Source: Acidimicrobiaceae bacterium (lineage in GTDB: Bacteria; Actinomycetota; Acidimicrobiia; Acidimicrobiales; Ilumatobacteraceae). From it: a stretch of DNA of 64,000 nucleotides. Below the pieces are notes generated by a model. The model was not told the origin of the DNA, did not search any database, and saw only the letters and a list, made by a program, of their open reading frames with translations. Positions 1 through 64,000 of the stretch are shown in pieces. The DNA lies in contig CANFUE010000013.1 of assembly GCA_947450115.1 (NCBI GenBank), positions 1 through 64,000 of the forward strand. Direction: 5' to 3'. The translations under genes and the position numbers were made by a program. How positions within the stretch are numbered: position 1 is the first letter of the stretch; every line of letters begins with the position of its first letter.

Positions 1-1506
1 ACGTTTGCCATTATTGGGTTTGCAGCGTGCATCATTCGCAAAAAGACAATTGGTATGTGGATGGGCGTCATGTGCTTTGCGTTATTTGCTGGTGTCTATA
101 TCACCCGCGATAGTTTGCCCATCATTGGGCTGCTGTGGAATCCGCGACTTTTGCCCTTTATGTACCTGTTGCGCTACATGCTCATGATGGTAGGTATCTA
201 CGCGGTTATTACTTCCGTAGTGCGTTTGGTCATGCTCGAGCGTGATGAAAAATCACACCACATACCGCTCGAATTGATGTCGGGGGTACTTCGCAATGCG
301 TCTGTCTGGTTAGTTGCTGTGACGGTTCTTTGTATTTTTGGTTTCCGCTTTCAACAATTACCTTTTGCTTCAGTAGTAACGGGTGCTAATGGCAAATCAG
401 AATATACGTGGGGCCCTTTCCGTGGGCCTTCGGGCAATAAGGCATTTGTCGATGGGTGGGCGCGCTGGAATTTTGAAGGTTATGAAGGAAAGCCTGCCTA
501 TGGCGAGTACCACAGCATTGTTCAGACCATGAAAAAAATTGGTGAAGATCCGCAGCTTGGTTGCGGCCGTGCGTTGTGGGAAAATAGCGGCGACCTCAAT
601 AAATATGGCACCACGATGGCGCTGATGTTGTTGCCATTTTGGACCGACGGATGTATTGGCTCACAAGAAGGACTCTTTTTCGAAGCTGCAGGCACCACGC
701 CGTATCACTTCATTAGTGCTGCGGCGATGTCGAAGCAAAGCAGCAACCCTGTGCGTGAACTGCGTTACGACAACAACAATGCCGAGATGGGCGTTCACTA
801 TTTACAAGAGCTAGGTGTGCGTTATTACATGGCATACACACCAGAAGCGGTGGCACAAGCTCAGACACAAAAAGACCTCAAGGAAGTTGCTCGTAGTGCG
901 CCGTGGGTGGTGTACGAAGTAGCGAATAGCGATTGGGTAGTGCCCATGACCGTGCAGCCCGTGGTGGTGGCAAAGCGTTCTGGTGATCAACGTGAACGGT
1001 GGCTTGAACTCGGTTCTAGCTGGATGCAACACACAACGGAATGGGCAGCAACTCCGGTATCTGATGGACCAAAAGAATGGCAACATATTTCTGTTGCAGT
1101 TGATATGAATCGTCGCGTAGGAGAACCAGGTAGCCCTTCGCGCAGTGTTGACATTGTTCAGCCAGTCGAAAAAATCACCCCTGTTGCCTTGCCACAAGTC
1201 AATATTACGAATTATTCACATACGCAAGACTCGGTGTCATTTTCTGTCGACAAGATTGGTGTGCCTGTGCTCGTGCGGGTGAGTTATTTCCCTAACTGGA
1301 CAGTTTCGGGCGCAAAAGGGCCTTACCGGGCCGCACCAAACATGATGGTGGTGATTCCCACAGAAAAAAATGTGCGATTGAAGTATTCATCTACTGGTAT
1401 CGACAAACTTGCTTATTTATTGACATTGTTTGGCATTGGAATAGTGATTTTTTGGTGGCGCCGTGGCCCGTATCGTTATGGCACATCAATGCCGCCGCTA
1501 ATGTAA
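1..1506 (+). CDS. C-terminal part of a large polytopic membrane protein (5' end outside window)
   Basis: The reading frame is open from the first base, so the true start lies upstream. Visible are at least three hydrophobic segments in the first 120 residues, a large presumably extracytoplasmic domain of about 330 residues, and one last membrane segment close to an Arg-rich C-terminus. The late stretch with FPNW followed by a beta-rich part resembles the C-terminal domain of YfhO-like or GT-C-type envelope glycosyltransferase proteins of actinobacteria. That family assignment is inference. It ends 7 bases before phosphomannomutase, which fits a role in envelope polysaccharide assembly. Confidence 0.7.
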   Translation, partial: TFAIIGFAACIIRKKTIGMWMGVMCFALFAGVYITRDSLPIIGLLWNPRLLPFMYLLRYMLMMVGIYAVITSVVRLVMLERDEKSHHIPLELMSGVLRNASVWLVAVTVLCIFGFRFQQLPFASVVTGANGKSEYTWGPFRGPSGNKAFVDGWARWNFEGYEGKPAYGEYHSIVQTMKKIGEDPQLGCGRALWENSGDLNKYGTTMALMLLPFWTDGCIGSQEGLFFEAAGTTPYHFISAAAMSKQSSNPVRELRYDNNNAEMGVHYLQELGVRYYMAYTPEAVAQAQTQKDLKEVARSAPWVVYEVANSDWVVPMTVQPVVVAKRSGDQRERWLELGSSWMQHTTEWAATPVSDGPKEWQHISVAVDMNRRVGEPGSPSRSVDIVQPVEKITPVALPQVNITNYSHTQDSVSFSVDKIGVPVLVRVSYFPNWTVSGAKGPYRAAPNMMVVIPTEKNVRLKYSSTGIDKLAYLLTLFGIGIVIFWWRRGPYRYGTSMPPLM

Positions 1507-1513
1507 TAAAGAG

Positions 1514-2875
1514 ATGACTCAATCAGATCTCACCAATATTTTTAAAGCGTACGACGTTCGTGGCACTGTTCCCGATCAATTCAATGTCGACATAGCCCGT
1601 GCTGTTGGAGTTGGGTTTGCTCAGTTCGCAAAGAGCAAAACCGTTTTAGTTGCTCGCGATATGCGACCTTCAGGAGTGGAACTCGTAGCCGCATTCGCCG
1701 AAGGTGCTATGTCGCAAGGGGTCAATGTAATTGACCTTGGTTTAGCAAGCACCGATTTGCTGTACTTTGCTGCCGGGTCACTCGATGCGCCAGGAGCAAT
1801 GTTTACTGCTTCGCATAACCCGGCACAATATAACGGCATCAAGTTTTGTTTGTCGGGAGCACGACCTGTTGGGGTCGATACTGGGCTCAACGATATTCGT
1901 GAAGTAGCAGTGCGTGAATTAGCACGTCCCTCTGCGTCGGTGGCAAGTAGGGGTCAACTCTCGCAGCGCAACTTGCTCGATGCCTTCGCCGAGCATGTGG
2001 TGAGTTTTGTCGACCAAGACCAACTCATTCCTTTGAAAGTCGTTGCCGATACGGCAAATGGAATGGGTGGGCTCGTGGTTCCTGCTGTGTGTGAGCGGCT
2101 CCCACAAATAGAACTTGAAGTGATGTTTGGTGAACTCGATGGCACATTTCCCAATCACCCAGCCGACCCCATCCAGCCCGCAAACCAAAAAGATCTGCAA
2201 GCGCGTGTTGTGTCGGGTGGCTTCGATATCGGTTTGGCATTCGACGGTGATGCCGACCGCGTATTTGTGGTCGATGAAAAAGGTATTGGTTTGTCGGGAA
2301 GCACCACAACGGCTCTTTTAGCGGCAGCTGTTTTGCGCAAAAATCCCGGTGCAAAAATTATTCATAACCTCATTTGCTCGAAGGCAGTGCCGGAAGTTAT
2401 TGCTGAATATGGGGGAGTCCCCATTCGTTCTCAGGTGGGGCATAGTTATATCAAACAACTCATGGCAGAAACCGGTGCCGTGTTTGGTGGAGAGCACTCA
2501 GCGCACTACTACTTTCTCAACAACTATCGAGCCGACAGCGGGCTTATTGCTGCAATGCATGTTTTTAATGAGATGAGCCGCAGCGGTCAACCGCTGTCTC
2601 AAGTACGTATTCCCTTCGAGCGTTACAGCGCTAGCGGAGAAATTAATACGCAAGTAGATAACCCACTTGCAGTCATCGAAAGAGTCGGTGCAGTATTTGC
2701 TGCGTTTCCGAGTGATCGCCTCGACGGGCTTACTATCGATTGTGGATCATGGTGGTTCAACCTGCGCCCTTCCAATACGGAACCACTTTTGCGTCTGAAC
2801 CTTGAGGCGAATAATCGAGAAGAATGCGATCAGCACGTATCGGAAGTACTTGCGCTCATTACGCAAAATGCGTAG
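1514..2875 (+). CDS. manB: Phosphomannomutase/phosphoglucomutase
   Basis: Interconverts hexose 6-phosphate and hexose 1-phosphate in the cytoplasm, feeding GDP-mannose and cell-envelope glycans. All alpha-D-phosphohexomutase signatures are visible: the phosphoserine loop TASHNP with the serine near residue 100, the metal loop DGDADR at about 244-249, the sugar-specificity loop GEHSAH at about 326-331 and the phosphate-binding RPSNTEP at about 418-424. The length of 453 residues is normal. Seven bases separate it from the upstream membrane protein, so the two probably share a transcript. Mannose versus glucose preference cannot be decided; manB is chosen because the order manB-ahcY-comF-secA matches mycobacteria. 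Confidence 0.93.
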   Translation: MTQSDLTNIFKAYDVRGTVPDQFNVDIARAVGVGFAQFAKSKTVLVARDMRPSGVELVAAFAEGAMSQGVNVIDLGLASTDLLYFAAGSLDAPGAMFTASHNPAQYNGIKFCLSGARPVGVDTGLNDIREVAVRELARPSASVASRGQLSQRNLLDAFAEHVVSFVDQDQLIPLKVVADTANGMGGLVVPAVCERLPQIELEVMFGELDGTFPNHPADPIQPANQKDLQARVVSGGFDIGLAFDGDADRVFVVDEKGIGLSGSTTTALLAAAVLRKNPGAKIIHNLICSKAVPEVIAEYGGVPIRSQVGHSYIKQLMAETGAVFGGEHSAHYYFLNNYRADSGLIAAMHVFNEMSRSGQPLSQVRIPFERYSASGEINTQVDNPLAVIERVGAVFAAFPSDRLDGLTIDCGSWWFNLRPSNTEPLLRLNLEANNREECDQHVSEVLALITQNA

Positions 2876-2910
2876 CAGGAACGCCAGTAAATTTTGGCTA
2901 GTGTAGAAGC

Positions 2911-3150
2911 ATGTCGTTAAACGCAAAATTGCTGGAGATTCTGGCTTGCCCAGAAGACAAAGGTCCGCTCTACTATGTGGAATCAGAGTCCTTGTTATAC
3001 AACAGCCGTTTGCAGCGTGTATACGACGTCAAAGAGGGCATCCCCGTGATGCTCATCTCTGAAGCGCACACCGTTGACGCTGGCGAACATGCTCGCATCA
3101 TGGCAAAAATCACGGCAGAAAACATTCAGCCCACCTTCACTGCGCACTAG
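2911..3150 (+). CDS. Trm112 family small protein
   Basis: A 79-residue protein with the Trm112 pattern: an N-terminal [14 protein letters not shown] block, a central [11 protein letters not shown] block and a GIPVML block. Eukaryotic and archaeal Trm112 activates methyltransferases; the bacterial relatives (YcaR-like) are small stand-alone proteins of uncertain partner. Only one cysteine of the usual zinc set is present (CPED; the second position is Asp), so zinc binding is doubtful. It lies just upstream of adenosylhomocysteinase, which clears the by-product of methyltransferases. The functional link is suggestive only. Confidence 0.85.
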
Positions 3151-3239
3151 TATTTCCTCGTCGGGCTGAAAGACCGGAGCCAGCAGGCCCCAGCCCGGGT
3201 ACTTTCCCTTCATATCGACAGTTCCCGAAAGGCTCTTCC
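3151..3239 (+). promoter_or_regulatory. Structured 5' leader of ahcY, candidate pseudoknot regulatory RNA
   Basis: Between Trm112 and ahcY is an 89-base GC-rich leader. A perfect 7-bp stem pairs 3162-3168 (CGGGCTG) with 3191-3197 (CAGCCCG). Inside its loop, GAGCC at 3177-3181 can pair with GGCTC at 3231-3235, extendable by one G-U pair. That second helix would overlap the likely Shine-Dalgarno AAAGG at 3228-3232, just ahead of the ATG at 3240. A pseudoknot closing over the ribosome site is typical of translational riboswitches, and ahcY genes are known SAH-riboswitch targets. The sequence does not obviously fit the SAH or SAM-IV consensus I know, so the class is open. Confidence 0.5.
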
Positions 3240-4697
3240 ATGTCTACAAATAGCACCTTTGCGCAACGCGGAGATTTCCGTGTTGCAGATCTTGCGCTTG
3301 CCCCATTTGGCCGCAAAGAAATCCATCTTGCCGAACATGAAATGCCAGGTCTTCGCGCATTGCGTAAAGAGTTCGGGCCAACGAAGCCATTGAAGGGTTG
3401 CCGTATTTCTGGTTCATTACATATGACCATTCAGACCGCAGTTCTCATTGAAACGCTCGTTGAGTTAGGCGCAGAAGTGCGTTGGGCAAGTTGCAATATT
3501 TTCTCTACTCAAGACCACGCAGCAGCTGCAGTAGTTGTTGGCCCAAATGGCACAGCCGAAAACCCACAGGGTGTTCCTTGTTATGCGTGGAAAGGTGAAA
3601 CTCTTGAAGAGTATTGGTGGTGCACCGATCAGATGATGACTTGGCCCGATGGTGATGGGCCAAACATGATTCTCGACGATGGTGGCGATGCAACAATGCT
3701 CGTACACAAAGGCGTGGAGTTCGAAAAATCAGGAGTTGTTCCCGACCCCACCACCGCATCAAACCCAGAGTTCGCCATTGTGCTTGGCTTGTTGCAACGC
3801 AGCTTGAAGTCGGAGCCACAGAAGTGGACCACCATGGCCAAAGGCATTAAGGGCGTTACTGAAGAAACAACTACTGGTGTGAAGCGTCTGTACAAAATGT
3901 CGGAAAATAAAGAACTTTTGTTCCCTGCCATCAACGTGAACGACAGTGTAACCAAGAGTAAATTCGACAACCTTTATGGCTGCCGCCACTCACTCATCGA
4001 TGCCATCAACCGTGCTACCGACGTCATGATTGCCGGAAAGCTTGCAGTGGTGTGTGGATATGGCGACGTAGGTAAGGGTTGTGCGCAAAGTTTGCGCGGT
4101 CAAGGTGCACGTGTCATCGTCACGGAAATTGACCCCATCAACGCATTGCAAGCAGCAATGGAAGGTTACGAAGTGAATACTCTTGAATCTGTTGTTGACC
4201 AGGCAGATATTTTTGTTACTGCAACTGGCAACGAGGCCATTATCGATGTGTCACATATGTCGAAAATGAAGCACAATGCCATTGTGTGCAATATTGGCCA
4301 CTTCGATAACGAAATCGACATGGCTGGTTTGGCACGTAGCGGTGCAACACGTGATGAATTAAAAGCCGGTACAGACCTGTGGTCATTCCCCGATGGTCAT
4401 GCTGTCATTGTGTTGGCAGAAGGCCGTTTAGTGAACTTGGGTTGCGCAACAGGACACCCAAGTTTCGTGATGAGTTGTTCGTTCACCAACCAAGTCATTG
4501 CCCAAATGGAGCTGTTTAATCACACCGCAAAGTATCCACTTGGTGTGTATGTGCTGCCAAAGGTTCTCGATGAGAAAGTTGCCTCTTTGCATCTCGACGC
4601 ACTCGGTGTGGTGCTCACACAAATGAACGATGTTCAGGCCGAATACTTAGGTATTAACCCATCGGGCCCATTCAAGCCCGAGAACTACCGCTACTAA
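3240..4697 (+). CDS. ahcY: Adenosylhomocysteinase
   Basis: Cytoplasmic NAD-dependent hydrolase that splits S-adenosylhomocysteine into adenosine and homocysteine, closing the activated methyl cycle. The 485-residue protein shows the Rossmann motif [10 protein letters not shown], the conserved NATG-type segment written here as TATGNEAII, and the C-terminal KPENYRY that contributes to the cofactor site of the partner subunit. The length matches actinobacterial SahH proteins, which carry an insertion relative to short bacterial forms. It is preceded by a structured leader and followed at once by a convergent gene. Confidence 0.97.
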
Positions 4698-4703
4698 AAA
4701 GAG

Positions 4704-5357
4704 TTACATCTCTAGTGCTTGCCCTGTCGCTGATTCGTTCAGCGACGGGGACATGCGCAGTGCAACGAGTGCTTTTTGCACCAGTGGCCCAATGCCAAAG
4801 GCAAAGACAAATGTTCCGAGCCCGATTGAGCCACCCAAAAAGAGCCCGACAACGAGCACCACAATTTCAACGGTGGTGCGTGCAAAGCGAATGGATATGC
4901 CAAAGCGCTTATTTAAGCCAAGCATGAGGCCATCGCGCGGGCCCGAACCGAGTTCGGCGCCAATATAGAGACCTGAACCAAATGCAATAAAGATCATTCC
5001 GGCGAGAAGGAATGCCACCCGTACAACAATGAGACGTGAGTGGGGAAGTAGATCGTCCATGAGGTTTTCTACAAGACCTATTTGCAGGGCGTTCATGATG
5101 GTGCCAATGCCGGGCTTCATGCGCAGCGGAATCCAAACAAGTAGCAGCACAACGCCAACAATGATGATGACGGTACCCATTTTGATGTTGGCTTTTTCGC
5201 TGATGCCTTGATGCAGTACATCCCACGGCGGAACACCCAAATTGCTATGAACAAAACATGCTATGCCTGCCCCAAAGCAAAAGAGACCAGCAGCACAACG
5301 AGCAATGCGTTCAAAAAATCGTTCGCGTAGGGGTCGAGGAGTGCTCGTTGAAGGCAT
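4704..5357 (-). CDS. YczE/YitT-type integral membrane protein
   Basis: A 217-residue protein with about five hydrophobic helices. The N-terminal half carries the GxxxFxxGxGIACxVxxxLGVPPWDVLHQGxS pattern typical of the YczE/YyaS family, and the second half repeats it as YIGAELGSGPRDGLMLGL. These proteins are predicted transporters or membrane regulators without an assigned substrate. It is convergent with ahcY, ending 6 bases from it. In mycobacteria mtrAB-lpqB lies between ahcY and comF; here this single membrane gene takes that place. Confidence 0.82.
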   Translation of the reverse strand: MPSTSTPRPLRERFFERIARCAAGLFCFGAGIACFVHSNLGVPPWDVLHQGISEKANIKMGTVIIIVGVVLLLVWIPLRMKPGIGTIMNALQIGLVENLMDDLLPHSRLIVVRVAFLLAGMIFIAFGSGLYIGAELGSGPRDGLMLGLNKRFGISIRFARTTVEIVVLVVGLFLGGSIGLGTFVFAFGIGPLVQKALVALRMSPSLNESATGQALEM

Positions 5358-5404
5358 TTGAAGATGTTACTGCCATCAACTTGAAGGAATGAACACAATA
5401 AAAG

Positions 5405-5950
5405 GTGTTCACCCGAAAGATCCCACTTGTGGCTCATGTTCCAGACCGAGCAACATTGCCGTTTTATGTCAGTGCCGCTGCAGTATTCGAAGGAAATGTA
5501 CGCACGGCGGTCATCTCATTGAAGTATCGCAATGAACGCCGTTTCGCTCGGCCGCTCGGCAAGCTATTGGCCGATGCAATATTGCGCGAGCGTGCACTGA
5601 ATTATGAATTTGATTATGTGACATGGGCACCTACCACCTCGCAACACTTGCGAGAGCGTGGGATGGATCATGCTGAGCTCATTGCGCGGGAAGTGGGCAA
5701 ACATTTAGATATCCCCGTCAAAAACCTGCTGCGGAGAATGACGCATGAAACTCAAACTCATCGGTCGCGTCAAGAACGACTTTTAGGCCCGACTTTTCGG
5801 GCCCATGCGCTAGCGACTGGGCGCAAGGTGCTGGTGGTGGACGACGTGGTCACAACAGGAGCAACTTTGCATGCAGTTCGGCGTGCATTTCGCAGTATTG
5901 GGGTGGAATTAGTGGAATGCTGGGCGGTCGCTGCGACCCCTAGCAGGTAG
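5405..5950 (+). CDS. ComF family phosphoribosyltransferase-like protein
   Basis: A 181-residue protein with a C-terminal type I phosphoribosyltransferase domain. The PRPP loop VLVVDDVVTTGAT is at about residues 142-154 and the LKYRNERRFARPLG segment typical of ComF/GntX is near residue 40. ComF proteins assist DNA uptake in competent bacteria, though many relatives have no tested role. The start is GTG. The N-terminal zinc ribbon of classical ComF is absent, so the protein is short for the family. It lies directly upstream of secA as in other actinobacteria, but the hpf gene usually found between them is missing. Confidence 0.88.
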   Translation: MFTRKIPLVAHVPDRATLPFYVSAAAVFEGNVRTAVISLKYRNERRFARPLGKLLADAILRERALNYEFDYVTWAPTTSQHLRERGMDHAELIAREVGKHLDIPVKNLLRRMTHETQTHRSRQERLLGPTFRAHALATGRKVLVVDDVVTTGATLHAVRRAFRSIGVELVECWAVAATPSR

Positions 5951-5962
5951 AATTTCGCCCTA

Positions 5963-8746
5963 ATGAGTATTCTTGATCGCGTTCTACGGGCCGGCGAAGG
6001 CAAAAAGGTCAAGGCCCTCGAGGGTCTTGTTCCTGAAATCAATGCTCTCGAGGTATCTATTGCCTCCCTGTCTGACGACGCATTGCGCGGCAAAACCGAT
6101 GAGTTCCGCCAGCGCATTGCCAATGGTGAATCACTCGACGACCTTCTCGTTGAATCATTTGCTGTCATGCGCGAAGCGGGAAAACGAGTTCTTGGCCAGC
6201 GCCACTACGACGTTCAACTCATGGGTGGGGCGGCATTGCATTTCGGTTGGATCTCCGAAATGAAAACCGGTGAAGGAAAAACTCTTGTTTCCACCTTGCC
6301 TGCGTACCTCAATGGTTTGTCGGGCAATGGCGTGCACCTCGTCACCGTCAACGACTATTTAGCACGGCGCGACTCGGAATGGATGGGCCGCGTGCATCGC
6401 TGGTTAGGCGTGAGTGTCGGCCTTGTGGTGCCTGGTCACCGTGAATCACCTCAGCAAAAACGTGAAGACTATGCAGCCGACATCACGTACGGCACCAATA
6501 ACGAATTTGGCTTCGACTACCTACGCGACAATATGGCTGGCTCATTAGAAGAAAAAGTACAACGTGGGCATAACTTCGCCATTGTCGATGAAGTCGACTC
6601 AATTCTTATCGACGAGGCTCGTACACCGCTCATCATCTCGGGCCGCTTAGCCGACGCGGCGCAGTTGTACTACCGCTTCGCCTCTGTTGTGCGGGCACTT
6701 GTGCGCGATGTCGACTACGAGGTCGATGAAACGAAACGTACGGTCGTTCCTACCGAAGAAGGAATTGAAAAAGTAGAAGCCCAATTAGGTGTGAGCAACT
6801 TGTACGACGGAGTGCAACAAAACTTGGTACATCAGTTGCAAGTGGCTTTGAAATCAAAAGAGCTCTATAAGCGCGATAAGGACTACATCATCCAGGGTGG
6901 TGAAGTAAAAATTGTTGACGAATTTACGGGCCGCATTCTTGAAGGTCGGCGCTGGAGCGAAGGTATTCACCAAGCAATTGAGGCCAAAGAAGGCGTCAAA
7001 ATTAAAGATGAAAACCAAACGCTTGCAACCATTACTTTGCAGAACTACTTCCGCATGTACCAAAAACTTGCTGGTATGACCGGTACTGCTCAAACTGAAG
7101 CTGCCGAACTCATGAATACATATCAACTTTCAGTTGTATCTATTCCAACGAATAAATCTGTTCAACGACTCGATCAGCCCGATCTCATCTACAAAAATGA
7201 AGATGCCAAGTTCGCTGCTGTTGTGGAAGAAATTGTTGAGAAAAACAAAATCGGACAGCCGGTTTTGGTGGGAACTATCAGCGTTGAAAAGAGTGAGCAT
7301 CTTTCGCGTCAGTTAAATAAGCGTGGCATTAAGCACGAAGTGTTGAACGCAAAACAACACACTCGTGAAGCCCAAATTGTTACGCAGGCTGGTCGCATAG
7401 GCGCCGTAACAGTTGCTACCAACATGGCAGGTCGCGGTGTCGACATTCTCTTGGGCGGAAACCCAGAGGGTCTTGCACGTCAATCGGTGCTTGCAGAGGG
7501 TTTCTCAGAAGAAACCTTGCTCGACGAGTTCGCTCTTCCCGTGCCTCTCGACCAAATGCCAGCCGACTTCCAAACGTCACGCGTAACGGCGCAAGCTCGT
7601 TACAGCGCTTTGCTCGATCAATTTAAGGTACAGTGCGCAGCAGAAGGCGATGAAGTTCGTGCAGCTGGTGGGCTTTTTGTCTTGGGCACTGAACGCCACG
7701 AAAGCCGTCGCATCGACAACCAATTACGTGGTCGTGCAGGACGTCAGGGCGATCCTGGCGAGAGCAGGTTCTATTTGTCGCTCGACGATGAATTGTTGCG
7801 ATTGTTTGCAACAGGTGCATTGAGTTGGGTGATGTCGCGTGCACTGCCCGACGATGAAGCAATTGAAGCCAAAATGGTAACGAAAGCCATTGAGCGCGCC
7901 CAAAGCACAGTTGAGCAGCGCAACGGAGAAATTCGTAAGAATGTTCTCAAATACGACGAGGTAATGAACGAGCAGCGCAAAGTTATTTACATGCGCCGCG
8001 ATCAAATCCTCGACGGTCTCGACCTGCGTGCTGCCGCAATGGAGTATCTCTCTGAAGCCGTCGATTCGCTTATTGCTGCATATTGCGTGAGCGAAGCCGA
8101 CGACGAATGGGACCTCGACGGTTTGGCACGCGACCTTGCTACCTATTGGCCAACGACTGTCACCATTTCTCTCCTCGGCCAGGCTTCTTCTACCGACAAT
8201 ATTTATGACATCGTCATGGCCGATGCCGCCGTGTACTACAAGCAACGCGAAGAGCAGCTTGGCGACACCGTCATGCGTGAAATTGAGCGGCAAGTAATGC
8301 TGCGTATTATCGACCAACGCTGGCGTGAACACCTCGAAGAGATGGACTATCTCCAAGAAGGCATCAACTTGCGCGCCATGGGTCAAAAAGATCCACTCAC
8401 CGAATGGCAGCGTGAGGGCTACGACATGTTCGGTTCGCTCATGAAGGGCATTGCTCAAGATTTCGTGAAATACGTCATGCATGTGGAAGTAGTGTCCGAC
8501 GATGCCGCTGGAACAACGGTACAAAACATTCGCCAATCATCTTCCGACGACGACACAGCCTCCGGGTTCGATGTGGCTATTGCCTCAGCAATTGCCGATG
8601 GAGAATTGCCGCCAGAAGCAGCACCCGTGCGCGCGACAAGCAATACGCCAGTGGTGAAAAGTGAATTCGATAAAACACCTCGCAATGCGCCATGCCCTTG
8701 TGGTTCTGGCAAAAAATTCAAGGTGTGTCACGGCAAAACTGCCTGA
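5963..8746 (+). CDS. secA: Protein translocase ATPase SecA
   Basis: Motor ATPase of the Sec pathway, pushing unfolded preproteins through SecYEG. The 927-residue protein has Walker A MKTGEGKT at about 100-107, the DEVD Walker B box at 209-212, the IDEARTPLIISG motif just after it, the helicase motif NMAGRGVDI, and the C-terminal zinc finger CPCGSGKKFKVCH with cysteines near 911, 913 and 922. The intact zinc-binding tail marks the housekeeping SecA1 type rather than the accessory SecA2. It starts 12 bases after comF. Confidence 0.98.
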   Translation: MSILDRVLRAGEGKKVKALEGLVPEINALEVSIASLSDDALRGKTDEFRQRIANGESLDDLLVESFAVMREAGKRVLGQRHYDVQLMGGAALHFGWISEMKTGEGKTLVSTLPAYLNGLSGNGVHLVTVNDYLARRDSEWMGRVHRWLGVSVGLVVPGHRESPQQKREDYAADITYGTNNEFGFDYLRDNMAGSLEEKVQRGHNFAIVDEVDSILIDEARTPLIISGRLADAAQLYYRFASVVRALVRDVDYEVDETKRTVVPTEEGIEKVEAQLGVSNLYDGVQQNLVHQLQVALKSKELYKRDKDYIIQGGEVKIVDEFTGRILEGRRWSEGIHQAIEAKEGVKIKDENQTLATITLQNYFRMYQKLAGMTGTAQTEAAELMNTYQLSVVSIPTNKSVQRLDQPDLIYKNEDAKFAAVVEEIVEKNKIGQPVLVGTISVEKSEHLSRQLNKRGIKHEVLNAKQHTREAQIVTQAGRIGAVTVATNMAGRGVDILLGGNPEGLARQSVLAEGFSEETLLDEFALPVPLDQMPADFQTSRVTAQARYSALLDQFKVQCAAEGDEVRAAGGLFVLGTERHESRRIDNQLRGRAGRQGDPGESRFYLSLDDELLRLFATGALSWVMSRALPDDEAIEAKMVTKAIERAQSTVEQRNGEIRKNVLKYDEVMNEQRKVIYMRRDQILDGLDLRAAAMEYLSEAVDSLIAAYCVSEADDEWDLDGLARDLATYWPTTVTISLLGQASSTDNIYDIVMADAAVYYKQREEQLGDTVMREIERQVMLRIIDQRWREHLEEMDYLQEGINLRAMGQKDPLTEWQREGYDMFGSLMKGIAQDFVKYVMHVEVVSDDAAGTTVQNIRQSSSDDDTASGFDVAIASAIADGELPPEAAPVRATSNTPVVKSEFDKTPRNAPCPCGSGKKFKVCHGKTA

Positions 8747-8770
8747 CACCGAACCAAGGCTTTTCTCTCC

Positions 8771-9874
8771 ATGCGTGACTTCACCGACGACCTACGAGAT
8801 CTCCGACGCCGATTAGGCGAAGCTGCTCAATATTTAAAAGTCGAGCAAAACACTGCTCGACTCAGCGAGTTGGAAATTGAAATTTCACGGCCAGATTTGT
8901 GGGACAACCAAGACTTGGCCAAAAAAGTCAACACCGAATACTCCAATATCAAAAGTGATCTCGATGAGTTTCAGGAATTGACTGCTGCAGTCGATGATCT
9001 CGATGTATTGCACGAAATGGCACGTGAAGTAGACGATGCTTCGCAAGAACCAGAACTCGCCGAGGGCATTTCACGCGCATCCAAGCAGTTGCGTACTTTA
9101 GAACTTCGTAGTTTGTTCACCGGTGAACACGATGAAGTGGATTGCATCGTTCAAATCAACGCAAAAGATGGCGGTGTTGACGCACAAGACTGGTCGGAGT
9201 TGCTTTTGCGGATGTACACGCGCTGGGCTGAACGCCGCGGGTTCACTGTGGAATTGAGCGGTATTTCTGAAGGAACCGAAGCGGGTATTTTGTCTGCCGA
9301 CTTCACTATTCACGGCCGCTACGCGTATGGCCTCATGACCTCAGAACGTGGCACACATCGTCTTGTTCGCATTAGCCCATTCGACAACCAAGGTCGCCGG
9401 CAAACCAGTTTTGCTTCGGTGCAGGTGTGGCCAGTAATGGACGCGCCAAATATTGAAGTGAATGAAGCTGAAATTCGCATGGAGGTGTTTCGTGCGTCGG
9501 GAGCTGGTGGTCAGCACATCAACAAAACATCATCAGCTGTGCGACTCATTCATGAACCAACTGGTTTAGTTTCATCATCTCAAGAAGAACGCAGCCAGTT
9601 GCAAAACCGTGAAAGAGCAATGACTCGACTCAAAGCAATGATTGCTGCGCGCATCGAAGAAGAACACGAAGCAGAGCGTGATCGCATTGCGGGGAAGCCG
9701 GCACAAGTGGGCTGGGGAAGTCAGATCCGTTCCTATGTAATGCAGCCTTACCAAATGGTGAAAGACGTGAGAACTGAAGTAGAAGATGGCAACGTTGCAT
9801 CGGTACTTGATGGCGGTTTAGATGAATTTATGGAAGGTTTTTTACGTTGGCGGCGCTCTCTCGACGAAAAATAA
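8771..9874 (+). CDS. prfB: Peptide chain release factor 2
   Basis: Recognises UGA and UAA stop codons and triggers peptide release. The 367-residue protein has the RF2 anticodon-like tripeptide SPF at 202-204 and the catalytic GGQ at 246-248. The gene is one uninterrupted frame from its ATG: there is no internal UGA near codon 26, so the programmed +1 frameshift that autoregulates prfB in many bacteria is absent. It is followed by ftsE and ftsX, a common actinobacterial arrangement, but smpB, often next in line, sits 18 kb away beside tmRNA. Confidence 0.97.
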   Translation: MRDFTDDLRDLRRRLGEAAQYLKVEQNTARLSELEIEISRPDLWDNQDLAKKVNTEYSNIKSDLDEFQELTAAVDDLDVLHEMAREVDDASQEPELAEGISRASKQLRTLELRSLFTGEHDEVDCIVQINAKDGGVDAQDWSELLLRMYTRWAERRGFTVELSGISEGTEAGILSADFTIHGRYAYGLMTSERGTHRLVRISPFDNQGRRQTSFASVQVWPVMDAPNIEVNEAEIRMEVFRASGAGGQHINKTSSAVRLIHEPTGLVSSSQEERSQLQNRERAMTRLKAMIAARIEEEHEAERDRIAGKPAQVGWGSQIRSYVMQPYQMVKDVRTEVEDGNVASVLDGGLDEFMEGFLRWRRSLDEK

Positions 9875-9920
9875 GCACTTTCATGGCTAGCCACGAATGT
9901 GCTGATAGGTTCACTTTGTC

Positions 9921-10598
9921 ATGATTCGCTTAGACAATGTGACCAAGGTGTACGGAACCGATTCTGTTGCGGTGCGAGACGTAAGTTTCGACATCGGCAA
10001 AGGCGACTTCGTCTTTTTGGTTGGCCCATCAGGTTCTGGGAAATCCACACTCCTGCGACTCATGAACCGTCAAGAGCGCCCCGAACGTGGCGACGTGTGG
10101 ATTGCTGGTCGCAATATCAATGAACTCGGCGACTCTCGAGTGCCGTATTTGCGTCGCGGTATGGGAAATGTTTTCCAAGACTACAAACTGCTCTCGAACA
10201 AGACCGTTTTCGAAAATGTTGCCTTTGCCTTAGAGGTCATTGGCAAACCCCGTCACGTTATTCGCCAACAAGTACCTGCAGTACTTGAACTAGTGGGGCT
10301 CGAAGACAAGCACGACCGTTTGCCCGACCAGTTGTCGGGTGGCGAGCAGCAACGTGTTTCCATTGCTCGCGCATTTGTCAATAGACCACTCATCATGTTG
10401 GCAGATGAGCCAACAGGAAACCTCGACCCCGCTACGGGTGAGGGAATTATGCAGTTACTCGACAGCATCAACCGCAGCGGAACAACTGTGGTGATGGCCA
10501 CTCATGATCATCGCATCGTAAACATGATGCGTAAGAGAGTAATTCAGCTCGATCGTGGCGTACTTGTGCGCGACCAAGAGCGAGGGGTGTACGAATAA
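9921..10598 (+). CDS. ftsE: Cell division ATP-binding protein FtsE
   Basis: Cytoplasmic ATPase of the FtsEX complex, which couples divisome assembly to activation of peptidoglycan hydrolases. The 225-residue protein contains Walker A GPSGSGKS at 35-42, the Q-loop NVFQDYKLL, the ABC signature LSGGEQQR and Walker [14 protein letters not shown]. Its stop overlaps the ATG of ftsX by one base, indicating translational coupling with the membrane partner. Confidence 0.96.
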
Positions 10599-11503
10599 TG
10601 TGGAGTCGCATTGCATACGCTTTTCGTGAAACGTGGGCGAGTTTCCGTCGTAACCTCACACTTACTGCAGCTGCGGTAGTGACTTCGGCAATTTCTTTGC
10701 TGCTCGTTGGTACCACATTCCTCATTCAGCGCGGCTTCGACAACTTGCTTGTGCGCTGGAAGGGCGACGTGCAAATGATTGTGTTCGTTGCATCAGATGC
10801 TGCCCCCGATCAGATCGCACATATTCAAGACGTCATTAAGAGCCAACCAGCGGTCATTGATATCACTAAGTTGAAATATCTCGACAAAGCAGCAAGTTTT
10901 GAAGAGGCAAAAGTCATTTTCACTGGTGATCCCACTTTGTTGAGTTTGCTCACGCCTGAAACAATTCCTACACAGTTCAAGGTGGTTCCACTGACTGGCG
11001 ACGCCGCTCTTGTGCGCAGTTTGGCCGAGCAGTATCGCGGTCTTCCCAAAGTAGAAGGTGTCTCACTCGCGGAAGATGAATTTCAGGTCATTTCAACTTT
11101 GTCGGGGTTCGTTCGCACAGTCACCATTGTGATGTCGGTCGTGCTCTTGGGTGTAGCGGTGGCTCTCATTTGGAACACCATTCGCACAGCAATGTTTGCT
11201 CGTCGCCGCGAAATTGAAGTGATGAAGCTTGTAGGAGCCACCAACTGGTTTATTCGCGTTCCCTTCATGTTGGAAGGGCTGCTCCAAGGTCTTATTGGTG
11301 GCGTTGCCTCGTGTGGCGGACTCTGGGCTCTCAATCGTGCATGGCAAAATGGTGTTGCCGGGTTCAAGCCCGGCACCGGAATCAGTGCACTTGTGGTGCC
11401 TAGCAGTTACTTGAATGGCGTAATGCTGATGCTGCTCATTATCGGTGCTTTGGCTGGTGCTATTGGGTCGGGAATTGCAGCGAGCCGATTCCTTGATGTG
11501 TAA
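10598..11503 (+). CDS. ftsX: Cell division membrane protein FtsX
   Basis: Membrane partner of FtsE. It has an N-terminal helix near residues 22-44, an extracellular domain of about 120 residues that in relatives contacts NlpC/P60 or other cell-wall hydrolases, and three C-terminal helices with the FtsX-domain signature RRREIEVMKLVGA. The length of 301 residues is typical of actinobacteria. The start overlaps the ftsE stop and the stop overlaps the start of the next lipoprotein gene, so the three form one operon. Confidence 0.95.
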   Translation: MWSRIAYAFRETWASFRRNLTLTAAAVVTSAISLLLVGTTFLIQRGFDNLLVRWKGDVQMIVFVASDAAPDQIAHIQDVIKSQPAVIDITKLKYLDKAASFEEAKVIFTGDPTLLSLLTPETIPTQFKVVPLTGDAALVRSLAEQYRGLPKVEGVSLAEDEFQVISTLSGFVRTVTIVMSVVLLGVAVALIWNTIRTAMFARRREIEVMKLVGATNWFIRVPFMLEGLLQGLIGGVASCGGLWALNRAWQNGVAGFKPGTGISALVVPSSYLNGVMLMLLIIGALAGAIGSGIAASRFLDV

Positions 11504-12047
11504 AAGATGGGTTTGCCTTTCTGTCGCAGTTCTCGGTGCAATGGCATTTACCTCGTGTGGGGCGCAAGAAACTTCCCCGCAAAGTGCACCTCAATGGAAG
11601 GCAGCCAGCGTTCCGACGGTCAAAGGTGAAACACATGCACTGCCGAATTCCTTAATGGATCCATTGAATGACGGAACGTATTGGGCAGAAATTGCTCGTA
11701 TTCAAAAATCTGGAGACGTTATTTTTCAGTTATACAAGGCGCGATTCGGTGCAACGTGTACTGCATGGGCCAAGGAGAATGGCATCGAAGAGGGTTGCTT
11801 AGACGATTACTCAGTAGAGAACAGCTATCAGCGATTTGTGGTTGGCCTAGCTAAAAATGCTCGTATTTCGGTGGCCCAACAAGACATGCCAGGGAAGTCG
11901 TATCGCATCTCTCAGACAGAACTGCGTGGTGTGATGCAAGGCCATTTAGAAGGCGCTCCGCAAGGTTATGCATGGACGTCGTTCCCATTCCTTGTGCATG
12001 TTGCCAATAAAGAAGTGGTGAGCGCAGAACAATATTGGGTTCCGTAG
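11496..12047 (+). CDS. Putative lipoprotein encoded after ftsX
   Basis: A 183-residue protein starting at an ATG that overlaps the last codons of ftsX. The N-terminus is a lipoprotein signal peptide: MCKR, a hydrophobic core, then FTSC with the acceptor cysteine near residue 22. The mature part is hydrophilic with no recognised domain; it contains a CTAWAKENGIEEGC segment whose two cysteines could form a disulfide. Position in the ftsEX operon suggests an envelope or division-associated function, possibly contact with the FtsX outer domain, but this is inference. A longer reading from an upstream ATG would bury the signal peptide and is less likely. Confidence 0.75.
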   Translation: MCKRWVCLSVAVLGAMAFTSCGAQETSPQSAPQWKAASVPTVKGETHALPNSLMDPLNDGTYWAEIARIQKSGDVIFQLYKARFGATCTAWAKENGIEEGCLDDYSVENSYQRFVVGLAKNARISVAQQDMPGKSYRISQTELRGVMQGHLEGAPQGYAWTSFPFLVHVANKEVVSAEQYWVP

Positions 12048-12101
12048 CAAGAGACCTCCTGCCAATACGCATCTCAGTGGAGAATTCGGGTAAAAAGGAG
12101 A

Positions 12102-12962
12102 ATGACTTTTACCGATATTTTGTTCGACGTTACTGATGGTATTGCCACCATTACCTTGCACCGACCAGATGCATTGAATGCATTCACCAACCAAATGGTG
12201 CGTGATCTGAAAGTTGCATTCGACGAAGTAGATGGAAACGATGACATTCGTGCTCTCGTGATGACAGGAAGCGGCAGGGCATTTTGTGCCGGCGCCGACC
12301 TCTCGAGCGGTGGCAAAACGTTTGAAAAGGGCGGTAGCGATATCACCGATAAGGGTGGTGTGGTGCGCGATGGTGGCGGGCTTGTCTCATTGCGACTCTT
12401 TGAATTGAAGAAGCCAGTGATTGCCGCCATCAACGGTGCCGCTGTTGGTGTGGGTGCAACCATGACCCTTCCGATGGATATTCGTCTCGCAAGCACGAAA
12501 GCAAAATTCGGATTTGTCTTTGCAAAGCGCGGCATTGTTCCTGAAGCGTGTTCGTCGTGGTTCTTGCCACGTCTCGTGGGGATCTCGCAAGCAGCCGAAT
12601 GGGTATACACGGGGCGCTTATTTGGTGCTGAAGAGGCGTTATCTGGTGGCCTGGTGCGCAGCGTTCATGAACCAGAAGATTTGTTGCCCGCAGCGCATGC
12701 TATTGCGCGAGAAATTGCCGACAATACATCGCCTGTTTCAGTTGCACTTTCGCGACAAATGATGTGGCGCATGCTAGGAGCCGATCACCCTATGGAAGCG
12801 CACCGTGTAGATAGTCGTGGTATTCAAATGCGTGGGCGCAGTGCCGATGCGAAAGAAGGTGTAGTGAGCTTCTTGGAAAAGCGCGCAGCCGTTTTCACCG
12901 ACAAAGTGAGTGATGGGCTCCCCAATATTTTTCCCGATTGGGAAGATCCAGAATTCTCGTGA
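12102..12962 (+). CDS. Enoyl-CoA hydratase/isomerase family protein
   Basis: A 286-residue crotonase-fold protein. The oxyanion-hole segments are visible: AFCAGADLSSGG near residue 63 and INGAAVGVGATMTLPMDIRLAS near residue 108. A conserved acidic residue sits in GIVPEACSSWFLPRLVG, the position of a catalytic glutamate in hydratases. It probably acts on fatty or aromatic acyl-CoA in beta-oxidation, but substrate cannot be read from sequence. The stop overlaps the GTG start of the haemoglobin gene (GTGA). Confidence 0.9.
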   Translation: MTFTDILFDVTDGIATITLHRPDALNAFTNQMVRDLKVAFDEVDGNDDIRALVMTGSGRAFCAGADLSSGGKTFEKGGSDITDKGGVVRDGGGLVSLRLFELKKPVIAAINGAAVGVGATMTLPMDIRLASTKAKFGFVFAKRGIVPEACSSWFLPRLVGISQAAEWVYTGRLFGAEEALSGGLVRSVHEPEDLLPAAHAIAREIADNTSPVSVALSRQMMWRMLGADHPMEAHRVDSRGIQMRGRSADAKEGVVSFLEKRAAVFTDKVSDGLPNIFPDWEDPEFS

Positions 12963-13366
12963 GTGACACGGAAATTTCCGTCTACGACGAAGTAGGGGGA
13001 ATGCCATTTTTTACTGGCATAGCAGCCCGTTTTTATGAGGGCATTCGCACCGATGCAGTGTTATTGCCTCTGTATCCCGACCTTGATGACCTCGACGGCG
13101 CTGCTCACCGCCTTGCGTTGTTTTTGGCCCAATATTGGGGTGGTCCACCCGCATATAACGAAGAGCGTGGGCAGCCCATGTTGCGGGCACGGCATATGCC
13201 GTATCGCATTTCGGAACAAGAAAGAGATCACTGGTTGCTGCACATGTTGACAGCAGTGAGTGAAGCAAACATTAGTGAAACAACTCGTGGAAAATTTGTT
13301 GACTATTTTGTGAAGGCCGCCGAGCACTTGCGTAATGATCAGCCGCTGCGGTTAGTTAAGCCATAA
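12959..13366 (+). CDS. Truncated haemoglobin, group II (GlbO-like)
   Basis: A 135-residue haem protein of the 2-on-2 globin family, likely binding O2 or NO and handling reactive nitrogen species or oxygen delivery. Evidence is the YDEVGGMPFFTGIAARFYEG start, the LALFLAQYWGGPPAY segment and RARHMPYRI, which contains the expected proximal histidine, followed by a conserved tryptophan in RDHWLLHM. The GTG start overlaps the preceding stop by four bases, so it is translationally coupled to the crotonase. Its 3' end overlaps the convergent methyltransferase gene by 28 bases. Confidence 0.9.
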   Translation: MSDTEISVYDEVGGMPFFTGIAARFYEGIRTDAVLLPLYPDLDDLDGAAHRLALFLAQYWGGPPAYNEERGQPMLRARHMPYRISEQERDHWLLHMLTAVSEANISETTRGKFVDYFVKAAEHLRNDQPLRLVKP

Positions 13367-14160
13367 CACGCAACTGCAGCAGCTGCGGCCACATTGAGTG
13401 AATCGATTCCCTCGGCCATAGGAATGCGCACGCGCATCGTTGCGGCATTCATCACACTTTCTTCAAGGCCTTCACGCTCTGAGCCAAGAATGAGTATCAA
13501 TTTTTCAATAGGAGCAATATCGGCCATGTTGAGTGCATCGCGTGCTGGGGTGAGCGCACAACTCGTAAAGCCGTGGGCATGAAATTCATCGAGCACTGGG
13601 GCGAGTTGAGCTACACGACAAATATTGGCATCAAATGAAGTTCCCATGGAAACGCGTAGTGCACGCCGTGTGAAAGGGTCTGACGTTTCACTGTCGAGTA
13701 CCACGCCATGGAAACCAAATGCCTGTGCACTGCGCATGATGGCGCCCACGTTGGTGGGGTTGTCAATTTGCGAAAGCATCACAATACGTGAGTGCTTGCT
13801 GAGCAAAGTTGCAATATCGGAGGCGGGCGGTTTAACAAAGAGGCCAACCATGCTGAGAGCAAGGGCTAGCCCTGTGGCTTCGCGTCGAATGTTTTCTTCA
13901 GCCACGAGCACTTCTGTATTCCCCAGCAAATGCAAGAAGGGCTCGAGGCGATGTACCTGGTTGGGGTCACACAAGATGGTGTTGGGGGTAAAGCCGGTTT
14001 CGAGTGCGCGCAGCACAACAAGGTCACCTTCGGCAATGAATTGGGCACCATCAATATCGCCACGGCGTTGAGGGCGATTATTGAGCTGGCGTTCACGAAA
14101 GCGAAATGGTGTAAGTGCAGGGTCGGCCACAACTTCTACAAAGCGTGTACGAATGGTCAT
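13339..14160 (-). CDS. SpoU/TrmH family RNA 2'-O-methyltransferase
   Basis: A 273-residue SPOUT-class methyltransferase that transfers methyl from S-adenosylmethionine to a ribose 2'-OH of rRNA or tRNA. Motif 1 appears as IDNPTNVGAIMRSAQAFGFHGVVL, motif 2 as LILGSEREGLEESVM and motif 3 as VRIPMAEGIDSLNVAAAAAVACY, forming the knotted SAM pocket. An N-terminal RNA-binding domain precedes it. The target nucleotide cannot be told from sequence. Four bases separate it from the upstream menB on the same strand. Confidence 0.92.
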   Translation of the reverse strand: MTIRTRFVEVVADPALTPFRFRERQLNNRPQRRGDIDGAQFIAEGDLVVLRALETGFTPNTILCDPNQVHRLEPFLHLLGNTEVLVAEENIRREATGLALALSMVGLFVKPPASDIATLLSKHSRIVMLSQIDNPTNVGAIMRSAQAFGFHGVVLDSETSDPFTRRALRVSMGTSFDANICRVAQLAPVLDEFHAHGFTSCALTPARDALNMADIAPIEKLILILGSEREGLEESVMNAATMRVRIPMAEGIDSLNVAAAAAVACYGLTNRSG

Positions 14161-14163
14161 TGC

Positions 14164-15066
14164 TTAGTAGTACCAGGGAAAGCGCGACCAGTCGGCATCA
14201 CGCTTTTCCAGGAAGGAATCGCGTCCTTCTTGTGCTTCGTCGGTCATATATGCCAACCGTGTTGCTTCGCCTGCAAAAATTTGTTGACCAACAAGACCGT
14301 CATCAATGAGGTTGAAAGAGAACTTCAGCATGCGCTGAGCAGTAGGGCTCTTTTCGTTCACTTCTTTCGCCCATTGAAGTGCGGTGTTTTCTAGTTCCAG
14401 GTGAGGAACAACGGCATTGACCATGCCCATGCGGTGAGCGTCGGCGGCGGAGTACTCGCGACCAAGGAAAAAAATTTCACGAGCAAATTTTTGACCCGTT
14501 TGACGAGCAAGATACGCCGAGCCATAGCCGCCATCGAAACTCGCCACATCGGCATCGGTTTGCTTAAAGCGTGCATGTTCCTGTGATGCAATAGTGAGGT
14601 CTGCAACAACATGCAAACTGTGTCCACCACCTGCGGCCCAACCAGGTACTACACAAATGACAACTTTTGGCATGAAGCGAATGAGTCGTTGCACTTCGAG
14701 AATATGAAGACGCCCCATACGCGCAGGGTCGCGATCAGCGATGTCGTTGCCCTCTACGTATTGGTAACCATCTTTGCCGCGAATGCGTTGGTCGCCGCCA
14801 CTGCAAAATGCCCAACCACCATCTTTAGGAGAAGGTCCATTTCCGGTGAGGAGTACGCAACCCACATCGCTTGTTTGTCGCGCATGGTCGAGGGCTGTGA
14901 ATAGTTCGTCGACCGTGTGTGGTCGAAATGCATTGCGCACTTCTGGCCTATTGAAGGCAATGCGCACCGTTCCATGAGCCTTTGCACGATGGTACGTAAT
15001 GTCGGTGAAGTGAAACTGAGGAATTTCATTCCACTGGGAGGCATCAAAAATGTCGGAGACAGTCAC
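14164..15066 (-). CDS. menB: 1,4-dihydroxy-2-naphthoyl-CoA synthase
   Basis: Closes the second ring in menaquinone biosynthesis by converting o-succinylbenzoyl-CoA. The 300-residue crotonase-fold protein has the hallmark MenB segments: FCSGGDQRIRG, GWAAGGGHSLHVVADLTIAS, FKQTDADVASFDGGYGSAYLARQTG and the C-terminal FLEKRDADWSRFPWYY. Menaquinone is the usual respiratory quinone of actinobacteria. No other men gene is in the window, so the pathway is split. Confidence 0.95.
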   Translation of the reverse strand: MTVSDIFDASQWNEIPQFHFTDITYHRAKAHGTVRIAFNRPEVRNAFRPHTVDELFTALDHARQTSDVGCVLLTGNGPSPKDGGWAFCSGGDQRIRGKDGYQYVEGNDIADRDPARMGRLHILEVQRLIRFMPKVVICVVPGWAAGGGHSLHVVADLTIASQEHARFKQTDADVASFDGGYGSAYLARQTGQKFAREIFFLGREYSAADAHRMGMVNAVVPHLELENTALQWAKEVNEKSPTAQRMLKFSFNLIDDGLVGQQIFAGEATRLAYMTDEAQEGRDSFLEKRDADWSRFPWYY

Positions 15067-15109
15067 GTCAATATTGTGCCGTCATTGGAGGTACGGAACC
15101 TCATTTTCG

Positions 15110-15532
15110 TCATGATTTCTTATTGAGAGCACGCAACGCTAACCACCATGTTGCAACGGCAGCTGGCATGCGCTCGTGGTACGCCTTCCACAGGTCGCCG
15201 GCATCGGCTGGGAGTGGTTGCATATTTGTTTCTGGCAATGGTGATGCGGTGGCAATGGGGTCAATCCATTCCACACGAAAATCGGTGAAGAGATGTGTGA
15301 GCAATTTGGCATCGGTTTCGTGATGATCTGAGGTTTGGTGCTCAAGAAATCCGTTGTAGTCGTTAAATGACAACAGGCCGTAGTACTGATTCTTTTCTGC
15401 ACCTCGCCAGTATTCGTATCGCAGCACATGATCTTCATGTTCGTGGGTGGAGCGCCAGAGACGTGCAAGCACCTCTTCAAACTCTTTTTCTTTGCCTTCT
15501 TGAACGGTGATGTGCGCCAAAATAGTTGCCAT
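15110..15532 (-). CDS. Antibiotic biosynthesis monooxygenase (ABM) domain protein
   Basis: A 140-residue protein whose first 95 residues form an ABM/dimeric alpha-beta barrel: ILAHITVQEGKEKEFEEVL opens the fold and VLRYEYWRG plus the H-rich SDHHE region continue it. Such proteins act as cofactor-free quinol or aromatic monooxygenases, haem-degrading enzymes or ligand-binding domains. The C-terminal 45 residues are an extension without recognised fold. It sits 43 bases upstream of menB on the same strand; a role in quinone metabolism is possible but not shown. Confidence 0.78.
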   Translation of the reverse strand: MATILAHITVQEGKEKEFEEVLARLWRSTHEHEDHVLRYEYWRGAEKNQYYGLLSFNDYNGFLEHQTSDHHETDAKLLTHLFTDFRVEWIDPIATASPLPETNMQPLPADAGDLWKAYHERMPAAVATWWLALRALNKKS

Positions 15533-15576
15533 ACGGCAACGCTACTCAGGCTGTGTGGGTTCCTGCGAAGGGGAAG

Positions 15577-16770
15577 TTATATGGCGTCGCGTAGGCGGGC
15601 GATGAGTGCTGCAACATCGCTAAAACGCAAGAACAAAGGGCTCAGGGCAATACGAATGACATTGGGTGGGCGAAAGTCAACAATGAAACCGTCGCTGATG
15701 AGTTCCGTGGTCAGTGCTTCGGCCCTGTTGTGAAGAAGCGCAATGTGTCCACCGCGGGCCTTGCTCTCGCGAGGAGAGCCCAAAGAGAATCCGCTCTGAG
15801 AGAGATGCTCGTCGAATCCTGCAATGAAAAAGTTGCCAAGTGCAATTGAGCCAGTACGAATAGAGGCAATGGGGAATTCTTCAAAAACCTGAAGAGCCCC
15901 ATGAAGGGCCTTCATCGACAAGATGTTGGTGGTGCCACTAGAAAAACGTGAGATCCCTTGCGCGGGTCTGTAGGTGTCTTCAAATGCAAATGGGGCGTCG
16001 TGCCCAAACCAGCCAGGAATGGGTTGGTGAACTTCGTTCACCAAGTGTGGGGCAACGTACATGAATGCAGGTGCACCTGGCCCACCATTCATGTACTTAT
16101 ATCCACAGCCAACGGCAAAATCGACGCGATGACGTTCAACGTCACAGGGAATAATTCCTGCGGCATGTGCGAGATCCCACACGATGAGCGCACCTGCATG
16201 GTGTGCTGATTCGGTGATGGAGGCAACATCGTGAATTTCAGCAGAACGAAAGTCGATCATTGAGGCGGTGACAACAGCAATATGGGCATTGAGTCGTTGC
16301 GGCATTTCCGAAACCGCACACTCTTCGTAACGCAAATGGAAAAGATCTGCAACGCTGCGAGCAACATAGCGATCGGTAGGAAAATTATTGATATCGCATA
16401 GCAACACGTTGCGTGTCGCAGTTGTATTTTTTTGAACTGCCGCAGCAAGAACTTTAAAGAGTGCTATTGAGGTGGAATCGCCTGCAATAACGCTGCCGTG
16501 TGGTGCCCCAATAATGTGGGCAATTTTATTTCCTGTTGCGGCTGCAATGTCGAACCAATCACCGTCGTGCCACGTGCGTACCAATCCCGTTTTCCACTCA
16601 GAGTCGACAGCTTCACTCACCACATTGCGAGCAGCATGCGTGAGTGGCCCAAGTGAGTTGCCGAGAAAATATTTCTGATTGGCGGGCAGATCAAAATGTG
16701 CACGAGCTGGCGCAAGGGGATTCGCGGTGTCAAGGGCATCTGCTTGTGCAAGGTATGAGTTCAGCGACAT
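15577..16770 (-). CDS. kynU: Kynureninase
   Basis: PLP enzyme cleaving kynurenine to anthranilate and alanine in tryptophan degradation. The 397-residue protein shows the fold type I pattern: FLGNSLGPLTHAAR near residue 35, the cofactor-contacting VWDLAHAAGIIPCDV near 198-211, and the Schiff-base lysine K225 in CGYKYMNGG. A segment GWFGHDAPFAFED matches the substrate-loop region. It lies downstream of an arylformamidase-like gene on the same strand, giving two consecutive steps of the pathway. No tryptophan dioxygenase is nearby. Confidence 0.93.
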   Translation of the reverse strand: MSLNSYLAQADALDTANPLAPARAHFDLPANQKYFLGNSLGPLTHAARNVVSEAVDSEWKTGLVRTWHDGDWFDIAAATGNKIAHIIGAPHGSVIAGDSTSIALFKVLAAAVQKNTTATRNVLLCDINNFPTDRYVARSVADLFHLRYEECAVSEMPQRLNAHIAVVTASMIDFRSAEIHDVASITESAHHAGALIVWDLAHAAGIIPCDVERHRVDFAVGCGYKYMNGGPGAPAFMYVAPHLVNEVHQPIPGWFGHDAPFAFEDTYRPAQGISRFSSGTTNILSMKALHGALQVFEEFPIASIRTGSIALGNFFIAGFDEHLSQSGFSLGSPRESKARGGHIALLHNRAEALTTELISDGFIVDFRPPNVIRIALSPLFLRFSDVAALIARLRDAI

Positions 16771-16786
16771 GGCCGAAGGGTTTCCT

Positions 16787-17593
16787 TTATGTGTTCAGTA
16801 AGTGAAGCGTTGCATCGCCGAGTGGAGTGCCTGGCGTAATGAGATCGTAGATCAAATCGAAGTGATCGCATTCGTTTACTTCAAAATGCGCAGCGCTGTT
16901 ACCGCCTGCAGCAAGGTGTAGAGCATATGTGGTGCTTTGTGCTTTGAAAGCAGCAGTCTCATGTTGTCCCCACACAAGAATTGTTTGCCCCACCGAAGCA
17001 ACAGGAAGCAATTGTGGGCTCAGAAGTGCGGCATCGTGTTCTGTGAGTTGTAGCGGGTCATTGACAGTGGTGTGCAGCAGTGGGCGCAGGTCGTAGATGC
17101 CACTTAAGAGAACTGCACCCGTGATGAAGTCATTAGTGGAGGCAGCGGTACTACACATGGCCGCAAGATGAGCGCCTGCTGATGAACCCGATACCACTGC
17201 GCTGTGTGGAGTGAGACGGGAGTGTTGCTGGAGCCATTGCACCGCGGTACGACATTGATGGACAATGTGAGAAAGGCTCGCTTGTGGAGCCAGCGTGTAG
17301 TTAATGCTGGCGAAGCTGAACCCTTGCGCAAGTGCATCATTTGCCCACATGCAACTTTCCTCTGCAGAAAGTGCTTTCCAATAACCACCATGAATAAAAA
17401 TGAGAAGGGGAGCGTTGGGAGAGGATTGCGCTAGCAGTAAGTATTCGTCATCATGAGTGCCGTAGGCAAACTTTTGTAATTTTTCCCCAAGAGTCTTTTT
17501 CGTTACGGCGCTTCTGAGCCCGTATTGCTCGATGTACCACGGCGCAGGATGGTGAGCTGCAGAACTCGGGGAGTACTCAGTTTCCAGCGACAT
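16787..17593 (-). CDS. kynB: Alpha/beta hydrolase, probable kynurenine formamidase
   Basis: A 268-residue alpha/beta hydrolase with the oxyanion motif HGGYW at 68-72 and the nucleophile elbow GSSAG at 136-140 (Ser138). The pairing of HGGxW with GxSAG is typical of the arylformamidase-esterase group that hydrolyses N-formylkynurenine. Adjacent kynureninase, 16 bases downstream, supports this. The chosen ATG gives a conventional N-terminus (MSLETEYSPS) and overlaps the end of the upstream SWEET-like gene by 17 bases. A generic carboxylesterase is the alternative. The symbol is by function; the dedicated bacterial KynB metal-dependent family is unrelated in sequence. Confidence 0.78.
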   Translation of the reverse strand: MSLETEYSPSSAAHHPAPWYIEQYGLRSAVTKKTLGEKLQKFAYGTHDDEYLLLAQSSPNAPLLIFIHGGYWKALSAEESCMWANDALAQGFSFASINYTLAPQASLSHIVHQCRTAVQWLQQHSRLTPHSAVVSGSSAGAHLAAMCSTAASTNDFITGAVLLSGIYDLRPLLHTTVNDPLQLTEHDAALLSPQLLPVASVGQTILVWGQHETAAFKAQSTTYALHLAAGGNSAAHFEVNECDHFDLIYDLITPGTPLGDATLHLLNT

Positions 17594-18188
17594 CAACCAA
17601 CGATAGCGAATTGGCTTTTCGAGTACGAATAATTTTTGTGCCAATAAAGACGGCACAAGGAATCACGATGACATTGGGTAAAACAACGAGAGCATCTTTC
17701 GCAATGAGGCCGTACGCAAACCACGCTATTGCAGTAAAAAAGAGGAGAACATACGTAGGCAAGGAAACTCCACTGAGGTCATCAGATTTGGCAGAGGTGA
17801 AGGTCTGCGGGAGAACAGATGACGCCCCAACGATGAATGCAAGGAAGCCTGTTACTTCTGGCGACACAGAAACACACACAAATGCGAACGCGGTGATTCC
17901 AAACATGATGCTGTAGAGGCGCGCTGCCGGGAGTGTTCCATGCTTCACCATCGCGCGGGCGAGCAGTGCTATAGCAACAACAATGAGGAAGTTAGAACCG
18001 CTGACCGCAGCATCTCCTCGCGATAACCCGTAAACGCTCCACAAGGTTGAACCACAGATCCCCTGCAATGCGCCAATAGGCGAGAGGCCTTCCACAGTAT
18101 TGCTGCGGTACACAAGGATCACCTGAGGCCAAATGAACAGCATTGACATGATGGAGGCAACAATGCCAAGAATGTTCTGAAGAGTCAC
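17577..18188 (-). CDS. SWEET/PQ-loop family sugar-transporter-like protein with two repeats
   Basis: A 203-residue membrane protein with seven predicted helices. Two MtN3/SWEET-type repeats can be aligned by eye: one contains FIWPQVILVYRSNTVEGLSP, the other SVLPQTFTSAKSDDLSGVSL, each with the PQ motif in its first helix and a W-(S/F)-x-YG segment in the second. Most bacterial homologues (SemiSWEETs) have one repeat of about 90 residues and dimerise; this one has the 3+1+3 layout of eukaryotic SWEETs. The GTG start directly precedes the first helix; upstream in-frame sequence is unlikely to be translated. Substrate is unknown. Confidence 0.8.
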   Translation of the reverse strand: MTLQNILGIVASIMSMLFIWPQVILVYRSNTVEGLSPIGALQGICGSTLWSVYGLSRGDAAVSGSNFLIVVAIALLARAMVKHGTLPAARLYSIMFGITAFAFVCVSVSPEVTGFLAFIVGASSVLPQTFTSAKSDDLSGVSLPTYVLLFFTAIAWFAYGLIAKDALVVLPNVIVIPCAVFIGTKIIRTRKANSLSLVDVAGN

Positions 18189-18250
18189 CCGAACATTGTG
18201 TCTGACCTGAGATGCACAGACGTGGCTTAAAGTGTGAAACGCTGTGTGAC

Positions 18251-18508
18251 ATGCGACGTTCCATTGATGATTACCCCATGTCAATTTCCGATGTGCCTGT
18301 AGGCGATGACGACGCAATGCGCATTGCCTGGGCTGTGGCAATTAGCGATGATTACGATGATGCCGAACCACGAGTCGTGCTCACCACCGAAGAAGTGGGT
18401 TCGCCAGGTACGGGGCTCGTGGCCCATCTGAACGCCGAACACGTGCGTCGGCTACGGATGGCATTGCGCGATGCGCTGCGTGAAATAGGCGAAGACCCAG
18501 GTTTGTAG
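18251..18508 (+). CDS. Small conserved-looking hypothetical protein
   Basis: About 85 residues from this ATG; an alternative ATG at 18278 would give 76. The protein is acidic at the N-terminus (DDYPMSISDVPVGDDDAMRIAW) and ends with a helical stretch HVRRLRMALRDALREIGEDPG. No family is recognised. It is divergent from the SWEET-like gene and lies 114 bases upstream of the sirohaem reductase. Composition and codon choice are consistent with coding; the opposite-strand readings look like shadows. Confidence 0.55.
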   Translation: MRRSIDDYPMSISDVPVGDDDAMRIAWAVAISDDYDDAEPRVVLTTEEVGSPGTGLVAHLNAEHVRRLRMALRDALREIGEDPGL

Positions 18509-18622
18509 CCGTTTTTGGCGATTTTGGCCAGCGATATTGCCCTTCGAGGCAATTCCCGATAATGTTGACTCACTTAGTCGGGTTTCGCTCGGCACCGATA
18601 TTTGGCCATTTGGAGGCAACCC

Positions 18623-20413
18623 GTGGGTATTCCACCTGTCATTGCAGCACCGCGCGACCTCGATGCTGAGCAGATGGCTGACATCGAACGCTTTGAAAAA
18701 GCAATCGAGCAGTATCTCGCTGGAGAAATCAGTGAAGACGTATTTCGTGTGATGCGTCTCAACAATGGTGTGTACGGTCAACGCCAAGGTGGAACCAATC
18801 AAATGGTGCGCATCAAGTTGCCAGCGGGAACCATTACTCCTGAACAACTCGACTTGATGGCATATCTCTCTACCGAATATTCACGCGGCTGGGGACATAT
18901 TACGACCCGCCAAAATATTCAATTCCATTTTGTGGAACTACGTCGCATGCCTGAACTCTTGCGCCACCTTGCCGGAGTACATCTCACTTCACGTGAGGCA
19001 TGTGGCGACACCGTGCGCAACGTGATGGCCTGCCACCTTGCAGGAGCTTGCCCGCATGAACACCTCGATGTGACGCCATGGGCTGAAGCCGTGTTTCGTC
19101 ACTTTGTGCGTAACCCACTAGGGCAGCGTTTGCCCCGCAAATTTAAGGTCAATTTTTCTGGTTGCGCCACCGACTGCGGACAAGCAATGTTCAACGACGT
19201 AGGTGTTGTTGCAACAACTCGCACCAACGAAGACGGTGCAGTAGAACAAGGCTTTCGCATTTTTATTGCTGGCGGTTTAGGCGCTACGCCACACCCTGCA
19301 TTGGCGCTAGAAGACTTCACATCGCGTGAAGATCTCATGCCAACAATCGAGGCAGCATTGCGCGTATTCGATCAAGCCGGCAATCGCGATAATAAATTGC
19401 GTGCCCGCATGAAATGGCTTGTCGACACCCTTGGTATCGACGAGGTGCGTCGGCGCGTGCAAAAAGTTCGCCTCACTCTTCCTGCTTCGTCGTCGTGGCC
19501 AGGAGGAATTCCACCTGAAGTAGTTGCTGCAGGCGACAGAGCTGCAGGTAAAGCAACTGTTGGCGAAGTAACAACGGTTGGCCAGGGTGTACGTGTTGAA
19601 CTCACTGCACGCGATCCATTTGACCGTTGGGTACAAACAAGTGTTATTCGCGGAACAGCAAATGGAACAATTTCTGCAATTGCTTATGCCGAGTTGGGCG
19701 ACATCACGTCGAGTCAATTCACAGCGTTAGCAGCAATGCAACGTGAGTTGAATGCCGACGTGCGTTTGTCTAACCGCCAAAACGTGGTTTTCCGTAACCT
19801 CACTGAAGAGAAGTTGCGCGTACTTTACGATCGCCTCGACGCCATTGGTATGGCCCGCCCAGGTGCAGAACTCGCTCGCGATGTGGTGGCATGCCCAGGC
19901 GCCGACACCTGCAATATTGCCGTGACGCAATCACGTGGCCTTGCAAAAGCAATCGGTGATGAACTCGAGGCTCAGGGTCTTGCCGAAGTTGGCGGAATTC
20001 GTATCAACATTTCAGGTTGCACTAACAGCTGTGGTCAGCACCACGCCTCCGATATCGGATTCTTCGGTGCAGAGCGACGCGCACATGGCCAATCAGCACC
20101 TGGGTACCAGATGTTGCTGGGTGGGTACGTGGGCCAAGAACAAATTCACTTTGGCGAAAAGGCGTTACGTGTGCCTGCAAAAGCAGCACCAGAAGCAGTA
20201 GCGCGAGTGGTGCGCAGGTTTGCTGGCGAGCGTGTTGCCGGTGAAACTTTCCGCACATGGATGGACCGTGTTGGCGGAGTCGACAAGGTTGCCGATGATC
20301 TGCGTGACCTCGACTACTTCCCGGCACCGAGTGATAACCCAGACTTTTACATTGACTACGGCGAGACGGGCCCATTCGTTGCCGCAGTAGGTGACTCGGA
20401 GTGCGCCGTATAG
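18623..20413 (+). CDS. Ferredoxin-dependent nitrite/sulfite reductase
   Basis: A 596-residue sirohaem enzyme performing six-electron reduction of sulfite to sulfide or nitrite to ammonium. The [4Fe-4S]-sirohaem ligands are C424 and C430 (CPGADTC) plus C466 and C470 (CTNSC). The two ferredoxin-like half domains and the NIQFHF motif are present. The GTG start is preferred because a GGAGG box lies 7 bases upstream; an ATG 21 bases earlier lacks one. Sulfite and nitrite reductases cannot be separated with certainty from sequence. The neighbourhood has neither cysH/sat nor nitrate reductase to decide it. Confidence 0.9.
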   Translation: MGIPPVIAAPRDLDAEQMADIERFEKAIEQYLAGEISEDVFRVMRLNNGVYGQRQGGTNQMVRIKLPAGTITPEQLDLMAYLSTEYSRGWGHITTRQNIQFHFVELRRMPELLRHLAGVHLTSREACGDTVRNVMACHLAGACPHEHLDVTPWAEAVFRHFVRNPLGQRLPRKFKVNFSGCATDCGQAMFNDVGVVATTRTNEDGAVEQGFRIFIAGGLGATPHPALALEDFTSREDLMPTIEAALRVFDQAGNRDNKLRARMKWLVDTLGIDEVRRRVQKVRLTLPASSSWPGGIPPEVVAAGDRAAGKATVGEVTTVGQGVRVELTARDPFDRWVQTSVIRGTANGTISAIAYAELGDITSSQFTALAAMQRELNADVRLSNRQNVVFRNLTEEKLRVLYDRLDAIGMARPGAELARDVVACPGADTCNIAVTQSRGLAKAIGDELEAQGLAEVGGIRINISGCTNSCGQHHASDIGFFGAERRAHGQSAPGYQMLLGGYVGQEQIHFGEKALRVPAKAAPEAVARVVRRFAGERVAGETFRTWMDRVGGVDKVADDLRDLDYFPAPSDNPDFYIDYGETGPFVAAVGDSECAV

Positions 20414-20429
20414 AGCAGTAGGGTTTGGT

Positions 20430-21086
20430 GTGACCATTCCTACGCAATATCGCAAATGGCTGAAAACATCGGTCGTTTTATTTGGAGCCTTTTTTGCCCT
20501 GGCATTTGCCCTCCATGAGCACAGATTGGTTTCTTTCGATTCTCACATTTTTAATTTTTTCATTCGTCGGCGATCCACTGCTGTTAATGATCTCGCGAAG
20601 GTCGTTTCTGAGTTGGGTGGAAGCGTTGCCTGTTTTGTTTTAGGCGCAGTGGGCTCCATTGTGTTGTGGAAACGAAAAATTGCACGACACATTGCGCTTG
20701 TTCCTTGGATCAGTGCTTGTGCGGGCATGGCGAGCGCAGGCGTGATGAAGCAGGTCTTTTCTCGAGACCGGCCACCTGTCATTTTGCATTTGGTCACAGA
20801 GACAAATTCCTCGTTTCCGTCAGGCCACGCAACATACTCGTCGGCTTTTTATATGGGGCTTGTTGTCGTAGCGCTTCATTTATTTGCAAAAACACAGCAA
20901 CACCGTCGACAAGTAATAGCAATTGGCGTTGTGGCTGCGGTGGCCGTTGGGCTGAGCAGGCTTGTTTTGGGCGTGCATTGGCCCACCGATATTTTGGCGG
21001 GTTGGCTGCTGGGGCTTGCAAGTACTTGCGTGGTGTGGATGTGTTCTCTATGGCTCGGTGAAAAAGATGCCAAAAAGGCGCACTAA
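20430..21086 (+). CDS. PAP2 superfamily membrane phosphatase
   Basis: A 218-residue membrane protein with the three acid-phosphatase signatures: KQVFSRDRP, FPSGHAT and SRLVLGVHWPTD, which carry the catalytic histidines. Family members dephosphorylate undecaprenyl diphosphate, phosphatidate or similar lipids at the outer face of the membrane. About six helices are predicted. The GTG start chosen has a GTAGGG box 6 bases upstream; an earlier GTG at 20391 would overlap the reductase gene and add 13 residues. Confidence 0.87.
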   Translation: MTIPTQYRKWLKTSVVLFGAFFALAFALHEHRLVSFDSHIFNFFIRRRSTAVNDLAKVVSELGGSVACFVLGAVGSIVLWKRKIARHIALVPWISACAGMASAGVMKQVFSRDRPPVILHLVTETNSSFPSGHATYSSAFYMGLVVVALHLFAKTQQHRRQVIAIGVVAAVAVGLSRLVLGVHWPTDILAGWLLGLASTCVVWMCSLWLGEKDAKKAH

Positions 21087-21095
21087 TCTCTAGTG

Positions 21096-21845
21096 ATGTC
21101 TGACAACGCAGAAAAACTTGAAGATTTTGTTCGTGAAGCATGCCCGCTCATTGGTAACTCGGGTTGGGCGTATTACTTCGCGCCACACACGGTAGCCAAA
21201 GGCGCAGAACTTGGCCTTGTAGGGATGGAGTTCTATGTTGCGGGTCGTGGCGGCCCACTTGGCGATTGCGATGGCGCTGCATTGGCAGCGGCTTTCGGCT
21301 ATTTCAACCCAGCTGTTTCTGGTGGTGCTTGGGAAAGTGCAAAAGCAAAAGTAGCACCACGCATTGCAGGTAAAGCGCACTTGGAATGCTGCGCAGAACA
21401 TGGTCGTAATAAGTTGAGCAATATTCCCGGCCTCGCTGCTTTTGTTGCCGCAGCCGACGCAGTGAACAACGCTGCCGACCCCGATGGCTTAACGCTATAT
21501 GCAGCCATTAAAACGGAGCCTTTGGTGAGCGACCTTCCTGGCCGTGCCATGCAGTTGGTAACAGTGCTCAGAGAATTCCGAGGTAGCGCACACTTGTTGG
21601 CGTTGCGTGCAATGGGTATCGACTCAAAAACTGCTCACTTCGTGAAGCGTCCGAACGACGCAAAAATGTTTGGCTGGACCGAAGCCGATGCTCCAGTTAT
21701 TGACGACGACCTGCGTGCTCGCATGGTGGCTGCTGAAGAACTCACCGACCGTCTTGTTGCTCCGGCTTACGGAGTCTTAAACGAACACGGGCGACAAGAT
21801 TTTCTTGCTGGTGCACAGGCAATTGCTGCCGCACTCGCGAGTTGA
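21096..21845 (+). CDS. SCO6745-type conserved actinobacterial protein
   Basis: A 249-residue soluble protein resembling the SCO6745 family of actinobacteria, recognised from an N-terminal ACPLIGNSGWAYYFAP segment, GLVGMEFYVAGRGGPLG and a helical C-terminal half with EFRGSAHLLALRAMGI. No biochemical function is established for the family. GTG at 21093 is immediately before the ATG used here. It is convergent with a small zinc-ribbon gene, whose stop codon begins 2 bases beyond its own. Confidence 0.75.
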   Translation: MSDNAEKLEDFVREACPLIGNSGWAYYFAPHTVAKGAELGLVGMEFYVAGRGGPLGDCDGAALAAAFGYFNPAVSGGAWESAKAKVAPRIAGKAHLECCAEHGRNKLSNIPGLAAFVAAADAVNNAADPDGLTLYAAIKTEPLVSDLPGRAMQLVTVLREFRGSAHLLALRAMGIDSKTAHFVKRPNDAKMFGWTEADAPVIDDDLRARMVAAEELTDRLVAPAYGVLNEHGRQDFLAGAQAIAAALAS

Positions 21846-21846
21846 T

Positions 21847-22005
21847 TTAGTAAATACCTTCGCAGCACGCATCACGGTTGCCACATTGTGGGCAGCGGTA
21901 ATGGGCGTGTTCTTGGCGCATCCGTGCTCCGCAATGAATGCATTGCTCAGAGAGGTCGCATTCGCGCTGAATGGTTTGTTGCGGCACAGTCATTTCTTCG
22001 CTCAT
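21847..22005 (-). CDS. 52-residue zinc-ribbon protein
   Basis: A short frame reads MSEEMTVPQQTIQREC, then a CIHC pair at residues 22-25 and a CPQC pair at 38-41, followed by NRDACCEGIY and a stop. Two CxxC knuckles 12 residues apart make a classic zinc ribbon; three further cysteines (16, 47, 48) are unusual for such a small protein. It begins 27 bases downstream of the DinB gene on the same strand and was probably co-transcribed with it. Function unknown; zinc ribbons of this size often bind nucleic acid or act as metal chaperones. Confidence 0.72.
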   Translation of the reverse strand: MSEEMTVPQQTIQRECDLSEQCIHCGARMRQEHAHYRCPQCGNRDACCEGIY

Positions 22006-22032
22006 GAAGAAATGGTACGCCAAAAACTCAAT

Positions 22033-22602
22033 TCACGATGTCATTCCCTGCAGGCCAACAAGACCTCGTGCATGTTCAATTTCGCCCATGTGGCGTAGGC
22101 CGTGTTGATAGATCCAGCATTCGGTGGCATCGAGCAAAGTGACGCCCGCCTCGCCGGCAACGCGGGCGGAGTAGGTGCTTGCAATTTGTGGCGGGAAGGG
22201 GCGGGGAATGACCACACGATCGAGTTCGGCTGGGTCGAGTGTCTCGAGCCACTTCTCAGTACGAGTGAATACCTCGTTCATGTAAGCAATGAACTCTGGG
22301 TAGTTGCCAATGCGTTGGTTCACCATTTCATCGACGGTTCGGTGCTTGCCGTGATCATTAATGCTCATCTGTACTCGGCTAGCCCAGTCATCGTTCCAAA
22401 TAGGCATAGCGCCGGTCATGAGCATGAAAGAAGCATCGATCATGTTCACAATGTGAAAAAGGCAAAAGGCAATAGGCACCACGCCTTCACGCTCAAAATG
22501 GTTGACCTGCTCAACAGTCATGGTGCTTGTTGCATCGTGGTAGAGCGAGTGCATTGCCTTCATGCGGCGTTGTAAAGAATCAACTACGAGTTGGTTGCTC
22601 AT
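22033..22602 (-). CDS. DinB-like metal-binding four-helix protein
   Basis: A 189-residue helical protein of the DinB/YfiT-like superfamily. The metal-binding histidine positions appear as CLFHIVN near residue 50 and in YQHGLRHMGEIEHARGL near residue 170. Relatives include mycothiol- and bacillithiol-dependent S-transferases, so a thiol-transferase activity is possible in an actinobacterium. It starts 3 bases after the stop of the upstream VOC-domain gene, indicating an operon of VOC, DinB and the small zinc ribbon. Confidence 0.8.
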   Translation of the reverse strand: MSNQLVVDSLQRRMKAMHSLYHDATSTMTVEQVNHFEREGVVPIAFCLFHIVNMIDASFMLMTGAMPIWNDDWASRVQMSINDHGKHRTVDEMVNQRIGNYPEFIAYMNEVFTRTEKWLETLDPAELDRVVIPRPFPPQIASTYSARVAGEAGVTLLDATECWIYQHGLRHMGEIEHARGLVGLQGMTS

Positions 22603-22605
22603 GAA

Positions 22606-22953
22606 TTACTCCTGAATTTCAATGCGGTTACCAGTGGGGTCGTGCAGGAATAACTGGTCGCTACGGCCATCGGTGTTGGTGATGCGCCGAAAGGAAATAC
22701 CCTTTTCATCGAGTTCTTTACACGTATCTGCAACGCTGTTGACGAGTAAAGCAAAGTGTTGCTTTTTATCGGGAACAATGTTGGCAACTTCCATAATGTG
22801 AAGTTCATGCGCGCCCATGCGAAGCCATCCGCCACGCACCTGCATTTCGGGTCGGTGAAAAGGTTCAAAACCAAGACCTTGCACATAAAAGTCGAGCGCC
22901 TCTGTGAGATCTCGAACATTGACATTGACATGGTGTAAACCGCGTACTTCCAT
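22606..22953 (-). CDS. VOC (glyoxalase/bleomycin-resistance) domain protein
   Basis: A 115-residue single VOC domain with the paired beta-alpha-beta-beta-beta modules: GLHHVNVNVRDLTEALDFYVQGLGF opens the first and QLFLHDPTGNRIEI closes the second, supplying His and Glu metal ligands. Such proteins are metal-dependent isomerases, dioxygenases or thiol transferases. The ATG used precedes EVRGLHHVNV, the normal start of the fold; an upstream ATG would add 21 residues without fold. Pairing with a DinB protein hints at thiol-linked detoxification. Confidence 0.82.
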   Translation of the reverse strand: MEVRGLHHVNVNVRDLTEALDFYVQGLGFEPFHRPEMQVRGGWLRMGAHELHIMEVANIVPDKKQHFALLVNSVADTCKELDEKGISFRRITNTDGRSDQLFLHDPTGNRIEIQE

Positions 22954-23029
22954 ACCCCACACACTAAACCGTGCACAACATGGGGTTGTACCCGCCATGA
23001 AGAGAAGTTCCTGCACTAACCTTTGAGAT

Positions 23030-23725
23030 ATGGCTACTCACAATGAAGGTCACGGCGGAACGCGAGTCGGATTATTGCGGGCCATGGTGCTTGGCGCAAA
23101 CGACGGCATTATCTCTACGGCCTGTTTGGTTCTAGGTGTAGCAGCAGCGAGTGCCTCTCGTAGTGCAATTCTCACAGTGGGTCTTGCTGGTCTTGTTGCC
23201 GGTGCAGCCTCAATGGCTCTTGGCGAGTACATCTCTGTGAGTTCACAACGAGATGCTGAAGATGCAAACATTGCCAAAGAAAAGTGGGAGCTTGCCAACG
23301 TTCCCGAACATGAACTCGAGGAACTCACCGCGATTTATGTGCACAAAGGTTTGAACCCAGCTTTGGCGCGTCAAGTTGCCGAAGAACTCACCGCTGGCGA
23401 TGCGCTCAAAGTTCACCTTGCAGAAGAACTCGGAATCTCTGAGCATTCGCGTGCTCAGCCCATTGAGGCCATGGTCGGCTCAGCAATTGCCTTCGCTATT
23501 GGTGCTGCTGTGCCACTACTTGCCATAGGTATTTCATCCACCAGTAATCGCATTGCGGTGACCATTGCAATTGTGGTGGTTGCGTTGCTTGGTCTTGGTG
23601 CGGCCGGTGCCCGCGCAGGTGGAGCACACCCGGTGCGGCCCATTGTGCGCGTTGTTATTGGTGGGCTCATTGCAATGGCTTTCACTATGGCAGTTGGAAA
23701 GCTTTTCGGTACTTCAATCTCATAG
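23030..23725 (+). CDS. VIT1/CCC1 family metal transporter
   Basis: A 231-residue membrane protein of the vacuolar iron transporter family, which in bacteria exports or stores Fe2+/Mn2+. It has five helices; the first carries GANDGIISTACLVLGV, the second GLVAGAASMALGEYISVSSQRD, both diagnostic. A cytoplasmic charged helical domain follows (residues 80-145, rich in Glu and containing several possible metal ligands), then three C-terminal helices. It is divergent from the VOC-DinB operon. Confidence 0.93.
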   Translation: MATHNEGHGGTRVGLLRAMVLGANDGIISTACLVLGVAAASASRSAILTVGLAGLVAGAASMALGEYISVSSQRDAEDANIAKEKWELANVPEHELEELTAIYVHKGLNPALARQVAEELTAGDALKVHLAEELGISEHSRAQPIEAMVGSAIAFAIGAAVPLLAIGISSTSNRIAVTIAIVVVALLGLGAAGARAGGAHPVRPIVRVVIGGLIAMAFTMAVGKLFGTSIS

Positions 23726-23787
23726 AACTGCGTTCCATTTGACGTCAATTGCTTGAAATTGGCGTCTTGAGAATATGCTCAGAACCT

Positions 23788-25512
23788 ATGGACCGTTGGA
23801 TTATTGACACAGACCCAGGCGTACGTTTCCCAGCATGGACCCGCGGCAACGCGGCCGACGTATTTCCCGACCCAGCTTCACCCTTTTTTGCTTCCACCTA
23901 TTTGCGTGAGGGCCTTGGCCGCGCCTTGGTAGACGCCTATACCGAAATGGGCGTACTCGACTGGGAGGAAGTAGAAAACCCAGCCGACCCCACCATGTTT
24001 GGTGTGTTTGGTGGCTACGTGTACAACCCACTGTCGTACATCCGCTTGTTCGGAGCGCGTATGCCAGGTGCATCGCCAGAAATTGTCGACAAAGCTTTCT
24101 TCGATGACCGCCAAATTGTGCCGCCATACAAAGCAGAGCCATGGCACGAGTCGGAAAAGCATGCTGCGAAATTAGGAGAAACCGCCGCGTGGACCTTAAG
24201 TACGCCATCGTTCCCTGAACTCGACCGCGACAAAGTAATGGCCGACAACTTGCGGGCAACACGCCCCGACTTTGCAACGCTCGACCACAAGGCATTGCTC
24301 GACCGCGTGCGTGCGATGTTCCCATATATTCGCCAAGCATTTGATACCGGCATGATTGCCTCAACCGTTTCTTCTGTGGGCCCAGGCGTGTTGGGTGCAG
24401 TGTGTGAAGCACTGGGCGACCCATCGCTCACCATTCGCCTGCTTGCCGGTATTGAAGCCGACTCTTCTGTGCCACCACGTGTGATGTGGAAGTTGTCGCG
24501 TCTTGCTCGCGAATCAAAAGATGTCACCGCATTGTTCGAAGCAGGTGTTCAAGGCCTGAACGATCGTTTGCGTGCCAGTGGTTCAGCAGAAGTGAAGAAG
24601 TTCGTTGTTGCATTCGACGACTTCCTCTTCAACTACGGCTCACGTGGCCCAGCAGAGTGGGACGCTATTGCTCCATCGTGGGAATCTAAGCCCGACATTG
24701 CACTTGCTGCAATTGACCGCATGCGTTTTGGTGAAGCTGCTCAAGACCCAGTGCTCCGTCATGGTGAAGCAGTTGCCGAACGCGACCGCATTGCAGCCGA
24801 CATTCGTGCGAAATTGGCTGGCGACCCAGAAACGCTCGGCATGTTTGAAGCTGGTATGCAGTCGTCCACCGTATTCCTTGGTGGGCGTGAGCGCTACAAG
24901 ACCAACTGCATCAAAATTGTGGGCGAAATTCGCGAAGCAATGCGTGAAGTAGGCCGCCGTCTTGTTGCCAAAGGTCAGCTCAAAGAAGTTGAACACGTGT
25001 TCATGGTGCTTGCTTCTGAACTCAATGAGTTCAGTGTGCAACCAGAAAAGTTCACCGACATTTTTGCCGCACGTGCGGTAGAGCATCGTTCGCTCTTCGA
25101 AGTAGAGCCACCGTTCGCAGTAGATGGCAAATGCCCACCCATTAGTACATGGGCAAAGCGTGTGAACTCCACTGCCACCCGTGCAGAAAAAGGTGAAGTG
25201 CTTGTTGGCGTTGCCGGTTCTGGTGGTGTTGCCACAGGTCGGGCACGAGTCATTCTCGACCCAGGCGCACTTGACGATTTCGACCCAGGCGACGTACTCA
25301 TTGCTCCGCAAACCGACCCTTCATGGGCACCGTTGTTCATTACGGCATCAGCTGTTGTGGTGAACGTTGGAGCACTTGGTAGTCACGCAATGATCGTGTC
25401 GCGCGAACTTGGCATTCCTTGTGTGGTGTCGGTTGCCGATGCAACTGTGCGTATTGCCGATGGTGCAATGGTTACCGTCGACGGCAACAACGGCACCGTC
25501 ACTGTTCTCTAG
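23788..25512 (+). CDS. PEP-utilizing enzyme mobile-domain protein without ATP-grasp domain
   Basis: A 574-residue protein. The last 100 residues are a phosphohistidine swivelling domain like that of PEP synthase and rifampicin phosphotransferase, with the phosphate-carrying histidine H533 in GALGSHAMIVSRELGIPCVV. The first 450 residues are a mostly helical region starting WIIDTDPGVRFPAWTRGNAADVFPDP, resembling the substrate-binding region of rifampicin-phosphotransferase-type enzymes. No N-terminal nucleotide-binding ATP-grasp domain is present, so it would need a partner or phosphorylate by another route. An LLM-type oxidoreductase starts right after the stop codon. Confidence 0.82.
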   Translation: MDRWIIDTDPGVRFPAWTRGNAADVFPDPASPFFASTYLREGLGRALVDAYTEMGVLDWEEVENPADPTMFGVFGGYVYNPLSYIRLFGARMPGASPEIVDKAFFDDRQIVPPYKAEPWHESEKHAAKLGETAAWTLSTPSFPELDRDKVMADNLRATRPDFATLDHKALLDRVRAMFPYIRQAFDTGMIASTVSSVGPGVLGAVCEALGDPSLTIRLLAGIEADSSVPPRVMWKLSRLARESKDVTALFEAGVQGLNDRLRASGSAEVKKFVVAFDDFLFNYGSRGPAEWDAIAPSWESKPDIALAAIDRMRFGEAAQDPVLRHGEAVAERDRIAADIRAKLAGDPETLGMFEAGMQSSTVFLGGRERYKTNCIKIVGEIREAMREVGRRLVAKGQLKEVEHVFMVLASELNEFSVQPEKFTDIFAARAVEHRSLFEVEPPFAVDGKCPPISTWAKRVNSTATRAEKGEVLVGVAGSGGVATGRARVILDPGALDDFDPGDVLIAPQTDPSWAPLFITASAVVVNVGALGSHAMIVSRELGIPCVVSVADATVRIADGAMVTVDGNNGTVTVL

Positions 25513-26532
25513 GTGGCCCCTTTTCACTTCAGTATGTTTCTTCCTCGGCTCATTGAGCCGGGGAACAGCAAACCATATGAGCGCATGTTCCGCGCTGCAG
25601 AAATGGCCGACACACTCGGTATGCACGCGGGTTACATAGGACATCACTCATTCACGAGCGAAACTCCCGATGCATCGGCGCCATTTGTGGTGATGGGTGC
25701 ACTTGCTGCACGCACCGAAAAACTTCGTCTTGGTACAGGAATCTACTTAGCTGCATTGCATCATCCTGCCAACGTGATTGAACAGGTTTCACAACTTGAC
25801 CAAGTCTCGGGTGGACGAGCCATTTTGGGCGTAGGTGTGGGCTATCGCCCTTACGAGTACGAGGGGTACAACGTCGACTTTCATAGTCGAGGTCGACGCC
25901 TCACTGAGTCTTTACAAGTAATGAAAAAAGCGTGGACAACCGGGCGTCACGGGTTTGATGGAGAGTTTTTCCATATTCCCGACAACCTTGTCGACCCGCC
26001 GTGCGTGCAAAAGCCGCACCCACTGATTTTGTCGGGAGGAACTTCGCGCAGCGGAATTTCTCGTGCTGCCACCGTTGCCGATGGCTGGTTTTCGCTTCCT
26101 ATGGAGACCCTGCCATACGTGCAAAAACTCGCCGAAAGTTATCGAGCGCAGTGTGCGCAAGCTGGTGTGAAGCCCTACATCTGTTTGATGCGTGAAACCT
26201 GGGCGGCGCCAACGCAGGCGCAAGTAGAAGAAGAATGGTTTGCTCACGCTTTGGAGTTTCACAAGTACTACTGGCATGCAGGTACTCGAGGCGATGGGGA
26301 AGACCCAGTTCTGCAGCGAGTTGCGGATGGTGAAAAAGTGAGTTTTCAAGAGTTTGTTCGCGACCGCGCAATTGCCGGAACGCCTCACATGTGTATTGAT
26401 GAAATTCAACGTTGGCACGATGCCATTCAGTTTGATGAATTGGCTTTGTACTTCAATGGGCCGCGTGTTGAAGGCACATGGGAGCCCGCCGTGCAGTTTT
26501 TTGCACAGGAAGTGATGAGCGCGTTTCGTTAG
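25513..26532 (+). CDS. LLM-class flavin-dependent oxidoreductase
   Basis: A 339-residue bacterial-luciferase-fold protein, using FMN or coenzyme F420. Family signatures are the FSMFLPRLIEPGN start, LGTGIYLAALHHPANVIEQVSQLDQVSGGRAILGVGVGYRP and ILSGGTSRSGISRAATVADGWF. The start is GTG, exactly abutting the preceding stop, so it is coupled to the PEP-utilizing protein. F420 use is common for such proteins in actinobacteria but cannot be proved here; the substrate is unknown. Confidence 0.9.
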   Translation: MAPFHFSMFLPRLIEPGNSKPYERMFRAAEMADTLGMHAGYIGHHSFTSETPDASAPFVVMGALAARTEKLRLGTGIYLAALHHPANVIEQVSQLDQVSGGRAILGVGVGYRPYEYEGYNVDFHSRGRRLTESLQVMKKAWTTGRHGFDGEFFHIPDNLVDPPCVQKPHPLILSGGTSRSGISRAATVADGWFSLPMETLPYVQKLAESYRAQCAQAGVKPYICLMRETWAAPTQAQVEEEWFAHALEFHKYYWHAGTRGDGEDPVLQRVADGEKVSFQEFVRDRAIAGTPHMCIDEIQRWHDAIQFDELALYFNGPRVEGTWEPAVQFFAQEVMSAFR

Positions 26533-26541
26533 AAACAGTTC

Positions 26542-27522
26542 TTACAGGTCGACTTCATTTTCAAAGCGTTCGCCGGTTGCGAACTTGGCGATGTTGCGGA
26601 AAAAGAGTTCATGTACGCGGCGCATGGTGTTGGGCAGGGTTGCCGAGCAGTGTGCCGAAATGCGTACCGGAGAATCCCATAGTGCATTGTCGGGGGGAAG
26701 TGGTTCTTCCGATGCAACGTCAACTGCCGCTCCGCCAAGGTGGCCCGATTCAAGTGAGGCAATGAGGTCGGCTTCTACAACAGCAGTGCCACGACCAACG
26801 TTGATGAACAGGCATCCTTCTTGCATGGCGGCAAACTTCTCGGCATTAAACATTCCTGTTGTGTCGTCGTTTGATGGCACTGCCGCCACCACAATGTCGG
26901 CATCGCGCATTGCGGCATTCAAGTCGGAGAATGCCACAACAGCATCTGCCCCCGGTGACGGGGTAGTAGCCGACCTGCGCACGGCCGTAACACGCATGTT
27001 GAATGGTGCAAGTAGTCGAGCCACCTCTTGGTTAATGGGTCCATAACCCACCAGCACAATGTGTGCATCGCTTAGTGCGCGGCCAAATACAGGCCTCCAT
27101 TTATGTTCCACTTGGAGTGCGGCAATTTGAGGAAAGAATTTCCAGTGTTCCAAAACACGTGCAATTACAAACTCGGCAATTTCAATTGCGGCAGTGCCCG
27201 CACCATTGGTGAGGCGAATATTGCGTTCTTTCAACTGTGGCAACGGAATATGGTCATGCCCTGTCATGAACGAGTGGATCCACTTCAACTTGGGACACGC
27301 GGCTAAAAGCCAATCGGGCATGTAAAGAATGAAGGCAACTTCTACATCTTGCAGTTGCTCAAGTTCGCTTGGCGACAAATCTTCTGGGGTGCGGTCGCGC
27401 ATGTCAACAATGTTGTACTCGGGTAACGCATCGGTCATGCGCTGTGGCCCGCGACGCTCTGCTAACTGTGAGTCATCGACAGCAGCCATATAGCAAACAG
27501 CAATAGTTGGTAATTTCCCCAT
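26542..27522 (-). CDS. D-2-hydroxyacid dehydrogenase family protein
   Basis: A 326-residue NAD(P)-dependent oxidoreductase that reduces a 2-keto acid to a D-2-hydroxy acid or the reverse. The nucleotide-binding loop is LVGYGPINQEVARLL (the usual third glycine is Asn). Catalytic Arg lies in NVGRGTAVVEADL, Glu in DVASEEPLP and His in ISAHCSA. Glyoxylate/hydroxypyruvate reductase, phosphoglycerate dehydrogenase-like or other activities are possible; there is no C-terminal ACT domain. It is convergent with the LLM gene, 9 bases apart. Confidence 0.9.
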   Translation of the reverse strand: MGKLPTIAVCYMAAVDDSQLAERRGPQRMTDALPEYNIVDMRDRTPEDLSPSELEQLQDVEVAFILYMPDWLLAACPKLKWIHSFMTGHDHIPLPQLKERNIRLTNGAGTAAIEIAEFVIARVLEHWKFFPQIAALQVEHKWRPVFGRALSDAHIVLVGYGPINQEVARLLAPFNMRVTAVRRSATTPSPGADAVVAFSDLNAAMRDADIVVAAVPSNDDTTGMFNAEKFAAMQEGCLFINVGRGTAVVEADLIASLESGHLGGAAVDVASEEPLPPDNALWDSPVRISAHCSATLPNTMRRVHELFFRNIAKFATGERFENEVDL

Positions 27523-27567
27523 CTCTCTAGTCTGCCGTAGCGAGTGCGCTGAAAAAGATCTGAAGCC

Positions 27568-28224
27568 CTACTCGGGCTGGAGTTTCTTGCGAATCTGAAC
27601 GTAAACGTCATTCCCCACGAGCGCAGTCAGTTCATCTTGCAATGAATCAATCACTTGCTCAGCGCCTACATATGCCTCGTCGCCCTCGGTGCAGACCCAT
27701 GCCATGGTTTTCCCGTGTTCACCCCAGTCGGCCCGCGACCACCTGCGTACCGTTGCAATTTCGATGTTGTCAGGTTGAAGTTCCCAGTCGACCTTGATGG
27801 GCAACTGCCAACACACTGAAGGCTTCCACTCTGTTGGGCTTTCATTGAAGTGTTCGCTTGCGATATGCAGCGCACAACCACCTCCACCGGCAAAACCTGG
27901 TCGGTTCAGAAAAATGCACGCCCCGTCGACCACTCGTGTTGCGCTCTTTGAAGGGTCCTTAAATACTCCTCCTGCAGCGGCGTCGGCATGGAATTGAAAG
28001 TGTTCAGGTGACAACAACGCAGCATGCGCCGCAAGATCCATTGCTTCGTCAACTCCATCGAGTTCTGCACCCAGTGAGCAACAGCCATGTAGTTTTTCCG
28101 TATCTGCAGTGGCTTCAATACCTTTGCACCCACGGCCCCAGATGCAGGTCCAGTGTGATTGAAGGAAGTTCGTTTCGAAGCGCCATGTGGTGTCGCCATC
28201 GGTTACGTCTTCATACTGAGTCAC
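27568..28224 (-). CDS. Conserved hypothetical cysteine-rich protein
   Basis: A 218-residue soluble protein with a set of cysteines spread over its sequence: HWTCIWGRGCKGI and GCCSLGAEL near the N-terminus, then GACIF, GGGGCALHI and SVCWQLP centrally. The spacing suggests a metal or Fe-S centre similar in style to the YkgJ cysteine-cluster or DUF3109 proteins, though the match is from memory only. The C-terminal part (WSRADWGEHGKTMAWVCTEGDEAYVG) is rich in aromatics. It is divergent from an ABM-domain gene with 22 bases between starts. Confidence 0.68.
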   Translation of the reverse strand: MTQYEDVTDGDTTWRFETNFLQSHWTCIWGRGCKGIEATADTEKLHGCCSLGAELDGVDEAMDLAAHAALLSPEHFQFHADAAAGGVFKDPSKSATRVVDGACIFLNRPGFAGGGGCALHIASEHFNESPTEWKPSVCWQLPIKVDWELQPDNIEIATVRRWSRADWGEHGKTMAWVCTEGDEAYVGAEQVIDSLQDELTALVGNDVYVQIRKKLQPE

Positions 28225-28246
28225 CCCACCACACTAAGGTGCAGAA

Positions 28247-28594
28247 ATGATTGTTGTTGCAGCACACCTCGACTACGCCACTTCCGATATTAGAAATGCA
28301 GTTGTATCTGCGTCTGCGCCTATTCAAATGGCAACGCGCACCGACGAAGCTGGGTGTCATGCATATTGCTTCGCTGCCGACCCCAGCATCGATACACGTA
28401 TTCAGGTGTATGAACTATGGGAAGACCAAGAGTCTTTGGCAGCACATTTCCTTCACCCCAATTACGAGGCCATGAAGGTATTGCTGGTATCGAACAAGCC
28501 GTCGAACGCGTGGAACCGCATGTATCTGGTGGCCAAAGACGAGCCGGTCTACGGACCAAACGGAGAAATCCGCAGTACTTTCTTCGTCGACTAG
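28247..28594 (+). CDS. ABM-domain putative quinol monooxygenase
   Basis: A 115-residue dimeric alpha-beta barrel protein of the antibiotic biosynthesis monooxygenase family. The typical pattern is a first strand IVVAAHLDY, a GCHAYCFAADPSIDTRIQVYELWED core and a SLAAHFLHPNYEAM helix. Function within the family ranges from quinol oxidation to (4S)-4-hydroxy-5-phosphonooxypentane-2,3-dione turnover, so no substrate is assigned. A short inverted repeat (28602-28617) follows its stop but lacks a clear T tract. Confidence 0.82.
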   Translation: MIVVAAHLDYATSDIRNAVVSASAPIQMATRTDEAGCHAYCFAADPSIDTRIQVYELWEDQESLAAHFLHPNYEAMKVLLVSNKPSNAWNRMYLVAKDEPVYGPNGEIRSTFFVD

Positions 28595-28688
28595 CAATCC
28601 TTGGGTCAATTTACCCATTGTTCACTTTGCTGCTCAGACAACTGGCGCCCACCTGTCTATTATCAAAAGCTATCTGTACGAATCACTT

Positions 28689-29522
28689 TTGCAGTCATCG
28701 CTTTTCGTCCGGCTCCTCGTTTCTATAGTTCCAGCGCTGGTGATAGCAGCACCTCTGGCGTATCTCGCGCAGAAGCAGGAAATTGTCAATAGAGATGACG
28801 ACAACGTCATGACCACCGCAATGCGATTTGTGGGCGCGGCCTTTATTTTCATCGGATCCTTTGCCAACGTCACCGCATGGCAAGGCGCAAGCTCTGCAAA
28901 CTCAAGTTTGAAAAGCGAACTTGCCTCGTTGTCGGCACTCAGTGAAACGATTCTGGACTATAAGCAAAACGACACATTGAAAGATGCACTGTCAAAAATC
29001 ACTACGTATGTGCAAACCATTCACGACACCGAGTTGTCAACAACGGGTATCAAAGGCTTCACAGTAGACAACTCCACTTTGCAGCGTAAACAGCGCGTCA
29101 AAAATGCAGCCTTAGGTGCTCCGGTAGAGGTAAAGCGCGACTCAGCAGAGCAACAAGCACTCGACATTCGTAGTGCAATCATTTCCATCGAAGAAGCAGA
29201 TGTGGTGAATGATCGCGACTTGAACCGCATGTTGAAGCAAGTGGATGATTTCCAAACAGCTCGCCGTAACCGTATTTCTGGCACTTGGCCGCTTGTTCCT
29301 CAAGTGGTAATTGGCACCTTCCTTATCATCACTATTGCTGTTCTCGTTCTCATTGGCCGTAACCCAACGGGCCCTCGCCGCAACTTGAAGTGGATGCAGG
29401 TGCTTGCTTCGGTCGCCGTGGTCTCATCGGTGTGGTTCTCGGTTCTTTCCACACAAGATGTGAGTGTGAAGAGTTCACGATTCAATGTGCCAATCGAATC
29501 GTTCCTCAGCCGTTACAAATAG
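28689..29522 (+). CDS. Putative four-helix membrane protein, DUF4239/bestrophin-like
   Basis: A 277-residue membrane protein: two N-terminal helices (FVRLLVSIVPALVIAAPLAYL and MRFVGAAFIFIGSFANVTAW), a soluble helical domain of about 130 residues, and two C-terminal helices (PQVVIGTFLIITIAVLVLIG and VLASVAVVSSVWFSVLS). This layout resembles DUF4239 bestrophin-like proteins; the match is tentative. The start codon is uncertain: TTG at 28689 is used, the frame stays open upstream without ATG or GTG, and no clear ribosome site is visible. A TATTAT box at 28658 might be a -10 element. Confidence 0.62.
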   Translation: MQSSLFVRLLVSIVPALVIAAPLAYLAQKQEIVNRDDDNVMTTAMRFVGAAFIFIGSFANVTAWQGASSANSSLKSELASLSALSETILDYKQNDTLKDALSKITTYVQTIHDTELSTTGIKGFTVDNSTLQRKQRVKNAALGAPVEVKRDSAEQQALDIRSAIISIEEADVVNDRDLNRMLKQVDDFQTARRNRISGTWPLVPQVVIGTFLIITIAVLVLIGRNPTGPRRNLKWMQVLASVAVVSSVWFSVLSTQDVSVKSSRFNVPIESFLSRYK

Positions 29523-29566
29523 TAAGTGGTGCCGCAAACATCGCTGACGGGTCTCTGAGGCACAAT

Positions 29567-29602
29567 TTATTTCACTAACAGTTTGGGGTTATTTCACTAA
29601 CA
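29567..29602. repeat. 14-bp direct repeat next to the tmRNA 3' end
   Basis: TTATTTCACTAACA occurs at 29567-29580 and again at 29589-29602, separated by GTTTGGGG. The second copy ends 5 bases from the mature 3' end of tmRNA. tmRNA 3' ends are common integration targets, so this could be a remnant of an attachment region, but no integrase is nearby and the repeat lies outside the tmRNA itself. It may equally be chance slippage. Confidence 0.6.
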
Positions 29603-29607
29603 CCCCG

Positions 29608-29995
29608 TGGTGGAGCTGGGGGGAATCGAACCCCCGTCCATCAGGTGCTCAACGTTCGTGCTACGACCATTCCCAACTTCGGTGCTGACGCAACACCATC
29701 GGTGGGTCGAATGAGTTCAACTTGCGTTGAACACAGCGGGTCGTCTTTGCGGCCTGTCAACAGACTTTCCTGCGGTCAGCTTTCTTTCCAGCTGTCATCC
29801 ACCGCTTCTGTTGCCGGGCTGCGGTGAACTGGCCCCGTGCGGTCTCACGACTCACGAGTGCTCTCTGTCACCTAAAAATTAGGCGGCGAGAGCGAACTGC
29901 TCGTTAGCAGATATTTTTTTGCCCCGTTTAACGAATCTGAGCAATTCGGGTCGCACGCTCGCCCAGCGAAACTGATGTCGAAACCTGTCAGCCCC
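29608..29995 (-). ncRNA. ssrA: Transfer-messenger RNA
   Basis: Rescues stalled ribosomes and tags incomplete proteins for degradation. The 5' end GGGGCTG pairs over 7 positions (one G-U) with CAGCTCC before the 3' ACCA, forming the acceptor stem, and the T arm GGGGG-TTCGATT-CCCCC is perfect. The message frame ends in ANEQFALAA followed by TAA, the degradation signal read by ClpXP/ClpAP. With GGC as resume codon the tag is GKKISANEQFALAA. Total length of 388 bases is normal for actinobacteria. The CCA is encoded. SmpB lies 92 bases upstream on the same strand. Confidence 0.95.
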
Positions 29996-30087
29996 AGTGA
30001 TGAGTATGTATTACGTAGTGTGCTCTTTTCTGATGCACGTGTTCATTGTAGGCCAAGTAATTGCAGTTCAGAACGCAGAAATAGGCT

Positions 30088-30561
30088 TTAAAAGCCCTTA
30101 TTTTTCCTGCCGAGTTCGCGTTGAATTTCGCGCTTCACATCGCGTTCTGCAATGGCTTGGCGCTTGTCGGCATGTTTACGGCCTTGGGCGAGAGCGAGTT
30201 CTACCTTTACGCGTCCGTCGCGCAAGATGAAACTTAACGGCACCAACGTGTGGCGATCTTTCATGATGCTTTCGCGGAAGCGACGAATTTCAGTTGCGTG
30301 GAGAAGTAACTTGCGCGGGCGATCGGGGTCGTGGGCGCCAACACCAACGGCAAAACGGTACGGAGCAATGTGTACGCCTTCGAGCCACACCTCGTGGTTA
30401 ATGACGCGGGCATAAGCATCGGCAAGTTGTACCTGGCCTGTGCGCAAGCTCTTTACTTCACTGCCTACCAACACAATGCCGGCTTCCACCACATCGATAA
30501 TGGTGAAGTCGTGGCGAGCCTTGCGGTTGCTCGCAAGGATGGTTTGCCCTGCTTGTTTCAT
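30088..30561 (-). CDS. smpB: SsrA-binding protein SmpB
   Basis: Binds tmRNA and acts as its anticodon mimic in trans-translation. The 157-residue protein shows ILASNRKARHDFTIIDVVEAGIVLVGSEVKSLRTG, the GVHIAPY segment and a basic C-terminal tail (ERDVKREIQRELGRKNKG) that enters the mRNA channel. It is followed immediately by the ssrA gene, a common bacterial pair. In many actinobacteria smpB instead follows ftsX. Confidence 0.97.
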   Translation of the reverse strand: MKQAGQTILASNRKARHDFTIIDVVEAGIVLVGSEVKSLRTGQVQLADAYARVINHEVWLEGVHIAPYRFAVGVGAHDPDRPRKLLLHATEIRRFRESIMKDRHTLVPLSFILRDGRVKVELALAQGRKHADKRQAIAERDVKREIQRELGRKNKGF

Positions 30562-30571
30562 AGAAGTGCGT

Positions 30572-31378
30572 TCAGGCTACCGAGAGACCAAGCTCAGTAA
30601 TTTCCGCTGCTGCTTGTGTGCAGGCATCGATGAGTTCATGCATGCGCTGTGGGGTGAGGCGAGTGCTGGGGCCTTGAATGCCTAATGCATATTGAATGTG
30701 CTGTGATGTCTTGCCATAGGGCAGTACAGGAACGGCAACTCCGTTTGCTCCGTCGTAGCGTTCGCCAATGTTGAGTGCATATTTTTGAGCAGCAACTTCG
30801 TGTAGGTGTATTGTGAGTTCAGCTGGCGAAGAAATTGTGCTGTCGGTGAACTTCTCTAGTTTCCCCAACTGCTGAATTGCTGTGTCTATTCCTTGTGCGC
30901 TAAATGCGAGCAGAATCTTTCCCATTGCAGAGGCATGAAGAGATAACTCGCGGCCTGACAAATGATCAACGCGTAAAGCTTGTGAGGAATGTTTTTGTGC
31001 AACAACGTGTGCAGTGTCGTTGTGCAGCACTGCAAGGCTGGTTGATTCGCCAGTGAGTGAACACAGCCGCTGCAAAATGGGCTGCACACTTTCTAAGCCA
31101 ATAGAAGAGAGGTACTTGCGCCCGAGTACTCCGGCGAGGGGGCCGAGTTGGTAACGCTCTGTGATGGGATCTTGTGTCACCAGATGCGTATCGACCAAAG
31201 TGCGAATAATGCGGTGAGTGGTGCTGGGGCTTAAGTGCACTTCTTGCGCAATCGACTTCAATGCAAGACCAGGGTGGGCGGTGTCGGCGTCGGCTGGTGT
31301 GTCGGCCAAGACCCGCAATATGGAAACAGCTCGCTCAATGGAGTGCACCCCAGAGGTGGGCTGAGCGGCTGACGTCAT
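30572..31378 (-). CDS. IclR family transcriptional regulator
   Basis: A 268-residue DNA-binding protein: N-terminal winged helix-turn-helix (about residues 10-75, with GLALKSIAQEVHLSPSTTHRIIRTLVD) and a C-terminal effector domain (TSLAVLHNDTAHVVAQ, LHASAMGKILLAF, GERYDGANGVAVPV). The start ATG precedes TSAAQPTSGVHSIERAV; a longer reading adds five residues. It is divergent from an SsuABC-type transporter operon whose promoter contains a perfect palindrome, so it probably regulates that operon. Effector unknown. Confidence 0.92.
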   Translation of the reverse strand: MTSAAQPTSGVHSIERAVSILRVLADTPADADTAHPGLALKSIAQEVHLSPSTTHRIIRTLVDTHLVTQDPITERYQLGPLAGVLGRKYLSSIGLESVQPILQRLCSLTGESTSLAVLHNDTAHVVAQKHSSQALRVDHLSGRELSLHASAMGKILLAFSAQGIDTAIQQLGKLEKFTDSTISSPAELTIHLHEVAAQKYALNIGERYDGANGVAVPVLPYGKTSQHIQYALGIQGPSTRLTPQRMHELIDACTQAAAEITELGLSVA

Positions 31379-31445
31379 ACGACATATTGCCAAGGTTCAA
31401 CATATTTTCCGCTGATGTTGCAATTCCCGATAAATATGACTAGGT

Positions 31446-31473
31446 TTGTCAACAATAAGAAACGGAATATAAT
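31446..31473 (+). promoter_or_regulatory. Sigma-A-type promoter of the SsuABC-like operon
   Basis: TTGTCA at 31446-31451 matches the -35 consensus in five of six positions, and TATAAT at 31468-31473 is a perfect -10 box; the spacer is 16 bases. Transcription should start near 31480, about 20 bases ahead of the substrate-binding protein's ATG, which has an AAGGAGA ribosome site. Confidence 0.75.
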
Positions 31474-31478
31474 TCCGT
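31462..31478. promoter_or_regulatory. Perfect palindrome over the -10 box, candidate IclR-family operator
   Basis: ACGGAAT-ATA-ATTCCGT is a perfect inverted repeat with 7-base arms, centred exactly on the TATAAT hexamer. It recalls the IclR box style (GGAA...TTCC). Binding of a dimeric repressor, most simply the divergent IclR-type protein, would block RNA polymerase. Confidence 0.7.
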
Positions 31479-31501
31479 ATAGTGGAACCAAGGAGAAAGT
31501 C

Positions 31502-32602
31502 ATGGTCGTACATTCGCTCAAGAAGGGCAAAGCCCGTGTGCTTGCCCTCGCTGTGGTCGCAAGCACTGCGTTAGTTGCGGTTGCTGGGTCGGCACAGGCA
31601 TCAACAACACCCGTCGCAAAAGCAAAGAAAATTCGTATTGGTTACTTTGCCAACGTCACTCATGCCACGGCGCTGGTGGGTGTGCAGGAAAAACTCTTCG
31701 AGAAGTCATTTGCCAAAGACAAAACAAAAGTTGAATTCGTGGTGTTCAATGCTGGCCCAGCTGTCATTGAAGCCATGAAGGGTGGGGCGATCGATGCAAG
31801 TTATATCGGGCCGAACCCAGCCTTAGCTGGTTACGCAAGTACCAATGGCAGCTTGTTGCGCATTGTTGCCGGTGCAACGCTCAATGGTGCACAACTCGTT
31901 GTGAATAGCTCTATCAACTCAGTTGCCGACCTCAAGGGAAAAACAATTGCTACTCCTCAACTTGGCAACACCCAAGACGTAGCAGCGCGTACGTATTTCA
32001 AGAGCCAAGGGTTTGCAACCAATATTTCTGGTGGCGGCGATGTGAAAATTGCTCCAACAGAAAATGCCTCAACGCTGACTTTGTTCAAGAGCGGCAAGCT
32101 CGATGGTGCATGGGTGCCAGAACCGTGGGCTTCTCGTTTGGTGTTGGAAGGAAATGGAAAAGTGCTTCTCGACGAAAAGAACATTTGGCCAAATCAAAAA
32201 TTCCTCACCACCAACCTCATCGTCACGTCGAACTTTTTGAAGAAATTCCCAGCATCAGTAGAAACATTGCTCAATGCTCATATTGGAATCAACAACTTCA
32301 TTACGCAAAGTAAGAATCTCGTTCGAGTAAAAGCCGATATCCAAGCGGAATTGTTAGCGAAGACCGGCAAAAACCTCACACCGGAAACACTCGACCGCGC
32401 CTGGAGCAATGTGATTATTAGTAACGAACCATTGGCAAAAGGTTTGGTGAGTACTGCAAATAACGCAATTGCTGCGGGGCTCTTACAAGTGCCGGCACAG
32501 GGTCTCACCAAAATTTACGACCTACGGATTTTGAACAAAATCTTGCTGACGAAGAACCCGAAGTTTAAGAAATACAGCGCAGCAGGGTTGGGTCTGAGCT
32601 AA
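31502..32602 (+). CDS. ABC transporter substrate-binding protein, sulfonate/nitrate/taurine type
   Basis: A 366-residue exported binding protein of the SsuA/NrtA/TauA group. The N-terminus (MVVHSLKKGKARVLALAVVA, then an AQA cleavage region near residue 34) is a Sec signal peptide without lipobox. Mature segments IRIGYFANVTHATALVG, GAIDASYIGPNPALAGY and DGAWVPEPWASRLV are typical of this fold. The start is fixed by AAGGAGA seven bases upstream. It is first in an operon with an ATPase and a permease. Sulfonate is the favoured substrate given nearby cysteine genes, but nitrate, taurine or pyrimidine precursors are possible. Confidence 0.9.
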   Translation: MVVHSLKKGKARVLALAVVASTALVAVAGSAQASTTPVAKAKKIRIGYFANVTHATALVGVQEKLFEKSFAKDKTKVEFVVFNAGPAVIEAMKGGAIDASYIGPNPALAGYASTNGSLLRIVAGATLNGAQLVVNSSINSVADLKGKTIATPQLGNTQDVAARTYFKSQGFATNISGGGDVKIAPTENASTLTLFKSGKLDGAWVPEPWASRLVLEGNGKVLLDEKNIWPNQKFLTTNLIVTSNFLKKFPASVETLLNAHIGINNFITQSKNLVRVKADIQAELLAKTGKNLTPETLDRAWSNVIISNEPLAKGLVSTANNAIAAGLLQVPAQGLTKIYDLRILNKILLTKNPKFKKYSAAGLGLS

Positions 32603-33345
32603 TGACCGAAACATCTGGTCTCGTTCTCAACGGATTGTCGAAGCGTTTCTCTGGAGACGCTTCGACAGTTCTTGACAATATCTCCCTTTCTATTGCGGAA
32701 GGGGAGTTTGTCTGTTTGCTTGGCGCAAGCGGATGTGGAAAAACAACCTTGCTGAATCTCATTGCGGGCTTGGATGAGCCAACAAGTGGAACCATTTCTG
32801 CAAACGGTCGCACCTCGCTCATCTTTCAAGAACCTGCACTTTTCCCTTGGCTAACGGCAGGGAAAAACATTGAGTTGGCATTGAAAGCTGCTGGCGTTGA
32901 GCGTGCACAGCGTAAGGAGAAAGCTCAAGAGCTGTTGCGTCTTGTACATCTCGATAAGTCGTACGACCAGCGCCCACATGAGCTGTCGGGTGGAATGAAG
33001 CAGCGTGTTGCTATTGCGCGCGCGTTGGCTCAAGAGTCAAAAATCTTGTTGCTCGATGAACCATTTGCTGCACTCGATGCCATTACGCGTGACTTTTTGC
33101 ATGAAGAAATTTCTCGCGTGTGGAAAGAGCGTGGGCTCACCATTGTTTTCGTTACACATAACGTGCGTGAAGCCGTTCGACTAGGCCAGCGAGTGCTGTT
33201 GTTGTCGTCGCGGCCGGGGCGAGTGATTCGCGAATGGAATATTGATATTGCACAACCACGCAATATTGACGACCCACAAGTTGCCGTCTTGGCATCGGAA
33301 ATTACCGCTGAATTGCGTCAGGAGATTCGTCGCCATGCCCGCTGA
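32602..33345 (+). CDS. ABC transporter ATP-binding protein, SsuB/TauB type
   Basis: Cytoplasmic ATPase of 247 residues with Walker A GASGCGKTT, Q-loop FQEPALFPWL, signature LSGGMKQRVAIARAL and Walker B ILLLDEPFAALD followed by DAITRDFLHEE, a pattern typical for sulfonate/nitrate/taurine importers. The start overlaps the stop of the binding-protein gene by one base. Confidence 0.93.
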   Translation: MTETSGLVLNGLSKRFSGDASTVLDNISLSIAEGEFVCLLGASGCGKTTLLNLIAGLDEPTSGTISANGRTSLIFQEPALFPWLTAGKNIELALKAAGVERAQRKEKAQELLRLVHLDKSYDQRPHELSGGMKQRVAIARALAQESKILLLDEPFAALDAITRDFLHEEISRVWKERGLTIVFVTHNVREAVRLGQRVLLLSSRPGRVIREWNIDIAQPRNIDDPQVAVLASEITAELRQEIRRHAR

Positions 33346-34219
33346 TTTTGAAGTTCAAGAAGTTGATGATTTAGCAACACTGGAGTCGGGTTTAGATGCA
33401 CTCGAGTCTTCAGGCGAACAAGAGAAGCGTTTTACGCTGAAGCGCCTTTTGTTGAAATCGTCTCCGGCATTCATCGCAATTGCAGTTGTGCTTGGTATTT
33501 GGCAGTTGCTCTTCGCGCTGAAGGTGAAACCCGACTATGTGATTCCAAGCCCGCAGATGGTGTGGAACTCATTCACCACTCAATGGAAATTGGGAATGGT
33601 GTGGCCTGCAGTGCAGAACAGCATCACGCGAGGCTTTATTGGCTTTGCTTTGTCTATTGCTATTGCCACGCCTCTCGGGATACTTGTTTCGCAAGTGAAG
33701 TTTGCTCGGCTCGCATTGCGGCCTGTGCTCACGGGTTTGCAGCAACTGCCATCGGTGGCGTGGGTTCCGGCTGCAATTATTTGGTTTGGTCTGTCGCCAA
33801 GCACCATTTATTGCGTGGTCATTTTGGGAGCCACGCCGTCTATTGCTAATGGTCTTGTTTCTGGAATTGACCAGATACCTCCGCTGTACTTGCGTGCAGC
33901 GAAAGTACTGGGTCTCTCTAGGTTTGCCTCCATTAGGCAAGTGGTGCTACCTGCAGCATTTCCTGGTTATTTGTCGGGGCTAGAACAAGGTTGGGCTTTT
34001 GCTTGGCGTTCGCTGATGGCTGCCGAGCTCATAGCCATTTCTCCTGATCTTGGTGCGGGCCTTGGGCAACTTCTAGAAGTGGGTCGCACGCTGGGCGATA
34101 TGTCGCTCATTGTGATGAGTATCTTCCTCATTCTCATTACTGGTATTTGCGTAGAGCGACTCTTTTTTGCACCAATTCGCAAGCGCGTGTTTCGTGCGCG
34201 TGGTCTTCTTGTTGAGTAG
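33335..34219 (+). CDS. ABC transporter permease, SsuC/TauC type
   Basis: A 294-residue inner-membrane permease with six helices. The EAA coupling loop reads RAAKVLGLSRFASIRQVVLPAAFPGYLSG, and the WVPAAIIWFGLSPSTIYCVVILGATPSI region is typical for the SsuC/TauC family. An acidic stretch of about 30 residues (DFEVQEVDDLATLESGLDAL) precedes the first helix, longer than usual. The ATG chosen overlaps the ATPase gene by 11 bases and has a GGAGA site upstream. Confidence 0.92.
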   Translation: MPADFEVQEVDDLATLESGLDALESSGEQEKRFTLKRLLLKSSPAFIAIAVVLGIWQLLFALKVKPDYVIPSPQMVWNSFTTQWKLGMVWPAVQNSITRGFIGFALSIAIATPLGILVSQVKFARLALRPVLTGLQQLPSVAWVPAAIIWFGLSPSTIYCVVILGATPSIANGLVSGIDQIPPLYLRAAKVLGLSRFASIRQVVLPAAFPGYLSGLEQGWAFAWRSLMAAELIAISPDLGAGLGQLLEVGRTLGDMSLIVMSIFLILITGICVERLFFAPIRKRVFRARGLLVE

Positions 34220-34246
34220 TCGTACAGTGTGGAAACTCTGGCGCTA

Positions 34247-34678
34247 ATGTCACAGTGCATGCTGACGGTTAGCGCACATTCCATTGAAGAGATGAAACAA
34301 CACGCTCTCAATGGCTACCCCTACGAGAGTTGTGGGCTGTTAGTAGGCGTGCGCGAAACAGGAGTGGTGGCTCGGTTTGTGCCATGTACAAACGTGGCCA
34401 ACAGTGCCCGCGTGTACACCATCGATGCCAAGGAGCATTTTCGCGCCGAGATGGCAGCTGAAGACGATGGCTATGAGGTGATTGGCGTGATGCATAGCCA
34501 TACCCACAGTGAGGCGTACCCCAGCCCCACCGATGTGGCCCAGGCCCCTGACCCTGGTTGGCACTATGTGATTGTGACCCTGAAGAGGGAAGTGCCCGAA
34601 GTGAGGAGTTTTCTCATCAACTCCGAGGCCCCAGAGCCTGCTCAGATTGAAGAAGAAAGCATCTCTGAGCTGATCTGA
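34247..34678 (+). CDS. mec: Mec-like JAMM/M67 metallopeptidase
   Basis: A 143-residue zinc protease of the JAB1/MPN+ type. The catalytic set is Glu in YPYESCGLLVG and the HSHTHSEAYPSPTD motif (HxH, Ser, Asp). In Mycobacterium, Mec trims the sulfur carrier CysO to release cysteine made by CysM. The gene is followed by a cysM-type gene here, as in mycobacteria, but cysO is absent between them. A GTG at 34229 would extend it by six residues. It begins within 30 bases of the permease stop and may be co-transcribed with the transporter. Confidence 0.88.
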   Translation: MSQCMLTVSAHSIEEMKQHALNGYPYESCGLLVGVRETGVVARFVPCTNVANSARVYTIDAKEHFRAEMAAEDDGYEVIGVMHSHTHSEAYPSPTDVAQAPDPGWHYVIVTLKREVPEVRSFLINSEAPEPAQIEEESISELI

Positions 34679-34743
34679 GCATCCGAGCGAGCAATTCAGT
34701 ACAATTCCGACAGTATTAGTCACGAATTGCCAAAGGAGGCCAC

Positions 34744-35691
34744 ATGTTGAACGACAGCGTGCTTGACCTCATTGGCAATACCCCGATGGTCGATGTGAGC
34801 GTTTTGTCGCCCAACCCACGGGTGCGTTTGGTGGCAAAGTTGGAAAACCAGAACCCCTTTGGTTCGGTGAAAGACCGTATTGCAAAGTCGATGATTGAAG
34901 CCGCGGAAAAAGACGGCACCTTATTGCCAGGTCAGCGCATCTTGGAACCATCGTCGGGCAACACTGGCATTGCTCTTGCAGCTATTGCGCAAATTAAGGG
35001 TTACCCCATCACTATTTTGATGCCGACGAGCGTGTCGATTGAGCGTCGTCAAATGTTGCAAATTTTTGGCGCCGACATTGTGCTTACACCCGGTGAAGAA
35101 GGTTCAAACGGTGCAGTGCGTCGTGCGCAAGAGATGTCTGAAGCGCATCCTGAATGGTGCTTCTTGTATCAGTACGCAAACAATGCCAACCCGCAGGCAC
35201 ACTATGAAAATACTGGCCCGGAAATTTGGCGTGACTGCCCTGAAATTACGCACTTCGTTGCAGGTCTTGGCACTTCAGGAACATTGATGGGCACCGGGAA
35301 GTTCTTGAAAGAGAAGAATCCGAACATCAAACTCATTGCTATTGAGCCGCCACTCGGTGAGCGTGTTGAAGGTCTACGCAACTTGGAAGACGGGTACATC
35401 CCACCTGTTTTTGAAAACTGGCACGGCTTTGAACTTCTCGATCGCAAGCGTGTGGTGCGACCACGTGAAAGCATTGAGTGGACGCGACGCCTTGTTGCTG
35501 AAACAGGAATTTTTGCTGGTCTGTCTTCCGGAGCCAGCCTTGCTGGAGCAGTAAAAGTGGCCCAAGACCTTGAAGAAGGTGTGGTGGTGTTTGTGGTGTG
35601 CGACGGTGGCTGGAAGTACTTGTCAACTGGTGCCTACACCGACGATCTCGATGCTGCAGAAGCAGCTGCTGAAAAAATTATCTACTTCTAA
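34744..35691 (+). CDS. cysM: Cysteine synthase, CysM/CysK type
   Basis: PLP enzyme forming cysteine from an activated serine and a sulfur donor. The 315-residue protein carries K43 in NPFGSVKDRIAKSM (Schiff base), SSGNTGIALA and GLGTSGTLMGTGKFLKEKNP (phosphate cup). Mycobacterial CysM uses O-phosphoserine and thiocarboxylated CysO; the mec-cysM order favours that type, but absence of CysO leaves donor open. AAAGGAGG lies six bases before the ATG. The last four bases overlap the convergent transporter gene. Confidence 0.93.
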   Translation: MLNDSVLDLIGNTPMVDVSVLSPNPRVRLVAKLENQNPFGSVKDRIAKSMIEAAEKDGTLLPGQRILEPSSGNTGIALAAIAQIKGYPITILMPTSVSIERRQMLQIFGADIVLTPGEEGSNGAVRRAQEMSEAHPEWCFLYQYANNANPQAHYENTGPEIWRDCPEITHFVAGLGTSGTLMGTGKFLKEKNPNIKLIAIEPPLGERVEGLRNLEDGYIPPVFENWHGFELLDRKRVVRPRESIEWTRRLVAETGIFAGLSSGASLAGAVKVAQDLEEGVVVFVVCDGGWKYLSTGAYTDDLDAAEAAAEKIIYF

Positions 35692-36509
35692 CTCGCTACC
35701 AAAATAATGAGGCCGAGCAATACAACGCCGGCTGCGGTGATGCGACGTCGAGCATTTCCCTCTTTGAGCACTTTCCACCCAAAGAGTGCAGCAAGAACCA
35801 CGCTTGATTCCCTGATTGCAGTGACGTAGCCAACCGAAGCACGTTGAACGGCGAGGAGCACCATCCAATAGGTGAGCACCGATGCACATGCGGTGACCGT
35901 GAGAGGTTTCCATCGGGTGCGCAACGTGTGTTTCATTTCCTGAGCACGACCCATTGCGAGGCCATGCAACGAAATGAAAAATGCACCTGTCATGAAAATG
36001 GTGAGCGGGTACAAGTTGCCGCCGGTAACACGCGAACCGTGACTGTCGACCGTTGAGTAGATGCCTATGGTTAAGGAAACGCACAAGGCAGCAAGTACGT
36101 GTTTGTTGTCGGCAGGCCCTGCTAGCAAGAAGAGGCCACCAGCAGCAATCGCAATGCCAAGTACGTTGACGATGCTGAGATGGTCGTTGAGAAAGACCAC
36201 GCCTCCTAATGCGGCGAGCACTGCTCCGTTTCCGCGAGCAATGGGGTAGGTAACGGAGAAATCTCCAAGGTCATATGCGCGAGCGAGGAACCACACGTAT
36301 CCCACATGGGTGATGCCGCTCAATGAAGCCCATAGCCACGCCTCGTGGGGAACACCGCCAGAAGCAACAATGAAAATGCTGCATAAAACACCTGCAATGG
36401 TCATTTGTGCCCATAATGCGAGCCAACGGTCGCCACTTTGTTTGATGGCAATGTTCCAACTTGCATGCAATATGGCGGCGCCAAGAGCGAGAAGTGTGGC
36501 ACCAAGCAC
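35688..36509 (-). CDS. EamA/DMT-superfamily transporter
   Basis: A ten-helix membrane protein of about 273 residues with two EamA repeats; the first starts LGATLLALGAAILHASWNIAIK, the second closes with SSVVLAALFGWKVLKEG, the ending typical of drug/metabolite exporters. A GTG at 36509 is used because it sits directly before the first helix; an ATG at 36551 would leave only three bases to the divergent murI start. Substrate is unknown. It occupies the place of a rhomboid-like gene found between cysM and murI in mycobacteria. Confidence 0.82.
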   Translation of the reverse strand: MLGATLLALGAAILHASWNIAIKQSGDRWLALWAQMTIAGVLCSIFIVASGGVPHEAWLWASLSGITHVGYVWFLARAYDLGDFSVTYPIARGNGAVLAALGGVVFLNDHLSIVNVLGIAIAAGGLFLLAGPADNKHVLAALCVSLTIGIYSTVDSHGSRVTGGNLYPLTIFMTGAFFISLHGLAMGRAQEMKHTLRTRWKPLTVTACASVLTYWMVLLAVQRASVGYVTAIRESSVVLAALFGWKVLKEGNARRRITAAGVVLLGLIILVAS

Positions 36510-36554
36510 AATGCAACCGTACTCGTATGCGCCAGCCTCTAACCTGTTCACGGA

Positions 36555-37355
36555 ATGGTGCAGCCAATTGGAATGTTTGACTCAGGCTTTGGTGGCTTGA
36601 CGGTTGCTCGAGCAGTTATCGACCTGTTGCCACATGAAGACCTTGTTTATATTGGCGATACGGGCCGGTACCCCTATGGCAATAAGCCAGCAGCAGAAGT
36701 ACAACGCTTTGCTCATGAAATTGCTACGAGCTTGGTGAACGACTTCGATGTGAAGCTCATTGTGGTGGCGTGCAACACTGCTGCTTCGGTTGCACTTGAG
36801 CAGTTGAAAGAAACTTTGCCCGTGCCAGTAGTGAGTGTCATTGAACCTGGTGTGAGTGCGCTCGTGCAAACCACACGCAACAAGCGAGTGGGCGTCATAG
36901 GCACTGTGGGAACAATCGACTCGGGCGCATATGAACAAGCCGTTGGAGCAGCAGATGCTTCGGTGTCGTTGGTGTCGGCAGCATGCCCTGGGTTGGTGGA
37001 GTTCGTTGAGCGTGGGCAAACAAGTGGTCCTGAAGTCACACTTCTTGCGCAACGACTACTTGCTCCCATTGTTGATGCTGGTGTCGACTCATTGTTGTTG
37101 GGGTGCACGCACTATCCGTATTTGGCGCGTGTCATTAGCGACGTGATGGGCCCCGATGTGGTGCTGGTGTCATCGGGCGACGAAACGGCATTTGCGGTAA
37201 AGAAAATGCTTGAAGTTGCTGAGCTACAAGAAGACACAGATCGTGTGGGCGAGCACTCTTTTTATTCTTCCGGAGACCCAGAGTGGTTTGCGCACTTGGG
37301 GCGCCGACTATTTGGTCCGGAACTGAGCGATGCACAGTCGTGGATCGTAAAATAA
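36555..37355 (+). CDS. murI: Glutamate racemase
   Basis: Makes D-glutamate for peptidoglycan. The 266-residue cofactor-independent racemase has its two catalytic cysteines at C73 (VACNTAAS) and C184 (LGCTHYPYL), plus the GMFDSGFGGLTV start and GDTGRYPYGNK loop. Length is normal. It is followed 23 bases later by rph, in the murI-rph-rdgB order shared with other actinobacteria. Confidence 0.97.
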   Translation: MVQPIGMFDSGFGGLTVARAVIDLLPHEDLVYIGDTGRYPYGNKPAAEVQRFAHEIATSLVNDFDVKLIVVACNTAASVALEQLKETLPVPVVSVIEPGVSALVQTTRNKRVGVIGTVGTIDSGAYEQAVGAADASVSLVSAACPGLVEFVERGQTSGPEVTLLAQRLLAPIVDAGVDSLLLGCTHYPYLARVISDVMGPDVVLVSSGDETAFAVKKMLEVAELQEDTDRVGEHSFYSSGDPEWFAHLGRRLFGPELSDAQSWIVK

Positions 37356-37378
37356 ACATTCACTAATAAGGAGACAAC

Positions 37379-38140
37379 ATGACACGACCAGACGGACGCG
37401 CTGCTAATGAATTACGGCCACTTACCTTTCAACGCGATTTCACCGAGATGGCAGCCGGGTCTGTTTTGGTTTCCTTTGGCAACACACGCGTGTTGTGCAC
37501 CGCTTCGGTCGATGAAAATGTGCCACGTTGGATGAAGGGCACTGGCAAGGGCTGGGTCACTGCGGAATACAGCATGTTGCCGGGCTCATCGCCAGAGCGC
37601 GTTGACCGTGAAGCCGCTAAGGGCAAGCAAAGTGGCCGCACAGTTGAAATTCAGCGCCTCATTGGCCGCTCATTGCGCGCAGCGTGCGACATGAAACTTC
37701 TTGGTGAGCGCCAAGTAGTGGTCGACTGTGATGTATTGCAGGCCGATGGTGGAACACGCACCGCAAGTATTTGTGGCGGGTTTATTGCTTTGCACGACGC
37801 ACTCACACGTGTGCAGCAAAATGGTCTCATTACAGCGCACCCATTGCATTCGCAGTGTGCAGCAATCAGCGTGGGCATTCATAATGGCCAACCCATTCTC
37901 GACCTGCCTTACGTGGAAGATAGTTCGGCCGAAGTCGATATGAACGTGGTGATGTTGCAGCCAGTTGCTGGCGGCGAACCAAGCTTCGTTGAAGTGCAAG
38001 GCACTGCAGAAGGTAAAGCATTCAGCCGTGGTGAACTCGATGACCTTTTGGGTTTGGCTGCACATGGGCTGGGGCAAATCTTTACGGTGCAGCGCAACGT
38101 GCTGTCGACGTCACCAGTTCCTCGCACCTTGGGTCGTTAA
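37379..38140 (+). CDS. rph: Ribonuclease PH
   Basis: Phosphorolytic 3'-5' exoribonuclease trimming tRNA precursors and stable RNAs. The 253-residue protein has [27 protein letters not shown], the phosphate-site segment [17 protein letters not shown] and the metal-contacting [19 protein letters not shown]. It has an AAGGAG site and ends two bases before the rdgB start. Confidence 0.97.
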
Positions 38141-38142
38141 CC

Positions 38143-38733
38143 GTGGCGCTGCAACTGGTGTGTGCTTCGGCAAACCCGGGAAAAGTTGCAGAAATTGAAC
38201 AACTCATGCCGCAAGGAGTTTCCTTGTTGCCGCGGCCCACTACGGTTCCCGACGTTGTAGAAGACGCCGACACGTTGGTGGGTAATGCGCGCCTCAAGGC
38301 ACAAGCCATTGTGAATGCAACGGGGTGCCCGGCACTCGCCGACGATACGGGGCTCTTTGTTGACGTACTTGAGGGCATGCCTGGGGTACGAACAGCGCGT
38401 TATGCCGGCGAAGATGCAACCGATGCCGACAACAAACGAAAGCTTCTTGCAGCGTTAGAGAATTCCACTGAGCGTTCGTGCCGTTTTAAAACAGCAGTTG
38501 TGGTGCTGTGGCCCAATGGTGATGAAATTGTGGTGGAAGGCGTGTGCGAAGGCGCCATTGCTCTCAAGGAAACAGGAACTCTCGGTTTTGGTTTCGACGC
38601 AGTTTTCATACCGGCCGACGGCGATGGAAGAACTTTTGCCGAAATGAATGCGGTAGAAAAAAATGCGATGTCGCATCGGGGACGCGCATTTGTTGAACTA
38701 GCGAAAGTGCTTACCAACCACGTAGGTCAATAG
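38143..38733 (+). CDS. rdgB: Non-canonical purine NTP pyrophosphatase (RdgB/HAM1)
   Basis: Hydrolyses dITP, ITP and XTP to keep deaminated purines out of nucleic acids. The 196-residue protein shows SANPGKVAEIEQLM, ADDTGLFVDVLEGMPGVRTARYAG, GFGFDAVFIP and MSHRGRAF, all conserved. The GTG start follows rph by two bases. Its last 23 bases overlap the convergent aldolase-like gene. Confidence 0.96.
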   Translation: MALQLVCASANPGKVAEIEQLMPQGVSLLPRPTTVPDVVEDADTLVGNARLKAQAIVNATGCPALADDTGLFVDVLEGMPGVRTARYAGEDATDADNKRKLLAALENSTERSCRFKTAVVVLWPNGDEIVVEGVCEGAIALKETGTLGFGFDAVFIPADGDGRTFAEMNAVEKNAMSHRGRAFVELAKVLTNHVGQ

Positions 38734-39736
38734 CCCATTCATCAACTACAAGTCCTTCACGGTGCACGAAGGCACGCTCGTGTTGAGACATGGTGGGGTC
38801 AATGTGTGCGGGTGTCACCAAAATGCGTTCACCCACTTGGGGGAGTGTGAGCGGTGCGGGAACGGGTTGCGACGCTGCATCGCGCTTCACGGCAAAGGTG
38901 ATGTGTTCATCGGAGCAAAACCACACGTCGTATCCGTCTACTTCAGGGTTTCCGTGGTCCATGCCGAGAGCCTTGAGCCCGACGTCGGCAACAGCCCACT
39001 GTGCGGAGCGAGAAATCACAGTTCCTACAACGTGTACGGCTTGGATGAAGGGAAAGCCAAGCGTTGCGTAGTGCGAGTCCATGAGTGCATAACTGCCAGC
39101 TTGCAGTTCGGTAATACCCGACGTTAAGTGTTCTTTGTATGTTCCTGTTCCGCCGGCAGAGATGATGTCGCCTCCAACAATTTCGGCACATGCATGCAGC
39201 GTTTGCATTGAGGCATTTACCTGATGTGATTTGTCGGTGCTCTTCTCCATCATGAGGTGGCCTTCGTAGCCCATCACTCCGCGCACGATGAGCCCAAGCG
39301 ACCTTGCTAAATCGGCGAGGCGCCCGGCGTCGTCGGGTTCGCAGCCACAGCGCGGCAGCCCAACGAAAATATCGATCACTACTTTTTTCAGACCCGCACG
39401 AAATGCAGCACGAATTGTTTCTTCAGAGTCAACGGCAACGGTGACGTTGGTTCCGGCGAGTGCACCAAGTCGTGCCACATCGATACATTCGTTGGCGAGC
39501 AAAATATCGGTGTTCAGGTCTGCCTTGGCAAGACCAAGCACTTCTCGTGGAGTTGCGCAGGTAAAACCCGTGTGACCGAAGCGTTCTTGCACCTTGGCAA
39601 GTGAGGTGCACTTATGTGCCTTCACATGGGGCCGCAGAGTGGTGCCGGGGTATAAAGCCGCCATGGCAGACAAATTGTGCTCGAGCGCGTTGGCCTCAAC
39701 AATGAGGGCCGGGGTCGGTAGGTCGTCGATGTACAC
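38711..39736 (-). CDS. D-threonine aldolase-like fold type III PLP enzyme
   Basis: A 341-residue alanine-racemase-fold enzyme starting DDLPTPALIVEANALEHN. The PLP lysine is probably K39 in RPHVKAHKC. The C-terminal metal motif is PAHIDPTM with H311 and D313. In this family, D-serine dehydratases usually have H-x-C and D-threonine aldolases H-x-D, which favours an aldolase that splits D-threonine to glycine and acetaldehyde. This is inference from one motif. It lies downstream of the tRNA gene on the same strand, whose 3' end is two bases away. Confidence 0.82.
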   Translation of the reverse strand: MYIDDLPTPALIVEANALEHNLSAMAALYPGTTLRPHVKAHKCTSLAKVQERFGHTGFTCATPREVLGLAKADLNTDILLANECIDVARLGALAGTNVTVAVDSEETIRAAFRAGLKKVVIDIFVGLPRCGCEPDDAGRLADLARSLGLIVRGVMGYEGHLMMEKSTDKSHQVNASMQTLHACAEIVGGDIISAGGTGTYKEHLTSGITELQAGSYALMDSHYATLGFPFIQAVHVVGTVISRSAQWAVADVGLKALGMDHGNPEVDGYDVWFCSDEHITFAVKRDAASQPVPAPLTLPQVGERILVTPAHIDPTMSQHERAFVHREGLVVDEWAIDLRGW

Positions 39737-39737
39737 G

Positions 39738-39810
39738 TGCCGACGGAGAGACTCGAACTCTCACTGGCGGCGTCCTAAGCGCCGTGCCTCTGCCATTGGG
39801 CTACGTCGGC
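39738..39810 (-). tRNA. tRNA with anticodon UAG (nominally Leu) but class I structure
   Basis: A complete 73-base cloverleaf: acceptor stem GCCGACG/CGTCGGC (7 pairs), D arm GCCCAATGGCAGAGGC, anticodon stem CGGCG/CGCCG with loop CTTAGGA, and T arm GAGAG-TTCGAGT-CTCTC. Discriminator is A73; CCA is not encoded. The anticodon UAG reads CUA (leucine), yet the variable loop is only five bases (CCAGT), whereas bacterial leucine tRNAs are class II with a long variable arm. Charging identity is therefore uncertain. All stems are perfect, so it is not an obvious pseudogene. Confidence 0.85.
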
Positions 39811-39920
39811 GACGGTGGAAGGCTACCGAGAGATCGGGAGGAGTCACGAAAATGGCAAAGATTCATTGATTTTGGCCAATGAAGGCAAAGGGCGGGGAAT
39901 TTCTTTGACAGAATGTAAAA

Positions 39921-41459
39921 GTGACAACAACTCAGCACTCCACCAGCGTCTCGGGCCTTTCCCCAGAAGCCCTCATTACTCAGCTCGGTCTCGCCGACAC
40001 GGTGGTTGACGAAAAGGCGCTTGCCAACAGCGTCAAGCGCTTTGCTGAACAGAAAATTGTTCTTCCCACCTTTGCTCAACTTGCCGACCCGTCAAAAATT
40101 CCCGCAAGCATCACGGCTGGTGTCGACAAAAATGCACCCGATGCTCGCAACCTTTTTCGTGTGCACTGGTACAACGACATGGCCGGTAACCGTGTTGATG
40201 TGCCGAACTATGTGGTGTTGCCACAAGCCCTCACCGGCGTGGAAAGCCCCATTGTTGTCGCATTCGGCGACCGCTTTCCCATGATCACAGCACACAAGGT
40301 GTTGGCTGCATTTTCATGTTTCGTGCCACGAGTGATTTCGGGTCAATTCGACCCCACCCGTCATCGTGCGGTGTGGCCAAGCACGGGCAACTATGCGCGT
40401 GGTGGAATTGCCATCAGCCGTATTTTGGGAAGTCGTGGTGTTGCAGTGTTGCCTGCAGGCATGTCGCAAGAACGCTTCGATTGGCTCGACAAATGGGTGG
40501 CTGACCCTTCCGACATTGTGCGCACGCCAGGCACCGAGAGCAACGTCAAAGAAATTTACGACGCATGTAACGAGATGGCCAAAGACCCAGGCAACTTTAT
40601 TTTGAACCAGTTCTGTGAATTTGGAAACCACGTGGGCCACTACGCAGTAACAGGTACGGCACTTGCTCATATTTACGAGCACTTCCGCGAAAATTCAGGC
40701 AACAAAAACCTGCGTCTTGCTGCATTTACCTCAGCAACAGGAAGTGCAGGCACCATCGCTGCCGGCGACAAACTCAAAGATGTTTATGGCACCAAAGTGG
40801 TGGCAGTTGAAGCGTTGGAATGCCCCACCATGTTGGAAAACGGTTTTGGTGAACACAACATTCAAGGTATTGGCGACAAGCATGTGCCACTCATTCAAAA
40901 CGTCATGAACACCGATGTAGTGGTGGCGGTGTCAGACCGCGCAACCGATGAACTCGATGTGATGTTCAACACTCCAGCGGGCAAAGAGTACATGGCAACG
41001 CGTTTAGGTCTTTCGGCCGAACTCATTGATGCCTTGGAGCACTTTGGTTTCTCTGCAATTTGTAATGTGATCGCTGCAATTAAAACAGCAAAACTTCTGA
41101 ACTACGGACCCGACGATGTGCTCATTACCATCGCAACCGATGGTGGCGCGTTGTACCCAAGCGAGCGCGAAAAAACTCTTGCCCGCCGTTTCAAGAACAA
41201 CTTCACAGCAGTCGATGCGGCCGAAGTATTTGGTGAGCACGTAGGTGCCATTGGAACTGGTGCAATGATCGACTGCACCGAGCGAGATCGCAATCGCATC
41301 TTCAACCTGGGTTACTACACATGGGTTGAGCAGCAGGGAACTCCGCTCGATGTGTTTGAAGCTCGTCGCTCACAGTCGTTCTGGCGCCACATCCGCACCT
41401 ATCAGCCAGTGTGGGACAACATGATTACCGAATTCAACGCCCGCGTCGCTGCACAATAG
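39921..41459 (+). CDS. PLP-dependent enzyme of cysteine-synthase-like fold (long form)
   Basis: A 512-residue protein of fold type II, usually annotated only as pyridoxal-phosphate-dependent protein subunit beta. Recognisable parts are FPMITAHKVLAAF, containing a lysine suitable for PLP, STGNYARGGIAISRILGSRGVAVLPAGMS (the serine-rich substrate loop), and AFTSATGSAGTIAAGDKL (phosphate-binding glycine loop). The start is GTG. A second PLP enzyme follows four bases later, so they are one operon. Substrate unknown; ammonia-lyase or lyase chemistry on an amino acid is plausible. Confidence 0.8.
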   Translation: MTTTQHSTSVSGLSPEALITQLGLADTVVDEKALANSVKRFAEQKIVLPTFAQLADPSKIPASITAGVDKNAPDARNLFRVHWYNDMAGNRVDVPNYVVLPQALTGVESPIVVAFGDRFPMITAHKVLAAFSCFVPRVISGQFDPTRHRAVWPSTGNYARGGIAISRILGSRGVAVLPAGMSQERFDWLDKWVADPSDIVRTPGTESNVKEIYDACNEMAKDPGNFILNQFCEFGNHVGHYAVTGTALAHIYEHFRENSGNKNLRLAAFTSATGSAGTIAAGDKLKDVYGTKVVAVEALECPTMLENGFGEHNIQGIGDKHVPLIQNVMNTDVVVAVSDRATDELDVMFNTPAGKEYMATRLGLSAELIDALEHFGFSAICNVIAAIKTAKLLNYGPDDVLITIATDGGALYPSEREKTLARRFKNNFTAVDAAEVFGEHVGAIGTGAMIDCTERDRNRIFNLGYYTWVEQQGTPLDVFEARRSQSFWRHIRTYQPVWDNMITEFNARVAAQ

Positions 41460-41463
41460 AGAT

Positions 41464-42774
41464 ATGAAAACGCAGGTCATCGACAGCCTGCAGTGTGCTG
41501 TATGCGGTGCACGGGTACCTGTTGATCAACCGTTGTCGTGGCGTTGCCCACAGGCAAATAGCGACGACCGGCATCACGTTTTGCATTTCGTTGGTGCGCC
41601 AAGTGCAAACAACTTTCAACCTGTGGAATCGGAAAACCCATTTGTGCGTTTCCAAGAGTTGTTGGCGTGGGATGCTTTTGCTGCACAACACGGAACTTCA
41701 TTCGGCGAGCGTCGAGAGTTCATTGAACGCCTCGATGTGCAAGTGGCAGGCGTTGCAGGAGTGGGGTTTCGCCGCACTCCCTTTGCTCGCCATGCAGAGT
41801 TGTCGCGCGTGTTGGGCTTTGAAGGAACTGGCGGCTTATGGGTCAAAGATGAAACACATAACGTTGCCGGATCTCAAAAGGCACGACATCTCTTCACTGA
41901 GTTGTTGCATTTAGTTTTTGCTGAAGAAAAAGGTCTTGCCCCATGGGGCGCAAATCGTCCCGAACTTGCCATTGCATCATGTGGTAATGCCGCAATTGCA
42001 GCAGCAACTCTTGCAGCAAGCGTGCAGTGGCCTTTGCGCGTGTTTGTGCCAGAGAGTGTTGACGCAGTGGTGTTGGAAACTTTGCGCTCACTTGGCGCTC
42101 ATATTGAGGTGTGCATGCGTCAACCAACAGATCCTGCCGGTGATCCGTGCGTACTGCGTTTTCAAGAGTATGTGTCACGCGGTTCATTGCCATTCGGCGT
42201 GCAAGGTACCGAAAATGCATGGTGCCTCGACGGTGGGCGAATGATTGGTCTTGAGATGCTCGAGCAATTTCCGAACACTCAACAACTCCAGCGTATTTTT
42301 GTGCAAGTAGGTGGCGGAGCATTTGCTTCTGGCATTGGCGACGCTTTGCGTATTGCTGAAGTGCAAGGAACTCATTTGCACGCAGTGCAAACACAAGGCT
42401 GTAGCCCACTTGCGCGAGCATGGAGTCGTGCTGAGCAAACCGGTGGAACCTTGAATGCAGGTGCACGCTGGAGTGAGTGCATGTGGCCGTGGGAAGAAGT
42501 ACCTACTTCGCTAGCCGATGGCATCTTGGACGATGAAACCTACGATTGGATCTCTATTTGTGACGCCATGACACGTACTGGAGGATTCCCGGTTGTTGCA
42601 CCAGAATCAGATGTTGTGGCCGCTTACGAACTGGCACAAAAGAGCTCAGGCATCAATGTCAGCCCCACGGGTTCGGCTGGTCTTGCTGGCCTCATGACCT
42701 ACATTGCCCAGAATAAGGGAAACTATGAGCAGGAAAATATTGCAGTTGTTTTCAGCGGAGTATTGCGTTCATAG
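41464..42774 (+). CDS. Threonine-synthase-like PLP enzyme with N-terminal zinc-ribbon-like segment
   Basis: A 436-residue fold type II enzyme. Residues 8-30 contain CAVCGA and a later C, resembling a partial zinc knuckle found on some threonine synthases. The PLP lysine lies in HNVAGSQKARHLF, followed by ASCGNAAIAAATLAA and QVGGGAFASGIGDAL. The lysine context (GSQKAR rather than GSFKDR) differs from true threonine synthase, and no homoserine pathway gene is near. It is coupled to the preceding PLP enzyme; a two-enzyme amino-acid route is plausible. Confidence 0.8.
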   Translation: MKTQVIDSLQCAVCGARVPVDQPLSWRCPQANSDDRHHVLHFVGAPSANNFQPVESENPFVRFQELLAWDAFAAQHGTSFGERREFIERLDVQVAGVAGVGFRRTPFARHAELSRVLGFEGTGGLWVKDETHNVAGSQKARHLFTELLHLVFAEEKGLAPWGANRPELAIASCGNAAIAAATLAASVQWPLRVFVPESVDAVVLETLRSLGAHIEVCMRQPTDPAGDPCVLRFQEYVSRGSLPFGVQGTENAWCLDGGRMIGLEMLEQFPNTQQLQRIFVQVGGGAFASGIGDALRIAEVQGTHLHAVQTQGCSPLARAWSRAEQTGGTLNAGARWSECMWPWEEVPTSLADGILDDETYDWISICDAMTRTGGFPVVAPESDVVAAYELAQKSSGINVSPTGSAGLAGLMTYIAQNKGNYEQENIAVVFSGVLRS

Positions 42775-42780
42775 AGCCGC

Positions 42781-43296
42781 TCAAGCGACTTCAATGAGTT
42801 TTCCGTTGTCAACGTCATAAACGAATCCGCGAATATTGTCTTTATGCAAGATGAATGGTGAATGCCGTAGACGACTCATGCTTTGTCGAACGTCTTCATG
42901 CGGGTCTTTGAAAGCCTCAAGCGACCAGCCGGGCTTAATGCCGCTTTCGCTGACGAGCTCATCGTAGAAGTCGCCTTCATTTAAGTTCTCTAAGCCGCAG
43001 TTGGTGTGGTGCACCAGAATAATTTCACACGTATTGAGCCGGCGCTGTGAAAGAACCAATGAGCGCACGACATCGTCGGTGACCACGCCACCTGCGTTTC
43101 TAATGATGTGTGCATCTCCATGGTCGAGACCCAGCATCTGGAAAATATCCATGCGGCTATCCATGCACGCCACAATGGCAAGGCGTCGTTTCGGTTTAAC
43201 ACTGAGGCCGTGGTCGGCAAAGGCCTGCACAAATGTGGTGTTGTGTTCGAGTAGCTCTTCAGCGTTGGCGAGAAAGGGGGTCTCTGCGTTTTCCAC
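42781..43296 (-). CDS. Beta-class carbonic anhydrase
   Basis: Zinc enzyme interconverting CO2 and bicarbonate. The 171-residue protein has zinc ligands C44 (ACMDSRMD), H97 and C100 (VHHTNCG), with D46 and R48 forming the conserved Asp-Arg pair, and the IIRNAGG segment. It is shorter than the plant-type subclass and fits the Rv1284-like group. It is convergent with the PLP gene pair and divergent from clpP. Confidence 0.93.
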   Translation of the reverse strand: MENAETPFLANAEELLEHNTTFVQAFADHGLSVKPKRRLAIVACMDSRMDIFQMLGLDHGDAHIIRNAGGVVTDDVVRSLVLSQRRLNTCEIILVHHTNCGLENLNEGDFYDELVSESGIKPGWSLEAFKDPHEDVRQSMSRLRHSPFILHKDNIRGFVYDVDNGKLIEVA

Positions 43297-43386
43297 GACG
43301 ACATTCTGCCACTTTCCAGCATTGACACGTCATTTTTATCGGAACGTAACTTCGAGACCGAGGCCAATGGGCAGTAGCCTAAGGGC

Positions 43387-44007
43387 ATGACTTCGCACGT
43401 GTCGCACAACACATCGTCCATTACGACCCCAATGGGGGCCGACGCAGGCTCCGGCGACGCACGCTTCGACGTGTTCGGTCGCCTCATGAAGAACCGCGTC
43501 ATCATGCTCGGTACCGACGTGAACGACGACATTGCTAACCAAATTTGTGCACAGTTGTTGTATCTCGAAGGCGAAGACTCCAATGCCGACATTTGGCTCT
43601 ACATCAATAGCCCAGGTGGATCCATCACTGCAGGTATGGCCATTTACGACACCATGCAGTTCGTATCGTGCGACATTGCAACAGTGTGCATGGGTCTTGC
43701 GGCTTCAATGGGTCAGTTCCTGCTCACTGCCGGAGCAAAAGGGAAGCGTTACACCTTGCCAAATGCCCGCATCATGATGCATCAACCTCTTGCAGGTTTG
43801 CGCGGACAAGCAACCGACATTGCTATTCAGGCCGAGCAACTGCACCACGTGAAGCACAAGATGGCAGAACTCACTGCGTTTCACTCAGGCAAAGAAATTG
43901 CGCAAATTCAAGCCGACAGCGAGCGTGACCGTTGGTTTACCGCTGAACTGGCTCAGGAATACGGTTTGGTCGACAAGGTCATTGTGAAGCGGGGCGAGAT
44001 CCGCTGA
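43387..44007 (+). CDS. clpP: ATP-dependent Clp protease proteolytic subunit
   Basis: Serine peptidase barrel degrading proteins delivered by ClpX/ClpC, including tmRNA-tagged chains. The 206-residue protein has catalytic S107 in GLAASMGQ and H132 in RIMMHQP, with the YINSPGGSITAGMAIYDTM oxyanion region. It stands alone here; clpX and the second clpP usual in actinobacteria are not in the window. Confidence 0.96.
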   Translation: MTSHVSHNTSSITTPMGADAGSGDARFDVFGRLMKNRVIMLGTDVNDDIANQICAQLLYLEGEDSNADIWLYINSPGGSITAGMAIYDTMQFVSCDIATVCMGLAASMGQFLLTAGAKGKRYTLPNARIMMHQPLAGLRGQATDIAIQAEQLHHVKHKMAELTAFHSGKEIAQIQADSERDRWFTAELAQEYGLVDKVIVKRGEIR

Positions 44008-44407
44008 TATCAACAGCACACGTGTCGAGGGTCCACTTGAAAGCGCGTTGCGCTGCGGTGTTGCTCTCGTAAGCGTGTTTGGTAATCGCTTCAACATCGG
44101 TGGTATTTCCCGTGTTGATGTGTGCGGCTTCGGCCAATAAGGCAGTGAGGGCTTCCCAGTCTTTTGCCACGTCGATGGGTGCTACTTTGCCGATGCGTTC
44201 ATAGCTGGCAACGAGAAGATCAATATCATTTTGCGTTGCAATGGGCGTATTGATTTGAGGTAGTTCTTTAGCCAATTGACGGCAAAATTGCGTTCCAGTG
44301 CGCTTTTGTTCGCCACATGAAGAAGTACTCGCCATAAAAATTGCACAACTTATTGCCACAAAAGCACTACGTCGCCACACACGGAGATGTTGAGGTGATT
44401 TCTTCAC
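43979..44407 (-). CDS. Putative lipoprotein
   Basis: A 142-residue exported protein. From the GTG start the N-terminus reads KKSPQHLRVWRRSAF, a hydrophobic core, then STSSC, a plausible though imperfect lipobox. The mature part is helical with two further cysteines (TQFCRQL and LDTCAVD) that could form a disulfide. An ATG at 44452 would add 15 residues that spoil the signal peptide. Its 3' end overlaps clpP by 29 bases. No family is recognised. Confidence 0.65.
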   Translation of the reverse strand: MKKSPQHLRVWRRSAFVAISCAIFMASTSSCGEQKRTGTQFCRQLAKELPQINTPIATQNDIDLLVASYERIGKVAPIDVAKDWEALTALLAEAAHINTGNTTDVEAITKHAYESNTAAQRAFKWTLDTCAVDISGSRPASQ

Positions 44408-44472
44408 TGTCAACAGTTTCCCACATGCATATTCCTGCGAGATGCATTTCATCGTGACGAAAGTGAGGGCTC

Positions 44473-45981
44473 GTGTTTTCGAGCATTAGGTCAGCAACAT
44501 TGCTCGGTATTCAAGGAACGCCGATCTCTGTTGAAGTGCATATTGGTAGTGGATTGCCTGGCTTTACCGTTGTTGGTCTTCCCGATGAAGCATGTCGAGA
44601 AGCGCGCGACCGTGTACGTGCAGCCTTGCTGTCGAGTGGGGCTGAATGGCCCAACAAGAAAATCACCGTCAACTTGGCACCGAGTAGTCAACGCAAAGGC
44701 GGGGTCGGGCTCGACCTTGCACTGGCAATGGGCATTCTTGCTGCAAGTGGGCAAATACCGATTGACCATTTGGCGGAGTATTCCTTTGTCGCCGAACTTG
44801 GTCTTGATGGTTCATTGCGCCCGGTGCCCGGTGCTGCGCCACTCGTTGCAGGTTTACGCGACACTCGTGTTGTGGTGGCGCCTCCCAATGCGCGCGAAGC
44901 AAAAGTAGCGAGCCCACGCAGCATTCATTGCGCGGGCACATTGCGCGAAGTGGTGCTTGCACTGCGTGGCGATGGTGAATGGCTCGATACATCGTCTCAA
45001 GAGAGCATGAAAGGAACGACACATTTCGCAGACATGAGTGATGTACGGGGGCAACCCACTGCACGCCTTGCAGCAGAAATTGCGGCTGCTGGTGGACATC
45101 ACATTTTGTTTGTGGGTTCACCTGGTGCGGGTAAAACGATGATTGCAGAGCGGTTACCTGGTTTATTGCCGCCGCTCACCAACGAAGAAGCGGTAACGGC
45201 AACCATGATTCATTCTGCAGCAGGTGCCTCTTTACCACCGGGTGGTCTCATTACCTTTCCTCCCTTTCGCGCACCGCACCACAGTGCTTCGATGATCGCA
45301 ATGGTGGGCGGGGGAAGCAGTGTCTTGCGTCCAGGCGAAGCATCGCTGGCACATGGCGGTGTGCTCTTTCTCGATGAAGTGGGTGAGTTCATGCCGTCGG
45401 TGCTCGATGCACTGCGTCAACCATTAGAAGAAGGTGAAGTACGCATTGCGCGAGCAAGTGCCGGCGTTACATTGCCTGCACGGTTTTTATTGGTCGGCGC
45501 AACAAACCCGTGCCCTTGTGGTGGAGGAGCACCAGGTGCGTGCGTGTGTAATGAAACAGCACGTGCTCGGTACCTGCGCAGGTTGTCTGGGCCTTTTCTC
45601 GATCGCTTTGATCTGCGTGTTGCTGTTGCGATGACAGGGGTAGAGGAGTTACTCGATGTACGCGAAGGTGAACCAACTGCAATTGTGCAAGAACGCGTTG
45701 CGCGGGTGCGTCAGATGTCGTTGCATCGTTCGGGTGGAGTCAACGCCAGGCTTTCAGCACAAGAACTAGATACCTATGCGCCGTTAACGAATGAAGCACG
45801 TAACGTGCTGCGTCGCGAACTTGAACTGGGGCGTCTCACGGGCCGCGGCTACCACCGTATTCGTCGCGTTGCTCGCACGCTTGCCGACTTGTCGGGAAAT
45901 GATGGAGAGATTCCAGAAGACACTATTCGTGTGGCGCTGCTCTTACGTACGCGCCTGCATGAAAGAGATGTCGCTATATGA
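44473..45981 (+). CDS. comM: YifB/ComM family Mg-chelatase-like AAA ATPase
   Basis: A 502-residue AAA+ helicase that in naturally competent bacteria promotes branch migration during DNA integration. The N-terminal Lon-like S5 domain starts SVEVHIGSGLPGFTVVGLPD; Walker A is VGSPGAGKTMIAERLPGLLPP, Walker B LFLDEVGEF, and the arginine region LLVGATNPCPCGG with clustered cysteines follows. The start is GTG. The stop overlaps dprA's ATG by four bases. Confidence 0.94.
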   Translation: MFSSIRSATLLGIQGTPISVEVHIGSGLPGFTVVGLPDEACREARDRVRAALLSSGAEWPNKKITVNLAPSSQRKGGVGLDLALAMGILAASGQIPIDHLAEYSFVAELGLDGSLRPVPGAAPLVAGLRDTRVVVAPPNAREAKVASPRSIHCAGTLREVVLALRGDGEWLDTSSQESMKGTTHFADMSDVRGQPTARLAAEIAAAGGHHILFVGSPGAGKTMIAERLPGLLPPLTNEEAVTATMIHSAAGASLPPGGLITFPPFRAPHHSASMIAMVGGGSSVLRPGEASLAHGGVLFLDEVGEFMPSVLDALRQPLEEGEVRIARASAGVTLPARFLLVGATNPCPCGGGAPGACVCNETARARYLRRLSGPFLDRFDLRVAVAMTGVEELLDVREGEPTAIVQERVARVRQMSLHRSGGVNARLSAQELDTYAPLTNEARNVLRRELELGRLTGRGYHRIRRVARTLADLSGNDGEIPEDTIRVALLLRTRLHERDVAI

Positions 45982-47066
45982 GCAACCACCTTGGGTTGCC
46001 GGCCTGGGCCTATGCCGCTGCTCTTTCTCAATTAGAGGGCATGACGCCAAAGAAATTACGCATTGCACTTTTACATGAGGATCCGGAAGATGCTTGGAAC
46101 CGATCAATTTCTGATTACCCAATAACGGAAGATTCTGTTGCTCGCATGTTTGAATGCTGCGAAGAAAAAAATATGCAGGTGGTCAGCATTGCCGACCCAA
46201 CATACCCACGCACTTTGCGCTACGACCCAACACCACCAGCGGTGCTTTTCTATCGGGGGTCACTTGCCGCATTGCAACAGCGACGTGTAGGAATTGTAGG
46301 CACGCGGTCACCAACACCATCTGGGGTCTACACCGCACGAGAATTTGGTGAGCAATTAGCCGCCAATGAAATTGCCGTTGTCTCGGGTCTTGCTCGAGGA
46401 ATTGACGGTGCAGTGCATCACGGAATGAAATTGCACTACGACGAAGCGTTGCCCAGCACGTCGCAGGCATTAGGCAAGCCCATTGGTGTGGTGGCGTGCG
46501 GTCTTGATGTGGTGTATCCAAAAAGCAATGCGGGGTTGTGGAATTGGGTGGGTGAAAACGGACTTTTGCTCAGTGAATATGGGCCTGGAGTGCAGCCCGA
46601 GCCGTACCGTTTCCCGCAACGCAACCGCATTATTGCGGCGCTGTCTGAGGTGGTTGTTGTGGTGGAGTCTCGCGAGTCGGGTGGCTCGATGCTGACGGTC
46701 GCAGAAGCAATTCGGCGCAATATTGAGGTCTTTGCCGTACCCGGTTCACCGCGTGTCGCCTCTGCTGGTGGTACCAACCTGCTCATTCAACAGGGCTGTG
46801 GGCCAGTCACCAGTGTTGACGACCTCTTTGCTGCTCTTGCACTCGATCATCGCCGCACGGCGGGGAGTAGTTATGAAACACGAGTGCCACCCGATGCTCA
46901 CGACCTCGACGTACTTCATGAGTGTCAAGACGGAGCAGTGACACTTGACCACCTTGTGCTGTCATTGCGCAGGCCGTTATACGACATTGCCGTGAGTTTG
47001 GGCAGGCTGGAAGCGCTGGGTTGGGTGGTGGACACCAATGGTTGGTGGGAAGCGCTCATGAGGTAG
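45978..47066 (+). CDS. dprA: DNA-processing protein DprA
   Basis: Loads RecA on incoming single-stranded DNA during transformation. The 362-residue protein has the Rossmann-like DprA core: RRVGIVGTRSPTPSGVYTAREFGEQL, VVSGLARGIDGAVHHGML-like segment and FPQRNRIIAALSEVVVVVESRESGGSMLTVAEA, plus a C-terminal winged helix-like domain of about 70 residues. Coupled to yifB by an ATGA overlap; with comF, it hints that competence genes are retained. Confidence 0.95.
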   Translation: MSNHLGLPAWAYAAALSQLEGMTPKKLRIALLHEDPEDAWNRSISDYPITEDSVARMFECCEEKNMQVVSIADPTYPRTLRYDPTPPAVLFYRGSLAALQQRRVGIVGTRSPTPSGVYTAREFGEQLAANEIAVVSGLARGIDGAVHHGMKLHYDEALPSTSQALGKPIGVVACGLDVVYPKSNAGLWNWVGENGLLLSEYGPGVQPEPYRFPQRNRIIAALSEVVVVVESRESGGSMLTVAEAIRRNIEVFAVPGSPRVASAGGTNLLIQQGCGPVTSVDDLFAALALDHRRTAGSSYETRVPPDAHDLDVLHECQDGAVTLDHLVLSLRRPLYDIAVSLGRLEALGWVVDTNGWWEALMR

Positions 47067-47088
47067 TTCCACCCACTACCTTGAAGGT

Positions 47089-48036
47089 GTGGGCGGCACG
47101 CGGGCTACGCCATTGGCGTCATGGAAAATGGAGGAGTTCATCACTTCTCTCACTGCGATGTCGCTGAACACGCAAAGTGCGTACCGGTCTGACGTTGAAC
47201 TCTTTGCGCAGTGGGTAAGTGATGAACACGATGCGCATCGACCCGATGTGGTGACGCGCTCCATGGTGAAGCAGTATCTTGCATTTCTCACCAATACCAA
47301 GCCCACAGAAAATGCGAAGGGCACTCATGCCAAACGCACCATTGCTCGCAAGCTTGCTGCTTTGCGTCGTTATTACTCGTGGCGCCTGCGCCAGTCAGAC
47401 AAGAAGATAGAAAATCCAACTGTTGGTGTACGTGCTCCGAGCGGCGAGGGGCGACTGCCCCGCATTTTGAATGCCGATCAATTAGATGCGTTGCTCACAG
47501 GGTCTGAGCTAGAAGATGAACCTGTTTGGCGCTCCGCGCGTGATGTAGCAATTGTGGAACTGCTGTACGGCAGCGGACTACGTGTAAGTGAATTATGTAC
47601 GCTCGATTTGGCAAATATTGATGTGAAGAACAAAGCAGCGTCGGTCTGGGGCAAAGGTTCAAAAGAACGCCGTGTACCATTAAATGAACCAACTGTGGCG
47701 GCCATTGATTTATGGATGAATCATCGCCATGAATTGGCAGTTGCAACTCCAACTGGTTCAACTGCACAAACAAGAAATCCGTTGTTCTTCAACGAACGAG
47801 GTAAACAACTTACTCCGCGAGATGTGCGGCGAATTCTTGATAGAAGATCAATCGACCCAACGCATCCACACGCACTACGCCACACCTTTGCTACACACTT
47901 GCTCGATAACGGAGCCGACCTGCGTGCGGTGCAGGAGCTGTTGGGGCATGCCAATGTTGTCACCACACAGCGCTACACGCATGTCAGCAAAGAACGATTG
48001 CAGTCGGCCTATCTCTCTTCACATCCCCGCGCATGA
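47089..48036 (+). CDS. xerC: Tyrosine recombinase XerC
   Basis: Resolves chromosome dimers at dif. The 315-residue protein has an N-terminal core-binding SAM-like domain and a catalytic domain with the R-H-x-x-R...H...Y set: R in GSGLRVSELCTL, HxxR in HPHALRHTFATHLLD, H in LGHANVV and Y in TQRYTHVS. Its position between dprA and whiG/rpsB is the conserved actinobacterial one, so it is the housekeeping enzyme and not an integrase. The GTG start is 23 bases after dprA. Confidence 0.93.
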   Translation: MGGTRATPLASWKMEEFITSLTAMSLNTQSAYRSDVELFAQWVSDEHDAHRPDVVTRSMVKQYLAFLTNTKPTENAKGTHAKRTIARKLAALRRYYSWRLRQSDKKIENPTVGVRAPSGEGRLPRILNADQLDALLTGSELEDEPVWRSARDVAIVELLYGSGLRVSELCTLDLANIDVKNKAASVWGKGSKERRVPLNEPTVAAIDLWMNHRHELAVATPTGSTAQTRNPLFFNERGKQLTPRDVRRILDRRSIDPTHPHALRHTFATHLLDNGADLRAVQELLGHANVVTTQRYTHVSKERLQSAYLSSHPRA

Positions 48037-48785
48037 ACATTCGAGGCGAGCGTTACACGGTAGAAACCGCTTGGGAAGATTGGTCGAGTTCCCGTACCCC
48101 TCAAGCACGTGAGTGGCTCGTCGTGAACTATTCCTCGCTCGTGAAATTCGTTGCTGGCCGACTCGGGGCCGGGTTACCTAAAAATGTCGACACTGCCGAC
48201 CTCGTGAGCGCTGGCATTTTCGGATTAATGGATGCCATCGACAAATACGCGCCTGTGCATGGCGCAAAGTTTGAAACCTATGCTGTTCCTCGTATTCGTG
48301 GGGCCATTCTCGACTCTTTGCGTGCTCTCGACTGGGTGCCGCGTTCGGTGCGCACCAAGGCTCGCTCGGTGCAGACCGCAATAACGCACCTAGAGCACAC
48401 AATGGGACGTGCACCTAACGATGAAGAAATTGCCGAAGAATTACAGATCACTGTGGAGGAACTCCAGAAGTGGCTCGCCGATGTTGCCGTTGGCACCGTC
48501 GGCCCTCTCGACCATCTTGTTGCCGATCGTGCCCCCTCTGGGGTGGGCCAACAAATTGGCCCTGCCGATACCGCGATGGAAGAGCATGCGTTGCGCTCAC
48601 ATATGCGCGAAGAAATTAAAAATCTGCCAGAACGTGAACGCACAGTTCTGGTTCTTTACTACGACGAAAATCTCACGCTGGTGGAAATTGGCGAGATCCT
48701 TGGCGTTACTGAAAGTCGCGTGTCGCAAATCCATTCAAAAGCTGTTTTGCAGTTACGGTCGAGGCTCGCTGCAGCCGAGTACTAG
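48033..48785 (+). CDS. whiG: FliA/WhiG-type alternative sigma factor
   Basis: A 250-residue sigma-70 family protein with region 2 (DLVSAGIFGLMDAIDKYAP, then FETYAVPRIRGAILDSLRALDWVPRSVR), region 3 and region 4 with ILGVTESRVSQIHSKAV as recognition helix. The DWVPRSVR segment is typical of FliA/WhiG sigmas, which control flagella or, in Streptomyces, spore formation. Location after xerC and before rpsB equals the whiG site in Streptomyces. No anti-sigma factor or flagellar gene is seen here. It overlaps xerC by an ATGA. Confidence 0.92.
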   Translation: MNIRGERYTVETAWEDWSSSRTPQAREWLVVNYSSLVKFVAGRLGAGLPKNVDTADLVSAGIFGLMDAIDKYAPVHGAKFETYAVPRIRGAILDSLRALDWVPRSVRTKARSVQTAITHLEHTMGRAPNDEEIAEELQITVEELQKWLADVAVGTVGPLDHLVADRAPSGVGQQIGPADTAMEEHALRSHMREEIKNLPERERTVLVLYYDENLTLVEIGEILGVTESRVSQIHSKAVLQLRSRLAAAEY

Positions 48786-48800
48786 CGCACAAGGGCGCTC

Positions 48801-49451
48801 ATGTTGAGCGCCGTTGTCGCTGTGGTGTTGTGCGCCGCACAAAGCGCACCGGTACCTGTGGCGGGGAAAGTCACCGACTGGTTTCGGCCGCCGCAATGTA
48901 CGTGGTGCGCTGGGAACCGAGGCCTCGAGTTCGCTGTTGGGCAAAACACTCCCGTGCGCATGTCGTGGCCAGGAACCGTGACCTTTGTGGGGCCGGTGGG
49001 TGGCGTCCCTTACCTAGTGGTGGAAATCGACCAAGTGGCTGCAGGTATCGCCACAGACGGGGGTGCTCCACTCGTTACCCCCTTGTATGAGGTGTTGGGC
49101 GGGGTGAAAGGGGCCCTTGTGGCGCCGGGCGAGGCGGTGAACCCGTTGCAGGTAGTCGGTGACGCCGATCAGTGGTTTTACGTGGGGCTGCGGCTGGGCT
49201 TGCGCACAGACGGTGCATACCTCGACCCCGCAACCTTTTTTGGCCTCACCCGGCCTCGCGCCCGGTTGGTTTCACCAAATGCTGCGCGATCGTTTGTGGC
49301 ACAAGGGGATTCGGGCAGTAGCCTCTCTTCTTGGCTGTCGTCAAGTCACCGTCCACACGGTGGCATGGCGGGGGCCACGAATAACTCATCAACACGTCAT
49401 TGCACTGTGTCTCTTCCTGTGGTCGCTTCGGCGCGGAGGCCAGTCTCTTAA
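48801..49451 (+). CDS. Degenerate M23/LytM-like exported protein
   Basis: A 216-residue protein with a short hydrophobic N-terminal signal (MLSAVVAVVLCAAQSA). Residues 20-160 align with the peptidoglycan endopeptidase fold found upstream of rpsB in other actinobacteria: VTDWFRPPQCTWCAGNRGLEFAV corresponds to the HRGLDLA segment and SWPGTVTFVGPVGG to the following strands. The zinc ligands are changed (H to N, D to E) and the later HxH is missing, so it is probably inactive and may bind or activate amidases. Residues after 160 are low-complexity Ser/Arg-rich. Confidence 0.72.
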   Translation: MLSAVVAVVLCAAQSAPVPVAGKVTDWFRPPQCTWCAGNRGLEFAVGQNTPVRMSWPGTVTFVGPVGGVPYLVVEIDQVAAGIATDGGAPLVTPLYEVLGGVKGALVAPGEAVNPLQVVGDADQWFYVGLRLGLRTDGAYLDPATFFGLTRPRARLVSPNAARSFVAQGDSGSSLSSWLSSSHRPHGGMAGATNNSSTRHCTVSLPVVASARRPVS

Positions 49452-49472
49452 CCACAGGAGAGGAGAATCATC

Positions 49473-50300
49473 ATGGCCGTCGTCACAATGCGACAAATGC
49501 TTGAAGCTGGTTGCCACTTTGGACACCAGACCCGCCGTTGGAACCCCAAAATGAAGCGATTTATTTTTGGCGAGCGCAACGGTGTGTACATCATCGATCT
49601 TGAACAAACAATGACTCGCGTCGAGACTGCTTATGTCTTTGCACGTGATCTTGTTGCCGGAGGCGGAACCATTCTTTTCGTCGGCACCAAAAAGCAAGCA
49701 CAAGATCCTGTGCGCGACTGGGCCGACAAGAGCGGAATGCCATACGTGAATGAGCGTTGGTTGGGCGGAATGCTCACCAACTTCGAAACCATTTCAAAGC
49801 GCGTGAGCAAAATGCAGGAATACGAGCGCATGCTCGAAACCGGCGAGTTTGAAGCAATGCCAAAGAAGGAAGCCCTTCTTTTGTCGCGCGAACTCACCAA
49901 GTTGCAAAAGAACCTCTCGGGTATCAGCAAAATGACACGTCGTCCAGATGCTGTTTTTGTACTCGATACTTTGAAAGAGCACATCGCTGTAACCGAAGCA
50001 AACAAGCTCGGTATTCCAGTTATCGCTGTGGTCGATACCAACGTCGACCCCGACGTGGTGACCTTCCCTATTCCAGGAAACGACGACGCGATTCGCGCCA
50101 ACGACCTCATGTGCCGCGTCATTGCTGAAGCAGCACTCGAAGGTCGCCACATGGCATCGAAGAAGGCCTCAGTTGCTGCTGCACAAGCTGCAGCTGCTGC
50201 TGTGGTGAACGCTGCTGCTGCAGTTGCTGCAGTCGGAGCATCTGTTGTTGAACCAAAACCCATTCCCGCACCCCCTGCGGCACCTACTCCAGGAGCCTGA
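49473..50300 (+). CDS. rpsB: 30S ribosomal protein S2
   Basis: Ribosomal protein S2, 275 residues, starting [26 protein letters not shown], with [13 protein letters not shown] and [24 protein letters not shown], all diagnostic. It has a C-terminal extension of about 45 residues rich in Ala, Pro and Val ([17 protein letters not shown]). A strong AGGAGAGGAG site precedes the ATG. It begins the rpsB-tsf-pyrH-frr-cdsA operon. Confidence 0.98.
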
Positions 50301-50307
50301 TTCGCGA

Positions 50308-51096
50308 ATGTCGTATACAGCTAAAGACGTAAAAACTCTGCGCGATTCCACCGGCGCAGGAATGATGGATTGCAAAAAAGCACTTGAAGAAAACAACGGC
50401 AATATCGACGAAGCCAAGCAGTGGCTGCGCGAAAAAGGCCTTGCAGCAAGCGCAAAGCGTGACGACCGCGAAAACAACCAGGGCGTTGTTGCCTTGGTCA
50501 TTCGCGGCAACGTTGGTGCAATGGCAAAACTGAAGTGCGAAACCGACTTTGTTGCCGGTAGCGATGCTTTCAAAGCAGAAGCTGAAGCATTGGCAAACCT
50601 CATCATCGATAAAGGTGTTGCTGCAGTGTCAGAGCGTCAAGAGCAACTCGACAGCTTGAAGATTGTTCTGAAAGAGAACATTGACTTGGGCGAAGTAGTG
50701 CGCATTGAAGCCGCTGCCGGAAACGTCATCGATTCGTACTTGCACATTCAAGGTGGCCGCGGAGTCAATGGTGTACTTGTTGAAATGTCAGGTGCTACTC
50801 AAGAGTTGGCACACGATGTTGCAGTGCACATTGGTTTTGCTCGCCCTCGTTACCTCACACGTGATGAAATTCCTGCCGATGTTCTCGCTCACGAGCGCAC
50901 AACATTGGAAACCATTACGCGTAACGAAGGCAAGCCAGAAGCAGCAATTGCGAAAATTGTTGAAGGCCGCATAAGTGGTTTCTACAAAGACGTTGCACTT
51001 GTTGAGCAGCCGTATGCAAAAGACGACAAGTTGTCGGTTGCGCAATTCATTGGCTCGGCAAACATTCTTCAGTACTCACAGATCGAGATCGGCTAG
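50308..51096 (+). CDS. tsf: Elongation factor Ts
   Basis: Nucleotide exchange factor for EF-Tu. The 262-residue protein begins SYTAKDVKTLRDSTGAGMMDCKKAL and contains the contact motif KCETDFVAG. The start is the ATG eight bases after the rpsB stop; an in-frame upstream ATG would lie inside rpsB and is rejected. The length and two-domain layout match actinobacteria. Confidence 0.97.
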   Translation: MSYTAKDVKTLRDSTGAGMMDCKKALEENNGNIDEAKQWLREKGLAASAKRDDRENNQGVVALVIRGNVGAMAKLKCETDFVAGSDAFKAEAEALANLIIDKGVAAVSERQEQLDSLKIVLKENIDLGEVVRIEAAAGNVIDSYLHIQGGRGVNGVLVEMSGATQELAHDVAVHIGFARPRYLTRDEIPADVLAHERTTLETITRNEGKPEAAIAKIVEGRISGFYKDVALVEQPYAKDDKLSVAQFIGSANILQYSQIEIG

Positions 51097-51102
51097 TTCT
51101 GA

Positions 51103-51861
51103 ATGCCTAAAGATGGGGTTTCCACAAAAGCGAGTCCTCGTACTCAGCCACGTTGGAATCGCATCGTTTTAAAACTGTCGGGTGAAGCTCTTGCCGAGTC
51201 CACCGGTTTTGGTCTCGACACCGATGTCTTGCATCAAGTAGCAACTGAGTTGCACGAAGTGCATGAAGAGTTTGGCGTCGACATTGCTGTTGTTGTTGGT
51301 GGCGGTAACTTCTGGCGCGGCATGAAAGGTGCTGGTCAGGGTATGGACCAAGCACAAGCCGACTTCATGGGAATGCTTGCCACCGTCATGAACGGTCTTG
51401 CGTTGCAAGATGCACTTGAGCGCGTAGGTCAGCATTCACGGGTGATGTCGGCCATAGAAATGCCCAAGGTCGCCGAGCCATACATACGTCGTCGTGCTGA
51501 ACGCCACTTGGAAAAGGGGCGAGTGGTTATTTTGGCTGGCGGAACGGGCAACCCGTTTTTCACCACCGATACCGCAGCTGCTTTACGTGCTGCAGAAATT
51601 TCTGCGCAAGCCATTTTGAAAGGCACGCACTCTGGTGTTGACGGGGTGTATACCGCCGACCCGAAGCTCGACCCAACAGCCACCCGATATGACCGTATTT
51701 CTCATTTCGATGTCATGAGCAAGGGCCTCAAAGTGATGGATTCCACGGCAATTACCTTCTGCATGGACCAAAAGATCCCCATTGTGGTGTTCGATCTTTT
51801 GCGCCAAGGCAATGTGAAGTCCATCCTCAGAGGTGAGGCAGTGGGTACGCTAGTCGGGTGA
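51103..51861 (+). CDS. pyrH: UMP kinase
   Basis: Phosphorylates UMP to UDP. A 252-residue amino-acid-kinase-fold protein with [44 protein letters not shown] and [13 protein letters not shown]. An N-terminal basic stretch of about 18 residues precedes the fold. Its stop overlaps the frr start (GTGA). Confidence 0.97.
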
Positions 51862-52415
51862 CCGAAGAAGCTCTCCTCGACGCCATCGACAAGATGGAAA
51901 AAGCAGTCGAACATGTACAGGGCCAATTCACCACTATTCGAACGGGGCGAGCAACTCCCTCCATCGTGGAAAAATTAGCCGTCGAGTATTACGGGGCAAC
52001 TGTTCCTTTGCAGCAAATTGCAGGGTTCCAGGTTCCCGAGGCGCGCATGCTGGTGGTGAAGCCACATGACCGCGGAGCCATTGCCGCTATTGAAAAGGCC
52101 ATCCAAAGTTCCAACCTTGGCCTCAACCCATCGAACGATGGTGTGGTCATTCGACTTGCATTTCCTGCGCTCACCGAAGAGCGCCGCAAAGACTACGTAA
52201 AAGTAGTGAAGGCAATGGCAGAAGAAGGCCGTATTGCAGTGCGTAACGTGCGCCGTGATGTGCGCAAAAATCTGGAAACTGCTGAAAAAGATCACGATAT
52301 TTCTAAAGATGAACTTGAGCGTGCGGAAAAGGAATTGGAAAAATTAACGCACGATCATATAGATCTCATCGATAAGGCTTTTACTCGCAAGGAACATGAA
52401 TTACTAGAGGTGTAA
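51858..52415 (+). CDS. frr: Ribosome recycling factor
   Basis: Splits post-termination ribosomes together with EF-G. The 185-residue protein has [23 protein letters not shown], the [14 protein letters not shown] segment and a helical C-terminus. The GTG start overlaps the pyrH stop by four bases. Confidence 0.97.
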
Positions 52416-52460
52416 ACCAACTGTATGGGTGTTGCCCATGCATTACCCGAAAGGGAAGAT

Positions 52461-53843
52461 ATGACTGACGATTGGAAACGACGCGACGACACGGGAAACC
52501 GTGACGCAGAGGGTTATGGCACCGACTTTGGCGACGACTTCGGCACTGTCCAATTTGGCGACGACGCCGTTGAGCCTGTTTTGTCATTTGGCGACGACAC
52601 GGGGCCACTTCCACATTGGACCGAACCACCCACTGGTGAACTGCCAAAGTTCTTGCAATCAGAACCAGCAGACGACACCGATGTGTGGTCAACTTTTTCG
52701 CAGCCCGCAGTTCAACCCAATGCGGCACCCGAGCCTTCGTATCGCGATGAGCCAACACGCGAAGCGCGCTATTTCGAAAATGATGCAACACCCATACCGG
52801 CTGCCGCAAGTCGTCGTGAGCCGCGCCTAGTTATTGGCAGCGACCCCACCGACGAACGTGCTCGTCGACCCGAAATGCATCAGCCAACGGGTGGTAATTC
52901 TCGGCCAGTAGCGCGTCAGGCTCCAGTTGGTCGTGGCGCTCGTCCTTCGTCGCAACGGCCCATGCCAGCACGCCCGCAGCGCGCAAGTGGTGGAATCGGT
53001 GGTCGCGATATGCCGCAAGCAGTTACCGCAGGTCTATTACTCGCCGCAGCATTTGTTGGCGCGTTGGTGTGGCGCCCCGCTGCAGTGATGATTTTTATTG
53101 TTGCTGCATTAGGCCTAGCTGCTGTTGAGTTTTTCGACAAGGTCACAGAAAAGGGATACCGTCCGGCAACTGTTGCAGGAATTGCTGCATGTGTTGCAGC
53201 GCCACTTGCTGCGTATTGGATGGGCGACGGCGCATTGCCGTTGGTGTTCACCTTTGCATTCATGGCTGCAACCATCGGGTTCATTGGCGCAAACGGCGTG
53301 CAAAGTGGTCCGTTACCGAACGTTGCCATCACCACGATGGCAGTGGTGTGGATTGGTTTACTTGGTTCGTATGCAGCGCTCATCGTGCGATATTCAAACT
53401 CAGGCCTTGGCGTATCGGGCCATAACGTAGGTACCGACACTTTGTTCATGGTTGCCGCTGGTGTGGTGGCAAACGATGTGATGGCCTTATTTGTGGGTTC
53501 TGCTGCAGGACGCACACCGCTGCGTGAATGGATCAGCCCTTCGAAGTCGGTGGAAGGTCTCATTGGTGGAACAGTGGGCACCTTTGGTGCAGTGCTCCTC
53601 ATCGGTGTTCAAAGCGGTACGTGGAACAGGGCTAGTGAGTGGTTGCTCATGGCACTTGTGATCTCTGTTCTTGCACCATTGGGTGATCTTGTAGAGAGCA
53701 TGTTCAAGCGCAACCTCGACATCAAAGACTTCGGCACCATTGTTCGCGGTCATGGCGGAGTGCTCGACAGGTTCGACGGATTCTTGTTCGTTCTTCCTGG
53801 GGCGTACTACCTCATGCTCGTCATTCAGCCTTGGGTGAAGTAG
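52461..53843 (+). CDS. cdsA: Phosphatidate cytidylyltransferase with long disordered N-terminus
   Basis: Makes CDP-diacylglycerol from phosphatidate and CTP in the membrane. The 460-residue protein ends with the full family signature at about 413-439, SMFKR...KDFGT...GHGGVLDRFD. Before the eight or so helices lies a hydrophilic, first acidic then basic stretch of about 180 residues, likely disordered and cytoplasmic. The ATG used has an AGGGAAG site; an ATG 36 bases upstream is possible. Its last bases overlap the start of dxr. Confidence 0.93.
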   Translation: MTDDWKRRDDTGNRDAEGYGTDFGDDFGTVQFGDDAVEPVLSFGDDTGPLPHWTEPPTGELPKFLQSEPADDTDVWSTFSQPAVQPNAAPEPSYRDEPTREARYFENDATPIPAAASRREPRLVIGSDPTDERARRPEMHQPTGGNSRPVARQAPVGRGARPSSQRPMPARPQRASGGIGGRDMPQAVTAGLLLAAAFVGALVWRPAAVMIFIVAALGLAAVEFFDKVTEKGYRPATVAGIAACVAAPLAAYWMGDGALPLVFTFAFMAATIGFIGANGVQSGPLPNVAITTMAVVWIGLLGSYAALIVRYSNSGLGVSGHNVGTDTLFMVAAGVVANDVMALFVGSAAGRTPLREWISPSKSVEGLIGGTVGTFGAVLLIGVQSGTWNRASEWLLMALVISVLAPLGDLVESMFKRNLDIKDFGTIVRGHGGVLDRFDGFLFVLPGAYYLMLVIQPWVK

Positions 53844-54982
53844 CGCAAGTTCGCGTTGCAATAGCCGGCTCCACCGGCTCTATTGGAACGCAAACACTCG
53901 AAGTAATACGTGCTGATCCACATCACTTTCGTGTTGTTGCGTTAGCCGCTGGGTCGTCTGTTGCCCAACTCATTGAACAAGCTCTTGAATTTCGACCAGA
54001 AGTTGTGGTGGTGAGCCGCGAGGAACATCGCAGCCAGGTTGCAGCAGCATTGCCTTTCGCGCACGTTTCATGTTCGCTCACCGATGTCGTTGAAGTTGCC
54101 GATGTGGTGGTGAATGCCGTTGTGGGCTTTGCTGGTTTGCCAGTGACGCTAGAAACACTGCGTGCTGGAAAGCGTTTGGCTCTTGCCAATAAAGAAAGCC
54201 TCATTGCTGCTGGTCCTATTGTGCAGCCGTTGCGGCGCACACCTGGTGCACTCATAGTTCCCGTCGATAGTGAACACTGTGCAATTCACCAGTGCTTGCG
54301 CTCTAGTGCAGACACACACAAAGAAGTACAGCGGTTGGTGCTCACCGCAAGTGGTGGCCCATTTCGCGGAAAGACTCGCAAAGAACTCAGTGAAGTAACC
54401 GTTGCAAATGCTCTTGCGCATCCCACGTGGAGCATGGGTCCAAAAATCACTGTTGATTCGTCAACGCTCATGAACAAGGGCCTTGAAGTGATTGAAGCCC
54501 ATGAACTATTCGGTACTGACTATGACCACATCGATGTAGTGGTTCATCCACAATCAATTGTGCATTCCATGGTGGAGTACACCGATGGTTCCACCATCGC
54601 CCAGCTCTCGATGCCCGACATGCGTTTGCCCATTAGCTACGCCCTCGACTACCCGCATCGCAGCCCCAATGCATTCGGAGCAATTTCGTGGCGCAATGTG
54701 ACAGAGCTCACCTTTAGCGAGCCCGATGTATCGACATTTCGTTGTTTAGCAATTGCCTATGAAGCTGGTCGCGTGGGTGGTACGGCACCTGCATTTATGA
54801 GCGCAGCAAATGAAATAGCAGTAGAAGCATTTCTTGCCGGCCATATTTCCTGGCTGGCAATTGCCGATACGGTTGATGAGGTGATGCAAAAATATTCTGC
54901 AGAAGTTCCTACTTCAATTGAAGATATTTTAGATGCTGACGCTCGGGGTCGTGCTGCTGCAAAGAAATGCCTTGCGCAATGA
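53831..54982 (+). CDS. dxr: 1-deoxy-D-xylulose 5-phosphate reductoisomerase
   Basis: Second step of the MEP isoprenoid pathway, NADPH- and metal-dependent. The 383-residue protein shows the nucleotide loop AIAGSTGSIGTQTLEV, ANKESLIAAG, the metal/substrate loop VPVDSEHCAIHQCL, GGPFRGK and the HPTWSMGPKITVDSSTLMNKGLE block. The likely start is TTG, overlapping the end of cdsA; no ATG or GTG precedes the Rossmann strand in frame. Confidence 0.96.
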   Translation: MGEVAQVRVAIAGSTGSIGTQTLEVIRADPHHFRVVALAAGSSVAQLIEQALEFRPEVVVVSREEHRSQVAAALPFAHVSCSLTDVVEVADVVVNAVVGFAGLPVTLETLRAGKRLALANKESLIAAGPIVQPLRRTPGALIVPVDSEHCAIHQCLRSSADTHKEVQRLVLTASGGPFRGKTRKELSEVTVANALAHPTWSMGPKITVDSSTLMNKGLEVIEAHELFGTDYDHIDVVVHPQSIVHSMVEYTDGSTIAQLSMPDMRLPISYALDYPHRSPNAFGAISWRNVTELTFSEPDVSTFRCLAIAYEAGRVGGTAPAFMSAANEIAVEAFLAGHISWLAIADTVDEVMQKYSAEVPTSIEDILDADARGRAAAKKCLAQ

Positions 54983-56220
54983 CTTCCATGTACGAACGCA
55001 TGCGCCAAGAAATTGTTGTTGGTGGTGGGGCAGAAGAAGAATCCAATGCGCCATCAACGTCGCGTGCGGTGTTGGCGGCACTTGTCATTGGTTCGTTGCT
55101 CGTCTGGCTGGGCATGAAAAATGGGTGGACGCTTGTGTTCGTTGCGGGTCTTCTCGTTTCCATTTTTCTGCATGAACTCGGTCATTTCGTCACAGCACGC
55201 CGTACGGGAATGAAGGCCACTCAATTCTTTATGGGTTTCGGGCCACGCCTGTGGAGTCGCCAAAAAGGTGAAGTGGAATATGGTTTTCGTGCCATTCCAT
55301 TGGGCGCTTTTGTGCGCATTATTGGCATGAACGGACTCGACGAAGTGGAGCCTGAAGATGAACCGCGGGCTTATCGCAATCAGAGTTTTCCGCGTCAACT
55401 TCTTGTCATCACCGCAGGATCTCTCATGCACATGTTCATTGCGCTCGTCCTTTTCGTCGGGGTATACGGATTCGCCGGTCGTTACGATGACACGGGCAAG
55501 GTAGCGGTTGTCCATGCTCCACAAGCTGGATCTCCTGCATCAATGGCAGGCATTCGTGAAGGTGACATTGTTGTTGCGCTCAATAAAAACAAGGTAACTA
55601 CACGTAACGAACTCGTTGAAGCCATTGTTGCCAAGGTTCCTGGAGAAGTTGTAGAGGTAGTTGTACTGCGCAATGGCGTGGAGAAAACTGTCACCGCCAC
55701 GTTGGCGGGCAACCCGATGAATACAAGTATTGCGTATCTCGGTATCGCAACAAGTTCCACTGGTTACGTAAAACAGTCATTGAGCGACAGCGTTGTGCAT
55801 GGCGTTGGCGACGTGGTGCGTACGGCTGGTAACTCGGTGAAAGGGGTCATCGGTGCATTGAACCCCATGAACTCGGTGCATGCTTTGCGTGACTCAGGCC
55901 AGAACTTGGCCTCACGACCCACCACCGTGGTGGGAGCAAGCCAAATAGGTGGACAACTGGGCAAAGATCAGGGCCTCAAGGCTGTGCTGTTGCTTTTGGC
56001 CAGTGTCAATGTGTTTGTTGGCGTGTTCAACATGTTCCCGCTCTTGCCATTCGACGGTGGGCATGCAGCAATTGCCGCATATGAGCGCGTGCGAAGTCGC
56101 CGTGGCGAGCGCTATCGCGCAGATATCAACAAAATGATCCCGCTCACCACCATTGTGATGGGTCTGATGGGGTTCTTATTATTTGTAGGTTTGTACCTCG
56201 ATATCACCAAACCGCTCTAA
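54979..56220 (+). CDS. rip1: Site-2 protease (M50), Rip1/RseP type
   Basis: Membrane-embedded zinc metalloprotease that cleaves anti-sigma factors or other transmembrane substrates. The 413-residue protein has HELGH with ligands H65 and H69 and catalytic E66, a PDZ domain around residues 170-260 (AGSPASMAGIREGDIVVALN) and the second motif FPLLPFDGGHAA carrying the third zinc ligand. The ATG overlaps the dxr stop (ATGA). The gene order dxr-rip1-ispG is the standard actinobacterial one. Confidence 0.94.
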   Translation: MTSMYERMRQEIVVGGGAEEESNAPSTSRAVLAALVIGSLLVWLGMKNGWTLVFVAGLLVSIFLHELGHFVTARRTGMKATQFFMGFGPRLWSRQKGEVEYGFRAIPLGAFVRIIGMNGLDEVEPEDEPRAYRNQSFPRQLLVITAGSLMHMFIALVLFVGVYGFAGRYDDTGKVAVVHAPQAGSPASMAGIREGDIVVALNKNKVTTRNELVEAIVAKVPGEVVEVVVLRNGVEKTVTATLAGNPMNTSIAYLGIATSSTGYVKQSLSDSVVHGVGDVVRTAGNSVKGVIGALNPMNSVHALRDSGQNLASRPTTVVGASQIGGQLGKDQGLKAVLLLLASVNVFVGVFNMFPLLPFDGGHAAIAAYERVRSRRGERYRADINKMIPLTTIVMGLMGFLLFVGLYLDITKPL

Positions 56221-56241
56221 GACCAGCAATACTTTCTAGTA

Positions 56242-57456
56242 ATGGTTGAACGTCGACATACCCGCCAAATTCACGTCGGCAAAGTTGCTGTCGGTGGTAC
56301 TGCACCTATCACTGTGCAGTCAATGACCACAACAAAAACTGCAGATGTTGAAGGAACCTTGCAACAAATTTATGCTCTCGCTGCTGCAGGCTGCGACATT
56401 GTTCGTTGTACATGTAACGAAATAGAAGCAGCAGAAGGTTTGGCGCAAATTGTTCCGCGTTCTCCCATTCCCATCATCGCCGACATTCATCACCAGTACA
56501 AGATGGCTCTTGCTGCTTTAGAAGCGGGTGTACATGGTCTGCGTCTGAACCCGGGAAATATTCGTAAACCTGAACACATTAAAGCTGTTGCTGCAGAAGC
56601 AAAAGATCGCAATGTTTCTATCCGCATTGGCGTGAATGGCGGTTCACTCGACCCGTCGTTATACGAAAAACATGGTGGTCTCACCGCTGCGGCAATGGTG
56701 GAATCTGCATTGCAAGAAATTGCCTACTTCGATGAAGTGGGTTTTGATCTCATCAAAATTTCAGTGAAGGCATCAAACGTTCCGCTTATGGTCGAGGCCT
56801 ATCGCGCATTGAGCAAGGTCACCGATGCGCCGTTGCATTTAGGTGTAACAGAAGCCGGCCCGCCACCAGCTGGGTTAGTGAAAGCCACTGCTGGCATCGC
56901 AACACTTTTACTTGAAGGCATTGGCGACACCATTCGCTACAGCCTCACCGCCGACCCTGTTGAAGAAGCGCGCGCAGGTAGGCAACTTTTAGAAGCACTT
57001 GGGCTGCGTGAACGCAAAAATGTCGACCTCATTGCATGCCCCAGTTGTGGGCGTGCCGAAATTGATGTCATCGATGTTGCGCGTCGGGCACAAGAAGCCT
57101 TTGCCGACAAACTCATTCCACTTCAGGTAGCAGTAATGGGTTGCGTGGTGAATGGCCCTGGCGAAGCGCGCGAAGCCGATATCGGTATCGCGGCAGGCAA
57201 CAAGCGCGGGCATCTCTTCGTAAAGGGCCGCAACGTAGCCGTTGTGCCCGAGTCGGAAATGGTCGATGCGCTGGTGGAGTGGGCAACCTATATCAACGAG
57301 CATGGCGCTGAAGCTGCCATTGCACGCGTAGACACCACCATCGCAGAACGTGAAGCGCTCAAAGATCGTTCGGCTCTCCTTGAAGAGCAAGGTGACGATG
57401 TGAATCATTCACACGATCGCATTGTGAGTATTCGTCAAAATATTGCCAAGTCCTAA
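56242..57456 (+). CDS. ispG: 4-hydroxy-3-methylbut-2-enyl diphosphate synthase
   Basis: Penultimate step of the MEP pathway, a [4Fe-4S] enzyme reducing MEcPP to HMBPP. The 404-residue protein has cluster cysteines C266 and C269 (IACPSCGR) and C301 (MGCVVNGPGEA), and N-terminal TIM-barrel motifs QSMTTTKTADV and RLNPGNI. The C-terminal tail of about 25 residues beyond the domain is hydrophilic. It follows rip1 by 21 bases. Confidence 0.97.
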   Translation: MVERRHTRQIHVGKVAVGGTAPITVQSMTTTKTADVEGTLQQIYALAAAGCDIVRCTCNEIEAAEGLAQIVPRSPIPIIADIHHQYKMALAALEAGVHGLRLNPGNIRKPEHIKAVAAEAKDRNVSIRIGVNGGSLDPSLYEKHGGLTAAAMVESALQEIAYFDEVGFDLIKISVKASNVPLMVEAYRALSKVTDAPLHLGVTEAGPPPAGLVKATAGIATLLLEGIGDTIRYSLTADPVEEARAGRQLLEALGLRERKNVDLIACPSCGRAEIDVIDVARRAQEAFADKLIPLQVAVMGCVVNGPGEAREADIGIAAGNKRGHLFVKGRNVAVVPESEMVDALVEWATYINEHGAEAAIARVDTTIAEREALKDRSALLEEQGDDVNHSHDRIVSIRQNIAKS

Positions 57457-57468
57457 AGAGGCGTATTC

Positions 57469-58236
57469 ATGTCACAGTACTCCAGTCATCCACTCTTTGA
57501 ATTTGAAGAGTCACAAACGGCTGTCATCAACCCGCCAATGCGCAGGAGAGTAGACAACTTTCCCGAGCTAGCTGTTGCCTGTTGGTTTGGCGATGTTCAA
57601 CGCAAACGTTTTGCAGGCCAAGATCCCATCTATCGCATTCCTTTTGAACACGGCGACCACGAAGTGCACGTAGTGGAGCATCTGGGGAAACGCATTGCGG
57701 TGTTTAACCCAGGGGTAGGTGCGCCAGCGGCAGCAACATCGTTGGAAGACATCATTGGTCTGGGTGCAAGAAAAATTATTGGTTGCGGCGGCGCGGGGAT
57801 TGTGAAGCAAGGTTTCGATGTGGGGCACATCATTGTTCCTACTGGTGCGGTGCGTGACGAGGGAACAAGTCATCACTACCAACCCGTTGATGTAGCCGTC
57901 GTGCCGCATCCGCTGGCCGTTGCAGCAATAGATGCAGAACTACTCGAGGCGGGCGTGCCGCACGACAAGGGTCTTACCTGGACCACCGATGCAATCTTTC
58001 GAGAAACGCCAGAAAAAGTTGCGCGTCGTCGCGAGCAGGGTTGCATCAGCGTGGAAATGGAAGCATCGGCGATGTTTGCAGTTGCCATGTTTCGTGGAGC
58101 GGTCTATGGGCAGTTGTTGTATGCGGGCGACGATGTGAGTGCACAAACATGGGACCACCGTCATTGGGAAAAACAAACGTCAGTGCGTGAGCGCGTTTTG
58201 GAACTAGCGCTTAACGCTGTGTGTCGCTTGTCGTAG
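57469..58236 (+). CDS. Nucleoside phosphorylase (PNP/UDP family)
   Basis: A 255-residue protein of the nucleoside phosphorylase I family, cleaving purine nucleosides or uridine with phosphate. Motifs are GVGAPAAATSLEDIIGLGARKIIGCGGAGIV (phosphate and subunit site), SVEMEASAMFAVAMFRG (ribose-binding Glu-Met-Glu) and VYGQLLYAGDDVS. The DDVS segment with aspartate could favour purines, but assignment is not certain. It starts 12 bases after ispG and its 3' end overlaps manA. Confidence 0.85.
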   Translation: MSQYSSHPLFEFEESQTAVINPPMRRRVDNFPELAVACWFGDVQRKRFAGQDPIYRIPFEHGDHEVHVVEHLGKRIAVFNPGVGAPAAATSLEDIIGLGARKIIGCGGAGIVKQGFDVGHIIVPTGAVRDEGTSHHYQPVDVAVVPHPLAVAAIDAELLEAGVPHDKGLTWTTDAIFRETPEKVARRREQGCISVEMEASAMFAVAMFRGAVYGQLLYAGDDVSAQTWDHRHWEKQTSVRERVLELALNAVCRLS

Positions 58237-59236
58237 CAATCACTACACAGTCGCCGCCTAATTGCATTTCTTCATGTGCGTCGAGCAACGCCACCTGGCC
58301 ACACGAGAAGCCTGGGCTTGTTCCTGCAATGCATGCAACGAGTTGAGGTGCTGCTGAAGCTGGCACCGTGGTAGGTGCGGCAACACTCTGTACATGAAAC
58401 GCGCCAGTTGTGGGGTAGGAGTTGATATTGGGCAGCACGTTGGTGGCGCGCCGCACGGGCGAGGAAGAAGATTCCCAGTGTGTGATGCTCAATAGTTCTG
58501 CAGTATCAACATGTTTGTGAGTAAAGCCACCACGCACCACGTTGTCGCTGGTGTTCATTACTTCAACTGCTGAGCCGTTGAGATACGCATGTAGGGTTCC
58601 GGCTTCTAGTAGTAAGCATTCACCAGCAGCAAGCTCGACGCGGTGCATGAGGAGCGCAATGAGCAGTGCAGGGTCATCTGGAAAAGCAACCCGCAACTCA
58701 TTGGCCCACGGCGGCAGTTGTTCGGGAACGCGCAATGCATTTCCTTCAAGTGCCTCGCGAGCAAAAGCCTCAATGCCATTTTCTTCAAGAAAGTCGGCTA
58801 GCTGGTTCCACTGCATGGCGCGAAACCAGCCCACAGAACTTGCGACATCGTGAAAACCACAAAGAGCAGTGAACGAGGTGAGAGCAATGAGGAGTTCGGG
58901 TTTATCGGAAGAATCGCGATAAATACGCTGCGGTGAAGTGACGGGAATTCCTGCACTCTCTTCTCGCGTGAAACCTGCGTTCGCTTGTGCTGCGGTGGGG
59001 TGCACTTGTAAAGAAAGTGGCGATGCAGCCGAGAGAAACTTCACCATGAAAGGCAGTGGGCCTGCAGTGTTGGCTAGTGCCTCTTGCGTCGTTGTGAGTG
59101 ATGCGTGCCCGTCGGAGTGTGTGCCAAACCAAATTTCTGCAAGTGGTGTGTTGGCAAGGGGAGCACGAACAAACTCATAAAGGAAATGGTGGTTTCCCCA
59201 GTCGTAATGTTTGTGTACTCCACTCACCAAATGCAT
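58211..59236 (-). CDS. manA: Mannose-6-phosphate isomerase
   Basis: Zinc enzyme converting fructose 6-phosphate to mannose 6-phosphate, the substrate of the ManB encoded at the window start. The 341-residue cupin protein has HYDWGNHHFLYEF, AEIWFGTHSDGHAS, FLSAASPLSLQVHPT, NSDNVVRGGFTHKHVD-like segment and ECLLLEAGTLHAYLNG. The ATG used is one base after the proS stop. An upstream ATG would add 32 residues that overlap proS and lack fold. Confidence 0.92.
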   Translation of the reverse strand: MHLVSGVHKHYDWGNHHFLYEFVRAPLANTPLAEIWFGTHSDGHASLTTTQEALANTAGPLPFMVKFLSAASPLSLQVHPTAAQANAGFTREESAGIPVTSPQRIYRDSSDKPELLIALTSFTALCGFHDVASSVGWFRAMQWNQLADFLEENGIEAFAREALEGNALRVPEQLPPWANELRVAFPDDPALLIALLMHRVELAAGECLLLEAGTLHAYLNGSAVEVMNTSDNVVRGGFTHKHVDTAELLSITHWESSSSPVRRATNVLPNINSYPTTGAFHVQSVAAPTTVPASAAPQLVACIAGTSPGFSCGQVALLDAHEEMQLGGDCVVIATTSDTQR

Positions 59237-59237
59237 G

Positions 59238-61013
59238 TCAGGTTCCCGATTGGCAGATGTGGGCAATATGTTGTGCGGCATCGCCAACAGCAACGTTGCT
59301 GCGCTCGCCGGTGGCGCGGTCGCGCACTTCAACTACGCCATCGGCAAGACCTTTGCCCACCACCACAATGGTGGGCATTCCGAGCAACTCTGCATCTTTA
59401 AATTTCACACCAGGTGAAACTCCTATGCGATCATCGAGTAACACGGTGACGCCTGCACGGTGCAGCTCTTGTGCAAGTTTTTCGCCTGCCACTGAAATAT
59501 CGTCACCGGCCTTGCCCGTAATGACCACATGAACATCGGCGGGGGCAATGGCGCGAGGCCAACACAGGCCAAGTTCGTCGTGGCATGTTTCTGCAACCAC
59601 AGCTACTGCACGTGAAACACCAATGCCATACGAACCCATCGTCACAACCGATTGCTTGCCATTCTGGTCGAGCACCTTTAAATCAAGTGCTTCTGCATAT
59701 TTGCGCCCCAGTTGAAACACGTGTCCAATTTCAATACCGCGGTCGATGCTCATGGGGGCTGCGCAATGTGGGCACGCATCGCCGGCGTGCACTTCTGCTG
59801 CCTCAATGGTTCCATCGCATGTGAAGTCGCGCCCGTAAACGAAGTTGATGACGTGTTGGCCCTTGGCGTTTGCGCCCGTAACCCATGCTGATCCTTCAAC
59901 AACGCGAGTATCGAGGAGATAACGAATGCCTGAGGCCCGAGTGGTTCCCAGTGCGTCAGGGCCGATGTAGCCCTTTACTAATGCTGGGAATTTGGCAAAC
60001 GCTGCGTCGTCGAAAGGTTCTACTTCACTCGGCGACAGTTGCGCTTCAAGACGTTTCATATCGACTTCGCGGTCTCCAGGTACACCAACGGCAAGGGGCT
60101 CGCTTGTGCCATCGGGATGCTTCACCATCACAATGACATTTTTCAATGTGTCGCCCGTAGCGAATGCTGTGCCTGTCGGCGACTTATGCGAAGTGGTGTT
60201 GAGCAATGCAACCAATGAATCGATGGTGGGTGTTTGTGGTGTGTCAACAACAAGTGCTGCAGGAACATCAACATTGGCGATTGCAGTAACACGCACTTGC
60301 ACTGCTTCAGTGTTTGCTGCGTAGTTGCACGATGTGCAGCGCACAAAAGTATCTTCGCCCACTTCACATTCGGCTAAAAATTCTTCCGATTGCGAGCCGC
60401 CCATGGCGCCCGACATTGCCGACACCACAACGTAGGGAATTTTAAGGCGATCAAAAATACGAATGTATGCATCGCGGTGTGCTTGGTAGCTCGCAGCTAA
60501 ACCTGCTTCGTCATTATCAAAACTGTAGGAATCTTTCATGGTGAATTCGCGACCACGTAAGAGGCCTGCTCGAGGGCGCGCTTCGTCGCGGTACTTGGTT
60601 TGAATTTGATACAAAGAAACAGGAAGATCTTTGTAGCTCGAGTACAGGTCTTTCACGAGCAACGTGAACATCTCTTCGTGTGTTGGCCCCAAGAGGTAGT
60701 CGACACCGCGGCGATCTTTGAGGCGAAACAGGGTGGGTCCGTATTCGGTCCAGCGGTTGGTGGCCTCGTAGGGCTCGCGGGGCAAGAGGGCGGGAAAATG
60801 CACTTCTTGGGCACCGATGGCGTTCATTTCCTCGCGCACAATATTTTCCACCTTGCGGTGGATCTCCCAACCTAGGGGGAGCCAGGTGTACCCACCAGGG
60901 GCGGCCCGGCGAATATAGCCAGCGCGTACCAAGAGCTTGTGGCTCGGTACCTCAGCGTCGGCAGGGTCGTCGCGCAAGGTACGCAGGAAAAGGTGGGAAA
61001 GGCGATGGATCAC
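59238..61013 (-). CDS. proS: Prolyl-tRNA synthetase, bacterial type
   Basis: Charges tRNA-Pro. The 591-residue class II synthetase shows [24 protein letters not shown], motif 2 [19 protein letters not shown], motif 3 [17 protein letters not shown] and the bacterial editing insertion (INS/YbaK-like) at about residues 230-390. The start is GTG. It is transcribed divergently from the rimP operon with a 187-base gap between starts. Confidence 0.97.
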
Positions 61014-61107
61014 CCCCTTACGGTAATTCAGGGGAGGTGGGGTCGGGGGGCTTTAGGCGGTCAAACCGCTACACTTTCAGCGTCCTTTAGAGTTCCGTGA
61101 ACCGAGA

Positions 61108-61134
61108 GGCGTGGGCCACGCCCACGCCTTTTTT
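61108..61134 (+). terminator. Intrinsic terminator in the rimP-nusA-infB leader
   Basis: GGCGTGGGC-CAC-GCCCACGCC is a perfect 9-bp, GC-rich hairpin directly followed by six T residues on the + strand. No + strand gene lies upstream (proS runs away from it), so it must terminate a leader transcript or a small RNA starting between about 61014 and 61100. On the minus strand no T tract follows, so it does not serve proS. Confidence 0.8.
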
Positions 61135-61200
61135 GTTCGCGTCGCCTGAAGGTGTTCATTGACAAGTACAGAGCTACTACGAAGAAAGTGAGAAACGAGT

Positions 61201-61881
61201 ATGACCAACCCATCGCCCCAACCTGCACCCCGCTCGTTTGGCTCACCAGTAGCCGATGCCGTCGCCGCCTTAGTGGGCCCCATCGTGAATGACCTGGAAC
61301 TTGAAATCTATGATCTTGAATTTTCTGGTGGCGTTGTACGTGTTGAAGTCGATACGCCTCCTGGCCAAGAAAGTGGCGTCAGCCTCGACAAGATTGCGCT
61401 CATTACGCGTCTCTTGGGTCGCGAGCTCGACCATAACGACCCTGTTCCTGGGCGTTACACGCTAGAAGTATCGAGCCCTGGTCTCGAGCGCAACTTGCGC
61501 CGAGCCGAGCATTACCTGCGCGAAGTGGGCAAGACAGTGTCGCTGCGTTTGCATACGGCAATCGATGGAACACGACGGTTCCAAGGAATTCTTGCAGCAG
61601 CAACTGCGCAGGAAATCACCGTGCACATTTTGCCAGAAGGCAAGCGTGCCGAAGCTCGCAGTATCACCATCGATATTGCCAATATCGACCGCGCAAAAAC
61701 AGTTTTTGTATGGGCCGCTGCGCCGAAGCCAGGTTCGCCAGAAGCCCGTAAACAGGCTGAATTAGAAGCACAATTCGCTGCTTTAGAGGCCGACGGCGAC
61801 AACGATTTCGATGACGAATTTGAAGACGATTTTGAAACGACACACTCAGACACCGCAAATACGGAGGCAACTGCATCATGA
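61201..61881 (+). CDS. rimP: Ribosome maturation factor RimP
   Basis: Assists 30S subunit assembly. The 226-residue protein has the RimP domains with LELEIYDLEFSGGVVRVEVDTPPG, SPGLERNLRRAEHYLREVGKTVSLRLHT and a C-terminal SH3-like fold. A tail of about 60 residues, ending in a strongly acidic stretch (DGDNDFDDEFEDDFE), exceeds the E. coli protein. The stop overlaps nusA's ATG. Confidence 0.95.
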   Translation: MTNPSPQPAPRSFGSPVADAVAALVGPIVNDLELEIYDLEFSGGVVRVEVDTPPGQESGVSLDKIALITRLLGRELDHNDPVPGRYTLEVSSPGLERNLRRAEHYLREVGKTVSLRLHTAIDGTRRFQGILAAATAQEITVHILPEGKRAEARSITIDIANIDRAKTVFVWAAAPKPGSPEARKQAELEAQFAALEADGDNDFDDEFEDDFETTHSDTANTEATAS

Positions 61882-63032
61882 GCAATCTCGACATGACCGA
61901 AGCCGTCAAGATGTTGGCCATTGAAAAAGGCATCAGCGTCGACGCACTCTTACAAGTACTTGTTGAGGCATTGGCCTCGGCATACAAAAAGCGCCCTGGC
62001 GCTGCCGATGAAGTCATCGTAGAAATCAACCCCGACAACCTCGACATGCGCTTCACGGCCTATGACCTCGACGACGACGGCAACTGGATCAACGAACGTG
62101 ACGACACGCCAAAGAAAGATGAACTCGGTCGCATTGCTGCGGTTACTTTCCGCCAGGTCATGAGCCAGCGCATCCGCGAGGCAGAGCGCGATCGTAAATT
62201 CGAAGAGTATGCAAACCGTGAAGGCGACATTGTTACGGGCATCATTCAGCAAATCGACAAGCGCTACACCCTGCTCGACTTGGGCAAAGTGGAAGCATTG
62301 TTGCCACAAGCCGAGCAAGTGCCCTATGAGAAGCCAGAGCCAAATGGCCGCGTCAAGGCATACATCGTGGAAGTGCGTAAAACAGCAAAAGGCCCACAAA
62401 TTGTGGTGAGCCGCACACATCCAGGTCTCATCAAGCGCCTTTTTGAACTTGAAGTTCCTGAAATTGCCGATGGCGTTGTGGAAATCAAGGCTTGTTCGCG
62501 CGAACCAGGTCACCGTACAAAAATCGCCGTGTGGTCAAATGACCATAACGTCGACCCTGTTGGCGCTTGCGTTGGTGCCCGTGGTGGGCGCGTGCGCATG
62601 GTGGTCAACGAATTGCGCGGAGAAAAAATCGACATCGTTCCGTACAGCGAAGATCTTGCAGACTTCGTTGCAAAAGCATTGTCGCCTGCCAAAGTCACCG
62701 AAGTGCGCATCAGCGCCGACGGTACTCAAGCCGATGTCATTGTTCCCGATTTCCAATTGTCACTTGCCATCGGTAAAGAAGGACAAAATGCTCGTCTTGC
62801 TGCTCGCCTCACCGGTTTGCGCATCGACATCAAGAGTGAAAATCAAGCAGCTGCTGAAGCATCTGGTGAATCACCAAACACCACAAGCGATTCTGGTTTT
62901 GCTGAAGGCAAATGGACCCAAAACGATGCCACTGGCGAAATGGAATGGCACGCAGCCGATGGTTCGGTCATGAGTGAAAAAGAATGGGCCGGTGGCGGCA
63001 CCCCTGTTGCAACAAATGAGGTTGCCGAATAG
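61878..63032 (+). CDS. nusA: Transcription termination/antitermination protein NusA
   Basis: RNA-polymerase-binding factor. The 384-residue protein has an N-terminal polymerase-binding domain, an S1 domain ([22 protein letters not shown]) and two KH domains ([26 protein letters not shown] and [20 protein letters not shown]). As in other actinobacteria the acidic repeats are absent. The last 60 residues carry an unusual Trp-rich tail, EGKWTQND...[11 protein letters not shown]...EKEWAGG. It overlaps rimP by ATGA and ylxR by one base. Confidence 0.96.
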
Positions 63033-63307
63033 TGACATTGACATTGCATCGCCCTACACGAATGTGTGTTGGTTGTCGTCGTCGCTTCGACGACGGCTCT
63101 CTGATGCGTCTTGTTGTATCGAATCACGCTGTTTACGTTTCACCAACGTCATCAGGAAGGGGAGCATGGCTTTGTGCTCACAACGAGAGTTGTGCAGAAA
63201 AAGCTGTCTCCCAAGGCGCTTTACGTCGCTCACTACGTAAAGAAATCACGATTACCGCATCGGACCTTATGACCCTGATGCGCTCCTCCATGGAAATGAA
63301 AGGCTGA
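63032..63307 (+). CDS. ylxR: YlxR family (DUF448) RNA-binding protein
   Basis: A 91-residue protein with the signature RPTRMCVGCRRRFDDGSLMRLV and the GRGAWLC segment. YlxR proteins bind RNA, and in some species affect RNase P or transcription. The GTG overlaps the nusA stop by one base. The order nusA-ylxR-infB is conserved across bacteria. Confidence 0.93.
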   Translation: MTLTLHRPTRMCVGCRRRFDDGSLMRLVVSNHAVYVSPTSSGRGAWLCAHNESCAEKAVSQGALRRSLRKEITITASDLMTLMRSSMEMKG

Positions 63308-63314
63308 ATTTACA

Positions 63315-64000
63315 TTGGCTAAGAATCTGCGCGTCCACGAGCTCGCTAAAGAACTCGGTCTTACCAATAAGGAAGCTGTCGACCTATGTCTCAATATGGG
63401 TATCGACATCAAGGGGCATTCATCATCCATTATCGAGGCGCAAGCCGACCGTGTGCGTCGTCGTGCTGAACGCGATGGTCTTGTTCGCGATGAACAACCT
63501 GAAGAAGTCAAGCCTGTCAAAAAAGCTGCAGTAAAAAAAGTTGCGGCAAAAAAAGAAGGCGTTGCAGAAGGCGACGAGCCAAAGCCAGCGAAGAAAGCTG
63601 CTGCGAAAAAAGCACCAGCAAAGAAAGCTGCTGCGAAAAAAGTCGAAGAAGAAGCACCTGTTGTTGTCGAAGCACCTGCACCCGTTGTAGAAGTCGCTGC
63701 TCCCGCTCCAGTCGTTGAAGCTCCTGCACCTGCACCTGCACCTGCACCCGTTGCTGCTCCGGCACCAGTTGTTGAAGTTGCTGCACCAGTTGCACCTGTT
63801 GTTGAAACACCATCTGCTGCGCCTGCGCCAGCTGCTGAAGCACCAAGCGACACTGCGTCACGCGGTTTCATTTCTAGTGCACGCCCAACGCCTCCCGTTG
63901 CAGCACGACCCATTTCGCCCGATGGTGCACCTCTTGCAGCGCGCGCTCCTGGTTCATTGCCACCAGGTATGCCGCCAGGTATGCCACCACGTGTAGGTGG
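63315..64000 (+). CDS. infB: Translation initiation factor IF-2, N-terminal part (3' end outside window)
   Basis: The first 228 residues of IF-2. It begins AKNLRVHELAKELGLTNKEAVDLC, the IF2_N domain, then a Lys/Ala-rich stretch (KKAAAKKAPAKKAAAKK), a long Pro-Ala-Val linker and a Gly-Met-Pro-rich segment where the window ends. The likely start is TTG at 63315, seven bases after ylxR; no ATG or GTG is in a suitable place. The GTPase domain lies beyond the window. This N-terminal linker is long in actinobacteria. Confidence 0.95.
   Translation, partial: MAKNLRVHELAKELGLTNKEAVDLCLNMGIDIKGHSSSIIEAQADRVRRRAERDGLVRDEQPEEVKPVKKAAVKKVAAKKEGVAEGDEPKPAKKAAAKKAPAKKAAAKKVEEEAPVVVEAPAPVVEVAAPAPVVEAPAPAPAPAPVAAPAPVVEVAAPVAPVVETPSAAPAPAAEAPSDTASRGFISSARPTPPVAARPISPDGAPLAARAPGSLPPGMPPGMPPRVG
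63591..63642 (+). repeat. 22-bp direct repeat in the infB linker
   Basis: AAGAAAGCTGCTGCGAAAAA plus AG occurs at 63591-63612 and again at 63621-63642, a 30-base period. It encodes the repeated KKAAAKK block of the IF-2 linker and could vary in copy number between strains. Confidence 0.85.
63723..63746 (+). repeat. (CCTGCA)4 hexanucleotide repeat in infB
   Basis: Four exact copies of CCTGCA in frame encode (Pro-Ala)4 in the IF-2 linker. Being a multiple of three, slippage would change length without shifting frame. Confidence 0.9.

Follow-up and report, generated by a model that had tools for sequence, protein, structure and literature searches.

Results

A two-helix RNA element in the ahcY leader

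Is the leader of ahcY in an Acidimicrobiaceae bacterium a ligand-responsive RNA and, if so, of which class? The window analysed here is a stretch of 64,000 nucleotides (contig CANFUE010000013.1, forward strand). The gene behind the leader was correctly recognized as ahcY, as its product scores 625 bits against TIGR00936 (cut-off 498). The original prediction had proposed a perfect 7-bp stem whose loop sequence, GAGCC, forms a pseudoknot with GGCTC beside the start codon. All segments involved lie exactly where they had been placed, i.e. CGGGCTG at 3162-3168, CAGCCCG at 3191-3197, GAGCC at 3177-3181, GGCTC at 3231-3235 and ATG at 3240. GAGCC and GGCTC are indeed complementary, but GAGCC is not a free loop; it belongs to the 5′ strand of a second helix, P2.

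Window positions 3162-3197 form a compact two-helix RNA of 36 nt. The structure comprises a 7-bp helix (P1), a loop of 6-12 nt on the 5′ side only, the 5-bp P2 and a tetraloop; in P2, a single base is usually bulged, following the second position of the 5′ strand. In the window, P2 pairs GCC (3179-3181) with GGC (3186-3188) and GG (3176-3177) with CC (3189-3190) around AGCA (3182-3185). The features of the locus are as follows.

3148-3153, plus strand: −10-like box TAGTAT, ending 8 nt before P1; predicted transcription start at about 3160
3162-3168, plus strand: P1 5′ strand, CGGGCUG; covarying helix
3169-3175, plus strand: asymmetric internal loop, AAAGACC, with conserved G3172 and A3173 (118 distinct sequences)
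3176-3181, plus strand: P2 5′ strand, GG-A-GCC with bulged A3178; covarying helix; includes the predicted GAGCC
3182-3185, plus strand: tetraloop AGCA; G3183 invariant (118/118)
3186-3190, plus strand: P2 3′ strand, GGC-CC; covarying helix
3191-3197, plus strand: P1 3′ strand, CAGCCCG; covarying helix
3198-3239, plus strand: spacer with the ribosome-site region (GAAAGG 3227-3232, GGCTC 3231-3235); pairing with GGAGCC possible as an alternative to P2
3240-4697, plus strand: ahcY, adenosylhomocysteinase, 485 aa (TIGR00936, 625 bits, cut-off 498)

A small open reading frame at 2911-3150, which we take to be Trm112/UPF0434-like, lies directly 5′ of the element, and its stop codon overlaps the TAGTAT box.

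Both helices are maintained by compensatory changes

We gathered ahcY leaders from 80 genome-contig loci and 100 related genomes and aligned them at the start codon; a match to the window AhcY protein was found in 95 of 100 related genomes. In this line-up, an element with the consensus CGGGCUGA(N3-6)GA(N1-4)GGUGCCAG(N2)GGCCCCRGCCCG was common to most leaders of the same family and to many of the same order. Two models were built, R1 from 37 hand-picked examples and R2 from 60 aligned hits. Altogether, 118 distinct versions of the element were collected, from 21 Acidimicrobiales-like families 5′ of ahcY and from two more families 5′ of an adenosine deaminase gene (add).

On alignments A1, A3 and A5, the covariation score and the count of cells in which both partners differ were each higher than in any of the 500 shuffles, and slid controls were all far lower; A1 was made with MAFFT, without fitting to the structure. 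For the eight inner pairs of the 118 distinct sequences, we counted 878 Watson-Crick cells, 64 wobbles and 2 mismatches, and compensatory changes were numerous; such cells are not independent events, yet the changes recur across many families. The middle pair of P2, for example, is C-G in 66, U-A in 42 and U-G in 10 sequences. Conservation was lower at the outermost pairs of P1 (52 mismatches) and P2 (26 mismatches), which indicates loose helix ends. The 7-bp stem thus reappears, with compensatory changes, in 118 distinct leaders, far beyond chance. Covariation across related ahcY leaders had been named as a test of both predicted helices; P1 passes it, whereas the proposed GAGCC:GGCTC helix is not conserved.

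Unpaired positions are likewise constrained. The tetraloop has the form (A/U)GNN, its second base being G in 118/118 and its first base A in 99 and U in 15, and the internal loop contains an almost invariant G, with A as the next base in most cases. The stems hold invariant C-G and G-C pairs, while the bulged base of P2 is A, U or C in relatives, or absent. We regard it as practically certain that this is a real, widely conserved, cis-regulatory RNA element whose structure is under selection, as had been suspected for this leader.

Divergent forms were seen at a few loci. Apparent variants directly 5′ of ahcY at L107 and L109, missed by the models, have an internal loop lengthened by 12-20 nt, in which an additional short stem is possible (CCGC...GCGG, CCCCGACCGGGG). 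Divergent relatives 5′ of ahcY in genus g5 of the window's family (L002, L089 and L091) read AUGGGCC...GUGCCAGYUGGCCAGGGCYCAU; here the top of P1, invariant elsewhere, is altered on both strands.

The element precedes ahcY and add in one bacterial class

Searches with R2 gave hits in 120/397 genomes of the order and in 65/395 of the class, nearly always one per genome. In a sample of 396 genomes of the phylum (E 0.01), all hits fell inside the class and none outside. We fetched the DNA behind most hits for gene context. All examined hits of the order search with E up to about 0.0015 were closely followed by ahcY or an adenosine deaminase gene. According to the genome tables, the ahcY-linked copies belong to 21 families. 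Two contigs titled Bifidobacterium breve (L001 and L007) carry an ahcY that is 96% and 86% identical, respectively, to the Acidimicrobiia gene, and their organism labels look wrong. In some relatives that do not have the element (e.g. L004, L005 and L098), ahcY seemingly almost abuts the upstream reading frame.

The add-linked copies come from family f59 (L206, L208 and L227 of genus g151, and L241 of g169) and family f45 (L301, g491). The f59 enzyme clears the equivalog threshold for adenosine deaminase (TIGR01430, 268 bits). Its f45 counterpart shares about 42% identity with it; the element thus serves two distant types of adenosine deaminase. No R2 match was found at the ahcY loci fetched from f59, and genome G943 of f45 has only divergent ahcY relatives (43-44% identity). 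By eye, the L227 and L301 leaders are also alike outside the motif (CGGCGAAGG...TTTCGACGCG before the ribosome site), which may be a second conserved segment; given this similarity, the leader sequences would permit one shared origin of the add copies.

Some hits were not followed by ahcY or add (e.g. L204, L207, L209, L213, L216, L218 and L220-L226). These, and likewise L232, L233, L305, L308, L318, L321 and L323, were taken to be chance matches because their scores were weak and they had no downstream gene in common.

The element probably opens the mRNA

A TANNNT box ends 5-20 nt 5′ of P1 in 97/118 distinct leaders, mostly at 7-13 nt; shuffled sequences would give 9.8 such leaders, and a control window placed further upstream gave 15. 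No −35 consensus was found at the right distance from this −10-like box. Given a box just 5′ of P1, the mRNA probably starts within a few bases of P1, so that the element would form its very 5′ end. The element lies between 21 and 193 nt from the start codon, with a median of 56 (118 leaders; some start codons were assigned by a rule and could be wrong).

A possible pairing with the ribosome site would compete with P2

In the window, GGAGCC can pair with GGCUC(C) of the ribosome-site region as an alternative to P2. As GAGCC is part of P2, this is not a pseudoknot built on the hairpin. The pairing is possible in most members of the window's genus (GGAGCC with GGCUCC or GGUUCC), but it is broken by a mismatch in one of them, G001 (L160; GGUGCC versus GGUUCC), and it was not seen outside the genus. 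Leaders of other lineages have their own complementarity between the ribosome site and P2 or its loop, i.e. AGCGGACC:GGUCCGCU in L011 and GACGAC:GUCGUC in family f42.

Across the 118 leaders, only 3 of 2000 permutations gave a complementarity of the element to its own ribosome site as good as the observed one, a figure inflated by relatedness. With 64 thinned representatives, p was 0.02-0.05 for the P1 5′ strand, the core and P2, and 0.32 for the P1 3′ strand; the overall signal in the thinned data is weak (p about 0.03). Native and chimeric leaders did not differ significantly in how accessible the ribosome site was predicted to be when the hairpin was present or left out (p 0.12). No terminator was found in the window's leader, and no conserved expression platform was found across leaders. 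Since the ribosome-site pairings exclude P2, a ligand that stabilizes P2 would free the ribosome site and act as an ON switch.

Energy folding of positions 3140-3260 returned both states at near-equal energy; the MFE fold (−27.7 kcal/mol) contains the alternative GGAGCC:GGCUC pairing, the centroid fold (−26.0) the P1/P2 hairpin. The leader folds no better than shuffled sequences (MFE −27.7 versus −29.3 ± 3.7, z 0.43). Because of this, and because the MFE and centroid folds differ, single-sequence folding is uninformative here, and the case rests on the comparative evidence.

The element matches no Rfam family

Covariance models of all 4227 families of Rfam 15 gave no credible match, either in the window (at the gathering score and with E up to 10) or in 20 diverse relatives (E up to 1). 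In the original prediction, the leader could not be fitted to a known SAH, SAM-I, SAM-II or SAM-IV consensus, which agrees with this result; these three SAM classes and the other SAM classes gave no covariance-model match in the window or the 20 relatives. The SAH riboswitch (RF01057) is close in kind, as it is likewise located in the 5′ leader of ahcY and likely follows the same kind of logic; in Proteobacteria, its regulon has ahcY as the core member (PMC4239095). It is longer, however, with 78 model positions compared with 37 here, and its model found nothing in the window leader (E up to 10) or the 20 relatives (E up to 1). No RF01057 was found in 81 related genomes either, which proves nothing alone, since the control genomes were silent too.

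The SAM/SAH riboswitch (RF01727) is also a small RNA near a methyl-cycle gene and resembles the architecture drawn in the original prediction. Members of this class fold into an H-type pseudoknot involving the ribosome site (PMC7367207) and are found in Rhodobacterales before metK (PMC7367207, PMC4239095). In contrast, the window element lacks a conserved pseudoknot, and neither it nor the 20 relatives match the RF01727 model. The SAM-Chlorobi motif (RF01724) is a candidate RNA before ahcY and metK operons (PMC2864571), but it is restricted to Chlorobi, another phylum, and its model matched neither the window nor the 20 relatives. In Proteobacteria, ahcY is a core member of SAH-responsive regulons, and the SahR regulon places ahcY under the control of the SAH level (PMC4239095). 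SahR, however, is a protein regulator with a DNA site, whereas wobble pairs and covariation mark the window element as RNA.

We found no earlier description of the motif in the open-licence literature, although one may exist in supplementary data. Rfam thus does not list the element, and we do not assign it to the SAH, SAM/SAH or SAM riboswitches, although its mode of action may resemble that of a SAH riboswitch.

Discussion

A candidate riboswitch for SAH or adenosine

AhcY converts SAH to adenosine and homocysteine, with the equilibrium on the SAH side; adenosine deaminase removes adenosine and pulls this reaction forward. The gene context of ahcY and adenosine deaminase therefore ties the element to the SAH/adenosine step and points to one of these two metabolites, so that the original prediction was right about the pathway. 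Judged from sequence comparison, the element most probably represents a new riboswitch class in Acidimicrobiia, for SAH or adenosine, a reading that we hold with some reserve. The 36-40 nt structure that probably opens the ahcY mRNA would then be the aptamer of a small, previously undescribed class, in which ligand recognition would probably rest on the conserved G-A of the internal loop and on the (A/U)GNN loop. SAH, which AhcY consumes, is the most likely ligand, and the main alternative is adenosine, the product of AhcY and substrate of adenosine deaminase. We favour SAH, as roughly twice as probable, because a SAH sensor would sensibly raise both enzymes, while an adenosine sensor would make sense for raising adenosine deaminase but is harder to rationalize for AhcY. 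Ligand binding would most likely stabilize P1/P2 and leave the downstream ribosome site free, such that accumulating SAH or adenosine would yield more AhcY, or, in a few lineages, more adenosine deaminase.

A riboswitch agrees with the covarying, conserved RNA in the 5′ leader, its association with the functionally related ahcY and add, essentially one copy per genome, invariant unpaired bases, the promoter-like box just upstream, and the finding of no terminator in the window's leader. Against it stand the restriction to just two gene families, the perhaps single origin of the add leaders and the lack of a conserved platform. In addition, an RNA of 36 nt that has a single asymmetric loop would be a small aptamer for selective SAH binding, though small riboswitches exist.

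The same covariation would be left if a regulatory RNA-binding protein controlled the ahcY and add mRNAs through a site at this position, with no metabolite aptamer involved. The hairpin, with its single bulge, its asymmetric loop and a tetraloop of the AGNN type, has a size and shape that suit protein recognition, but we know of no candidate protein, and autogenous binding by AhcY would leave the add leaders unexplained; we consider such a site unlikely, if worth keeping in mind. Less probable still is a 5′-terminal hairpin that merely stabilizes the mRNA or sets basal expression without a ligand. The short distance of a few bases to the predicted start of the transcript, the variable distance to the start codon (21-193 nt) and the lack of a conserved platform would fit this. 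A plain hairpin, however, has no need of an invariant tetraloop G, a near-invariant internal-loop G or invariant C-G/G-C pairs, nor need it be confined to ahcY and add.

The pseudoknot of the original prediction, in which loop GAGCC pairs with GGCTC at the ribosome site and SAH or SAM turns translation off in the manner of the SAM/SAH class, draws on a complementarity that is present in the window and possible in most of the genus. As a general model it is largely refuted, given that the covarying P2 uses up GAGCC and that the pairing is broken in G001 and not seen outside the genus; moreover, from a metabolic viewpoint it would be surprising if SAH turned ahcY off. We therefore rate it as very improbable. 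The inverted-repeat look of the element and its position at the transcription start could also suggest a DNA operator for a transcription factor. However, 64 of 66 non-Watson-Crick cells of the inner pairs are G-U wobbles rather than mismatches, which speaks for RNA of the element strand, and the spacing varies inside the element (internal loop of 6-12 nt) while the stem changes are compensatory, so that an operator is hardly credible.

Implications for methyl-cycle control

Within the favoured riboswitch reading, a compact natural class that senses adenosine itself, with a regulon of ahcY and adenosine deaminase, is a bold and rather doubtful proposal. To our knowledge, no natural adenosine riboswitch has been described. 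A less extreme version would be a second SAH riboswitch class, architecturally unrelated to the first. As far as literature searches show, methyl-cycle control in this bacterial class is undescribed. If SAH is bound, the element would sense it with another architecture than the known class and at half the length; if adenosine is bound, the ligand would, as far as we know, be new to natural riboswitches. With either ligand, Acidimicrobiia would offer an RNA that is short, strongly conserved and linked to two defined gene contexts.
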